Shown here: one piece after another, positions 1 to 43,395 of the stretch
How the letters are laid out: each line of letters starts with the position of its first letter
Numbering within the stretch: the stretch's first letter is position 1
Assembly: GCA_944331915.1 (NCBI GenBank)
Contig: CALVIR010000007.1
Location: 1 to 43,395 of the forward strand
Origin: an uncultured Bacilli bacterium
Lineage (GTDB): Bacteria > Bacillota_I > Bacilli_A > RF39 > UBA660
Length of the DNA: 43,395 bases
Reading direction: 5' to 3'
The notes under the pieces: generated by a model
Databases searched by the model: none
What the model was told of the DNA's origin: nothing
The model's input: the letters and a program-made list of their open reading frames with translations, nothing else
Translations under genes and position numbers: made by a program

Positions 1-162
1 GATTTGTTGAAATCATTAATACATAAAATAGAAGTAGATGACAATAGAGTTGTTACGATAATTTTTAAGAATCAATTCATACCAGATTATTCTTATCAAT
101 ATATTGATGAAAATTTAAATAGAAATCCCTATGGGAGAAAAGGAAAATCAAAAAATAAATAA
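1..162 (+). CDS. Serine site-specific recombinase, C-terminal end (partial)
   Basis: Frame 1 is open from the window edge to TAA at 160-162 and encodes 53 residues. The segment LIHKIEVDDNRVVTIIFKN resembles the extreme C-terminus of large serine recombinases (resolvase/invertase family integrases of phages and conjugative elements), followed by a basic tail. The N-terminal catalytic serine domain lies outside the window. Directly downstream is the 3' half of an amidase gene with no start, which fits an integrase gene at the end of an element next to its attachment site. The assignment rests on a short tail and is an inference; it could be another protein. Confidence 0.5.
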   Translation, partial: DLLKSLIHKIEVDDNRVVTIIFKNQFIPDYSYQYIDENLNRNPYGRKGKSKNK

Positions 163-190
163 TTAAATCACACAAGCACCTTCCCCAGGT
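163..190. other. Probable mobile-element / chromosome junction (attachment site region)
   Basis: The recombinase frame stops at 162, and the amidase frame is open only from about 167 (TAA at 164-166). Amidase-like sequence (GGEGAEVIYALRN) becomes recognisable at about 188. The boundary between element and interrupted gene must therefore lie in this interval. The exact crossover core cannot be defined because the other end of the element is outside the window. Confidence 0.45.
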
Positions 191-1531
191 GGAGAAGGAG
201 CTGAGGTAATATATGCTCTTAGAAATAATTCAACTTTGGCACAAAATATTTTAGAAGAAATAGGATCTGAGGGACAGATTATGCGTAAATATTATCAACG
301 ACGGTTGCCAGAAGATCCATCTAAAGATTATTATTATATTATTAGAGAAACAACTCCAATGCAATCTTTACTAGTTGAATATGGTTTTATTGACAATGCT
401 AATGATAGAGTGAAATTACAGAATGATTTACTTAATTATGTTGAAGCAGTAGTTAGAGCGATTGCTGAATATGCTGGTGTTCCTTATACAGGACCAGGTG
501 GAGGTAATAATAATTTTTATACTGTTAAAAAAGGTGATAGTCTTTGGAGTATTGCTAAGGCTTTTGGAGTAAGTGTTCAAGAGTTACGTGATGCTAATAA
601 TCTTACTAGTGATGTATTACAAGTTGGTCAAATATTAAGAATACCGACCACAGAAGATAATGAAAATGGTACTGGGGAGACGCTTTATACTGTAGTTCGG
701 GGTGATAGTTTATGGAGTATAGCAACAAGGTTTGGGGTAAGCGTTCAGGCTATAAGGGATGCTAATAGTCTTGCTAGTGATGTGTTGCAAGTTGGTCAAG
801 TTTTAGTAATACCTGGTAGTGGATCAAGTGGTGATAATAATAACAATGTTCCGACAACTACTTATACTGTTAAACGAGGAGATAGTTTATGGAGTATTGC
901 TAATAATTTCGGTATAAGTGTCCAGACTTTACGTGATTTAAATAACTTGACAACAGATACTTTACAGATAGGACAGGTTTTGTTAGTACCTAGTGCTAGT
1001 GGTGATACAGGTGAAGGAGAAGATAATAATATTCCAACAACTGCTTATACTGTCAAAAAAGGAGATAGTTTGTGGAGTATTGCTAGTAACTTTGGGACAA
1101 GTGTCCAGACTTTACGTGATTTAAATAACTTGACAACAGATACTTTACAGATAGGACAGGTGTTATTAGTACCTAGTACTAGTGGCGATACAGGTGAAGG
1201 AGAAGATAATAATATTCCAACAACTACTTATACGGTTAAACAGGGTGATAGTTTATGGAGTATTGCTAATAGCTTTGGAGTGACAGTTCAAGATTTAAAA
1301 GATGCTAATAGTCTTACTAGTAATTTACTTTCAATAGGGCAAATACTTGTTATACCTAATGGTAATGTTAATACTAATCCTACTGAGCAAACTTATACGG
1401 TAAAAAGTGGTGATAGTTTGTGGAGTATAGCTAATCGTTATAATACAACAGTGGATACCTTGAAAACTCTAAATAACTTAACATCTAATCTTCTTTCAGT
1501 TGGTCAAATATTAAAAATTCCTAACAATTAA
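167..1531 (+). pseudogene. 5'-truncated N-acetylmuramoyl-L-alanine amidase with six LysM repeats
   Basis: The open frame starts without a normal start codon; the first usable codon is TTG at 236, which has no Shine-Dalgarno. The first part matches the C-terminal half of Amidase_3 enzymes: GGEGAEVIYALRN, then LLVEYGFIDNANDRVKL, which carries the C-terminal catalytic/zinc-site glutamate. The N-terminal half with the zinc histidines and any signal peptide is missing. Six LysM peptidoglycan-binding repeats follow at about 515-650, 686-814, 863-990, 1046-1173, 1226-1356 and 1391-1528. Each begins YTV-x2-GDSLWSIA, and they are separated by Gly/Asn/Thr-rich linkers. The intact protein would be a secreted cell-wall hydrolase. 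As it stands the gene looks inactivated by the adjacent recombinase-bearing element, unless excision restores it. Confidence 0.75.
864..1229 (+). repeat. 183-bp tandem duplication of a LysM-plus-linker unit
   Basis: Units 864-1046 and 1047-1229 are the same length and nearly identical, including a 60-bp-plus exact stretch (from about 916 and 1099) and an almost identical linker (from about 1001 and 1184). The other LysM units differ much more. This indicates a recent in-frame unit duplication. Confidence 0.8.
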
Positions 1532-1542
1532 TTGTAAAATAA

Positions 1543-1570
1543 GGTAAAAGTAATTGATTTTACTATTCTT
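1543..1570 (+). terminator. Weak intrinsic terminator after the LysM gene
   Basis: GGTAAAA (1543-1549) can pair with TTTTACT (1558-1564), including one G-U pair, followed by ATTCTTTC. The stem is short and AT-rich and the T run is interrupted. Confidence 0.3.
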
Positions 1571-1589
1571 TCATGCTATTCTTATTATG

Positions 1590-1618
1590 TAAGCAAGATT
1601 GCTTAGAATATAGGAGGT
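1590..1618 (+). promoter_or_regulatory. HU leader: small hairpin and strong RBS
   Basis: TAAGCA/TGCTTA forms a small inverted repeat at 1590-1605, then AGGAGG at about 1611-1617 sits 10 nt before ATG 1628. A possible promoter lies upstream (TTGATT 1553-1558, TATTCT 1577-1582, 18-nt spacing) but is a poor match. The RBS is clear; the rest is tentative. Confidence 0.4.
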
Positions 1619-1627
1619 TTTATAAAA

Positions 1628-1900
1628 ATGAAAAAAGTAGAATTAGTTGAATCTGTTGCAGAAAAAGCTGGTTTAACAAAAGCTGATGCAACTCGTGCTA
1701 TTGATGCTTTTGTTGAAACTATTTCTGAGACATTAGCTAAAGGAGATAAAGTTCCAGTAGCTGGATTTGGTACATTTGGAGTATCAGAAAGAGCAGCTCG
1801 TGAAGGACGTAATCCTAGAACTGGTGAACCAGTTAAAATTGAAGCTAGAAAAGTTGTTTCATTTAAAGCAGGTTCTGCACTTAAAGATGCAGTAAATTAA
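1628..1900 (+). CDS. hup: HU family DNA-binding protein
   Basis: This 90-residue protein is a full-length HU, a histone-like homodimer that bends DNA and compacts the nucleoid. The helical N-terminus [19 protein letters not shown], the segment [20 protein letters not shown] (typical HU 'GFG-F' plus the flexible DNA-binding arm with RNPRTGE) and the C-terminal [14 protein letters not shown] are all present. The start has a good AGGAGG. Codon usage is richer in GC than the neighbours, as expected of a highly expressed gene. It is followed at once by a hairpin terminator, so it is probably monocistronic. The call is near certain; the symbol is generic for a single-copy HU. Confidence 0.96.
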
Positions 1901-1925
1901 AAAGAGCCAAATAATGGCTTTTTTG
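1901..1925 (+). terminator. Intrinsic terminator of the HU gene
   Basis: The stem AGCCA/TGGCT (1905-1909/1915-1919) has an AATAA loop and A/T-rich extension, followed by TTTTTTG. It starts right after the stop codon and overlaps the first possible start codon of the next ORF (1914). Confidence 0.7.
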
Positions 1926-1928
1926 TTT

Positions 1929-2177
1929 ATGATTATTTATTTGTTAATTATCAATATAATCACTTTTTTCATTTTTGGTTTAGATAAATTATATGCTTTA
2001 AAAGGGTATTATCGTATTAGTGAAAAAATATTATTCCTGTTAATATTTTTAGGAGGCTTTGGTGGGAGCTTAATAGCGATGTTTATATTTAGACATAAAA
2101 TAAGAAAATATAAGTTCTTTTTAGGCAATTTTTTTTCGTTTTTTCTATGGTTATATTTACTCTTAAACTTTGCGTAA
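1929..2177 (+). CDS. DUF1294 family small membrane protein
   Basis: This 82-residue hydrophobic protein has about three membrane spans. It carries the DUF1294 pattern: FGLDKLYALKGYYRIS, then LGGFGGSLIAMFIFRHK and a basic K-x-K-F segment. The family is widespread and has no settled function. An upstream in-frame ATG at 1914 lies inside the HU terminator hairpin, so ATG 1929 is preferred. Neither start has a clear Shine-Dalgarno, so translation may be weak or depend on read-through from HU. Confidence 0.65.
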   Translation: MIIYLLIINIITFFIFGLDKLYALKGYYRISEKILFLLIFLGGFGGSLIAMFIFRHKIRKYKFFLGNFFSFFLWLYLLLNFA

Positions 2178-2198
2178 TTTGCAGAAATTTGGTACAAT
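2169..2198 (+). promoter_or_regulatory. Possible promoter for cca-dnaD-nth
   Basis: TTTGCG (2169-2174) and TACAAT (2193-2198) are separated by 18 nt, just after the DUF1294 stop and 18 nt before the cca start. The -35 is a weak match. Confidence 0.35.
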
Positions 2199-2215
2199 TA
2201 TAGTGGTGATAATTA

Positions 2216-3319
2216 ATGCTAGATGTGGCTTTGAAAATGATAAATACAATTAGTGATAATGGTTATGAAGCTTATATTGTAGGAGGCTTTGTAAGAGACT
2301 ATTTAATGGGGAAAAAGTCAAACGATGTGGATATTACGACTAATGCTAAACCTAAAGAGTTGCTTGATATTTTCCCTACAGCAGTAATTGATAATGCAGA
2401 TTATGGGAGCGTGATAGTTTATTTTAAAGATATAAGATTTGAAATTACTACTTACAGGGTGGAAGAAAATTATTCTGATAATAGGCATCCTGATACAATT
2501 AGATATGTTAATAGTTTAGATGAAGACTTAAAGCGAAGAGACTTTACAATTAATACGATTTGTATTGATAAATTTGGTCAGGTATGTGATAAGTTGCAAG
2601 GAAAAGAAGATATAGAAAAACGGTTAATTAAAACAGTAGATGATCCATTTGTATCTTTTGCTCATGATGCACTTAGAATATTAAGAGCGATTAGATTTGC
2701 TACAACTTTAGATTTTGAACTTGATCCGGCAGTTAGAGAAGCGATAAAAGAAAATAAGTATTTATTAGATGAATTATCATTTAATCGAAAGAAGGAAGAG
2801 TTAAATAAAATATTTGGTAGTACTAATTTAATTAAAGGTGTTACCTTGATTAAAGACTTGGGATTAGAACATATTTTAAAACTTGATAAAATAGATAAAA
2901 TAAAAAATTGCAGTCAAGTAATTGGCGTTTGGACAATTTTAGAGGTTGATGATATATATCCTTTTACGAGAAATGAACTTAAATTAATGAAAGATATTAG
3001 AAAAGCACTTAAGAATAATCCTTTGAAGGCGGAAACCTTATATAAATATGATTTATATGTTTGTTCTGTAGCGGCAGAATTACTTGATATTCCTAAAAAA
3101 GATATTGCTAATGTTTATAGTAAAATGCCAATTCATAAAAGAGGGGATATCGTTATTGATACGCATGATATTATAGATCATTTAAAAATTGAGGAGGGTC
3201 CTATTATTAGTGAGATATGGGATAAGTTAGAAAATGCAATTTTAAATAATGAGGTTACTAATGATAAAAAACAGTTGCTTTCCCTAGTAGAAAAGATATA
3301 TACTAAATTAAGTAATTAA
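2216..3319 (+). CDS. cca: CCA-adding tRNA nucleotidyltransferase
   Basis: This cytoplasmic enzyme adds or repairs the 3' CCA of tRNAs from CTP and ATP without a template. The class II nucleotidyltransferase head is clear: GGFVRDYLMG (about 23-32), the metal-binding DVD (about 37-39), then RRDFTINTIC (about 112) and a neck region with HDALRILRAIRFATTLDFEL. At 367 residues it is shorter than many bacterial enzymes (about 400), mainly in the C-terminal body and tail. GTGGTGATAATT precedes ATG 2216. It begins an operon with dnaD (12-bp gap) and nth. It could be specialised for CC or A addition, but no second copy is visible here. Confidence 0.92.
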   Translation: MLDVALKMINTISDNGYEAYIVGGFVRDYLMGKKSNDVDITTNAKPKELLDIFPTAVIDNADYGSVIVYFKDIRFEITTYRVEENYSDNRHPDTIRYVNSLDEDLKRRDFTINTICIDKFGQVCDKLQGKEDIEKRLIKTVDDPFVSFAHDALRILRAIRFATTLDFELDPAVREAIKENKYLLDELSFNRKKEELNKIFGSTNLIKGVTLIKDLGLEHILKLDKIDKIKNCSQVIGVWTILEVDDIYPFTRNELKLMKDIRKALKNNPLKAETLYKYDLYVCSVAAELLDIPKKDIANVYSKMPIHKRGDIVIDTHDIIDHLKIEEGPIISEIWDKLENAILNNEVTNDKKQLLSLVEKIYTKLSN

Positions 3320-3331
3320 GGGAGGAGAATA

Positions 3332-3988
3332 ATGAAACAGCAATATTTGTTTAATCTTTTGACTGAAAAAAATATTGTAGTACCTTTAATATATTTTAAA
3401 CACTATAAAGAATTAAAGATAAATCTAGATGAGTTATTATTTTTGATGTATATAAAAGCAATGGGAACAAAAATAACTTTTAATCCTAGTAATATGGCTT
3501 TAGAGTTAGGACTAGATGTAAAAGATATTATGAGATTAGTTTCTAGTTTGACAGAGAAGAAATTACTTGTTATTAATACTTATAAAAACGATAAAGGAAT
3601 TATGGAAGAAGCTTTAGATATTTCCTTATTTTATGAAAAAGTTATGAGTTTAATATGTAATGATGCTTTAGAAGATAAACAGATAGATGATAGTATTTTT
3701 ACAACGATTGAAAAAGAATTTGGACGAACTTTAAGTTCAAGTGAGGTTGAATTTATTAAAGCTTGGGCTAGTAATTTTGATACAAGTCTTATTGCTAGTG
3801 CAGTTAAAGAGGCTACTCTTAATGGTGTACCTAGTGTTAGATATATTGATAGAATTCTTTATGAATGGGATAAAAAGGGGATAAAGAATGCAGATGATGT
3901 TAATCATTTCTTAAATAAAAAAGAGAAAGATTTAAAGGAACCAGTGGAGGTGTTTGATTATGACTGGTTTGATGATGAAGAAGAGTGA
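3332..3988 (+). CDS. dnaD: DnaD-like replication initiation protein
   Basis: This 218-residue protein has an N-terminal winged-helix-like part (about 1-105) and a C-terminal DnaD/DnaB2 domain: IEKEFGRTLSSSEVEFIKAW, then LIASAVKEATLNGVPSVRYIDRILYEW (about 128-185). The last segment matches the family's YxxxI helix. DnaD helps load the replicative helicase at oriC and during restart in Firmicutes. GGGAGGAG precedes ATG 3332. The dnaD-nth order is as in Bacillus. The acidic C-terminal tail ends WFDDEEE and overlaps the start of nth. TGG codes Trp four codons before the TGA stop. Confidence 0.9.
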   Translation: MKQQYLFNLLTEKNIVVPLIYFKHYKELKINLDELLFLMYIKAMGTKITFNPSNMALELGLDVKDIMRLVSSLTEKKLLVINTYKNDKGIMEEALDISLFYEKVMSLICNDALEDKQIDDSIFTTIEKEFGRTLSSSEVEFIKAWASNFDTSLIASAVKEATLNGVPSVRYIDRILYEWDKKGIKNADDVNHFLNKKEKDLKEPVEVFDYDWFDDEEE

Positions 3989-4613
3989 AAGAGTAGAGAA
4001 AATTGAGGAGTATTTAGAAGAGTTGTTTTTAGATCCTAAATGTGAACTTAATTATAATAATGATTATCAGTTGTTAATCGCGATAATGTTAAGTGCACAG
4101 ACAACGGATAAGAGAGTTAATATGGTAACAGATGTTTTGTTTACAAAGTATAATACTCTTGAAAAGTTAAAAAATGCTAATATAGAAGATTTAGAAACTA
4201 TTTTAAGACCTCTTGGATCATTTAGAAAGAAGGCTTTATATGTAAAAGAAATTGCAACTTTGCTTGTTGATAAATATCAGGGCAAAGTTCCAGTTGATAG
4301 AGATATTTTAGAGTCTTTTCCAGGAGTGGGCAGAAAGACAGTTAATGTATTTTTTAGTGAATTTTATCATCTTCCAGCGATAGCAGTTGACACTCATGTT
4401 GAAAGGGTTTCAAAAAGATTAGGGTTAGCGAAAGAAGAGGATAGTGTTAGAGAGGTAGAAGAAAAATTAAAGAAAGCATTTAAGAAAGAAGATTGGGCGA
4501 AAAGACATTTACAACTTGTACTTTTTGGAAGGTATCATTGTAAAGCGGTTAAACCTAGTTGTGATGATTGCAAATTAAAAGAAATATGTAAGTATCAAAA
4601 AAAGAAGCCTTGA
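3960..4613 (+). CDS. nth: Endonuclease III (DNA glycosylase/AP lyase)
   Basis: The enzyme removes oxidised pyrimidines and cleaves abasic sites in base-excision repair. Features: LSAQTTDKRVN, the helix-hairpin-helix FPGVGRKTVN with the catalytic Lys (about 126), AVDTHVERV with the catalytic Asp (about 144), and a C-terminal [4Fe-4S] cluster C-x6-C-x2-C-x5-C (about 194, 201, 204, 210). ATG 3960 is chosen because GGAGG at 3946-3950 lies upstream at usable spacing; ATGs at 3972/3975 are alternatives. The start lies inside the end of dnaD (29-bp overlap), suggesting translational coupling. The cluster would depend on Fe-S assembly such as the Suf operon at 23459-27845. Confidence 0.95.
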   Translation: MTGLMMKKSERVEKIEEYLEELFLDPKCELNYNNDYQLLIAIMLSAQTTDKRVNMVTDVLFTKYNTLEKLKNANIEDLETILRPLGSFRKKALYVKEIATLLVDKYQGKVPVDRDILESFPGVGRKTVNVFFSEFYHLPAIAVDTHVERVSKRLGLAKEEDSVREVEEKLKKAFKKEDWAKRHLQLVLFGRYHCKAVKPSCDDCKLKEICKYQKKKP

Positions 4614-4626
4614 GCTTCTTTTTTTA
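4599..4626. terminator. Bidirectional terminator between nth and ponA
   Basis: The perfect 10-bp stem AAAAAGAAGC/GCTTCTTTTT (4599-4608/4614-4623) has a 5-nt loop that contains the last two bases of the nth stop. There are T runs on both strands, so it serves both converging genes. Confidence 0.85.
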
Positions 4627-7548
4627 TGGACTAGTTTCTTCGGTAGGTGTTTCTCCTTCAGTACCACCACCGCCACTTGGAAGGTTTTCCGGTTCGATAG
4701 TAATTGTAATATTACCTGTTTCTTTAGTTTCACCATCATAAGTGAAACGATATCTTAATGTATAAGTTCCTGGTTCTGTTAAAGTAGTAATACTTGCATC
4801 AGTACTTGGCCCGGAGATACTAGATAGACGCCAGTTGCTGGTATCATCAGTTACATCTTCACCATTATTAGTAACGGTTATATAATCGGTGATACTACTA
4901 ATAGTAAATTTTGTAAAGGTTTGAGCAGATAATTTATTAGCATTAATACTTAGATTAGAACTTTTCTTTTCTAATTTATAAGTAGCAGCTTCACTATCAA
5001 GACCATCATATTTTCGATAAGTAGCGACAACTTTATAAGTTCCGTACGGATTAGATGGATTATTTATTGTATAAGTTGTATTAGTAGTAAAGCCTAATAG
5101 AGTGTTATTAAAGTAAACATTATAACCAAAGTCACCATAAGATGAATCTGTTACACCTGGATTAACACCAGTCCAAGTTAATATTACTTTACTATTATCA
5201 TAGGTTGCTACTAGGTTTGTTGGTTTAGAAAGATTACTTACGGCAGTACTGTTTTGAGGTTCATGACCTTTTTTAAATAGTTCATATATAACTGATCCAG
5301 TATAACCACTACCAGCGACACGAGCGGTACTACTGTTAGCGACAAGAGGAACACTTACAACACTATCTGGCATCGTGAATTCTTCTTTATCTTTTTCAAA
5401 AACCTCATTGGCTAAAGCGGTAAATAATCTATCACGTTGGACAGTTCCAGATAAGTTATGGCAGTAGTAACCTTGACTAACTAAATCAGCATTAGTTTTT
5501 TCATATCCATACCACATGGCAATAACGGTTTTAGTAGTATAACCAACAACCCAAGAATCTCTAATAGCATCATCTGCCATACCAAGACGTTCTCTTGTAG
5601 CGGCATCAAAGTTAGTAGTTCCAGTTTTCATAGAAACACGGTCCATTGCTCCGCCACCGGTAATACTGGTATCATCTAAGATACTTGTAATCATATAAGC
5701 GGTAGAGTCTTCCATTGCTTTAACTTTATTACTTTCATGTTCATATTCTTCACCAGTTTTAGTGAAGACAACTTTACTAACAGCATATGGTTCATTGTAG
5801 TAACCACCGTTAGAGAAAGCTGCATAGGCAGCGGCCATATCTAGAGAATTAACTCCAGTGAAAGCTCCTAAAGCGTGAGCTTCATGGATTTTACCATTTT
5901 CAATTTCAGGTTCAATACCTAGTTTTTGAACAAATTCGATAATCTTAGAATTATCTACTTGTTGGAAGGCTTTTAAAGCAGGAATATTACGAGATATTGA
6001 TAAGGCTTTACGCATTGTCATATTACCCATAAATTTACCATCCCAGTTATTAATAGCTTGTCCGTTAGAATATGAATAAGGTTCATCTACAAACATATGG
6101 TAGTTATCATTACCATCGTTATAACCAAAGGTTGAAGCGTTGTTATATTCAATTAATGGTCCATAATCAAATAATGGTTTAGCAGTTGATCCTGGTTGGC
6201 GTTTAATATCTTCACTAGTAGCAAAGTTTAAGGTATTAACTCCTTCTTTATTACGACCAGCTCCTACAGCTAAAATTTTACCAGTTTGACTATCTAAAAC
6301 AGTAACTCCACTTTGAATTACATCATTGACCCAGGTATAACTTTCACCGTTCATAACCCTGTTTACACCATCTTGTTTTTCTCTATCTAAGTTAGTATAG
6401 ATTTTCATTGGTTCAGTATATGGGTTTACCTCGTGATCAGCAGTACTATATTTTTCTTTAACCTCTTCAACAACAGTATCGATGTAGCCTTGATATTCAC
6501 TGTTTCCAGTTGTATCAGCACTAGCATTATAGTCAATTAAACTTTCAATACTAATAGAACTTGCCATTTCTCGTTCTTCAGAGGTGATATAGCCATGGCG
6601 TTCCATTAAGTATAAAACAGTATTTCTTCTAGCTGTTGCTGCTTCAATGTTATCCTCATCTAGAGGTCGATAAGCATTGGGAGCCTGAAACATTCCTGCG
6701 ATGAGACTGGCTTCAGCTAGGTTAAGATCTTGAATATCTTTATTAAAGTATACTTTAGCGGCTTGACTAACACCAAAGACATTTCCACCAAGACCATGGT
6801 TATTAACATAGAATTCAATTATTTGTTCTTTAGTATAGTTTTTTTCAAGTTTGAAGACAGCTAGATAGATATCTTGGAATTTTCTAACAATACCATCAAA
6901 ACCTTTTGCTACTCTTGAGGTAATTGAATTTTTAATAACTTGCATGGATAGGGTAGAAGCTCCACCGGCATCACTTTTACCAACTAATTGTCCAAGTGAT
7001 GCTTTTAAAAATCTTGGTGCATCAAAACCATTATGTTGGAAAAATCTTGAATCTTCAGTAGCAACTATGGCATCTACTAAAACCTCAGGTAAATCTTCAT
7101 AAGTTACTTTTTCTCTGATTTCACTTCCTAGTTTTGCAAATTCTTCACCATTAATATCATAAAGAACTGTTGGCTCATCACTATCTAGTTTTTCGGCATC
7201 AAATTTAGGATTTGCTGTTATAGCAATATAGATTAGGAAAACAATTCCAGCTAGCATAACAAGGATACCTAGGGAGAGAATAATAATTAAAATAGCATTA
7301 ACAATTTTTCGCTGCTTAGGTTTGTTTTTAACACAATCTAAAAGTTTGGCTATCCCAATAATGATTAAAAGTCCAACGGCCATAAAAGCAGTTACTAATA
7401 GGCCAAGAATAAAATAACTAATGACCATAAGGACTAAAAACATAATTGTAAAAATTAAAGTTATTTTTCTATTCTTAGGGTTTGTTCTTGGCTCACTTTT
7501 TGTTCTTGCCTTTTTAGTTTTAGGTTTTACATCTTTTTTCTTTTTCAT
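4624..7548 (-). CDS. ponA: Class A penicillin-binding protein (PBP1a-type)
   Basis: This bifunctional membrane enzyme polymerises glycan strands (GT51) and cross-links peptides. The N-terminus is basic, then there are hydrophobic blocks at about 29-70 and 82-112, more than the single span usual for PBP1a. GT51 carries ATEDSRFFQHNGFD (about 160) and STLSMQVIKN. The transpeptidase has STAK (about 450), SRN (about 515) and KTGT (about 640). The C-terminus has a fibronectin-III-like module (about 785-870) and an Ig-like module (about 880-955), ending in Gly/Thr/Glu-rich sequence. TGGAGG precedes ATG 7548 and overlaps the recU stop. The recU-ponA order is as in Bacillus. At 974 residues it is longer than average because of the extra modules. 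Confidence 0.95.
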   Translation of the reverse strand: MKKKKDVKPKTKKARTKSEPRTNPKNRKITLIFTIMFLVLMVISYFILGLLVTAFMAVGLLIIIGIAKLLDCVKNKPKQRKIVNAILIIILSLGILVMLAGIVFLIYIAITANPKFDAEKLDSDEPTVLYDINGEEFAKLGSEIREKVTYEDLPEVLVDAIVATEDSRFFQHNGFDAPRFLKASLGQLVGKSDAGGASTLSMQVIKNSITSRVAKGFDGIVRKFQDIYLAVFKLEKNYTKEQIIEFYVNNHGLGGNVFGVSQAAKVYFNKDIQDLNLAEASLIAGMFQAPNAYRPLDEDNIEAATARRNTVLYLMERHGYITSEEREMASSISIESLIDYNASADTTGNSEYQGYIDTVVEEVKEKYSTADHEVNPYTEPMKIYTNLDREKQDGVNRVMNGESYTWVNDVIQSGVTVLDSQTGKILAVGAGRNKEGVNTLNFATSEDIKRQPGSTAKPLFDYGPLIEYNNASTFGYNDGNDNYHMFVDEPYSYSNGQAINNWDGKFMGNMTMRKALSISRNIPALKAFQQVDNSKIIEFVQKLGIEPEIENGKIHEAHALGAFTGVNSLDMAAAYAAFSNGGYYNEPYAVSKVVFTKTGEEYEHESNKVKAMEDSTAYMITSILDDTSITGGGAMDRVSMKTGTTNFDAATRERLGMADDAIRDSWVVGYTTKTVIAMWYGYEKTNADLVSQGYYCHNLSGTVQRDRLFTALANEVFEKDKEEFTMPDSVVSVPLVANSSTARVAGSGYTGSVIYELFKKGHEPQNSTAVSNLSKPTNLVATYDNSKVILTWTGVNPGVTDSSYGDFGYNVYFNNTLLGFTTNTTYTINNPSNPYGTYKVVATYRKYDGLDSEAATYKLEKKSSNLSINANKLSAQTFTKFTISSITDYITVTNNGEDVTDDTSNWRLSSISGPSTDASITTLTEPGTYTLRYRFTYDGETKETGNITITIEPENLPSGGGGTEGETPTEETSP

Positions 7549-7551
7549 ATT

Positions 7552-8109
7552 TTACCTCCAAAAAGTATCTACGATTTTTAAATAATCAAGGCGAGGATTA
7601 TATCCTTCCTTAATTAAAAAACCTCTTTTTTTAAAAAAAGTTAAAGGAATTGATTTTCTTTTATTATTGTTTGTAAAATAAAATAAGTCACTGGCTTTTA
7701 ATAGATAAGTTTCATTTAGTAAGGTAAACCTAACAATAATAAAACCAATTCCTCCATGTCTTTCAATATTTTCAAGATGTTTATACTGGTGAAGATGAAT
7801 ATTTGCTAATGGGAAAGATGTCTCATTTTTTGTTTCTTTTGCTTCAAAATCAATATAGTGACCTTTATAAATACCATTATAATCAGTTGTAGATGGTTCT
7901 TTATAAAATGCTTCTTTTATAATAGCACCTTTATTAATAAATTCTACTTTACTGACCTGTATAGGAGTTGGTTTCTTATATATATATGCAATATCATTAT
8001 CTATATAGTAGGTATTACTTTGATTTAAATCACTTTCTAAATCCATGCCTCTATTTTTATAATTAATCAGTTTGTTATGATTTTTTTTTATCCCAGTAGG
8101 ATAATTCAT
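7552..8109 (-). CDS. recU: Holliday junction resolvase RecU
   Basis: This 185-residue member of the RecU family cuts four-way junctions in recombination and chromosome segregation in Firmicutes. Diagnostic segments: NYPTGIKKN at the start, NRGMDLESDLNQSNTYY, IYKKPTPIQV, TTDYNGIYKGHYIDFEAKET (the catalytic D and E-x-K of the PD-(D/E)XK fold) and HLHQYKHLENI. ATG 8109 is preferred over GTG 8118 because AGGTG lies about 6 nt upstream of it. The gene overlaps the ponA ribosome binding site, and the two are cotranscribed. Confidence 0.95.
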   Translation of the reverse strand: MNYPTGIKKNHNKLINYKNRGMDLESDLNQSNTYYIDNDIAYIYKKPTPIQVSKVEFINKGAIIKEAFYKEPSTTDYNGIYKGHYIDFEAKETKNETSFPLANIHLHQYKHLENIERHGGIGFIIVRFTLLNETYLLKASDLFYFTNNNKRKSIPLTFFKKRGFLIKEGYNPRLDYLKIVDTFWR

Positions 8110-8127
8110 GGCAATCACCTATTTATA

Positions 8128-8156
8128 ATTATACTATATATATAGAAAAATAGCTA
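8128..8156 (-). promoter_or_regulatory. Possible promoter for recU-ponA
   Basis: On the minus strand TATAAT lies at 8133-8128, about 19 nt before the recU start. The -35 position (8156-8151, TAGCTA) matches poorly, so only the -10 is persuasive. Confidence 0.35.
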
Positions 8157-8185
8157 TAATTTATTACTTTTCCTTGTTTTAGTTG

Positions 8186-8218
8186 ACAAAAAAATATATC
8201 CTTTATACTGGATATATT
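8186..8218 (-). terminator. Intrinsic terminator of the gene at 8224-8934
   Basis: The perfect 9-bp stem AATATATCC/GGATATATT (8193-8201/8210-8218) has an 8-nt loop. On the minus strand it is followed by a T run. It lies 6 bp past the stop codon. Confidence 0.8.
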
Positions 8219-8223
8219 AATTG

Positions 8224-8934
8224 TTATGATGACTTTTTTCTTTTCATAGTATAGACTTTAGTATAATTTTTTCTTTCTTGTTGACATTTTTCCATAGCTT
8301 CTCTTACAATTGGAAAATCTTTAGAAATATAGCTAGTGATAGTAGGGTAAAACTCTTCTAAAGCGATAAATTCTTTGGTAGCTTCTTTCACTTTTTCTAA
8401 AGAGCTGTCTATGATAGTAAGGTCATTGTTGTCATTTCTATAAAAGTGAAAGTGTTCTAATTCATATTGTGTAGGAGCTTTTGGGTTAAAATAATCTTCA
8501 TAACTTTTTGGTTTTATAGATATGCGTTCAATGTCAATAAAGTTTTTTCTAATATGAAAGATATGTTTTTGATTATTATATGCTAGTTTAATATTCATAT
8601 TTTCTTCAGTTATTTCTTCAGCAATATTTGTGAATTGATGACGCATTGAGAAGACAAATTCTTCTTTTGGAACATCACCAATTAAAAGATGGTCAACATA
8701 GAAAGCCTTTTCTTTATCTTTATTTAAACTAAACGCCCAACTTGTACCTTTAAATCTAATTCTTTTGGAATCATTTGGATCATTATAGATCTCCATTCTC
8801 TCAAGTTGGTGGTTACTCAAATCTTCTAAGTAAAACCAGTTATCCTTAATAATAGGTTTATAACCTTTTACTTTGAAAAAATTAATGAGACTAGCATCTC
8901 CTAGAAAATTTTCTAGTTTTTCCATTAAATTCAT
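8224..8934 (-). CDS. Unrecognised 236-residue protein
   Basis: I do not recognise this protein. It is soluble-looking, rich in charged and aromatic residues, and has no signal peptide, membrane span or obvious catalytic motif. The N-terminus (MEKLENFLGDASLINFFKVK) and the C-terminus (from about 185, KEATKEFIALEEFYPTI, then a Lys/Arg-rich tail ending KRKKSS) look helical. The centre looks mixed. ATG 8934 is chosen over GTG 8943 because GAGGTG lies upstream at good spacing. TATAAT at 8963-8958 (minus) supports its own promoter, and a clean terminator follows. It sits between recU and gpsB, transcribed with recU-ponA but separated from them by a terminator. No function is proposed. Confidence 0.7.
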   Translation of the reverse strand: MNLMEKLENFLGDASLINFFKVKGYKPIIKDNWFYLEDLSNHQLERMEIYNDPNDSKRIRFKGTSWAFSLNKDKEKAFYVDHLLIGDVPKEEFVFSMRHQFTNIAEEITEENMNIKLAYNNQKHIFHIRKNFIDIERISIKPKSYEDYFNPKAPTQYELEHFHFYRNDNNDLTIIDSSLEKVKEATKEFIALEEFYPTITSYISKDFPIVREAMEKCQQERKNYTKVYTMKRKKSS

Positions 8935-8957
8935 TATATTCACCTCGATTGCTTTAT

Positions 8958-8985
8958 ATTATACACCTATTTTGATAAAAGCAAA
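8958..8985 (-). promoter_or_regulatory. Probable promoter for the gene at 8224-8934
   Basis: On the minus strand TTTGCT (8985-8980), a 16-nt spacer and TATAAT (8963-8958) lie about 24 nt before the start codon. Confidence 0.45.
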
Positions 8986-9031
8986 TAAAAATTTAATATT
9001 TGTCATAATTGTTGTTTCTTTGTCGAATTAG

Positions 9032-9062
9032 TTGTATCTTTTTTTAAAAGAGTTATGATAAT
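9032..9062 (+). promoter_or_regulatory. Possible promoter for the 36-codon ORF and gpsB
   Basis: TTGTAT (9032-9037) with TATGAT (9054-9059) at 16 nt, or the overlapping GATAAT (9057-9062), lies just upstream of the RBS at 9064-9070. Confidence 0.4.
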
Positions 9063-9075
9063 AGTGGTGATAGTT

Positions 9076-9183
9076 ATGAATAATCAAGATGTTGTAGTAA
9101 TCCTTTCAAAAATTAGAAATGATATTAAAGTTGCTTTAAGGCTTAACTCTTTAGAAAGTATGATGAAAAGATTGACAAAATAG
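9076..9183 (+). CDS. Small 35-residue protein of unknown function
   Basis: ATG 9076 is preceded by GTGGTGATAG, an RBS form used repeatedly in this genome (cca, the DUF at 39190). The 35 residues (MNNQDVVVILSKIRNDI..., then VALRLNSLESMMKRLTK) form a plausible amphipathic, basic helix with no cysteines and no membrane span. It lies 46 bp before gpsB, in the same orientation and behind a likely promoter, so it may be cotranscribed. It is too short for a family call, but an RBS plus helix-like composition argues for a real small gene. Confidence 0.45.
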   Translation: MNNQDVVVILSKIRNDIKVALRLNSLESMMKRLTK

Positions 9184-9229
9184 ATTATCTTTTCTAAAAT
9201 ATAGAGTGTAAAGGGATTGGTGATTTAAT

Positions 9230-9562
9230 ATGTATCAAAATAAGATTGCCCTCACACCCCAGGAAATTTTAGAAAAAGATTTTAAAATTGACACAAGAGG
9301 GTATAGACTTAAAGAGGTAGATCAATTTCTTGATGTTGTTATTAGTGATTATGAACAGTTTTTTTCTATTATTGATAGTTTAGAAAAAGAAAAAGCAGAA
9401 CTGTTAAGAGAGATAATGACACTTAAACAAAATCTTAGAAATGCGAAAATGAATGCAGAAATTGTTAGAAATACATCAGATACTATGGAGGTTAATAACC
9501 TTGATATTCTAAGAAGACTTAGTCAATTAGAAAAAGAGGTATATGGCAAGAACGATGATTAA
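9230..9562 (+). CDS. gpsB: Cell-division regulator GpsB (DivIVA-like)
   Basis: This 110-residue protein has the DivIVA/GpsB N-terminal domain: LTPQEILEKDFKIDTRGYRLKEVDQFLDVVI (about 8-38), then a coiled coil (about 45-80). The C-terminal motif NLDILRRLSQLEKEVYG (about 89-105) is diagnostic for GpsB rather than DivIVA. GpsB is a cytoplasmic adaptor that docks class A PBPs at the septum; its likely partner, ponA, is encoded nearby at 4624-7548. An AAGGGATTGGTGAT leader precedes ATG 9230. As in Bacillus, rnpB follows directly; here the RNA's first helix overlaps the gpsB stop codon. Confidence 0.93.
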   Translation: MYQNKIALTPQEILEKDFKIDTRGYRLKEVDQFLDVVISDYEQFFSIIDSLEKEKAELLREIMTLKQNLRNAKMNAEIVRNTSDTMEVNNLDILRRLSQLEKEVYGKNDD

Positions 9563-9913
9563 TATTTTAGACAAGTGCTGGAATTAGTTTAATTCTAGAG
9601 GAAAGTCCATGCTCACACAGTCCTGTGATGGCTGTAGTGTTCGTGCTTAAGGAAAAAATAACTTAAGGTAATGTTTTTACATTAACGGCGGTTTAGCACC
9701 TAAGGATATTTCTATGGTGATTAACTGTAAAGTGCCACAGTGACGAATTTTTAGGAAACTAAAAAGTGAAACGCGGTAAACCCCACGAGTGAGAAACCTA
9801 AATTATGGTAGGGGAGTCTTAATAAGAAGAAATGAATTCTTTTAAGGACTAGAAATAGTAGATAGATACTTGTCACCTAGCAATAGGTACAGAACATGGC
9901 TTATTAAATATTA
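9560..9913 (+). ncRNA. rnpB: RNase P RNA (bacterial type B)
   Basis: This is the catalytic RNA that trims tRNA 5' leaders. Conserved blocks are readable: AGAGGAAAGTCCATGCTC (about 9597), AAAGTGCCACAGTGACGAA (9729-9747), GAAACGCGGTAAACCCCA (about 9767), GGTAGGGGA (about 9808) and ACAGAACATGGCTTA (9889-9903). Layout and order match the Bacillus-type RNA. The closing P1 helix can be assigned: 9560-9567 (TAATATTT) pairs perfectly with 9906-9913 (AAATATTA). P1 starts on the TAA of gpsB, so the protein and RNA genes abut or overlap. Ends are good to a few bases. No separate promoter is obvious, so processing from a gpsB transcript is possible. Confidence 0.96.
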
Positions 9914-9938
9914 ATTGTAGTTTAGATGAGGTGATGTG

Positions 9939-10430
9939 ATGAAAGAATTAGGTGAATATCTTCAGGATGTAAGACGAAATAATGGGGTTAGTCTTGAAGA
10001 GGCAGCTAGTGATTTAAAAGTGGATGAATTACTGCTTGAAAATATAGAGAGTGCTAATATTAGAGCTTTTAAAGATATTTATAGTCTTAAAGATTTAATA
10101 AAAGAGTATGCTAAATATTTGGGACTTGATCCTTTAAAGGTACAAGAAGAATTTAATGACTTTTTATTTGAACATACGTCAAAAATATCTTTAGATGATA
10201 TTATGGCGGCAAAGAAGAAGAAAGAAAGAGAAGAAGAGGATACGAAGAAGATTCAATCACCTTATACAAAAGAATATAAAAGAAAAATAAAGAAATGGCC
10301 AATTGTGTTATTTGGAATTAGTTTTGTACTAGCTATTATAATTTCTGTTGTTGTTATAAAAACTATTAATAGAGAACCAGCTATCTCTAGTGAATTGAAA
10401 GGAGTAAATTGGTATGAATACACCTACTAA
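9939..10430 (+). CDS. RodZ-like helix-turn-helix membrane protein (short form)
   Basis: This 163-residue protein starts with a RodZ-type HTH_25 domain (about 1-75): LGEYLQDVRRNNGVSLEEAA, then LLLENIESANIRAF and LIKEYAKYLGLD. A lysine/glutamate-rich linker (about 85-120) leads to one transmembrane helix (about 125-148). Only a short outside tail follows, unlike E. coli RodZ. RodZ proteins link MreB to the cell-shape machinery; no MreB gene is in view. ATG 9939 is preceded by GAGGTGATGTG. A GTG at 9936 is a weaker alternative. It overlaps pgsA by 17 bp, as in Firmicutes where rodZ-like genes (ymfM) precede pgsA. Confidence 0.75.
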   Translation: MKELGEYLQDVRRNNGVSLEEAASDLKVDELLLENIESANIRAFKDIYSLKDLIKEYAKYLGLDPLKVQEEFNDFLFEHTSKISLDDIMAAKKKKEREEEDTKKIQSPYTKEYKRKIKKWPIVLFGISFVLAIIISVVVIKTINREPAISSELKGVNWYEYTY

Positions 10431-11013
10431 ATTGACTTTTTTAAGAATTATTTTAACAATTGTTATGATTATTATTTTGATATTTCCTTTTTATTTAGTT
10501 GGTTTTAGTTTTCCACAGTTTTTAGTTGGAGGTTTTTATATAAAATCAGAGTATATTATAGCAGGAATTATCTTTTTAATTGCTAGCTTAACAGATTTTT
10601 TGGATGGTTATTTGGCGAGAAAGAATAATCAAGTTACTGATTTAGGAAAAATGTTAGATGCTATTGCTGATAAAGTTTTAGTTAATAGTGCTTTAATTAT
10701 TCTTGCATATAAAGGCTTTATTCCAGTATGGATTCCAGTTATTATAATCTTTAGAGATACAGTAGTTGATGCGATTAAGATGCAGGCGGGAAATAAAGGT
10801 AAAGTAGTAGCAGCGATAAAGTCTGGGAAGATTAAAACTGCTTGTATGATGCCGGGAGTGGTATTAACATTCTTTTATAATTTGCCTTTTGAACTTTGGA
10901 ATATAAGAGTAGCTGATTTCTTACTATATTTTGCAACAATTATGGCAATTATTTCAATGATAGAGTATTTTAACCTTAATAAAAAATTGATTTTAGAGCC
11001 AAAGGAGAGTTAA
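10414..11013 (+). CDS. pgsA: CDP-diacylglycerol-glycerol-3-phosphate phosphatidyltransferase
   Basis: This integral membrane enzyme makes phosphatidylglycerophosphate, the first committed step to phosphatidylglycerol and thus the lipid donor for LTA synthase (gene at 35381). The CDP-alcohol phosphatidyltransferase signature D-G-x2-A-R-x8-G-x3-D-x3-D is complete in DFLDGYLARKNNQVTDLGKM followed by LDAIADK (about 61-87). Several hydrophobic helices flank it, and the length (199) is typical. The start overlaps the RodZ-like gene, with AAAGGAG just upstream. In many Bacilli cinA lies between pgsA and recA; here it is absent. Confidence 0.93.
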   Translation: MNTPTKLTFLRIILTIVMIIILIFPFYLVGFSFPQFLVGGFYIKSEYIIAGIIFLIASLTDFLDGYLARKNNQVTDLGKMLDAIADKVLVNSALIILAYKGFIPVWIPVIIIFRDTVVDAIKMQAGNKGKVVAAIKSGKIKTACMMPGVVLTFFYNLPFELWNIRVADFLLYFATIMAIISMIEYFNLNKKLILEPKES

Positions 11014-11086
11014 ATTCTTCTTTTTTTTATTATTTACTTTGGAAAAAATGAAAATTGAGGAGGAAAAAAGCTTGAAAATTTAAAAA

Positions 11087-11100
11087 CAAACTTTTGTTCG
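11087..11100. promoter_or_regulatory. Candidate LexA/SOS box upstream of recA
   Basis: CAAAC-TTTT-GTTCG reads on the other strand CGAAC-AAAA-GTTTG, a near-palindrome with one mismatch to the Firmicutes SOS box CGAAC-N4-GTTCG. It ends 8 bp before the -35 of the recA promoter, where a repressor could act. No lexA gene is in the window. Confidence 0.55.
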
Positions 11101-11108
11101 CAAAATGC

Positions 11109-11137
11109 TTGACTTTTTTATTTTTAGCTTATACAAT
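11109..11137 (+). promoter_or_regulatory. recA promoter
   Basis: TTGACT (11109-11114), a 17-nt spacer and TACAAT (11132-11137) make a near-consensus vegetative promoter. AGGAGG-like AGGAGGATGTT lies before ATG 11168. Confidence 0.7.
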
Positions 11138-11167
11138 ATTATTGTATTTAATTTTTAGGAGGATGTT

Positions 11168-12184
11168 ATGAACAAAACAACAAGTAATAAAGATAAGAAT
11201 TTAGAACAGGTTTTAGCTGATATAGAAAAGCAATTTGGTAAAGGGGCTGTTATGAGATTAGGGGATAATCCTCATATGAAAATAGATGTTGTATCTAGTG
11301 GATGTTTAAGTTTAGATATAGCTTTAGGAGTTGGAGGATATCCTAAGGGACGTATTATTGAAATATATGGTCCTGAATCTAGTGGTAAAACAACTTTTGC
11401 GTTACAAGCGATTGCTGAGGTGCAAAAACAAGGGGGAAGAGCGGCTTTTATAGATGCTGAACATGCCCTTGATCCTGTTTATGCGAAAAGATTAGGGGTT
11501 AATACTAATGAACTTATTTTGTCACAACCTGATACAGGAGAACAAGCTCTAGAAATTTGTGAAGCTTTAGTTAGAAGTGAAGCAGTTAGCATTATAGTTA
11601 TTGACTCAGTAGCAGCTTTAGTTCCTCAGGCAGAAATTGATGGGGAGATGGGAGATTCTCATGTGGGTTTACAAGCTAGGTTAATGAGTCAAGCTTTACG
11701 AAAATTATCAGGAACAATTAATAAAACTAATACTATTGCTATATTTATTAATCAGTTAAGAGAAAAAGTTGGAGTTATGTTTGGTAATCCTGAGACAACT
11801 CCAGGAGGTAGAGCTTTAAAATTTTATTCAACTATTAGACTTGATATTAGGAGAAATGAGCAACTTAAAATTGGTGATAAAGTAATGGGAAATAAGACAA
11901 CTGTTAAGGTTGTAAAAAATAAAGTGGCTCCACCATTTAAGAGTGCTGTTGTTGATATTATGTATGGTGAAGGTATATCTAGAGAAGGTGAAATTATTGA
12001 TTTAGGTAGTGAAGCGGGAGTTATAGAAAAAACAGGTTCTTGGTATTCTTATAATGGAGAAAAATTAGGCCAAGGTAAGGAAAATGTAAAATTACTTCTT
12101 AAAGACAAAAAAGGTCTATGTAATGAAATTGAAGAAAAAGTTAGAGAGTATTATGGTATTAGTTTAAATAAAAAGGAAGCGTAA
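11168..12184 (+). CDS. recA: Recombinase RecA
   Basis: This is the strand-exchange ATPase of homologous recombination and SOS co-protease. The Walker A GPESSGKT is at about 68-75. [34 protein letters not shown] and the L2-region [20 protein letters not shown] are textbook. At 338 residues the length is typical, with a short C-terminal tail lacking a strongly acidic end. Its own promoter and a candidate SOS box lie upstream, and a perfect terminator follows. RecU at 7552 acts in the same pathway. Confidence 0.98.
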
Positions 12185-12199
12185 GTCTTCCTTTTAAAC
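12171..12199. terminator. Terminator after recA, shared with the convergent HTH gene
   Basis: The perfect 9-bp stem AAAAGGAAG/CTTCCTTTT (12171-12179/12187-12195) has a 7-nt loop that contains the recA stop codon. The A-rich 5' arm gives a T run on the minus strand. Confidence 0.8.
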
Positions 12200-12418
12200 A
12201 ACAATTTCTTCTTTAATATCTTCACTAATAATTAATAATTCGTTGGGAATGCAATCTAAGAGGTAACAAAACATTTCAATATATTTAAAAGAGATAGAGG
12301 TTGTTTCGCCTCTAATAATACGATTTAAATTACGTGAGGTTATATTCATTTTTTGACATAACCAATATTTACTCCTCCTATTCCTTTTTAACAATTCTTC
12401 AATATTAACTTTAACCAT
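12194..12418 (-). CDS. Small XRE/Cro-type DNA-binding protein
   Basis: The 74 residues form almost only a helix-turn-helix domain: LLKRNRRSKYWLCQKMNITS, then NLNRIIRGETTSISFKYIEM and LLDCIPNELLI. This is the pattern of HTH_26/YozG-like Cro/C1 regulators. The tail is acidic. GGGTGATTAAG precedes ATG 12418 at good spacing. It lies between recA and rny on the opposite strand, converging on recA and diverging from rny with about 210 bp between starts. It is therefore well placed to act on its own and the rny promoter. The target is not known. Confidence 0.85.
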   Translation of the reverse strand: MVKVNIEELLKRNRRSKYWLCQKMNITSRNLNRIIRGETTSISFKYIEMFCYLLDCIPNELLIISEDIKEEIVV

Positions 12419-12496
12419 TCTTAATCACCCAATTTCCGTTAACTAGATTTTATAAAAAATGATTAATTCAGATAAGATACTTATATTACCTCTACA

Positions 12497-12619
12497 AAAA
12501 TATATTCTAAGATGGGATTTATCTTTTGCTCTTAGAAACGCCTCTTGACAAGTTATCTTTTCAATTTTACAATAGAGTTAGATTATAGTTTAGATTTAAT
12601 TATTTAAAATATATTCTAA
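12497..12619 (+). repeat. 14-bp direct repeats flanking the rny promoter
   Basis: AAAATATATTCTAA occurs at 12497-12510 and again at 12606-12619, the second directly before the rny Shine-Dalgarno (GGAGG). The rny promoter lies between them. They may be operator sites for the adjacent HTH protein or the trace of a small duplication. Confidence 0.5.
12545..12573 (+). promoter_or_regulatory. rny promoter
   Basis: Consensus TTGACA (12545-12550), a 17-nt spacer and TACAAT (12568-12573) predict transcription from about 12580, giving a 50-nt leader before GGAGG and ATG 12632. Confidence 0.75.
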
Positions 12620-12631
12620 TGGAGGTATGAT

Positions 12632-14185
12632 ATGACAGAATTATTACTCTCCATTTTACTTATAATTTTTGGACTTTTTTGTGGTTTTGGATTAACTTTA
12701 TTAGTAAATTTCTTAAGAGAGGGAACAACATCTAAAAAAATAGATAAAATGCTTGATGAAGCGAATCGTAATGCTGATAAGATTAAAAGGGATGCCGTTA
12801 TGGAAGCAAAAGAGAAAGCTTATCAGTTAAAACTTGAAGTAGAAAAAGATATAAAAGAAAAGAAAAGTGAACTTAAAGATAATGAAACAAGATTATTACA
12901 AAGAGAGAGTAGTTTAGATAAAAGAGATGAATTATGTCAAAAAAGGGAAGCTACTCTTGATGAAAGAGAAGAAAAGATAATTCAAAGACAAAAAGAGATT
13001 CAAGATGAACAAGCTAAAGTGGAGGAAATAAAGAAAGAACAAATTTCTTTGTTAGAAGAAATATCTTCGTATAGCAAAGAGAAAGCTCATGATATGATTA
13101 TGCGTAATGTCAAAGAAGCGATGAGTAGAGAAATTGCTGTTTATATTAGTGAACAAGAAAATGAAGCTAAGATGAATGCTGATAAAAAAGCTCATGAATT
13201 AATAGTAAGTTCGATGCAAAAATATGCTGCTGATATTGCTAGTGATCAGACAGTTACGGTAGTTAGTCTTCCTAATGATGAAATGAAGGGAAGGTTAATT
13301 GGAAGAGAAGGAAGGAATATTAGGACAATAGAAGCAATAACAGGGGTTGATTTAATTATTGATGATACTCCAGAAGCAGTTGTGTTGTCTAGTTTTGATC
13401 CTTTACGAAGAGAAATGGCAAGAATTACTTTGGAAACCCTAATTAAAGATGGAAGAATTCATCCAACAAGAATTGAAGAGGTATATGATAAAGTAGTTAA
13501 AGATACAAAAGAACAGATATTAGAGTTTGGTAATAATGCTTTATTTGAATTAGGTATTACTAAGATGGCTCCTGAATTGATTGAGTTAATTGGTAAACTT
13601 CATTATCGAACTAGTTATGGACAAAATGCGTTACAACATTCTTTAGAGGTTGCTAATTTAGCAGGATTAATGGCTGGTGAGTTAGGTGAAGATGTAACTT
13701 TAGCGAAAAGAGCAGGACTATTACATGATATTGGAAAAGCAGTTGATCATGAAATAGAAGGGAGCCATGTTGAAATTGGTGTAGAGTTTGCCAAAAAATA
13801 TGGTGAGAATGATATTGTTATTAATGCCATTGCTTCTCATCATGGAGATTGTGAAGCTACATCAGTTATTTCTACTTTAGTAGCAACTGCAGATGCTCTT
13901 TCAGCTTCACGACCAGGAGCAAGAAATGATTCTTTAGAGAACTATATTAAACGTTTAGCACAACTTGAAGAGGTTGCAAATAATATTGATGGCGTAGAAA
14001 AAACTTATGCTATGCAAGCAGGAAGAGAGCTTAGAGTAGTAGTTGAACCTGATAAGATTGATGATTTAGAAGCACATAGGGTAGCTAGAGAGATAAAAGA
14101 AAAAATAGAAGAAACACTTAATTATCCAGGGACAATTAAAATTACGGTACTTAGAGAAACAAGAGTACAAGAAGAAGCAAAATAA
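12632..14185 (+). CDS. rny: Ribonuclease Y
   Basis: This membrane-anchored endoribonuclease initiates mRNA decay in Firmicutes. Domains: N-terminal transmembrane helix (about 3-25), long charged coiled coil (about 30-190), KH domain with [20 protein letters not shown] (about 225), and HD domain with the metal-binding pair in [12 protein letters not shown] (about 360-371). The length (517) is typical. It has its own promoter, and a perfect terminator is shared with RNase J converging from the other side, so the two main decay nucleases are encoded tail to tail. Confidence 0.97.
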
Positions 14186-14215
14186 AAATAGAGTTTTGGT
14201 TGAACTCTATTTTTT
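14184..14215. terminator. Bidirectional terminator between rny and rnjA
   Basis: The perfect 12-bp stem AAAAATAGAGTT/AACTCTATTTTT (14184-14195/14203-14214) has a 7-nt loop. The stop codon of the minus-strand RNase J gene (14207-14209) is inside the 3' arm. Confidence 0.9.
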
Positions 14216-15880
14216 GATGTCTAAAATTATTGGCAATATTATAGGTCTTCTTCCAGTTAATTTTAAAATAAAAGGAATAAGATCTAAGTTAAGTTGATTT
14301 TTAATATCTGTAAAAGATGACTTATTATCTGCTAATTTATTATTGATAATATTAGTTGCTTCTTTTTCAATTTTCTTTAATAATTCTTCATTTTCATTGA
14401 CAAGAATAAAACCTCTTGTAGTAATATTTGGTTTGGTTAAAAGTTTTCTTGTACTACTGTTGATATTGGCGATTACAACTAAAATACCATCATTAGCCAT
14501 AATTTTACGATCTCTTATTACAGCACTACCAACCTCACCAATTCTTGAACCATCAACATAGATATCATTATTAGGATAACTTTCTCCTTTACTGATGTGA
14601 TGATTTTTAAGAATTAGACTATCACCATTTTTTAAAATAAAAGTATTTTCTTTAGGAATACCACAGTCAATTCCTAAGTTAGCATGTTCTTTTAACATTC
14701 TATAATCTCCATGGAAGGGCATTAAATATTTAGGTTTTAATAAGCGAATCATTAGTTTTAGTTCTTCTTGATTAGCATGTCCTGAAGTATGAAGATTATT
14801 TACAGTCATGTTAGTAAATACTTTAACACCTTTTAGATATAATTTATTTATAGTTTTATGAATACTTAAAGCATTACCAGGGATAGCACTTGATGAGAAA
14901 ATAACGATATCATCTGGTCGTAACTTAATCTGTTTATGAGTTCCATCTGCTATACGGGATAAGGCTGCTAAAGGTTCACCTTGAGAACCAGTACAAAGGA
15001 TGGTAACCTCTCCTGGTTTTAGGGTATTAGCAACCTCAGCGCTTACTAGTAATTCTTTGTGATCTATATAGCCACCTTTAATAGAAATATCAATGTTATT
15101 TTCCATACTACGACCGAAAACACAAATTTTACGATTATGTTGATAACATGATTCAAAGATGTGTTTTAATCTGTAGATATTAGAAGCAAAGGTAGCGATG
15201 ATAATACGGTTATATTTATATTTGTCAAATATATCAATTAGAGCATCATCAACTCGTGATTCACTAATAGACATTCCTTCATTTAAAGCATTAGTACTAT
15301 CACTTATTAATAGGTCAACTCCTTCTTCACCAAGTTTAGCCATTTTATATAAATCAGCCATTGGACCAATTGGAGTTAAATCAAATTTAAAGTCTCCTGT
15401 TGTAACTATTCGTCCATTAGGAGTTTTAATACTAATACCATGGGAATCAGGGATGGAGTGAGTTGTTCTAATAAATTCAACCTCCATGTGTTTGAATTTT
15501 AATTTAGTATTTTCATCATAAACATATAAATTATCATATCTAATATTACGATCTTCTAATTTTAATTTAATTAATTCTTTAGCTTGATTAGGGGCATAGA
15601 TAGCAGGAATATTAACACTCTTTAATAAAAAAGGAATAGCACCAATATGATCTTCGTGCCCATGAGTTATTAAAAGAGCTTTAATTTTTGATTCGTTTTC
15701 TTTTAAAAATGAGTAATCTGGTAGAACATAATCGATACCTAGTAGTTCACCCCCAGCAAAACTTACTCCAGCGTCAATAACAATAATTTCATCTTCATGC
15801 ATTACACAATACATGTTTTTTCCTACTTCTCCTAAGCCACCTAAAACAATTATTTTTGTTTCTTTTGACTTATTGTCCAT
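14207..15880 (-). CDS. rnjA: Ribonuclease J
   Basis: This is a metallo-beta-lactamase/beta-CASP 5'-3' exonuclease and endonuclease for RNA decay and maturation. The zinc-binding motif THGHEDHIG gives H73, H75, D77 and H78. Further motifs include GDFKFD, GEPLAALSRIADGTH, LHTSGHANQEELKLMIRLLK and PFHGDYR. The length (557) matches RNase J1/J2. It begins MDNKSKETKIIVLGGLGEVG, with AAAGGAG well placed before ATG 15880. A good minus-strand promoter lies upstream, beside a MITE-like element. It might be J1 or J2; only one copy is visible, so J1 is assumed. Confidence 0.95.
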   Translation of the reverse strand: MDNKSKETKIIVLGGLGEVGKNMYCVMHEDEIIVIDAGVSFAGGELLGIDYVLPDYSFLKENESKIKALLITHGHEDHIGAIPFLLKSVNIPAIYAPNQAKELIKLKLEDRNIRYDNLYVYDENTKLKFKHMEVEFIRTTHSIPDSHGISIKTPNGRIVTTGDFKFDLTPIGPMADLYKMAKLGEEGVDLLISDSTNALNEGMSISESRVDDALIDIFDKYKYNRIIIATFASNIYRLKHIFESCYQHNRKICVFGRSMENNIDISIKGGYIDHKELLVSAEVANTLKPGEVTILCTGSQGEPLAALSRIADGTHKQIKLRPDDIVIFSSSAIPGNALSIHKTINKLYLKGVKVFTNMTVNNLHTSGHANQEELKLMIRLLKPKYLMPFHGDYRMLKEHANLGIDCGIPKENTFILKNGDSLILKNHHISKGESYPNNDIYVDGSRIGEVGSAVIRDRKIMANDGILVVIANINSSTRKLLTKPNITTRGFILVNENEELLKKIEKEATNIINNKLADNKSSFTDIKNQLNLDLIPFILKLTGRRPIILPIILDIKK

Positions 15881-15930
15881 TTATATCTCCTTTCATAATT
15901 TTAAAACCTATAAAGAACTAACCAGATAAG

Positions 15931-15959
15931 ATTATACTATAATTTTCTTTATTTGTCTA
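15931..15959 (-). promoter_or_regulatory. rnjA promoter
   Basis: On the minus strand TAGACA (15959-15954), a 17-nt spacer and TATAAT (15936-15931). The left direct repeat of the neighbouring MITE-like element starts at the next base, so insertion occurred right at the upstream edge of this promoter. Confidence 0.7.
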
Positions 15960-15975
15960 TTCCATCATTTGACAT
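15960..15975 (+). repeat. Left 16-bp flanking direct repeat of the MITE-like element
   Basis: TTCCATCATTTGACAT is repeated exactly at 16216-16231. The two copies immediately flank a 240-bp segment with inverted ends, as a target-site duplication would. Confidence 0.75.
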
Positions 15976-16215
15976 TGTTAATCCTTTTTTAAAATGTCAC
16001 CATATCTTTAGTTAAAATGTCACCACTAAGTTTTATAATTTCTTTATAAGCAAATCATTGATAATAGGCAGTAATAACTCGTCATACTTGCTGTAATATC
16101 TTATTTTTAAGATATTACGCACTTCAAAAGAGTTTTTACTGGGTCCCTGTTGTCAATGAGGAATTATAAAGAAATTATACTATAAAATCGGTGACATTTT
16201 AACTAATGTTTAACA
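15976..16215. mobile_element. 240-bp MITE-like non-autonomous element
   Basis: The segment has no ORF and has terminal inverted repeats. The left 26 bp (15976-16001) and the complement of the right 26 bp (16190-16215) agree at 22 positions; both start TGTTAA and end in AAAATGTCACC. The left end carries a second AAAATGTCACC iteron 23 bp further in (16014-16024). Beyond it, sequence to about 16048 again matches the complement of 16165-16185 (TATAATTTCTTTATA). The interior has a perfect hairpin. An exact 16-bp direct repeat flanks it. Together these indicate a deletion derivative of an insertion sequence. The parent family is not identifiable here: paired inner repeats recall IS21-type ends, while a 16-bp duplication is longer than usual for that family. 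Confidence 0.75.
16093..16118. other. Perfect hairpin inside the MITE-like element
   Basis: An 11-bp stem GTAATATCTTA/TAAGATATTAC with a TTTT loop sits near the middle of the element. No T run follows, so it is not an obvious terminator. Confidence 0.6.
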
Positions 16216-16231
16216 TTCCATCATTTGACAT
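16216..16231 (+). repeat. Right 16-bp flanking direct repeat of the MITE-like element
   Basis: An exact copy of 15960-15975. It contains the stop codon of the minus-strand gene at 16221-17540, whose last codons are therefore part of the duplicated target. Confidence 0.75.
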
Positions 16232-17540
16232 ACATTTTAAATTTATGAAATTGGCCAATAAGACTTAAATTTTCAGTTATGTAGTCATATATTTCTCTAC
16301 TAGCTTGAGTTTTAACAATGCTTGACTTACTTTCCTGAAAAATAGCAGAGGTAATAATAATACTACCATCATCTAAGTTTTTAATTTTGTTGATCATTTC
16401 TTCTTCTCCGTTATATCCTAAGTTTCCTTTTAAAGTTAAATCATATTCATTAATTGGTATATCTAGTGTTAATTTATATAAGTAAGCTTCCATCATAAAG
16501 AAATAAACGTTATCATAGTCACCATGAAAATAGTTTTCTAAGGCAACAATATCATCTCTATATTCTTTTTGTAAATAGCGATATTTAAATAGATTATTAT
16601 CATATGTTGGTTTGCAGATATTATAATTTATGATTAAAGAAATAATAGGTATTAAAATAAAAATAGGAGCAGCTTTAATTATTAAGTTATTTAATTTTGG
16701 ATATTTTTTTAGTAGATAATAAATTACAGGTGTAAATGCTATAAGAGCATGACTTATATTAAATAAAGGATATGACATTATTTGAAAAGCTAGTATGTAT
16801 AAAAGTTCTTTATCCTTTGTTTTTAGATATTCTCTTATAAGATATATAACCATCAAAATAACTATAATAGTTATGATATTAGTATTTCCATTACCACCTT
16901 GAAAGTCTAATAGTCCTAGAAAGGCATAGTTTATATAGTCATATAAAGCATTATTTAAATATAGATATCCTGTTATAATTAAATTAGTTATAATGAAAGG
17001 AACTAGTCTTTTTAAAATCTTTTTTGGTTTCTTTATATAATATAAAGTTGGAAGAGCAAGAAAAATGCCGATACTTGATTTTGTTAGAAAAGCAAGACTT
17101 ATTATAAGACCTATTAAGTAATCACTTTTATTATTTTTTTCTAAATATATTAATAAGAAAACATATAGTATAGATAAGGTATTATAACCTGGGGCACTTT
17201 CAAATAAGAGATAAATAAAGAAAGGAAAGATTATTTTTTTATCCAGTTTGTAGACAATGACTAAAATAAATAGAGCATAAAAAGTATTTATTAGATAAAA
17301 TATAATCATGTTTGTTCCAAATATTTTCATAATTAATCCTGTTAAAAGAGGATATAAAGGGGTTATTACCATATTAAAGTCTTTATACATAATTAATCCG
17401 TCACTGACATTTTTACTAAAACCATAATTCCATAGGATATCTAAGTCTATATTTTTAAAAAAGTTAAAACAAAATATCATAATAAAACAAAATATAAAAA
17501 ATAAAATAATTTTCTTATTCTTTTTAAGTACTGCTAACAT
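16221..17540 (-). CDS. Polytopic membrane glycosyltransferase-like protein
   Basis: This 439-residue protein has about 10-11 membrane spans. After the first span a loop reads DLDILWNYGFSKNVSDGLIMYKDFNMVITPLYPLLTGL; acidic residues in this first outer loop are typical of GT-C fold glycosyltransferases (GT39/GT83/PMT-like) that use polyprenyl-phosphate sugars. A C-terminal soluble part (about 325-439) follows. No specific family signature was recognised, so the substrate is unknown. TTGGAGAG precedes ATG 17540, and a TATAAT lies upstream on the minus strand. The gene ends inside the right flanking repeat of the MITE-like element. Confidence 0.6.
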   Translation of the reverse strand: MLAVLKKNKKIILFFIFCFIMIFCFNFFKNIDLDILWNYGFSKNVSDGLIMYKDFNMVITPLYPLLTGLIMKIFGTNMIIFYLINTFYALFILVIVYKLDKKIIFPFFIYLLFESAPGYNTLSILYVFLLIYLEKNNKSDYLIGLIISLAFLTKSSIGIFLALPTLYYIKKPKKILKRLVPFIITNLIITGYLYLNNALYDYINYAFLGLLDFQGGNGNTNIITIIVILMVIYLIREYLKTKDKELLYILAFQIMSYPLFNISHALIAFTPVIYYLLKKYPKLNNLIIKAAPIFILIPIISLIINYNICKPTYDNNLFKYRYLQKEYRDDIVALENYFHGDYDNVYFFMMEAYLYKLTLDIPINEYDLTLKGNLGYNGEEEMINKIKNLDDGSIIITSAIFQESKSSIVKTQASREIYDYITENLSLIGQFHKFKMYVK

Positions 17541-17596
17541 AAAATTCTCTCCAATTCTTTGTATTAATTATACCATAAATTTTTGAATTAAAATGA

Positions 17597-17625
17597 TTGA
17601 CTTTAAGAGTAAGTGTTGCTATAAT
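17597..17625 (+). promoter_or_regulatory. rplM-rpsI promoter
   Basis: TTGACT (17597-17602), a 17-nt spacer and TATAAT (17620-17625) put the transcript start near 17632. Confidence 0.75.
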
Positions 17626-17633
17626 TTTAATCG

Positions 17634-17690
17634 GTACATTTTAAATCCCCACTAGAGCTTAAGTTGTGGGAAGACTTAAGGTTTTTAGTA
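17634..17690 (+). promoter_or_regulatory. Candidate ribosomal protein L13 leader (autoregulatory structure)
   Basis: The roughly 70-nt leader holds two overlapping stems. CCCAC (about 17648) can pair with GTGGG (about 17667), and CTTAAGT (about 17659) can pair with ACTTAAG (about 17674), the latter followed by GTTTTT. They share bases and cannot both form. Firmicutes L13 operons are known to carry an L13 leader; the match here is by position and structure only. Confidence 0.5.
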
Positions 17691-17703
17691 AAGGAGAAAA
17701 ATT

Positions 17704-18132
17704 ATGAAAAGTTATATGCAAAAAAAGGAAACAGTAGAAAGAAAATGGTATGTTATCGATGCTGAAGGGAAACCTTTAGGTCGTGTAGCTAGTAAAGCAG
17801 CTCATATTTTACGTGGTAAGCATAAAGCTACTTTTACTCCTCATATTGATTGTGGTGATTATGTAATTATTATTAATGCTTCTAAAGTTTTACTTACAGG
17901 TAATAAATTAGAAGATAAAAAATATTATAACCATTCACAATATCCAGGTGGATTAAGAGTTAGAACTGCTAAAGAGATGGTTGAAAGATATCCAGAAGAA
18001 ATGGTGGAAAAAGCTGTTAAAGGAATGTTACCAAAGAATCGTTTAGGTAGAGCTATGTATAAGAAATTATTTGTTTATGCAGGAGATACTCATAAACATA
18101 TGGCTCAAAAGCCTGAAGAGATGGATGTATAG
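17704..18132 (+). CDS. rplM: 50S ribosomal protein L13
   Basis: This 142-residue protein has the whole L13 pattern: the start [20 protein letters not shown], then [56 protein letters not shown], and the C-terminal [20 protein letters not shown] followed by [10 protein letters not shown]13 is an early-assembly protein of the large subunit. AAAGGAG precedes ATG 17704. It forms the usual two-gene operon with rpsI (12-bp gap). Confidence 0.98.
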
Positions 18133-18144
18133 GGAGGTTAAATT

Positions 18145-18567
18145 ATGGCAGATAAGAAAAAAGTATATACAGGTACTGGTAGAAGAAAGACTAGTGTAGC
18201 TAGAGTTAGACTTACTCCAGGTACTGGTAAAATTACAGTTAATGGTCGTGATGTTAATGAATATTTCCCATATCCAACTTTAGTTATGGATTTAACACAA
18301 CCACTTGATGTTACTAAAACACGTGATATGTTTGATGTTGATGCTGATGTTACTGGTGGAGGTTTTTCAGGACAAACTGGTGCGGTTAGATTAGGTATTG
18401 CTAGAGCATTACTTATGTATGATGCTTCAACACCTGCTGATTCTGAAAATAGTTATCGTAAAATCTTAAAAGCTGAAGGGTTAATTACTCGTGATGCTCG
18501 TAAGAAAGAACGTAAGAAACCAGGTCTTAAAAAAGCAAGACGTGCTCCACAATTCTCAAAACGTTAG
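18145..18567 (+). CDS. rpsI: 30S ribosomal protein S9
   Basis: At 140 residues it is a little longer than the usual 130 because of a short N-terminal extension. [39 protein letters not shown] and the C-terminal [20 protein letters not shown] ending QFSKR are diagnostic; the final SKR reaches the P-site tRNA. GGGAGG precedes ATG 18145. A hairpin terminator follows. Confidence 0.98.
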
Positions 18568-18580
18568 TTTATTGTTTCCT

Positions 18581-18606
18581 AAGTACTCGAAAGAGTACTT
18601 TTCTTT
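18581..18606 (+). terminator. Terminator of the rplM-rpsI operon
   Basis: The perfect stem AAGTACTC/GAGTACTT (18581-18588/18593-18600) is closed by a GAAA tetraloop and followed by TTTTCTTTT. Confidence 0.9.
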
Positions 18607-18633
18607 TGATAAAAATTAGTAATTTGGTAATAC
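18606..18633 (+). promoter_or_regulatory. Possible promoter for the gene at 18650
   Basis: TTGATA (18606-18611), a 16-nt spacer and TAATAC (18628-18633), followed by GGGTGAG before ATG 18650. Confidence 0.45.
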
Positions 18634-18649
18634 TAATAAGGGTGAGACT

Positions 18650-19156
18650 ATGTTTTACTATATAAACAACTTTTTACTTTATGCCTTTGTAGGCTTTATT
18701 TATGAGAATATTTTAAATTTAATAACTAGTGGTAAGTTTGTAAATAATCCTTTTTATGGACCAATTATGCCTGTTTATGGATTTGGTATTTGCGTGATGA
18801 TAGTTTTAATTAGATTTGTATTTAATAGATTTAAAATTCCACGATTTGCAAAGTGGGTAATGCTTTTCTTGAGTAGTTTTTTTGTATTATCAATTTTAGA
18901 ATTAATTGGAGGATTAATAACAGAAGCAGTTTTTCATAAAAGTTTTTGGAATTATTCTTCTTTTGCTCTTAATTATGGTAAATATATTAGTGTGGAAATT
19001 AGTTTAATCTGGGGTGTTTTAAGTCTTGTTTTCTTATATGTTTTAAGGCCAATTAGTGATAAAATTGTTAAAAAAATTCCTAAATGGTTATCTATTATAC
19101 TATTAATTTTGGTTATTATTGATTTTATCTTTAGTTTTGTATTAAAATTATTTTAG
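18650..19156 (+). CDS. ABC_trans_CmpB family membrane protein (putative ABC transporter permease)
   Basis: This 168-residue protein has about five membrane spans. The N-terminal pattern FVGFIYENILNLITSGKFVN followed by NPFYGPIMPVYGFG matches the PF06541-type 'ABC_trans_CmpB' proteins common in Firmicutes (conserved YE, GK-x-VN and GP-x-x-P-x-YG-x-G). WNYSS is also seen in that family. The transporter annotation is historical and not supported by an ATPase in this locus. The gene is followed by the YdcF-like gene with overlap or near overlap at 19156-19165. Confidence 0.7.
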   Translation: MFYYINNFLLYAFVGFIYENILNLITSGKFVNNPFYGPIMPVYGFGICVMIVLIRFVFNRFKIPRFAKWVMLFLSSFFVLSILELIGGLITEAVFHKSFWNYSSFALNYGKYISVEISLIWGVLSLVFLYVLRPISDKIVKKIPKWLSIILLILVIIDFIFSFVLKLF

Positions 19157-19158
19157 TG

Positions 19159-19752
19159 ATGATAATGAGAGAAGATATAAAGAAATTAATTACGAAACTT
19201 GATGATGATAATTTAGATGAAAATGATATTAAATTAATCAATAATCTAATGTTTAGCTTTCCTAGCTTTTCTTCATTTTGTGAGAAAGTGGATTTAGTTC
19301 TAGTGTTAGGGAGTAGTTCTATTAAAAGAATTGAGAAAGCGGTAGAGATAGCTTTACAGTATCAAGTGCCAATCTTAATTAGTGGGGGTAATTACTTAAA
19401 AAAGGAAGATCTTTATGAGTATGAGAAATATTATATTTATAGTATTTGCCATGGCTTGAAAAAAGAAGATATTATATTAGAAAAAGATTCTACTAATACT
19501 TTAGAAAATATTACTAATTCCTTTAATATCATTAAAGACAACTATACTAATATAGCGATTGTTAGTAGTTCCCAACATTTGTTAAGGGTTAAACTTATGC
19601 TTACAAAAATGGGACTTGTTAATAAGTATAATTTCTCTTTTGTTGCTAGTTATGCCAAGCTTGTACCAAAAGATAATTGGGATAAAGAAAAAAGAGCGAA
19701 AGAGATTATTAGAGGCGAGTTAGAGAGAATAATTAATTATAATTTAATATGA
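19159..19752 (+). CDS. YdcF-like (DUF218) protein
   Basis: This 197-residue protein carries DUF218: VDLVLVLGSSSIKRIEKAVE, then PILISGGNYL, acidic EDIILEKDSTNTLENITNSF, IAIVSSSQHLLRVKLML and a C-terminal REL-like R-x-x-L. The family is linked to envelope functions and may bind S-adenosylmethionine in E. coli YdcF; the biochemical role is unclear. No N-terminal membrane anchor is seen, unlike SanA. The start is uncertain: ATG 19159 or 19165, neither with a strong Shine-Dalgarno. It lies between two membrane-protein genes, probably one operon. Confidence 0.75.
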   Translation: MIMREDIKKLITKLDDDNLDENDIKLINNLMFSFPSFSSFCEKVDLVLVLGSSSIKRIEKAVEIALQYQVPILISGGNYLKKEDLYEYEKYYIYSICHGLKKEDIILEKDSTNTLENITNSFNIIKDNYTNIAIVSSSQHLLRVKLMLTKMGLVNKYNFSFVASYAKLVPKDNWDKEKRAKEIIRGELERIINYNLI

Positions 19753-19760
19753 GGTAAGGT

Positions 19761-20984
19761 ATGATAAAGAAACTAAAAGATAATAAGTTTATAATAGGTT
19801 TATTCTTGTTTGCATTTATTTTAAGAGTAATTGTTATATTAGTTGTTGATACACCTATTATTTCTGATTTTAAGACAATGTATGAGGCGGCTTTAGAAAT
19901 AGTTAAGGGGACAAGTGATTATAAAGATTCCTTGTATTTCTTGACTTGGGGTTATCAGATGGGACATGTCCTTTATCAAAGTATACTTTTGAGTATTATT
20001 AATAGTGTCGTGTTTTTAAAAATTATGAATGCCCTTATTAGTTCTTTAACAATTGTTTTTCTTTACTTAATTATGAAGAGAGTTGTTAATATTAAAATAG
20101 CGAAAATTAGTAGTATTTTTTATAGTATCTTTTTATTCCCTTTACTTTTAAATACCGTGTTGACGAATCAGTTTTTACCTTTACTATTAATATTAATTGC
20201 CATTTACCTTTTTATATCTATAGATAAGGGAAAATACTTGTTAAAAACGATTATAATTGGTCTCCTTTTAGGGATTAGTAATATTCTTAGGAGTGAGGGA
20301 ATTGTTATTATTACAGCTTTACTTTTATATAGTTTTTATCTAATTATTAGGAAAGTTAATATAAAAAAGACTATTATTACCTTTATACTAATTGCTTGTT
20401 CATATATGGCTATCTTTAATATAACCTCTTATGCATTAATGAAAACAGATATTAGTCCTAATGGCTTAAAGAATATGAATCCAACTTGGAAATTTGTTTT
20501 AGGTTTTAATTATGAAACTAGTGGAATGTATAGTAGTAGTGATGCAGAGATTTATGCGACTGATCAAGATAAAGCGAAGGAAATAGTTAAAGAAAGACTA
20601 AGTGAATGGGAAAAGATACCGGTGTTATTTCTTAAAAAGATAAAAATACTATGGTTTAATTCTGATTTGAGTTGGTCACTTGGTTATTTGGAGAATAAGA
20701 CACTAGTTAGCATATTGACAGTTATTAATCAGATTTTTATTATTATTTTGGATTTATTGGCTTTATTAAGTGTACCTTTATTATTTAAAAAGAACCGCTC
20801 TAATATTCAAGTGTTAATTACCTTGATTTTGTTTGTTTATTTTGGAGTTTATCTTTTAATTGAGGTTATGCCTAGGTATGCTTATCCATTGCAAGCATTT
20901 ATGTTGATATTAGCATCTATTAGTTTGAATTATATTTATGAAAAGGTGAAAATTGGTTCTAAGAGGAAGAAAATAGGTAAGTAA
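19761..20984 (+). CDS. GT39-like integral membrane glycosyltransferase
   Basis: This 407-residue protein has 10 or more membrane spans. The first outside loop reads DTPIISDFKTMYEAALEIVKG, with the acidic D-F motif typical of GT-C enzymes. A segment LLGISNILRSEGIVIITALL in the middle and a positive C-terminus are also typical of the family. Such enzymes transfer sugars from lipid-phosphate donors to surface polymers or lipids. GAGGTAAGGT lies before ATG 19761. The gap from the YdcF gene is 8 bp, so cotranscription is likely. It resembles in plan, but not closely in sequence, the gene at 16221-17540. Confidence 0.65.
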   Translation: MIKKLKDNKFIIGLFLFAFILRVIVILVVDTPIISDFKTMYEAALEIVKGTSDYKDSLYFLTWGYQMGHVLYQSILLSIINSVVFLKIMNALISSLTIVFLYLIMKRVVNIKIAKISSIFYSIFLFPLLLNTVLTNQFLPLLLILIAIYLFISIDKGKYLLKTIIIGLLLGISNILRSEGIVIITALLLYSFYLIIRKVNIKKTIITFILIACSYMAIFNITSYALMKTDISPNGLKNMNPTWKFVLGFNYETSGMYSSSDAEIYATDQDKAKEIVKERLSEWEKIPVLFLKKIKILWFNSDLSWSLGYLENKTLVSILTVINQIFIIILDLLALLSVPLLFKKNRSNIQVLITLILFVYFGVYLLIEVMPRYAYPLQAFMLILASISLNYIYEKVKIGSKRKKIGK

Positions 20985-20987
20985 TTC

Positions 20988-21016
20988 TGGACAAATGCAA
21001 GATAATGTGTTATAAT
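20988..21016 (+). promoter_or_regulatory. Promoter for the SGNH-like gene
   Basis: TGGACA (20988-20993), a 17-nt spacer and TATAAT (21011-21016). Confidence 0.65.
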
Positions 21017-21033
21017 TAGCACAAATGAGGGGG

Positions 21034-21050
21034 GCTTGGATTATATCCAA
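21034..21050 (+). other. Leader hairpin before the SGNH-like gene
   Basis: CTTGGAT/ATCCAAG with a 3-nt loop follows a GGGGGG stretch and precedes the RBS AAGGTGG at about 21055. There is no T run; its role is unknown. Confidence 0.4.
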
Positions 21051-21071
21051 GATTAAGGTGGTTAGAATAAA

Positions 21072-22247
21072 ATGAAAAAAATTGAAGAATTAATTATGGA
21101 GCAAGAAAGATTAAATGAAAAACTTGCTGCTTTATTTAAAGCGAATGGAATAAAGAATTTTAGATTATCCAGTTTAGGTAATTCTATTGCTTCTGGTTAT
21201 TCAATGGTTAGAACAGTTAAACCTTTATTACTTAGAAATGAGTCTTTAAGTAAAGTTATGGCAGATAATGATATTAATGTTGATACTCATCATTTTGCAA
21301 GAGCTCAAAATAATAATGATGAACATATCTATGATTGGCTTGCTACTAATGTGAAAGAATCAGAAATTCATAAGTTAAATAGAAGCGACTATAGTGGTGG
21401 TCCAACTAGTATGCCAGTTCATGGGTTAACACAAGAACAAATAGATCAGTATTATCCTGTCGAAATGGAAAATGATAGGGGCTTACAAGATGTTGTTTTA
21501 GAATCTAAAGCTGATTTAGCTAATGTAGTTGTATATAATGGTTGTACTGGATCTTTTCTTGATAATGTAACAAGAAATGGAAAAATAAGTCAAATGTTAA
21601 CTTATGGAATTAAAAGAGATACTTATGGATTAGAAGCAACTTTGAAATTTATTCAAGCTAATAATAGAGAAGGAAAAAGTAATACACAAGTTTATGTTTG
21701 TGGAGCACCTAATTTCTTAGGTTTAAAAATCTCAGAAATAATTAATGTAAAACTTAAAAAGATTGCTAAGAAATATGCTAATGTTATTTATGTAGAACCA
21801 GTTAAATCTAAATTTTTCTATGAAGCTTTAGAGGTGTCAGATGAAACAGACTTAGAACAAGCACAAAATATAGCAAAAAAACGTCTTCGTCAACCTGATA
21901 TTCATTATGATGAGGATGAATATGTACAGTTTAATAATAAGATAATAAAATCTATAAATGATAACTATTTAGTTACACAAGCAATGATAAATGTTGATAG
22001 AGATTTATATGGTTTTAGTAGTAATATGGAAATTTTAAATCATAACTTATTAGGTGATAATGACTTTATTCAACAATATTTGCTTTTAACTTTAAATAAG
22101 GAAAGTACTAAATTATCAGAAGATAGTAAAGTAACTTTTTATAAGAGGACAAAAAAGTATTTGCTTAATAGAGGACCATATGATTTTTACTATATTGGAA
22201 AGAAAAATATACATAGTTCTGTAGATAAAATTGAAAAGCAAAGATAA
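21072..22247 (+). CDS. SGNH/GDSL-hydrolase-like cytosolic protein
   Basis: This 391-residue protein has no signal peptide. Block I reads SLGNSIASGYS, with the likely nucleophile S38. Block III is VVYNGCTGSF (N156), and block V is D276-x-H278 in RQPDIHYDEDEYVQFNN. This order and spacing fit the SGNH fold. The N-terminus is helical and charged (about 1-30). The C-terminal part (about 290-391) is of unknown type. Substrates of the fold include acyl and acetyl esters. Nothing in the neighbourhood fixes the substrate: it has its own promoter and ends at a terminator shared with the convergent HIT gene. The fold is fairly likely; the activity is unproven. Confidence 0.6.
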   Translation: MKKIEELIMEQERLNEKLAALFKANGIKNFRLSSLGNSIASGYSMVRTVKPLLLRNESLSKVMADNDINVDTHHFARAQNNNDEHIYDWLATNVKESEIHKLNRSDYSGGPTSMPVHGLTQEQIDQYYPVEMENDRGLQDVVLESKADLANVVVYNGCTGSFLDNVTRNGKISQMLTYGIKRDTYGLEATLKFIQANNREGKSNTQVYVCGAPNFLGLKISEIINVKLKKIAKKYANVIYVEPVKSKFFYEALEVSDETDLEQAQNIAKKRLRQPDIHYDEDEYVQFNNKIIKSINDNYLVTQAMINVDRDLYGFSSNMEILNHNLLGDNDFIQQYLLLTLNKESTKLSEDSKVTFYKRTKKYLLNRGPYDFYYIGKKNIHSSVDKIEKQR

Positions 22248-22279
22248 AAAAATGGGTAGAAGAATTTCTACTCATTTTT
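22248..22279. terminator. Bidirectional terminator between the SGNH-like and HIT genes
   Basis: The 14-bp stem 22248-22261/22266-22279 has one G-U pair, a short GAAT loop, and A/T runs on both sides. Confidence 0.85.
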
Positions 22280-22669
22280 CAACTTATTGTAAGTATTTTC
22301 TAGTTCTTCAAGTAAATCTTTGTTGAACATAAACTTAAATTCATCATTGTGATATCTTGGAATAAGATGAATATGTAAGTGTTTAATATCTTGGCCATAG
22401 AAATTATTTTGAGAGATAGTTAAACCATCAATATTTAGTTTTTCCTTTAATAGGGGATAAAGTTTGGTTTTAATTAGATCTATTAGGGAAATTAAAACCT
22501 CATTAGGGGTATCAAATAAGTTTTCATAGTGTGTTTTGGGAACAACTAATAAGTGGCCATTTGTGTTAGGGTTAACATCTAAAAAGACTTTGACAGATTC
22601 ATCTTCATATACTGTATATGAAGGTATTTCTCCTTTTATTATTTTACAGAATAAGCAGTCATTATTCAT
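22268..22669 (-). CDS. HIT family nucleotide-binding protein
   Basis: This 133-residue cytosolic protein has the histidine triad HLHIHLIPRY (H97, H99, H101) and an N-terminal zinc site CLFCKI (C5, C8) with H47. NGHLLVVPKTHYENLFD is also typical. HIT proteins hydrolyse nucleoside phosphoramidates or dinucleotides; the physiological substrate here is unknown. The start overlaps the end of the upstream gene by 8 bp, and GGAGG lies inside that gene, so the two form a minus-strand operon. Confidence 0.93.
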   Translation of the reverse strand: MNNDCLFCKIIKGEIPSYTVYEDESVKVFLDVNPNTNGHLLVVPKTHYENLFDTPNEVLISLIDLIKTKLYPLLKEKLNIDGLTISQNNFYGQDIKHLHIHLIPRYHNDEFKFMFNKDLLEELENTYNKLKNE

Positions 22670-23321
22670 AAATCATTCCTCCTTCGTCTGCTTTAACCAT
22701 CTTTATTATACCATTATTATTAAAAGTAATGTTATAATTAGAAGCACTTAAATTATTTTTTTTAGAAATATTTATAAAACTGTTTATGAGATTAGTTAAA
22801 TAAATTTCATCTAAAGTAGGTATTTCAATATAAAAACTGATGTTGTAACAATTGGTGTAATTACCGGTTAATATTTTTTGCCTGTCTTCTTCATTGTAAC
22901 TATCTAAATCATTAAAGCTAATTTCAATCTTCTCATAATTAGTATTTTGAAAAATTTCTTGATATTTGGATTCTAATTCTTCTTCCGCTTTAGTGATAAT
23001 ACTTTTACCTTTAATATAAGAATCTTCATAATCATCTGTTATGTTATTTTCTTTATATGTAATTGTAAAATAGTGATTACTATTTTCTTTATCAGTATAC
23101 CTTATATAATAACTTTCATTAGTATTATCATAATTTAAAGTACCTGTATCTAAATCTAAATCTTGGTACTTTTCTTGATAATATGCTGTTATTTCTTCTT
23201 CTGCTTTTTCTTCATCATTTTCCTTAAGAGAGAATTTCTCTTCAACAATAACTAAGCCAAAGAAAATGATAACAATAGCAAAAAGAAGGGCTTGGGCAAT
23301 AATTAATTTTGTTTTTCCCAT
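22662..23321 (-). CDS. Membrane-anchored protein of unknown function
   Basis: The 219 residues have one N-terminal membrane helix (about 6-27, MGKTKLIIAQALLFAIVIIF...). A Glu/Lys/Asp/Tyr-rich outside domain follows, with two similar-looking segments: EEEITAYYQEKYQDL and EEELESKYQEIFQNT. There is no lipobox and no known motif. The repeated E-E-E-[IL]-x(3)-Y-Q-E core suggests a duplicated small domain. ATG 23321 follows AAGGTGGTG; a GTG at 23336 is the alternative. It is cotranscribed with the HIT gene. Confidence 0.65.
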   Translation of the reverse strand: MGKTKLIIAQALLFAIVIIFFGLVIVEEKFSLKENDEEKAEEEITAYYQEKYQDLDLDTGTLNYDNTNESYYIRYTDKENSNHYFTITYKENNITDDYEDSYIKGKSIITKAEEELESKYQEIFQNTNYEKIEISFNDLDSYNEEDRQKILTGNYTNCYNISFYIEIPTLDEIYLTNLINSFINISKKNNLSASNYNITFNNNGIIKMVKADEGGMIYE

Positions 23322-23409
23322 AAATGTTAGCACCACCTTATATTATTTTACCTTAACCTTTAAATATATGCAAATATGTGTTACAATATAGCTTGAAAAT
23401 TCATATAAA

Positions 23410-23442
23410 TTGACAAAAAATACAAAATATTTCTTATATAAT
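23410..23442 (+). promoter_or_regulatory. Possible suf operon promoter
   Basis: TTGACA (23410-23415) is consensus. The -10 is ambiguous: TATATA (23435-23440, 19-nt spacing) or TATAAT (23437-23442, 21-nt spacing). Transcription would start just before the AAAGGGTGAT ribosome site. Confidence 0.45.
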
Positions 23443-23458
23443 TTGAAAGGGTGATATG

Positions 23459-24223
23459 ATGTTTGTTATAGATAAATTAAAAGTAAAACCAAAAGACAGT
23501 GAAAAGATTATTTTAGATGATTTTTCCTTAAAAATAAAGGATGGAGAAATTCATGCGATTATGGGACCTAATGGAGTAGGGAAAAGTACCTTATCTAAAG
23601 TTATTATGGGGAGTAATCATTATGATGTTATTGCTGGTAGTATTAAATATAACGATAAAGAATTAACTACTTTAACAACTGATGAAATTGCAAGATGTGG
23701 TATCTATATTGTAATGCAAGAAGCACCAGTGATAGAAGGAGTTAGTAATAGTGAAGCGTTAAGAACAGCATTACGAGAAAGAGGTAGTTTAGATACTAAT
23801 TTATATACCTTTATTACAAAGATGAATAAAGAAATAGATGCTTTAGGGTTACCAAAAGACAGTTTACATCGCTTTATAAATAAAGATATGTCTGGAGGAG
23901 AAAAAAAGAAAAATGAAGTGTTAGGGCTTAAGATATTAAAACCATCCTTTATTATTTTAGATGAGTTAGATAGTGGGCTTGATGTTGATAGTTTGAAAGT
24001 AGTTGCTAATAATATTAATGATTACTTAAAAGAAAATCAAAATACAAGTGTCTTGATTATTACCCATTATAGTAGAATATTAGATCTAATTAAACCAAAT
24101 TATGTTCATAAAATGAATCAAGGTAAGATTGTAGAAAGTGGAGATATATCTCTTGCTAAAGAAATAGAAAAAAGTGGTTATAATGGGATAAATGAAATGG
24201 ATGTGAACAAGATAAGTGAATAA
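23459..24223 (+). CDS. sufC: Fe-S cluster assembly ATPase SufC
   Basis: This soluble ABC ATPase forms the SufBC2D scaffold complex. Walker A IMGPNGVGKST (about 35-45), signature MSGGEKKKNEVL (about 143-154), Walker B FIILDELDSGLD and the switch HYSRIL are present. At 254 residues the length is typical. GGGTGAT favours ATG 23459 over 23456. It is first in sufC-sufD-sufS-sufU-sufB, the Firmicutes order, and overlaps sufD. Confidence 0.97.
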   Translation: MFVIDKLKVKPKDSEKIILDDFSLKIKDGEIHAIMGPNGVGKSTLSKVIMGSNHYDVIAGSIKYNDKELTTLTTDEIARCGIYIVMQEAPVIEGVSNSEALRTALRERGSLDTNLYTFITKMNKEIDALGLPKDSLHRFINKDMSGGEKKKNEVLGLKILKPSFIILDELDSGLDVDSLKVVANNINDYLKENQNTSVLIITHYSRILDLIKPNYVHKMNQGKIVESGDISLAKEIEKSGYNGINEMDVNKISE

Positions 24224-24890
24224 TATAATAATAGATAGTAGTGCTAATTATAATAAGGGTGGAGTTTATAAATTAACTATAGATAAAGATATAAATATTA
24301 AGATTGAGAGTGATTCCTTAGTTAAGTTATATTTAAATATTTTAAAAAATGTTAGGGTAAATATAAATGCTAAAAGTGATGCAAAAATCTATAATTTAAC
24401 TACGGAGGGAATTGTTATTAATCTTAATATCTTAGATAAAGTTGAGGTTAACCTTTATAATATGTCTATAGCAGATAAAGAGATTGTTAATACGTTAAAT
24501 ATTTATCATAAAGCTAAGAATAGTATTAGTCATTTATATTGTTATGGTGTTAGTTATAATGAAGGTAATATGAAAATAGTTGCTAATAGTTATATTAATA
24601 AAGGAATGACAGGAGTTAATTGTAATCAAGTTAGTAGAACGGTTAATATAAATAATGGTACTAGTGTAATAGAGCCTAATCTTTATGTGGATGAGTTTGA
24701 TTCTGTTGCAAATCATTCTTCTTATACAGGACCGTTTGATGATAAATATCTATTTTATTTAGAGACGAAAGGAATAAGTAGAGATAAGGCTTTTAATTTG
24801 TTACTTAAGGGATTTATGAAATTAGATGATTTACCAAAAGATTTTGAAAAGTTACTTGATGAGAAAATAAAAAATGTGATTGGGAGGTGA
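24216..24890 (+). CDS. sufD: SufD-like scaffold protein (short)
   Basis: This protein starts at GTG 24216 and overlaps sufC by 8 bp. It has 224 residues, about half of a full SufD (about 430). It keeps the C-terminal beta-helix and helical tail: NCNQVSRTVNINNGTSVIEP, then DEFDSVANHSSYTGPFDDKY and LFYLETKGISRDKAFNLLLKGF, matching the SufB/SufD C-terminal motif also seen in SufB at about 27700. The usual N-terminal helical domain is missing. Given its place and intact frame, it is likely a naturally reduced SufD rather than a fragment. Confidence 0.85.
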   Translation: MNNIIIDSSANYNKGGVYKLTIDKDINIKIESDSLVKLYLNILKNVRVNINAKSDAKIYNLTTEGIVINLNILDKVEVNLYNMSIADKEIVNTLNIYHKAKNSISHLYCYGVSYNEGNMKIVANSYINKGMTGVNCNQVSRTVNINNGTSVIEPNLYVDEFDSVANHSSYTGPFDDKYLFYLETKGISRDKAFNLLLKGFMKLDDLPKDFEKLLDEKIKNVIGR

Positions 24891-24894
24891 TTAA

Positions 24895-26091
24895 ATGCAT
24901 AGAGAAAGTTTTCCAATTCTAAAAAAAGATATTATTTACTTTGATAATGGAGCGACAACTTTAAAGCCTTTCGAGGTAGTAGAAGCGATGGAGGACTATT
25001 ACTATAATTATGGAGCGAATATTCATAGAGGTGATTATGATATTTCTTTAAAAGCTAGTAATAAATATGAAGAGGTTAGAGATAAAGTTAAACATTTTAT
25101 TAATGCTGATAGTAGTAGGGAAATTGTTTTTACAAGTGGTGATACTCTTTCTCTTAATATGATTGTCTTTGGATTTATGGAAGATTATCTAAATGAAGGA
25201 GATGAAGTGTTACTTACTAAGAGTGAACATGCTTCTTTGGTGTTACCTTTTATGGAACTTGCGAAGAAGAAAAAAATTGTCCTTAAGTATGTTCCACTTA
25301 CAAGTGAACATGAACTTACCCTTGAAAATTTAGAAGCAACAATAACAGAGAAAACAAAAGTTATTGCAGTGGCACATATTACTAATGTTTTAGGGGATGT
25401 TAGAGATATAAAGAAGATAACAGAACTAGCACATCAAAAAAATATCTTGGTTTTGGTAGATGGAGCGCAAAGTGTACCACATTTAAAGACGGATGTAAAA
25501 GACTTAGATGTTGATTTCTTAACTTTTTCTGCTCATAAAATGTTAGGACCAACAGGGGTTGGAGTTTTGTATGCGAAAGAAAAATATTTAGAAGCGATGC
25601 GGCCAATCTTATTTGGAGGAGGAATGAATCAGTACTTTGAAGAAGATGGAACTGTAGAATATAAGAGTATTCCTACCTTATTTGAAGCAGGAACGCCCCC
25701 TATTGCAGAGGTTATTGGATTAGGAAGAGCGATTGATTTTTTAGAAGAAATTGGGATGGATAATATCTATAAGTATGAAAAAGAACTTAAAGAGTATTTA
25801 GTTAAGAAATTAGAAAATAATAAGAAAGTGATTCTTTACAATAAGAAATCTGAAAGTGGAATATTAGCTTTTAATTTAGAAGGGGTGTTTAGTCAAGATA
25901 CAGCAATATACTTAGATCATTATAATATATGTGTTAGAGCAGGTAATCATTGTGCAAAAATACTTAAAGATGAGTTAAATATAAGAAATACGTGTCGAAT
26001 TAGTTTGTACTTCTATAATACAAAAGAAGAAATTGATAAACTAGTAGAGGTGTTAGAAAAGTCAGATGAACTTTATAAAATAATAATATAA
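24895..26091 (+). CDS. sufS: Cysteine desulfurase SufS
   Basis: This PLP enzyme takes sulfur from cysteine for Fe-S clusters. The start IIYFDNGATTLKP, the PLP-binding lysine in FSAHKMLGPTGVGVLY (K215), VDGAQSVPH and the catalytic cysteine in VRAGNHCAKIL (C353) are present. At 398 residues it is close to the usual 406. GGGAGGTG precedes ATG 24895, 4 bp after sufD. Sulfur is passed to SufU, encoded next. Confidence 0.97.
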   Translation: MHRESFPILKKDIIYFDNGATTLKPFEVVEAMEDYYYNYGANIHRGDYDISLKASNKYEEVRDKVKHFINADSSREIVFTSGDTLSLNMIVFGFMEDYLNEGDEVLLTKSEHASLVLPFMELAKKKKIVLKYVPLTSEHELTLENLEATITEKTKVIAVAHITNVLGDVRDIKKITELAHQKNILVLVDGAQSVPHLKTDVKDLDVDFLTFSAHKMLGPTGVGVLYAKEKYLEAMRPILFGGGMNQYFEEDGTVEYKSIPTLFEAGTPPIAEVIGLGRAIDFLEEIGMDNIYKYEKELKEYLVKKLENNKKVILYNKKSESGILAFNLEGVFSQDTAIYLDHYNICVRAGNHCAKILKDELNIRNTCRISLYFYNTKEEIDKLVEVLEKSDELYKIII

Positions 26092-26104
26092 AGGTAGTGA
26101 TAAA

Positions 26105-26557
26105 ATGGATAGAGAATTAAAAAGAGAAATAATTGTTGATAATTATCAAAATCCTTTTCATAAGGGATTAGTTAATGATAGTAGTTATGTAAAAGCAAAT
26201 ACTAATAATGAGTCTTGTATTGATAATATTGATATAGAACTTAAAATAGAAGATGGAATTATTAAAGATGCTAATTTTGATGGAGAAGCTTGTGCTATTT
26301 CAACTTCCGCTACTTCAATATTCTTAAGAAAAATAATAGGTAAGAGTTTAAGTGAGGTTGAAACATTAATTATAAACTATGAAAATTTAATTGATGAAAA
26401 AGAGTATGATCAAGACTTATTAGAAGATTTAATGGCTTATGATACAATTTATTTACAACCTAATAGAAAGAAATGTGCATTATTACCGGTAGAAACAATT
26501 AAGAAAATATTATCAAAAATAAAGGATGATGATAATGGAGATAAAGGGATTAAGTAA
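26105..26557 (+). CDS. sufU: Sulfur-transfer protein SufU
   Basis: This 150-residue IscU-like zinc protein accepts sulfur from SufS. All zinc-site residues are visible: C38 and D40 in ESCIDN, C63 in GEACAISTSAT, and C124 in RKKCALLPVE. NPFHKG near the N-terminus is also typical. The gap from sufS is 13 bp. Its 3' end overlaps sufB. Confidence 0.96.
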   Translation: MDRELKREIIVDNYQNPFHKGLVNDSSYVKANTNNESCIDNIDIELKIEDGIIKDANFDGEACAISTSATSIFLRKIIGKSLSEVETLIINYENLIDEKEYDQDLLEDLMAYDTIYLQPNRKKCALLPVETIKKILSKIKDDDNGDKGIK

Positions 26558-27845
26558 AGAGAAGATAATAGCGATATCTAAATATAAAAAAGAGGATGAC
26601 TCTATCCTTAAATATAGATTAGATTCTTTTGATAAGTTTGTTAAAAGTAAAGGAAAAGTACCGTTTGGCCCTAACTTTAATATTAATTTTGATGATATAA
26701 TCTATTATAAAGCTGTTAATAATGACTTAGTTAATGACTGGAATAAAGTACTAACACCAATAAAATGTGAATTAAATGATCTTGGAGTATTAGAGAGTGA
26801 AAAACATATGGATGGGATGGGAGTACAATATGAGAGTGAGGTAATATATCATAATATGCTTAAAGAGCTGGAAGATAAGAATATTATCTTCACTTCAATC
26901 GATATAGCTTTAAAAAAATATCCTCTTCTTGTTAAGAAATACTTTGGAAAGATTGTTAAAAATGATGATAATAGTTATGCTTCTTTAAATGGAGCGGTGT
27001 TTTCTGGGGGAAGCTTTATTTATATACCACCTCATACTAATTTAGATAGGCCTTTACAAAGTTATTTCCGGATTAATAGTAGAGGAATGGGCCAGTTTGA
27101 GAGAACGTTAATTATAGTAGATGATGATAGTTCCCTACATTATATAGAAGGATGTACAGCACCAACTTATGCAGATTCTAGTTTACATGCTGCGGTAGTA
27201 GAGATATATGTTGGTAAGAGGAGTAAATGTCGTTATACGACAGTGCAAAATTGGGCTCATAATGTTTATAATTTAGTTACAAAAAGAGCTTTAGTCGAAG
27301 ACGATGGGGTTATGGAATGGATTGATGGTAATATTGGTAGTTACTTAACCATGAAATATCCTTGTTGTATTTTAAAAGGGGATAATGCTAGGGGTACTTG
27401 TGTAACAATTAGTGTAGCCTCTAATAGTCAAGTTCAAGATACAGGGGCGAGAATGATTCATTTAGGGAAGAATACTAATAGTAAGATTATTTCTAAAAGT
27501 ATTGCTAGGAATGGTGGTAATGCTAGTTATAGAGGATGTGTTAAAATAAAGAAAGATGCAACTAACTCTTATAGTATGGTTAAATGTGATACACTTTTGT
27601 TGGATAAATATAGTAAGAGTGATGCAATACCAACTAATGAGGTACTTAATAATACAAGTACTATAGAACATGAAGCGACAGTATCAAAAATAAGTGATGA
27701 AAATCTATTCTATTTAGAAAGTAAAGGGATTCCTAAAGAAAAATGTGAAGAGTTAATTATTTTAGGATTTTTAGAAGAATTTAGAAAAGAGTTGCCAATG
27801 GAGTATGCAGTAGAGTTAAATCAACTTTTGAAAAGAAACTTGTAA
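26535..27845 (+). CDS. sufB: Fe-S cluster scaffold protein SufB
   Basis: This 436-residue SufB subunit of SufBC2D is slightly shorter than the usual 465. GGSFIYIPPHTNLDRPLQSYFRIN, YIEGCTAPTYADSSLHAAVVEI, VQNWAHNVYNLVTKRALVED and the C-terminal EHEATVSKISDENLFYLESKGI are diagnostic. ATG 26535 is preferred over in-frame ATGs at 26526/26529 because AAAGGATGAT serves as RBS for it. It overlaps sufU by 23 bp. It is the last gene of the operon, followed by a hairpin terminator at 27904. Confidence 0.97.
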   Translation: MEIKGLSKEKIIAISKYKKEDDSILKYRLDSFDKFVKSKGKVPFGPNFNINFDDIIYYKAVNNDLVNDWNKVLTPIKCELNDLGVLESEKHMDGMGVQYESEVIYHNMLKELEDKNIIFTSIDIALKKYPLLVKKYFGKIVKNDDNSYASLNGAVFSGGSFIYIPPHTNLDRPLQSYFRINSRGMGQFERTLIIVDDDSSLHYIEGCTAPTYADSSLHAAVVEIYVGKRSKCRYTTVQNWAHNVYNLVTKRALVEDDGVMEWIDGNIGSYLTMKYPCCILKGDNARGTCVTISVASNSQVQDTGARMIHLGKNTNSKIISKSIARNGGNASYRGCVKIKKDATNSYSMVKCDTLLLDKYSKSDAIPTNEVLNNTSTIEHEATVSKISDENLFYLESKGIPKEKCEELIILGFLEEFRKELPMEYAVELNQLLKRNL

Positions 27846-27874
27846 TTTTAAATTTTGAGTTAAAAATAGAGGTC

Positions 27875-27907
27875 AATTTTAAAAATTCCCTAGGGGAAAA
27901 TTAAAAA
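27875..27907 (+). other. Inverted repeat with CCCTAGGGG centre
   Basis: AATTCCC and GGGGAAAATT form an imperfect palindrome centred near 27892, flanked by A/T-rich arms, just before the suf terminator. GC content here is conspicuous against the surroundings. The role is unknown; it may be an extra terminator stem. Confidence 0.35.
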
Positions 27908-27948
27908 ACTGTTAGATAATTTGGGTTATTTAACAGTTTTTGGCTTTT
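27904..27948 (+). terminator. Terminator of the suf operon
   Basis: The perfect 11-bp stem AAAAACTGTTA/TAACAGTTTTT (27904-27914/27931-27941) has a 16-nt loop, followed by GGCTTTT. Confidence 0.75.
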
Positions 27949-27975
27949 GTCAAAAGAAATATAGTGTGCTAGATT
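27947..27975 (+). promoter_or_regulatory. ssb promoter
   Basis: TTGTCA (27947-27952), a 17-nt spacer and TAGATT (27970-27975). Predicted transcription would begin at about 27981-27983, inside the palindrome described next. Confidence 0.55.
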
Positions 27976-27998
27976 AATAACTCGAAAGGAGTTATTAA
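27974..27998. promoter_or_regulatory. Perfect 25-bp palindrome covering the ssb start region
   Basis: The arms TTAATAACTC (27974-27983) and GAGTTATTAA (27989-27998) are exact complements around GAAAG. The palindrome runs from the -10 to the base before ATG and includes the Shine-Dalgarno AAGGAG. At DNA level it could be an operator, perhaps for the XRE protein at 28441. If transcription starts further upstream it would hide the RBS in a hairpin. Confidence 0.6.
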
Positions 27999-28346
27999 AT
28001 GGTTAATAGTTTAATTTTAGTCGGAAGACTTACAAAAGAAATTGAAATTCGGGAGACTGATTCCGGAAAGAAAGTAGGAACATTGTCGTTAGCAGTTCCT
28101 AGAAGCTTTAAAAATTCAGAGGGAGTTTATGAGACGGATTTTATAAATTGTACTCTGTGGGAAGAAAAAGCGAAAGTTACAAAAGAATATTGTCAGAAAG
28201 GAGATATAGTTGGTATAAGAGGAAGGTTACAAAGTAAGATTGTAGAGACAGAAGATGGATCTAAATACTTTTTAGAAGTTGTTGCTGATAGGATTACTTT
28301 CTTGACAAATAAGAAACAAGAAAATGTCAAAAATACTGATATTTAG
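27999..28346 (+). CDS. ssb: Single-stranded DNA-binding protein, tail-less
   Basis: These 115 residues form one OB fold: LILVGRLTKEIEIRETDSGK, GTLSLAVPRSFKN, TDFINCTLWEEKAKVTKEYC and KGDIVGIRGRLQSK. It lacks the long linker and the acidic C-terminal tip (DDDIPF-like) that recruits partner proteins; it ends VKNTDI. It stands alone rather than between rpsF and rpsR, so it is probably a second, accessory SSB of the kind found on phages and elements. The start follows AAGGAG, buried in a perfect palindrome. Confidence 0.9.
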   Translation: MVNSLILVGRLTKEIEIRETDSGKKVGTLSLAVPRSFKNSEGVYETDFINCTLWEEKAKVTKEYCQKGDIVGIRGRLQSKIVETEDGSKYFLEVVADRITFLTNKKQENVKNTDI

Positions 28347-28375
28347 TCGAATTTTCCCTTATTTTATCTAAAGTG

Positions 28376-28405
28376 TTGACTTTTATATAAAAAAAGATTT
28401 ATAGT
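28376..28405 (+). promoter_or_regulatory. Promoter of the XRE regulator gene
   Basis: TTGACT (28376-28381), an 18-nt spacer and TATAGT (28400-28405), then AAGGAG before ATG 28441. Confidence 0.55.
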
Positions 28406-28440
28406 TTATTTATAAAAAAATTTATTAAGGAGAAGCAAAT

Positions 28441-28797
28441 ATGTTACTAAGTAAACGTTTAAAAGAGTTGCGTCTTAAAAATAATATGACGCAACGAGAG
28501 TTGGGCGAGAAGATAAATGTTACTAAAGTTAGTATTTGTTGCTATGAAAATGGTACGAGATGCCCAACTCTTGATACTTTAACAAAATTAGGAGAGGTTT
28601 TGGGTGTTTCAGTCTCTTACTTGATGGGCTATGACGAAGATGTAAAAGTTAAACACCATAAACAAGTTGTGAAAATGGCTAAGGAAGAAATTGAATTTGT
28701 GATGGAATTAAGGAAACTTGAGGATATTCATAATTTGATTTTAGAAAATCCTAAAGCTGCAGCAGAACTTGTTAGTAAAAGAATACAAAACGACTAA
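28441..28797 (+). CDS. XRE family transcriptional regulator
   Basis: This 118-residue protein has a clear Cro/C1 helix-turn-helix (about 4-63): SKRLKELRLKNNMTQRELGE, then VTKVSICCYENGTRCPTLDT and LGEVLGVSVSYLMGYDED. The C-terminal part (about 75-118) is helical and charged and may dimerise. It has its own promoter and a strong terminator. It lies between the tail-less ssb and two small unknown ORFs, so it plausibly controls this small accessory group. Targets are not known. Confidence 0.88.
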   Translation: MLLSKRLKELRLKNNMTQRELGEKINVTKVSICCYENGTRCPTLDTLTKLGEVLGVSVSYLMGYDEDVKVKHHKQVVKMAKEEIEFVMELRKLEDIHNLILENPKAAAELVSKRIQND

Positions 28798-28831
28798 TAG
28801 GTTGAGCGAGATGCTCAATCTATTTTTCTTA
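28796..28831 (+). terminator. Terminator of the XRE gene
   Basis: The 12-bp stem AATAGGTTGAGC/GCTCAATCTATT (28796-28807/28813-28824, one G-U) is followed by TTTTTCTT. Confidence 0.85.
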
Positions 28832-28919
28832 AATTTTAGAAAATAATATTTAATTCATTAGGTAAGTTGTTGTAAAATAATTATTAGTATATATAAAGTA
28901 TTTAAGGGAGGAGATAGAT

Positions 28920-29084
28920 ATGCTTAAAAATAAAAATAATACTTTTCCAAGTGGTTTTTTCACTAAAGTAAGATCAGAAATATTACCTAGTAAGAATTCG
29001 GATGATAAAATTATACCAATAAAATGGTCTGATGATGTTTTGAAGCGAAAACGAATAGCAAAAGTAACAAAAATAAATATGTAA
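28920..29084 (+). CDS. Small basic protein of unknown function
   Basis: ATG 28920 follows a strong AGGGAGGAG. The 54 residues (MLKNKNNTFPSGFFTKVRSE..., then KWSDDVLKRKRIAKVTKINM) are basic, with no membrane span or cysteine. It ends 8 bp before the next ORF, so the two are probably one transcript and translationally linked. It is not recognised. The strong RBS and tight spacing make a real gene likely; a toxin-antitoxin partner is a guess. Confidence 0.55.
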   Translation: MLKNKNNTFPSGFFTKVRSEILPSKNSDDKIIPIKWSDDVLKRKRIAKVTKINM

Positions 29085-29092
29085 AGTTGTAG

Positions 29093-29371
29093 ATGTTATT
29101 TTATATAAGCGAAGATGATACTGTTTTGCCTAGACATTCGTTTGTTGTAATAGATGATAGTATTGATATTATATTTGGAACTAAAAATAGTAGAGAAGGT
29201 TATATAAAAGCTGATCAGCTATATTATTTTAAAAAAGACAAACTAAATTATTATGTTTTAGCTACTATTAGTGAAGATTTATTAAATGAACTTATTAAAT
29301 TAATTGTAGAATTAGAGCTTGAAAACAAACTAAAACAAAATACAAAAAATATAGAGGAAACAGTTCAATAA
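29093..29371 (+). CDS. Unknown small protein, possibly PemK/MazF-like
   Basis: These 92 residues contain VLPRHSFVVIDD, then EGYIKADQLYYFKKDKLNYY and LATISEDLLNELIKLIVELE. The order (substrate-strand, 'IKADQLYYF', final helix after 'ISEDLLNELI') is reminiscent of PemK/MazF-fold mRNA interferases. However, the usual N-terminal G-D-[IV] strand is absent and the middle looks shortened. It has only a weak RBS and lies 8 bp after the 54-residue ORF. A toxin role is a low-confidence inference; it may also be a degenerate copy. A terminator follows. Confidence 0.55.
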   Translation: MLFYISEDDTVLPRHSFVVIDDSIDIIFGTKNSREGYIKADQLYYFKKDKLNYYVLATISEDLLNELIKLIVELELENKLKQNTKNIEETVQ

Positions 29372-29392
29372 AGTATTTATCATATAATTAAT

Positions 29393-29427
29393 AAAGCCTA
29401 GAGGACTTATCTTTTAGGCTTTTTTGG
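29393..29427 (+). terminator. Terminator after the small-ORF pair
   Basis: The stem AAAGCCTA/TAGGCTTT (29393-29400/29415-29422) has a 14-nt loop, followed by TTTTGG. Confidence 0.75.
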
Positions 29428-29439
29428 TGTTTAAAAATC

Positions 29440-29468
29440 TTGCGTTACCCCTGAAAAACATCTATAAT
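29440..29468 (+). promoter_or_regulatory. Promoter of the surface-protein gene at 29502, with TTACCC motif
   Basis: TTGCGT (29440-29445), a 17-nt spacer and TATAAT (29463-29468). The stretch CTTGCGTTACCC overlapping and following the -35 recurs with one mismatch at 43211-43222, again exactly placed before a TATAAT. Confidence 0.65.
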
Positions 29469-29501
29469 AGGATATAAAGAATAAGGTAGTGGAGGTAGGC
29501 A

Positions 29502-31190
29502 ATGGTGCATAAGAAAGAAAAAATAATAATTTTAAGTTTAATATTAATATTGATAATAGCAGTAATAGGAGTAAGTTATGCAGCTTTTAGTTATACAGGA
29601 ACTGGTAAGACAGTTAACAGTATCACTACAGGTGCAATTACGATGACTTATACAGAAAGTGATAATGTCATTATGATGGATGAAGCCTTACCAACCACAG
29701 ATAAAACAGGAACAGTAAGATTAAAAGAAGGAGAGTACTTTGATTTTACGATATCAAGTAATATCATAGGTAATGTTAATATCAACTATGAGATAAGTGC
29801 TAAAGAAGTAGGAAATGGAACAATAGATGGAGAAAATATTAAGTTATATTTAACAAGATTAAAAAGCGATGGTAGTGAAGAAGCATTAATGGTACCAGAG
29901 ACTTATAGTGAAGAAGCAAGTGCCAATAGTTATACCGGAAGACCATCAGGAGAGATGAGTTTATATACAAATAGTATGAATAGTAGTGAAAGTAATAATT
30001 ATCGTCTTAGAATGTATGTAACAGAAGAATACAATCCACAAGGAGATGGAGGGGGGTTAACCTTCTCAGTTCAAATAAATGTCTATGGTAAAGATGGAGA
30101 TAAATATGTGCCAGAGACAACAGAGACAATATTAGCTAATAACCCTTTACAAGAAGATAAAACTAATATGTTCAATTATGCTAGTAATGGAGATATCCTA
30201 ACAGATCCTCTACGTATGGAGATAGAAAATGATCCAGAATATGTAACTAATGGCTTATATCAGTTGGCTGATGAAGATGGCGTAAGTTACTATTTTAGAG
30301 GTGATGTAACTAATAATAATGTAAGATTTGGAAAGTATACAGATGATTACTATGTTTATACTGATGGTGGTCTTAGGCATTTTCAGAGTTTAGAAAGTTG
30401 TGTTGATGCTTTAGGTAGTTCAGAACATTGTACACCTTTAAAGTTAGCATCACAAGGTGATGATATGTACTGGAAAATAGTAAGAGTAAATGGTGATGGT
30501 AGTTTAAGATTGATTTATAATGGAACAAGTGCAGAACCAACAAATACTGATATAGTTGATTCTTACGTTATAGGATATACGTCATATAACTCTTATATGG
30601 ATGATGCAAAATATACAGGATATACTTATGATAATGGAACTGACTCATTTATTAAGAAAGAGATTGATACATGGTATAAGAATACTTTAGGAAATAGTAG
30701 CTATGATGATATGGTAATAGGAGGAAGGTTCTGTAGTGATAGTAGTGGTTATAAACTTGGAACTGATTATGGACTTTCTATTATAAATTATAATGTTTTT
30801 GCAAGTTATGATAGATTAGGACAAGCAATTTCTAATTTTAGTAAAGCTAATGCACCAACTCTGAAATGTCCTGTAACAAATGAAAGTTATGGAGGAGATT
30901 ACAGATTAAAAGCAGGATTAATAACAGCAGATGAGATGGTGTTAGCAGGAGAGAATATGTATTTAAGTGGAAATAGCTATTTAAATGTAAAAGATAGCAG
31001 TGCATATTATTGGACGATGACACCATCATCTTTTAATAATAATGGTTCTGGTTGGTATCAATCTAATAGTATTTATGTTAGTTTAATTAGTGATATTCGG
31101 GCGGTTAGACCGGTTATAAATGTTATGGCTAATACTGATTTTGTTAGTGGTGATGGAACAATAGATAATCCATACGTATTATCTGTTTAA
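29502..31190 (+). CDS. Exported surface protein with TasA/camelysin-like N-terminus
   Basis: This 562-residue protein has an N-terminal signal/anchor helix (about 5-27) ending GVSYAAFSYTGTGKTVNSIT, the arrangement seen in TasA/CalY-type secreted fibre proteins. A beta-rich domain (about 30-195) follows. A second region (about 240-562) holds paired cysteines and a C-terminal segment ending YYWTMTPSSF, then DIRAVRPVINV and GTIDNPYVLSV. The ending is shared in form with the protein at 41678 (GSLSDPYQLEL), so the two are paralogues. Predicted to be cell-surface or secreted; no sorting signal is present. GGAGG precedes ATG 29502. It has its own promoter and terminator. Function is unknown, perhaps matrix or adhesion. 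Confidence 0.75.
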   Translation: MVHKKEKIIILSLILILIIAVIGVSYAAFSYTGTGKTVNSITTGAITMTYTESDNVIMMDEALPTTDKTGTVRLKEGEYFDFTISSNIIGNVNINYEISAKEVGNGTIDGENIKLYLTRLKSDGSEEALMVPETYSEEASANSYTGRPSGEMSLYTNSMNSSESNNYRLRMYVTEEYNPQGDGGGLTFSVQINVYGKDGDKYVPETTETILANNPLQEDKTNMFNYASNGDILTDPLRMEIENDPEYVTNGLYQLADEDGVSYYFRGDVTNNNVRFGKYTDDYYVYTDGGLRHFQSLESCVDALGSSEHCTPLKLASQGDDMYWKIVRVNGDGSLRLIYNGTSAEPTNTDIVDSYVIGYTSYNSYMDDAKYTGYTYDNGTDSFIKKEIDTWYKNTLGNSSYDDMVIGGRFCSDSSGYKLGTDYGLSIINYNVFASYDRLGQAISNFSKANAPTLKCPVTNESYGGDYRLKAGLITADEMVLAGENMYLSGNSYLNVKDSSAYYWTMTPSSFNNNGSGWYQSNSIYVSLISDIRAVRPVINVMANTDFVSGDGTIDNPYVLSV

Positions 31191-31202
31191 ACAGATAATT
31201 TG

Positions 31203-31226
31203 AAAGGACTTAATAAGTCCCTTTTT
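31203..31226 (+). terminator. Terminator after the surface-protein gene
   Basis: GGACTT/AAGTCC (31206-31211/31215-31220) with an AAT loop, followed by CTTTTTG. Confidence 0.65.
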
Positions 31227-31286
31227 GTTGGTTGCAGGTACTAAGTTAATGGTGTAAAATGTTAAATGATAGGAAGGAGGGTAAAA

Positions 31287-32510
31287 ATGATTTTAGATAT
31301 AATTAGAAAGAAGGCTTGTAATTTAGAACTTACAAGAGAAGAGTTGGAAACGATTTTTAATGGATATTTACATGATGAGGTTAAAGATTATCAGATGAGT
31401 GCTTTTTTGATGGCTATATGTATTAATGATATGAGTGATAGTGAGATATTTGCTTTAACTGATATCTTTATTAAAAGTGGTGATGTTCTTGATCTTAGTT
31501 TTATGTCTAGTAAAGTTATTGATAAACATTCAACTGGAGGGGTTGGAGATAAAACAACTCTAATTGTTGCTCCAATAGTGGCTAGTCTTGGAGTAGCGGT
31601 AGTAAAGATGAGTGGTAGAGGATTAGGTTATACGGGAGGAACAATTGACAAATTAGAATCTATTCCTAACTTTAAAGTTGATCTTAGTGAAGATGAGATT
31701 AAAAAACAAGCAATAGATATTGGGATAGTTGTTACTAGTCAAAGTGAAGATTTAGTGCCACTTGATAAAAAAGTCTATGCTTTACGAGATGTTACTGCTA
31801 CAACTAATTCCATTCCTTTAATCGCTAGTAGTATTATGAGTAAGAAAATAGCATCGGGAGCTGATGGTATTGTTATTGATATAAAAGTAGGGAGTGGGGC
31901 TTTAATTAAAACGAGAAAAGAAGCAGAGAGACTTGCTAATATTATTATTAAGATTGGTAACTATTATCAAAAAGAGGTTAGGACAATTATTTCGGATATG
32001 AATACACCGCTTGGAAAATGTATTGGTAATAAATTAGAGGTGTTTGAAGCAATAGATGTGTTACAAAATAAAGTAAAAGGGCCTTTATATGATACCTGTT
32101 TAGAGCTTGCTAGTAAGATGGTTAGTATGGGGAAAAATATTAGTGAAAAAGAAGCTTTAAAAGAGGTAGTTAGTAGTATTGAAAGTAAAGAAGCTTATAA
32201 GAAATTTTTGCAATTTATTAAATATCAGGGTGGAGATTTAGAAAAATTAGAGATAAATGCGAAAGTATATAATATTAAAGCGAATAAAAGTGGAGTGTTA
32301 AAAAATATTGATGCTTTAGAGATTGCAAAACTTTCTAAGAGTTTGGGAGCTGGTAGAAGTAGTAAAGATGAACAAATTGATTATAATGCGGGAGTAGTGC
32401 TTACTAAAGAGATTGGTGATAAGATTAGTGAAGGGGATATTTTAGCTAACTTATATACTAATATTGACAAGTTAGACTTTAATGTAGAAAGAATATTTGA
32501 AATTTCTTGA
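31287..32510 (+). CDS. pdp: Pyrimidine-nucleoside phosphorylase
   Basis: This 407-residue enzyme of nucleoside salvage cleaves thymidine, uridine and deoxyuridine with phosphate. The signature KMSGRGLGYTGGTIDKLESI (about 107-126), KHSTGGVGDKTTL with the phosphate-binding loop (about 81-93), LYALRDVTATTNS-type sequence and a C-terminal barrel-sandwich domain are present. ATG 31287 follows GGAAGGAGGG; an in-frame ATG at 31266 has no RBS and would read through that Shine-Dalgarno. The choice between thymidine-specific (deoA) and broad (pdp) enzyme cannot be made by eye. The length and closeness to Firmicutes forms favour pdp. Confidence 0.93.
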   Translation: MILDIIRKKACNLELTREELETIFNGYLHDEVKDYQMSAFLMAICINDMSDSEIFALTDIFIKSGDVLDLSFMSSKVIDKHSTGGVGDKTTLIVAPIVASLGVAVVKMSGRGLGYTGGTIDKLESIPNFKVDLSEDEIKKQAIDIGIVVTSQSEDLVPLDKKVYALRDVTATTNSIPLIASSIMSKKIASGADGIVIDIKVGSGALIKTRKEAERLANIIIKIGNYYQKEVRTIISDMNTPLGKCIGNKLEVFEAIDVLQNKVKGPLYDTCLELASKMVSMGKNISEKEALKEVVSSIESKEAYKKFLQFIKYQGGDLEKLEINAKVYNIKANKSGVLKNIDALEIAKLSKSLGAGRSSKDEQIDYNAGVVLTKEIGDKISEGDILANLYTNIDKLDFNVERIFEIS

Positions 32511-32535
32511 AAAAAGATAGCCTATTTGTTATACT
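32507..32535 (+). promoter_or_regulatory. Promoter of the adhesin-sortase operon
   Basis: TTGAAA (32507-32512) overlaps the end of the phosphorylase gene. A 17-nt spacer leads to TATACT (32530-32535), then AAGGTAAGGTGAT before ATG 32560. Confidence 0.65.
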
Positions 32536-32559
32536 CTTAATAAGGTAAGGTGATTATAT

Positions 32560-34107
32560 ATGGGTGCTAGACTTAGTACTAAAAGACAGATAAAAAAAGA
32601 TGATAGAAAAAAGAAACTTGATAAATTTGATAAAGCAATGGATGATATTAAGAAAATTGGGATATTATCTTGTTGTTTAGTTGGAATAATGCTCGTTGTT
32701 AGTCTTTTTATTGATCCTAATGAAAGTTATGCAGCGGTAGTAGAAGAATTACCTGCTAGTTTTAAATCAGTAATGGATCCAATTACAAATCCTGATGATC
32801 CAAATTATGAAAGACCTCCAATGCCTGCTGATTATGCGCAATTTATTACAGGCGTATCTACGCCAAGAGCGTTTTATGGTATTGATTCTTCTGGTTCTAG
32901 ACTTAGTAATATCTACTGTATGGATAGAATGTTATTAATGGAAGGTGGAGTTACTTATAATAAAGATAAATCGGTAGTTGATGAGAGTTTAACAACTAAA
33001 TATCCTGGTCTAATCTATATTATTGAACATGGAGATACATTACCAACTGAATTATTAAATACGGTATCTTCAAGTGAACAACCAGTTTTGACTTATTATG
33101 TAAATCAACTTGCTGTTTGGTGGTATATTGATATAGTAAATGGTTACTCTAGTGGTGCAAATGATCCAGGAAAAGATGTGGATTATGATGGCCCTGCTGC
33201 TCATCCATATTTGAATAACTTAAGTGTTGAAGAGAAAAATGCAATTATAAATGATACTAAATATGGACCATATATTAGAGAATTAATTACTGCAGCTGTT
33301 AATTATCAAGCTGATACTAATCCTAGTTTAAATACAATTAATACTAGTGATATTACATTTACAACAACAGATCAATATATTGAAACTAGTCTTATATCTG
33401 TTAGTAGTAATAGTAGCAATTTTATTAATTATACTGTTAATACCAATAATAATAATATTAAAGTATATAATGAAGCTGGTATTGAACAAACTACATTTAA
33501 TGCTAATGAAAGATTTAAGTTAAGAATTCCTTTAAGTGAGGTTGTTGATTTTAAAGTTAGTCTTAATGTTAGTATAGTAGGTAGTTTCTCTGTTCATGAT
33601 GCTTATTTCTATGTAGCAGAGGGAGAAACAACATCTAGTCTTAAACATCAAAGAGCTTTACTTGGTCTAATTGTTAATGATACAAAATCGGTAGGAACAC
33701 ATTTAGAGTATGAAATACCTACAGGTAAAGTTGTGATTAGTAAACAAGATTCTGTTACAGGAGCTGGAATAAAAGGAGCAGTTTTATCAATAACTGATAA
33801 AACTGGTAAAGAGGTTTATCGTTATGAGACAACAGGAGAAGATGTTGATTTAACTCTTCCAGTTGGTAGTTATGTCGTAACAGAGACTGTTATACCAGAA
33901 GGATATCAAGCAGAGGTTACAACCGTTAATTTTGATGTTGTTAGTGGTGGTACAACTCCAGTGGTTCTTCTTAATACACCAGAAATAGATGTTCCTAATA
34001 CAGGCCTTGATGCTGGTATTATATATGGTATAGGAACACTAATTGTAATTGCCGGTATTGTACTAATAGTTGTGGCTTTGAAACCAAAGAATGCAAAAGG
34101 AAAATAA
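32560..34107 (+). CDS. Thioester-domain surface adhesin with Cna-B domain and VPNTG sorting signal
   Basis: This 515-residue protein has a long basic cytoplasmic start, then a signal helix (about 34-53) with a likely cleavage site after ESYA. A thioester domain (TED) is indicated by Cys120 (IYCMDR) and Gln183 in VNQLAVWWY, the Q-x-A-[IV]-W motif; Cys and Gln would form an internal thioester for covalent host attachment. A SpaA/Cna-B-like domain (about 388-472: GKVVISKQDSVTGAGIKGAV, then PVGSYVVTETVIPEGYQAEV) leads to VPNTG (478-482), a hydrophobic helix and a Lys-rich tail: an LPXTG-type anchor. The sortase gene overlaps its 3' end, so it is almost surely the substrate of that enzyme. Confidence 0.85.
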   Translation: MGARLSTKRQIKKDDRKKKLDKFDKAMDDIKKIGILSCCLVGIMLVVSLFIDPNESYAAVVEELPASFKSVMDPITNPDDPNYERPPMPADYAQFITGVSTPRAFYGIDSSGSRLSNIYCMDRMLLMEGGVTYNKDKSVVDESLTTKYPGLIYIIEHGDTLPTELLNTVSSSEQPVLTYYVNQLAVWWYIDIVNGYSSGANDPGKDVDYDGPAAHPYLNNLSVEEKNAIINDTKYGPYIRELITAAVNYQADTNPSLNTINTSDITFTTTDQYIETSLISVSSNSSNFINYTVNTNNNNIKVYNEAGIEQTTFNANERFKLRIPLSEVVDFKVSLNVSIVGSFSVHDAYFYVAEGETTSSLKHQRALLGLIVNDTKSVGTHLEYEIPTGKVVISKQDSVTGAGIKGAVLSITDKTGKEVYRYETTGEDVDLTLPVGSYVVTETVIPEGYQAEVTTVNFDVVSGGTTPVVLLNTPEIDVPNTGLDAGIIYGIGTLIVIAGIVLIVVALKPKNAKGK

Positions 34108-34747
34108 AAAAATAAAAGGCCAGCTCTTTAAAGTTGGTCTTTTCCTACTTATAATCGGGGGAATAGTCTTTTTTAGTATTCCTCTTGCTAAAATAAAAGA
34201 TCAAGTCTTTGAAGAGATGAGATTAGCAATATTTAGACTTGATATAAATAGTGAAGATCAAACTATTAGTAATGTTGATACCGAAAATTTAACAGTTACG
34301 ACTGATGAAATTATAGAAGAAGAACCTAGTTCTTCTAGTCCTTCGCCAAGTTATTCCTATATTGGTGAATTAAGTATAAAAGATATTAGATTACAAAGAG
34401 GGTTTGTATCTAAAAATTCTAAATATAATAATATCAATTATAATATAGCTATTGCTAAAGAAGCAGATTATCCTGATGTTGAGAAAGGTAACTTTATTTT
34501 GATGGCCCATTCAGGTAATGCTTATATATCTTTCTTTGATAAATTATATCGTTTAGAAATAGGAGCGATAGCAACAGTTAGTTATGAAGCAGAAACCTAT
34601 ACTTATAGATTAGTTAAAGTTTATACACAACCTAAGACAGGTAAAGTGGCTATATTTAGAAATCCTGATATTAAAACATTAACCTTAATTACTTGTACAC
34701 ATGATGATGACTATAATCAATCAATTTATATATTTGAAGAGGTTTAA
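34091..34747 (+). CDS. Sortase, with no arginine at the usual catalytic position
   Basis: This 218-residue membrane protein has an N-terminal helix (about 13-33), a Ser/Pro-rich linker (about 80-95) and a sortase domain. The catalytic histidine is in ILMAHSGNAYISFFDKLYRL (about H139) and the cysteine in LTLITCTHDDDYNQ (about C202). Sortases normally have an essential arginine after the cysteine; here the remaining 16 residues (THDDDYNQSIYIFEEV) contain none, and aligning to the S. aureus RKIFVATEV end puts Gln or Ser there. Either the class uses another residue or activity is altered. It overlaps the adhesin gene by 17 bp and has no strong RBS, so translation is likely coupled. Confidence 0.85.
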   Translation: MQKENKKIKGQLFKVGLFLLIIGGIVFFSIPLAKIKDQVFEEMRLAIFRLDINSEDQTISNVDTENLTVTTDEIIEEEPSSSSPSPSYSYIGELSIKDIRLQRGFVSKNSKYNNINYNIAIAKEADYPDVEKGNFILMAHSGNAYISFFDKLYRLEIGAIATVSYEAETYTYRLVKVYTQPKTGKVAIFRNPDIKTLTLITCTHDDDYNQSIYIFEEV

Positions 34748-34767
34748 GAATAAAAAGGAGGAAAATT

Positions 34768-35346
34768 ATGGATTTAAATTTATTTGAAAGAATAGTGACA
34801 TTTATACAAATGCCCTTTCAATCTTTTCTTTCAATTGAACTTTTATTAATTTTTGTTATTCTTTATATATTTCTAATCTATAATTTGAAAAGAAAAAATA
34901 AGAAAGTTAAATATGCTTTAGCAGGACTTTCAATCTTTTTCTTCTTCCTTTTAGTCTTCTATTATTTTGATGATATGATGACAGTCTTTAGTGAGACGAT
35001 TAAACCATTCTTTAGAGCTTTTTATTTTCCTAATATTATTTTCTATAACTTAGTAGCTTTAATCAGTTTAGTTATCCTTATTTATACAATGTTTAAAGAG
35101 AATACTAGTAAGTTAAATAAAATAATTACTTATACTTTTACTTTGCTCCATTTGTTCTTATATACATTATTTGTTAGTATGGCCATAACTAATAACATTA
35201 GTCTCGTTAATCAAGTTTCTATTTATCGACATGATGAGATGTTTGTGATTGTCTTTTTTAGCCAAACAGTCTTTCTTCTTTTAGTACTTTACAAAGTTAT
35301 ATTTCATTTTTGTTATGTTAAAAGGGAAAAATTGAAAAATAAATAA
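34768..35346 (+). CDS. Polytopic membrane protein of unknown function
   Basis: These 192 residues have about five hydrophobic segments (about 20-37, 48-66, 83-105, 118-140, 157-180) and a basic C-terminus. It is not recognised, and no catalytic motif is seen. AAAGGAGG precedes ATG 34768, 20 bp after the sortase, so it is probably in the adhesin-sortase transcript. It also lies just upstream of the LTA synthase gene, so an envelope role is likely only by context. Confidence 0.65.
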   Translation: MDLNLFERIVTFIQMPFQSFLSIELLLIFVILYIFLIYNLKRKNKKVKYALAGLSIFFFFLLVFYYFDDMMTVFSETIKPFFRAFYFPNIIFYNLVALISLVILIYTMFKENTSKLNKIITYTFTLLHLFLYTLFVSMAITNNISLVNQVSIYRHDEMFVIVFFSQTVFLLLVLYKVIFHFCYVKREKLKNK

Positions 35347-35360
35347 GAGAGTGCTATAAT
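35332..35360 (+). promoter_or_regulatory. Promoter of the LTA synthase gene
   Basis: TTGAAA (35332-35337), a 17-nt spacer and TATAAT (35355-35360). The -35 overlaps the 3' end of the preceding gene. Confidence 0.65.
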
Positions 35361-35380
35361 GTTTAGGAAGCGAGGTAGTT

Positions 35381-37441
35381 ATGAAAAAAACAATTGTTAA
35401 ACTTAAAGATAAATTTGTTAATTTTGTAAAAAGAATAAAAAAAGAAAAAATGATATCTAATTATTTCAAAAATAATAGATTATTTCTTCTTTTTGTTTTA
35501 GTTTGTGTTGTTAATTCAACATTGCTTAGATTTTTTACAATGCCAACGGTTGAAAATTATTTATCAATTAAAACAATTCTTGCTGATACAGCGATTGTAG
35601 TGATAATTGGATCGTTTTCTTATCTGTTTAAAAATAGAAAAAGATATATATATCTTTTAGTTTGGGCTACTATTTTTACAACAATATGTGTGATTAACTC
35701 TGTTTATTATACTTTCTATACTTCTTTTGCTAGTGTTTCGATGTTATCATTAACACAGTATATTGGTGAGGTTGGAGATGCCGTTGTTCAAAATGTGTTA
35801 CAATTAAAAGATTTATTTTACTTAATCCCATATATTTTCTTTATTTACTACTACTATAGACTGAAAAAAAGGGGATTATATAAAAATTATCCTAAAGAGG
35901 TTAGAGGAAAGAAATTCCGTCATACCTTAGTATTTGGAGTAGCTATTTTAGTAGCATTTTGTTTGTCATTATCAAGTCTTGAAATTAGCCGTTTTGTAAA
36001 ACAGTGGAATAGAGAATATATTGTTATGAGATTTGGTATTTATTTATATCAAGGTAATGATCTTGTAGCAAGTTTAACACCTACCATTTCAGCGATGTTT
36101 GGCTATGATGAAGCGAAAAAGGAATTTATGGAATATTACCAAGATCGATGTGATGAACAAGATTATACTAATGAATATACAAATATTTTTGAAGGTAGAA
36201 ATGTTATTGTTATTCATGCAGAGAGTTTACAAGCTTTAACACTTAATAAAACCTTTAATGGGGTAGAGGTTACTCCTAATTTAAATAAAATGATTAAAGA
36301 AGGATTATTTTTCTCTAATTTCTATTCGCAAGTTAGCGTTGGAACTAGTAGTGATACAGAATTAACTTATAATACTAGTCTAATGCCAACTCAAAGTGGA
36401 ACGGCCTTTGTAAGTTATTTTGATAGAACTTATATATCTACACCTAAACTAATGAAAGAAAAAGGCTATTATACTTTCAGTATGCATGCTAATAATGCAG
36501 ATTTCTGGAATCGAAGAACAATGCATAAATCTTTAGGTTATGATGACTTTTATAGTAAAGAGACTTATGAGGTTGATGATGAAAATATTATTGGACTTGG
36601 TCTTTCTGATAAAGAGTTCTTTAAACAGTCAGTAGAGAAAATTAAAAAGATTAGTGAAGAACATGATAAATACTATGGACTTTTAATAACATTAACTAAT
36701 CATACACCATTCTCTGATGTTGATAAATATGGAGATTTCAGTGTGACAATGAAAACGACAGTGACAAATCCTGATGGAACGATTAGTGAAATAGAAGCAC
36801 CATACTTAGAAGGAACAAAACTTGGTAATTACTTTAAATCTGTTCATTATGCGGATGAAGCTCTTGGCGAGTTCTTTACAATGATGGATGAAGAAGGTTT
36901 ACTTGATAATACAGTGGTAATACTATATGGAGATCATGATGCAAGACTTCCTAAGAGTGATTATATCTTAATGAATAATTATGATCCGGTTACTAATGAT
37001 GTTAAGAGTAAAGATGATCCTACTTATGAAGAATATGATAGTTTTGATTATGAATTAGATCGTAAAGTGCCATTACTTATTTGGACTAAAGATCAAGTGG
37101 TTACAGGGACAGTTGATTATACAATGGGAATGTATGATGTAATGCCGACAATAGGAAATATGTTAGGATTTTATAATAAATATGCGTTAGGACATGATAT
37201 CTTTGAAATTAAAGATGATAATATTGTGGTTTTCCCTAATGGTAATTGGGTTACTAATCTTATGTACTATAATAGTCAGAAGGGACAATATAAACTCTTA
37301 AAAGATGAGGTTATTAGTGATGATTATATTTCTAAAAATAACGAATATGCCGAAAAATTATTAGATGTGTCTAATAAAGCGATTGTCTTTGATTTGTTTA
37401 ATCCAAATAGTGAAGAAGAAGCGGTAAGTAAGAATAATTAG
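35381..37441 (+). CDS. ltaS: Lipoteichoic acid synthase family phosphoglycerol transferase
   Basis: This 686-residue membrane protein polymerises glycerol phosphate from phosphatidylglycerol on the outer surface. Five N-terminal membrane helices (about 33-215) are followed by an extracellular sulfatase-fold domain. That domain has VIVIHAESLQAL (metal-binding Glu about 280), the nucleophile threonine in SVGTSSDTEL (about T322), TFSMHANNADFWNRRTMHKS, LLITLTNHTPFS and VVILYGDHDARLP. AAGCGAGG precedes ATG 35381. Its substrate comes from the pathway that includes pgsA at 10414. The length is near the usual 650; the C-terminal tail is acidic. It could also be an LTA primase or a stress-type paralogue. 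Confidence 0.92.
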   Translation: MKKTIVKLKDKFVNFVKRIKKEKMISNYFKNNRLFLLFVLVCVVNSTLLRFFTMPTVENYLSIKTILADTAIVVIIGSFSYLFKNRKRYIYLLVWATIFTTICVINSVYYTFYTSFASVSMLSLTQYIGEVGDAVVQNVLQLKDLFYLIPYIFFIYYYYRLKKRGLYKNYPKEVRGKKFRHTLVFGVAILVAFCLSLSSLEISRFVKQWNREYIVMRFGIYLYQGNDLVASLTPTISAMFGYDEAKKEFMEYYQDRCDEQDYTNEYTNIFEGRNVIVIHAESLQALTLNKTFNGVEVTPNLNKMIKEGLFFSNFYSQVSVGTSSDTELTYNTSLMPTQSGTAFVSYFDRTYISTPKLMKEKGYYTFSMHANNADFWNRRTMHKSLGYDDFYSKETYEVDDENIIGLGLSDKEFFKQSVEKIKKISEEHDKYYGLLITLTNHTPFSDVDKYGDFSVTMKTTVTNPDGTISEIEAPYLEGTKLGNYFKSVHYADEALGEFFTMMDEEGLLDNTVVILYGDHDARLPKSDYILMNNYDPVTNDVKSKDDPTYEEYDSFDYELDRKVPLLIWTKDQVVTGTVDYTMGMYDVMPTIGNMLGFYNKYALGHDIFEIKDDNIVVFPNGNWVTNLMYYNSQKGQYKLLKDEVISDDYISKNNEYAEKLLDVSNKAIVFDLFNPNSEEEAVSKNN

Positions 37442-37456
37442 AAGGGATTTGTGAGA

Positions 37457-38083
37457 ATGAAACTTAAAAAAAGTGTGAAAATAGTATTAGTAGTAGCGAT
37501 TTTATTAATAGGAGCGGGACTTTTCTTTATTGCTTATGATAGCTTTGCTCCTAAAAAGGCTGCGAAGACGGCAACTGTAGTTAATCAGATAGAAGAGTAT
37601 GGTTATACGTTGAAATCGACAAGAAATGATACTTATAAAGATATGTTTCAGGATTTACAAAACATTTTAAATAGTGATGAGGTCGATGAAGAAGCGTATC
37701 TTGAACAGATTAGTAAAATGTTTGTTTATGATTTCTTTAACTTAAGCGATAAACTTGCTAATACTGATGTAGGGGGAATTGATTTTGTGTATAGTAGTGC
37801 GAAGACTAATTTCTTAGAAAAAGCAGAAGATACAGTTTATAAGTATGTAGAAAGTGATATCTATGATAATAGAGATCAAGAGTTACCTGTAGTTGATTCT
37901 GTTAATGTTGATAATATAGAAACAGTTAGTTATACAATAGGTACAGATGTTACGGATGATAATGCTTATCAAGTTAGTTTATCTTGGACTTATAAAAAAG
38001 ATTTAGGTTATCAAACAGCTGCTGTACTTACATTTGTTCATGAAGATAATAAATTAGCTTTGGTGGAAATGACAATGGAATAG
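37457..38083 (+). CDS. Membrane-anchored extracytoplasmic protein of unknown function
   Basis: These 208 residues have one N-terminal helix (about 7-27) and a soluble outer domain with no cysteine, so it is not a lipoprotein. The acidic domain includes a mixed region ending DNAYQVSLSWTYKKDLGYQT and AAVLTFVHEDNKLALVEM, like a small NTF2- or DUF-type beta sheet, but no family is recognised. It lies 15 bp after ltaS and is likely cotranscribed and envelope-related. ATG 37457 is used; GTG 37451 is an equally placed alternative after GAAGGG. A terminator follows at once. Confidence 0.65.
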   Translation: MKLKKSVKIVLVVAILLIGAGLFFIAYDSFAPKKAAKTATVVNQIEEYGYTLKSTRNDTYKDMFQDLQNILNSDEVDEEAYLEQISKMFVYDFFNLSDKLANTDVGGIDFVYSSAKTNFLEKAEDTVYKYVESDIYDNRDQELPVVDSVNVDNIETVSYTIGTDVTDDNAYQVSLSWTYKKDLGYQTAAVLTFVHEDNKLALVEMTME

Positions 38084-38105
38084 ACTAGATTTAGTCTTTT
38101 CTTTT
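38082..38105 (+). terminator. Terminator of the ltaS transcript
   Basis: AGACTA/TAGTCT (38082-38087/38092-38097) with a GATT loop, then TTTTCTTTTT. The stem begins in the stop codon. Confidence 0.7.
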
Positions 38106-38150
38106 TGGAAAAAATACTTTATAATCTATCTAAAGAAACGAGGTGTAATG

Positions 38151-38867
38151 ATGGAACGATTACAAAAAGTTGTTGCTAATAGTGGTATTTGTTCTAGACG
38201 AAAAGCAGAGGAATTAATTAAAGAAGGACGTGTTAAAGTAAATAATATAGTTGTTAAAGAGTTAGGGGTAAAAGTTAGTAGTAAAGATAAAATAAAAGTT
38301 GATGATAAGGAATTAAGTAAAGAGAATAAAGTTTATTATCTACTTAATAAACCAAGAGGGGTTATTACTAGTGTTAATGATGAAAAGAGGAGAAAGACAG
38401 TAGTTGATTTAATACCTTGTAGAGAAAGAATATATCCTGTGGGAAGACTTGATTATGATACGACAGGGGTGCTTTTGCTTACTAATGATGGAGATTTTGC
38501 TAATATTCTTATGCATCCTAATGATAAAGTGGAAAAAGTTTATGTGGTTAAAGTTCGTGGTATTATTAAAGGTGATAGTATTAATGAACTTAAGAGGGGT
38601 GTTGTTATAGATGGTGTTAAAATGGAACAAGCGAAAGTTAAATTAAAAAGAACAGATTATAAAAGTAATACCTCATTTTTAACTGTTACTATTCATGAAG
38701 GACGTAATCATCAAGTTAAGAAGATGTTTGAAACAGTTGGTTTTCCAGTTTTAAAACTAAAAAGAGAAAGAGAATTTATCTTTGACTTATCGGGATTAAA
38801 AAGTGGGGAATATAGAAAATTAACACCTAAAGAAGTAGCGATTGTTTATAGTTTAGAAAAAAAATAA
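38151..38867 (+). CDS. rluB: 23S rRNA pseudouridine synthase (RluB/RsuA family)
   Basis: This 238-residue protein has an S4 RNA-binding domain (RLQKVVANSGICSRRKAEEL, then IKEGRVKVNN; about 2-45) and an RsuA-type catalytic domain. The catalytic aspartate is in YPVGRLDYDTTGVLLLTNDG (about D102). YLLNKPRGVITS and TIHEGRNHQVKKMF are also diagnostic. RluB modifies helix 89-region 23S rRNA; RsuA and RluE/F are alternatives, but Firmicutes proteins with this plan are usually called RluB. GAGGTGTA favours ATG 38151 over 38148. Confidence 0.93.
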   Translation: MERLQKVVANSGICSRRKAEELIKEGRVKVNNIVVKELGVKVSSKDKIKVDDKELSKENKVYYLLNKPRGVITSVNDEKRRKTVVDLIPCRERIYPVGRLDYDTTGVLLLTNDGDFANILMHPNDKVEKVYVVKVRGIIKGDSINELKRGVVIDGVKMEQAKVKLKRTDYKSNTSFLTVTIHEGRNHQVKKMFETVGFPVLKLKREREFIFDLSGLKSGEYRKLTPKEVAIVYSLEKK

Positions 38868-38892
38868 GAGCGTAATTGCTCTTATTTTGTCT
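38862..38892. terminator. Bidirectional terminator between rluB and the ferredoxin gene
   Basis: The perfect 10-bp stem AAATAAGAGC/GCTCTTATTT (38862-38871/38878-38887) has a 6-nt loop. The rluB stop is in the 5' arm. Confidence 0.88.
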
Positions 38893-38895
38893 TTA

Positions 38896-39102
<207 letters not shown>

Positions 39103-39189
39103 CTAATTATAACGTATTTTTAACATTTTGCCTACTTTAATTTTTTCTAATAGTATGTTATGATTATTTATAGTAAAGTAGGTGATAAA

Positions 39190-40047
39190 ATGGGGCGGAT
39201 GGAAAGATATAATGAATCTTCAACAAAAGTTGGCAGTAGAACCTCAAGGAATCAAGAACTATATAATAATCTTGGTAATCTAGAAAAAATGACCACCCTT
39301 ACTGATGTTTCAAGAATAGAAGCAGTTGAATTAGAAGCAGCTCGAAAAAACTATCGGACAAGAGAAGGGTATCATCAAATAAAAGACTATGATATTCCAG
39401 TACCTAAACCATTAGTTAGAAAAGAGTTAGATGAATTTAATTATATATATGGTAACGAAGAGAGAAAAACTCATGATATAAATAAGATCTTGGAAGAAGC
39501 GAAAGAGTTAAGAGAAAGGGATAGCTTAGAAAGTAAGAGAAAGTTACATAATGAGAAATATAATATATTAGAGAGTAGTGAAGAAGATTTAGAGAAATTT
39601 AAAGAAGAGACGAGATTAAAACATAAACCTATTGAAAATGAGAAAGAGTTAGAAGAGTTAATTAATACTATTACCTCTAAAGAATTAAGAGAACAGATAG
39701 ATAGTGCTACAGATAATGAAGGAAGCTTATTAAGTGATTTAATGGCTACTAATGTTCATGATGTGGTTAAACCGATTACAACAAAGATAGAGAGTGCTAA
39801 AATAGAAGAAGATACTAATAAATTAAAAGATATTGTTAATAATACTAGTAAAAATATTGGAGCAGATATTGATAAATCATTCTATACAAGAAGCTTAGAT
39901 CTTAGTGAAGATGATTTTGAATTAGATGAAGATGAAGAGTTTGTGTCTAAACCTTCAAAATTAATAACCTTTTTAAAATTTATTTTTTCTGTTATCTTGA
40001 TTTTAGCGGTTGGTTTTGGTGTTTATTACGTTATAACTAATTTTTAA
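39190..40047 (+). CDS. Tail-anchored charged coiled-coil protein of unknown function
   Basis: The 285 residues are very rich in Glu, Lys and Asp, with likely coiled coil at about 75-150 (EEAKELRERDSLESKRKLHN and around) and an acidic stretch DLSEDDFELDEDEEF at about 245-260. One transmembrane helix (about 265-282, TFLKFIFSVILILAVGFGVY) is at the very C-terminus, with 4-5 residues beyond it. The N-terminus is Arg/Ser/Asn-rich. This cytoplasmic, tail-anchored layout resembles divisome or scaffold proteins, but no family is recognised. ATG 39190 follows AGTAGGTGATAAA; in-frame ATGs upstream lack an RBS. Its stop codon lies in the first copy of the 23-bp repeat array. Confidence 0.65.
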   Translation: MGRMERYNESSTKVGSRTSRNQELYNNLGNLEKMTTLTDVSRIEAVELEAARKNYRTREGYHQIKDYDIPVPKPLVRKELDEFNYIYGNEERKTHDINKILEEAKELRERDSLESKRKLHNEKYNILESSEEDLEKFKEETRLKHKPIENEKELEELINTITSKELREQIDSATDNEGSLLSDLMATNVHDVVKPITTKIESAKIEEDTNKLKDIVNNTSKNIGADIDKSFYTRSLDLSEDDFELDEDEEFVSKPSKLITFLKFIFSVILILAVGFGVYYVITNF

Positions 40048-40135
40048 AATTTGTATATTAAAATCGTTAAAAATTGTATATCAAATGTCTTAAAATTTGT
40101 ATATCAAAAACATTAAAAAATGTATATCAATTCTT
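40044..40135 (+). repeat. Four 23-bp direct repeats upstream of the DUF4143 ATPase gene
   Basis: Units start at 40044, 40067, 40090 and 40113, exactly 23 bp apart with nothing between. The first 17-18 bases are conserved (TTAAAAWTTGTATATYAAA) and the last 5-6 vary. A period of 23 bp is a little over two helical turns, so the conserved cores lie on nearly the same face of the DNA, as in iterons or multi-site operators. They end 47 bp before the ATPase start. Confidence 0.85.
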
Positions 40136-40182
40136 GATTAATCTATAAAATTATGTTATCCTGTTAATGAGGTGAGACCCTT

Positions 40183-41457
40183 ATGAATTTTAATAAAGAC
40201 GAATATATGCCAAGATTAATAGACAAAAAATTAGATGACTATTTAAAAGTTTTTGGCGCTTTATCTGTTGAAGGACCTAAATGGTGTGGAAAAACATGGA
40301 CATCTTCACATCATACTAAAAGTGCAGTTTATCTTGATGATGAAGAAACTAAAGAAAAAGCATTGCTTGATTTAGAACTAGTATTAAATGAAGAACAACC
40401 AGAATTAATTGATGAATGGCATTTAGTACCAAAGATTTGGGATAAAGTTAGAAGAAAATGTGATGAGGATTCTAATAAAGGTAAATATATATTAACATGT
40501 TCTACTGAATTAAATGATGAAGCGAAGAAAGAGGTATTTCATTCGGGAGCTGGAAGAATTGGAAAAATAAAAATGTATACGATGTCACTTTATGAATCTG
40601 GAGATTCTACGGGTGAGGCTTCATTAACAGCAATGTTGGAAGATAAACAGAAAAATGTTAATGTAAAAATACCTTCTTTAAAAGAACTTGCTAATTTAAT
40701 AGTTAGAGGTGGATGGCCTAGTAATATAAAAGTAGATTCTGATAAAGTGGGGTTAATACCTAAAAGTTATATAGAATCTATTCTTGATAAAGATATGAAT
40801 GATGATAAAAAAAGAGATAAAAATAAAATGAGAATGTTACTTAAATCATTATCAAGAAATGAATCTACTGTTGTTAGTAATGAAACACTTATAAAAGATA
40901 TAAAGGATTATGAGAATAGAGAAGAGTTAATTGAAAGTAGAATAACATTAAGAGACTATTTAGATGTATTAGATAGATTACATATAATAGAGAATCAAGA
41001 GGCTTATAGCGAAAATTATCGCTCTAAAGAAAGAATTGGAAAATCACCTAAAAGACATTTAACAGATCCGTCTTTAGTTTGTGCTTCTTTAAATCTTAAT
41101 GCTGATAAATTACTTAAAGATTTAAAAACATTTGGGTTTCTTTTTGAATCATTAGTAGAAAGAGATTTAAGGATATATATAGAATACTTAGGTGGACATT
41201 TATATCACTTTAGAGACAATGTAACAGGTTTAGAGGTTGATTCGATTTTAGAGTTTTCTAATGGTGATTATGCAGCGATAGAAATAAAATTGGGATATAA
41301 TGCTATAGATACTGCTAAAAAAGAATTATTAAGATTTTATGATAATATGATAACAAAACCTAAATTTATGTGTATAATAACAGGTAATTTTACATCTGTT
41401 GTAAAAGATAAAGAAACAGGTATATATATTGTTCCTATAACTGCTTTACGACCATAG
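40183..41457 (+). CDS. AAA ATPase with DUF4143 domain
   Basis: This 424-residue protein has an N-terminal AAA_14-type ATPase. Walker A is EGPKWCGKTWTS (about 30-41), the K-W-C-G-K-T-W form typical of this family, and the Walker B-like motif is PELIDEWHLVPKIWD (D77, E78, W79). The C-terminal DUF4143 region has RHLTDPSLVCASLNL, FLFESLVERDLRIY and a PD-(D/E)XK-like core: D353 in GLEVDSILEF, then E367-x-K369 in AAIEIKLG. Family members are common and multi-copy in anaerobes, with no settled function. GAGGTGAGA precedes ATG 40183. It stands alone between repeats and a surface-protein locus, which suggests an acquired unit. Confidence 0.88.
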   Translation: MNFNKDEYMPRLIDKKLDDYLKVFGALSVEGPKWCGKTWTSSHHTKSAVYLDDEETKEKALLDLELVLNEEQPELIDEWHLVPKIWDKVRRKCDEDSNKGKYILTCSTELNDEAKKEVFHSGAGRIGKIKMYTMSLYESGDSTGEASLTAMLEDKQKNVNVKIPSLKELANLIVRGGWPSNIKVDSDKVGLIPKSYIESILDKDMNDDKKRDKNKMRMLLKSLSRNESTVVSNETLIKDIKDYENREELIESRITLRDYLDVLDRLHIIENQEAYSENYRSKERIGKSPKRHLTDPSLVCASLNLNADKLLKDLKTFGFLFESLVERDLRIYIEYLGGHLYHFRDNVTGLEVDSILEFSNGDYAAIEIKLGYNAIDTAKKELLRFYDNMITKPKFMCIITGNFTSVVKDKETGIYIVPITALRP

Positions 41458-41476
41458 AAAAATAAAAATTATAATC

Positions 41477-41504
41477 TTGTATTCTAGGTAATTAGTATGA
41501 TAAT
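41477..41504 (+). promoter_or_regulatory. Possible promoter of the poly-G leader transcript
   Basis: TTGTAT (41477-41482), a 16-nt spacer and GATAAT (41499-41504). Transcription would start near 41511, about 30 nt before the leader ORF. Confidence 0.45.
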
Positions 41505-41539
41505 ATTGATATAGAACAAATAGAAAGAAGGTATGAAAA

Positions 41540-41599
41540 ATGCAAGCTAGCATCCGTTTACAAATAGTTACCTGGGGGGGGGGGACTTTAGAAGCTTAA
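41540..41599 (+). CDS. Putative 19-residue leader peptide containing the poly-G tract
   Basis: ATG 41540 follows AGAAGG (41526-41531) at 8-nt spacing and reads MQASIRLQIVTWGGGTLEA, stop 41597-41599. The 11-G tract (41574-41584) falls in the codons for Trp and three Gly. With one more G the frame would continue to TAG at 41632-41634, across the 5' arm of the terminator at 41622. With one fewer it would stop at once (TTTAG). This frame behaviour is read directly from the sequence; that the ORF is translated is inference. An earlier ATG at 41533 gives only a 5-codon ORF. Confidence 0.4.
   Translation: MQASIRLQIVTWGGGTLEA
41574..41584 (+). repeat. Homopolymeric tract of 11 G
   Basis: Eleven consecutive G in a region that is otherwise strongly AT-rich. 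Such tracts change length by slipped-strand mispairing and are classic phase-variation switches. The exact length may be miscalled in sequencing. Confidence 0.9.
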
Positions 41600-41621
41600 G
41601 TACTTTCTTTAATCGTGGAAT

Positions 41622-41656
41622 AAGAACAGGATAGAAGGATTCTGTTCTTTTTTTGG
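41622..41656 (+). terminator. Intrinsic terminator (possible attenuator) before the surface-protein gene
   Basis: The perfect 8-bp stem AAGAACAG/CTGTTCTT (41622-41629/41642-41649) has a 12-nt loop and a run of T to 41654. It lies between the leader ORF and the gene at 41678, in the same direction, so it would cut the transcript short unless disrupted. Confidence 0.75.
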
Positions 41657-41677
41657 TTAAATGAAAGGTGTAAAAAA

Positions 41678-43135
41678 ATGAAAAGACTATTATTAAATAC
41701 TAAAGTATCAAAAATATATATAATAAGTGTAATACTAATAACTTTATTACTATTAGCAAGTTATTATTCGTATGCGATGTTTACTGTAAGTAAAGAAAAA
41801 AATAATGCGATAAGTATTGTGACAGGGACATTAAGTTATGATTTGAAAATTGATGGAGTTAGTACAGATGAAATAGTAGTAAATGCGTTGGATACAGCTA
41901 CATTTACTGTTACTTTAAGTAATCCTAATGAGAGAATAGCAAGATTTAATTTTTATTATATAGGTGAGGTAGATGAAGGAGTAAAGATGGGGTATTTAGA
42001 AGGAGATAATAGAAATATTCCTCCTAATGCTTCAGGAGTAAATTTAACAGCTAAAGATTCGATTGGGAGTGTTAATACATATTTAATTACAGTTTTCAAT
42101 TCTACTTTGGTGACACAAACTATTAAAATTGGTGTGCAAGTGGGACTAGATTATAATAATTTGAGTTTACCTAGTGATGGACATTTGTTTCAAAAATATG
42201 ATTTATTAGCAGACGAGGCTTTAAAGATTAAAGCAACATTAGATGATGATGTATTAAGAACTAAGGAATTATATCTTTTTTCTCAAGAAAAAACTATGCA
42301 AACAGATCAAATAATTGATTATCGTTATATTGGTAGTGAACCAAATAATTATATATATTTTAATGATGAATTATGGCGTATAATAGGTGTTTTTACTGTT
42401 GATGATGGAACAGGAAAGGAAGAAGAACGATTAAAGATAATGAGTAATACGGGTATTTATGGGGTGTCTTTTGATAATACGGGTGAATATGGTAATAGTG
42501 ATTTTGTTAATTCTTCATTAAATCATCTGTTAAATGAAGGGCATGAAAATGAAGAGATTGGTGGCAGTCTTTATTGGAATAGAGCTAGTGGTATTTGCTA
42601 CAATGGTATAAATAATGCTACTAGTACTTGTGATTTTACAACAGTAGGGTTGCTAGATGATGCTAAAAAAATGATTGATAATAGTGTTTGGTATCTTGGA
42701 GGAGTGGCTGATATTTATGTAACACCAATTGAATTTTATAATTATGAACGTGGTAATTTAACTTATAATAATGAAAGGCAAATAAGCTGGACAGGAAAAG
42801 TTGGACTTATTTATCCTTCTGATTATGGTTTTGCAACTAGTGGTGGAGCTAATACCTCAAGAGAAGAATGCTATAATAATTATTTATATTCATGGGCAAG
42901 TGATTGCTATAATAATAATTGGATTTATAAGATTGAGTCTAATATGAAAGTTACCATTACGGCTTCTTCTGAGTTTGTAAATAGAATATTTCATGTTAAT
43001 AATGCAGGATATCTTACAACAACTTATCCTTACTATAGTGATACAGTTTTTCCTACGGTTTATTTGAAACAAAAAATAATAATAACTAATGGAAATGGTA
43101 GTCTTAGTGATCCTTATCAATTAGAATTGTTATAA
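41678..43135 (+). CDS. Exported surface protein, paralogue of the one at 29502
   Basis: This 485-residue protein has an N-terminal signal/anchor helix (about 12-33) then YSYAMFTVSKEKNNAISIVT, the same plan as the protein at 29502 (SYAAF, then TGAI-like). A beta-rich domain (about 40-165) carries FTVTLSNPNERIARFNFYYI. A second region has ELWRIIGVF and cysteine pairs (SGICYNG, TSTCDF, REECYNN, ASDCYNN), followed by an ending VYLKQKIIITNGNGSLSDPY. No LPXTG signal is present. AAAGGTG precedes ATG 41678. Its only visible promoter is upstream of the poly-G leader and terminator, so expression may be phase-variable. Function is unknown; secreted or surface-exposed is likely. Confidence 0.72.
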   Translation: MKRLLLNTKVSKIYIISVILITLLLLASYYSYAMFTVSKEKNNAISIVTGTLSYDLKIDGVSTDEIVVNALDTATFTVTLSNPNERIARFNFYYIGEVDEGVKMGYLEGDNRNIPPNASGVNLTAKDSIGSVNTYLITVFNSTLVTQTIKIGVQVGLDYNNLSLPSDGHLFQKYDLLADEALKIKATLDDDVLRTKELYLFSQEKTMQTDQIIDYRYIGSEPNNYIYFNDELWRIIGVFTVDDGTGKEEERLKIMSNTGIYGVSFDNTGEYGNSDFVNSSLNHLLNEGHENEEIGGSLYWNRASGICYNGINNATSTCDFTTVGLLDDAKKMIDNSVWYLGGVADIYVTPIEFYNYERGNLTYNNERQISWTGKVGLIYPSDYGFATSGGANTSREECYNNYLYSWASDCYNNNWIYKIESNMKVTITASSEFVNRIFHVNNAGYLTTTYPYYSDTVFPTVYLKQKIIITNGNGSLSDPYQLELL

Positions 43136-43162
43136 CGATAGATTTATGATTTATAATAGGTG

Positions 43163-43190
43163 CAGATTGTTTTTTAACAGTCTGTTTTTA
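43163..43190 (+). terminator. Terminator after the second surface-protein gene
   Basis: CAGATTGTT/AACAGTCTG (43163-43171/43176-43184, one G-U), TTTT loop, then TTTTTAT. Confidence 0.8.
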
Positions 43191-43211
43191 TATTATTTGT
43201 AAATAAGTTAC

Positions 43212-43240
43212 TTGCATTACCCTTTTGTTTATTCTATAAT
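43212..43240 (+). promoter_or_regulatory. Promoter near the window end, with the TTACCC motif
   Basis: TTGCAT (43212-43217), a 17-nt spacer and TATAAT (43235-43240). CTTGCATTACCC matches CTTGCGTTACCC of the promoter at 29440 at 11 of 12 bases. It faces out of the window, toward an unseen gene. Confidence 0.65.
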
Positions 43241-43395
43241 CTAAATAGAAGAATAAAAGTATTAACGATATCAAAATGTATATACTAAATGTTGTAGGAG
43301 TGATGTATAGTGAAATTGAATAAGGAGACTAACTATTAAAAGTCAATAGTAATTTTATAAATTTTAATAGTTTGTTATAAATTGGAAAGAAACCC
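43241..43395 (+). other. Leader region at the window edge, no complete gene
   Basis: Downstream of the promoter at 43212 there are only very short ORFs with an RBS-like AGGAGTGATG (about 43298): MYSEIE and a GTG-initiated nine-codon ORF. A small inverted repeat ACTATT/AATAGT follows (about 43333-43350). It may be the 5' leader of another surface-protein gene beyond the window; nothing firmer can be said. Confidence 0.3.

Follow-up and report, generated by a model that had tools for sequence, protein, structure and literature searches.

Poly-G leader reading frames as candidate phase-variable transcription attenuators of a surface-protein family in uncultured gut Bacilli

Phase variation through poly-G tracts is well known from the contingency genes of Campylobacter, Neisseria and Helicobacter, wherein the tract usually resides in the coding sequence, the promoter or the 5′ UTR. 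Translation-coupled attenuation is likewise familiar from biosynthetic operons of the trp type, for which the position of a ribosome on the leader decides if a terminator forms. In Streptococcus gallolyticus, GCAGA repeats within a leader ORF switch pilus genes, as demonstrated by mutation and by a single-cell assay (Danne et al., 2014; PMC3894217). At the pil1 and pil3 loci of this species, the short leader peptide ends at least 28 nt before the terminator (OFF), and the long one has its end at the terminator, within it or beyond it (ON). Control is exerted through ribosome-induced destabilization of the terminator, and its dependence on translation was established experimentally (PMC3894217).

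Here we describe a leader of related design in the window, by which we mean the whole stretch of 43,395 nucleotides that was analyzed. This DNA belongs to the 1.37 Mb genome of a Candidatus Onthousia-type member of the Bacilli, whose genus is known from gut metagenomes. A class B bacterial RNase P RNA at window positions 9563-9908 (+) fits this assignment to Bacilli. The leader and the gene that it precedes carry the following features:

41477-41482, +: −35 element of the leader promoter, TTGTAT, read from the sequence
41498-41506, +: extended −10 element of the leader promoter, TG-A-TAATAT, read from the sequence
41522-41531, +: SD AGAAAGAAGG of the leader ORF, read from the sequence
41523-41534, +: SD region of the leader ORF that pairs with the anti-SD segment in the MFE and centroid folds
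41540-41599, +: leader ORF of 19 codons at 11 G, MQASIRLQIVTWGGGTLEA and stop, in the OFF-B phase (ATG 41540, TAA 41597-41599)
41556-41575, +: conserved nucleotide motif GTTTACAANNNGTTACCTGG, 5′ of the tract, from comparison of copies
41574-41584, +: slippery tract of 11 G, read from the sequence (10 G in the twin locus L061 of genome G031)
41585-41634, +: ON-frame extension DFRSLSTFFNRGIRTG and stop, which needs 12 or 9 G (TAG 41632-41634 within the hairpin)
41600-41611, +: anti-SD segment GTACTTTCTTTA, from the fold and comparison of copies
41622-41654, +: predicted intrinsic terminator, with a stem-loop at 41622-41649 and a T run, from a terminator scan
41678-43135, +: putatively controlled gene for a predicted surface-type protein of 485 aa (ATG 41678; AlphaFold2 model)

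The terminator scan found one such site where shuffled sequences yield 0.1. A strict consensus scan of the window left the leader promoter unscored; among the genus copies described below, a −10-like element is present 5′ of 153 of 159 leaders. Frames checked by hand reveal that the number of G residues determines where translation of the leader would end. The assembled length of 11 G leads to the TAA at 41597-41599 (OFF-B), 10 G leads to a TAG at 41589-41591 (OFF-A), and either 12 or 9 G permits read-through to the TAG at 41632-41634, which lies in the hairpin beyond its outer 5′ arm (ON). The assembled state of the window locus is thus OFF. The original prediction, made from this sequence alone, had recognized the G tract inside a 19-codon ORF with a ribosome-binding site, the hairpin terminator and the surface gene starting at 41678, and had proposed that only one phase in three would carry a ribosome into the stem. 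The elements and frames are borne out by the sequence, with stops at 41599, 41591 and 41634 depending on the number of G residues, except that the gap between the present stop and the stem is 22 nt rather than 23.

On every feature that can be compared by sequence, the present system appears to match that of S. gallolyticus. As with pil1 and pil3, a simple repeat is located in a leader ORF, repeat number sets the frame, and the genes presumably under control concern the cell surface. The repeat lies in a translated-looking ORF 3′ of a promoter, its number differs between otherwise identical loci with a resulting change of frame, the OFF stop occurs well before the terminator and the ON stop at, in or past it, and the downstream gene encodes a surface-type protein with a predicted surface location. 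The two systems also differ. S. gallolyticus uses a pentanucleotide, GCAGA (22 units in the type strain), at two pilus loci with two of three phases ON, whereas the leaders described here use a single-base G tract at about 18 loci per genome and in more than 160 copies in the genus, with one of three phases ON, and they carry in addition the anti-SD segment and the conserved motif before the tract. We found no evidence for common descent of the two.

The poly-G systems of Campylobacter, Neisseria and Helicobacter resemble the present one in having slippage-prone G tracts of comparable length that switch surface functions, but here the tract occupies a separate leader ORF and would act via transcription termination. 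As in trp-type attenuation, the position of the leader ribosome would be decisive; unlike in that case, there is no regulatory codon run matched to the operon, and the frame, not the supply of an amino acid, would decide. An amino-acid-sensing attenuator was considered and rejected on the grounds that the downstream genes encode surface proteins, that no amino-acid constraint exists after the tract, and that the fold of the window leader contains no structure competing with the terminator. Also rejected was a known Rfam cis-regulatory RNA, as RNase P is the only Rfam match in the window. The mechanism is not new to biology; what would be new is its homopolymeric, genus-wide form. The notion that such switching was undescribed in this lineage holds insofar as the open-access literature searched contains no report for it, but the mechanism itself had already been demonstrated for S. 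gallolyticus pili (PMC3894217).

The locus had originally been treated as a single case, yet it is one of about 18 such leaders in its genome. A 401-base query gave 24 matches in the same 1.37 Mb genome, with leader copies located 5′ of related genes, and all runs of at least eight G residues in this genome (13 of 13) fall inside copies of the leader. A search of 34 other genomes from the genus gave at least one match in 32; the exceptions are G005 and G018, the latter of which nevertheless carries a diverged version. In the sister-genus genome G036, both G9 runs occur in leaders of like design with one frame open through the terminator. The pattern is absent from the viral contigs searched. 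We scored 166 distinct copies from about 50 genomes. Three further copies, from the diverged genomes G018 and G002, were excluded because their anchor was misplaced, and about 30 matches that were diverged or truncated were left unscored. The layout recurs throughout this set, with an in-frame ATG open into the tract in 159 copies and a hairpin with a T run in all 166. Because of this recurrence, and because the long G runs of the genome are confined to leaders, the layout is not due to chance.

The reading frame in phase with the terminator side, the ON frame, runs uninterrupted between the tract and its own terminal stop in 166 of 166 copies, and not one of its 3078 codons is a stop. When the same bases are read in the other two frames, 414 and 552 stops occur, and no copy has either frame open. 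To account for kinship, independent sister pairs were compared and the analysis was conditioned on the sites that had actually changed (286 changes). From the observed substitutions, 12.1 stops would be expected in the ON frame and none was seen, whereas the two control frames had 13.5 stops for 12.7 expected and 22.0 for 22.3 expected. The control frames therefore behave as neutral sequence and the ON frame does not. Changes after the tract are distributed evenly over codon positions one, two and three (93, 101 and 92), and codons with a single change are synonymous in 45 of 187 cases (24%, with 19% expected by chance). Since the changes are equal over codon positions, selection seems to act on the passage of ribosomes and not on a peptide; an open frame free of constraint on its sequence is expected if the passage of ribosomes is what matters. 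In the 5′ portion of the leader ORF, for which few data are available, the changes show no bias by codon position (12, 17 and 16), and no stop occurs where 3.3 are expected.

In 163 of 166 copies the ON stop is in the terminator stem or loop, overlapping the 5′ arm in 148 and the loop in 15; it precedes the arm in two and lies beyond in one. OFF stops are located a median of 33 nt 5′ of the arm. Judging from the size of its footprint, a ribosome halted at the ON stop would sit over the arm, and one at an OFF stop would leave it free.

Tract lengths were taken from assemblies, with one genome for each species, in which homopolymer counts can err. Among leaders from different genomes, almost every one of the closest pairs shows a difference in the number of G residues. 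The window locus and its twin L061 have 11 and 10 G, respectively, with no differences at 187 flanking positions. Similarly, L183 has 9 G (ON) where L106 has 10 G (OFF), and L104 has 11 G (ON) where L143 has 9 G (OFF); as with the window twin, the tract lengths in these pairs differ without substitutions in the flanks, although L183 and L106 are distinguished by one in-frame repeat difference upstream. Leaders such as L183 and L106 carry different numbers of a 24-base repeat of the GGTAAAATAAATCGTCAATTCCAG kind toward the 5′ end of the ORF, and the frame is kept. Among the relatives compared, tract length is not fixed: it differs between otherwise identical loci, that of the window included, in a manner that shifts the phase. 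Over all 166 copies, 144 are OFF (100 OFF-A and 44 OFF-B) and 22 are ON, and in the window genome all 17 scored copies are OFF. An ON fraction below one third needs selection or a mutational bias, and this counts against a switch driven by slippage.

Two further elements of the leader are conserved. The SD of the leader is complementary to the segment between tract and terminator, and in both the MFE and centroid folds of the window leader it pairs with 41600-41610 over 11 bp. In the comparison of copies, 94% of cells pair in the SD:anti-SD register versus 52-67% in shifted registers. In leader L128 of the diverged genome G028 both sides have changed together, to GAAAGTAGG with CCTACTTTC (as read by eye). 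However, the variation is mostly A/G opposite U on one side, such that true two-sided covariation is limited, and native duplexes are only modestly better than swapped ones (−13.0 versus −12.5 kcal/mol). The anti-SD segment likely serves to close the leader when no ribosome passes. The second element is the motif GTTTACAANNNGTTACCTGG, whose codons are almost invariant in all copies, third positions included, except for one free NNN codon in its middle. L127 and G018 have nearly the same letters in a different reading frame. Given the fixed third positions, the free codon and the difference in frame, the motif is probably conserved as nucleic acid and not as peptide.

Of the 152 genes found downstream of these leaders, 148 belong to one homologous family. 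The model of the window protein (AlphaFold2, pLDDT 80.6) has an N-terminal membrane helix, an Ig-like beta ectodomain and a further domain, from which we regard it as surface-type with a predicted surface location. Sequence searches of Pfam, NCBIfam and PDB gave no firm family, and the best Foldseek match, to a structure of an IgA peptidase from Thomasclavelia ramosa, is partial (TM 0.34), and we assign no function from it. Some family members in the genome, such as that at window positions 29502-31190, have an ordinary promoter and no leader.

A phase-variable transcription attenuator is very probably the best explanation for these observations. Comparison among copies documents the conserved layout, the selected open frame and the differences in tract length; translation, termination, read-through and switching within a population are inferred. 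We envision that transcription from the promoter yields a short leader ORF that is preceded by a strong ribosome-binding site and contains a G tract. Replication slippage would add G residues to the tract or remove them, as the length differences between twins suggest. In two of the three phases, the ribosome would stop approximately 20-50 nt before the terminator, which would then fold and keep the surface gene off. In the third, it would stop inside the terminator stem and prevent folding, so that RNA polymerase could enter the surface gene. The anti-SD segment would close the leader when ribosomes do not pass and be covered by them in the ON phase. At the window locus, 11 G would correspond to OFF and 12 or 9 G to ON, and each of the about 18 leaders in the genome could independently switch one member of a single surface-protein family. 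That slippage acts through a leader ORF and attenuation was the central idea of the original prediction, and the comparative data strongly support it: the read-through frame stays open in every copy and stops in the terminator, and tract length differs between otherwise identical loci.

The alternative that deserves most attention, unlikely as we judge it to be, is programmed frameshifting. The G tract might be slippery for the ribosome (or for RNA polymerase), such that some passages, possibly adjusted by a signal, would shift to the read-through frame and cause antitermination, with changes in DNA length a side effect. The ON phase is the rarest, and absent among the scored copies of the window genome, yet its frame is kept everywhere. 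Moreover, the 22 copies with short or interrupted tracts, which are expected to slip little, still keep it open, a point that also weighs against the attenuator reading. Compared with the long-tract copies closest to them, those with 4-7 G or an interruption have 89 differences, none of which creates an ON-frame stop; this is suggestive but not decisive. Given the scarcity of ON copies and the frame that short-tract copies keep open, ribosomal frameshifting may act as a partner mechanism. Against frameshifting as the whole explanation, copies occur in all three phases and would need shifts in opposite directions, twins differ in tract length, and some copies retain an open frame on the terminator side in spite of out-of-frame indels 3′ of the tract, as fits a floating phase. 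The two mechanisms could be combined in a self-gating bistable switch over the whole surface-protein repertoire, in which slippage would determine the phase, and the anti-SD clamp, together with a low rate of ribosomal frameshifting, would leave OFF copies leaky or responsive to signals. We offer this tentatively and consider it unlikely; if true, phase variation and programmed frameshifting would cooperate so that few members are on at once.

Other explanations fare less well. Conserved SD:anti-SD pairing, third-position conservation in the motif adjoining the tract and a terminator in every copy would all suit a cis-regulatory RNA that senses a ligand or protein through clamp and terminator, with the G tract as a structural or binding element. 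Such a role at the RNA level only is improbable, as it predicts neither a single stop-free frame beside others that gain stops at the neutral rate nor an ON stop located in the terminator, and the leader has no Rfam match. A recurrent small ORF with promoter, ribosome-binding site and terminator could also produce a functional small peptide from its long frame, under ordinary phase variation and with its own terminator. The lack of codon-position bias and the near-chance synonymous fraction reveal no amino-acid constraint and lead us to reject a functional ON peptide, and the stop resides inside the terminator stem instead of before it, making this reading very improbable. Least probable of all, by a small step, is an artefact of homopolymer sequencing or assembly. 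The genomes are MAG assemblies and G tracts are error-prone, but the frame-openness signal is independent of tract lengths and copies were assembled independently in several studies.

In the open-access literature that we found, phase-variable attenuation is known from the two S. gallolyticus pilus loci. The leaders described above suggest that, across a whole genus of gut bacteria not yet cultured, it is the usual means of controlling a large family of surface proteins. In their more than 160 natural variants, selection on the passage of ribosomes can be told apart from selection on any peptide, and the way in which translation of a leader counteracts termination could be tested on this natural collection. 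The tract lengths found in metagenomes would also allow surface state to be predicted.

A diversity-generating retroelement also targets at least one of the genes that carry a leader, so that on/off switching and sequence diversification may act within one family. The element accompanies L262 (G000:C20; positions 1855-1936, 2131-2212, 3067-3849, 4347-5666 and 5731-6090). Its variable repeat is at the end of the surface gene; the template repeat follows after 276 bases, and 20 of the 24 mismatches are at A residues of the template. A group II intron ORF seems to interrupt the reverse transcriptase, and the tract of the leader is interrupted (GGAGGGGGG).

L150, L208 and L224 carry a MITE-like insertion (CAGTTTTTATCCTTAAGCATAAAAACTG...) within the leader, immediately 3′ of the G tract. 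Leader pairs such as L175/L143 and L151/L115, each from different genomes, have identical upstream halves and diverged downstream halves, as if recombination joined promoters and surface genes at the tract. In L114, L126 and L127, what comes after the motif and G tract is a GA/CT-rich hairpin that lacks a T run and lies directly 5′ of the gene, which suggests another output of the same tract. Finally, runs of 9-10 G in L072-L077 of the sister-genus genome G035 belong to a different element, consisting of a palindrome (e.g. TGTGCAATATGCACAC), the G run and TAAATATTTACCCCTCTTTTTT, in which the G run would itself serve as the 5′ arm of a terminator in front of genes that include pilin-like ones.
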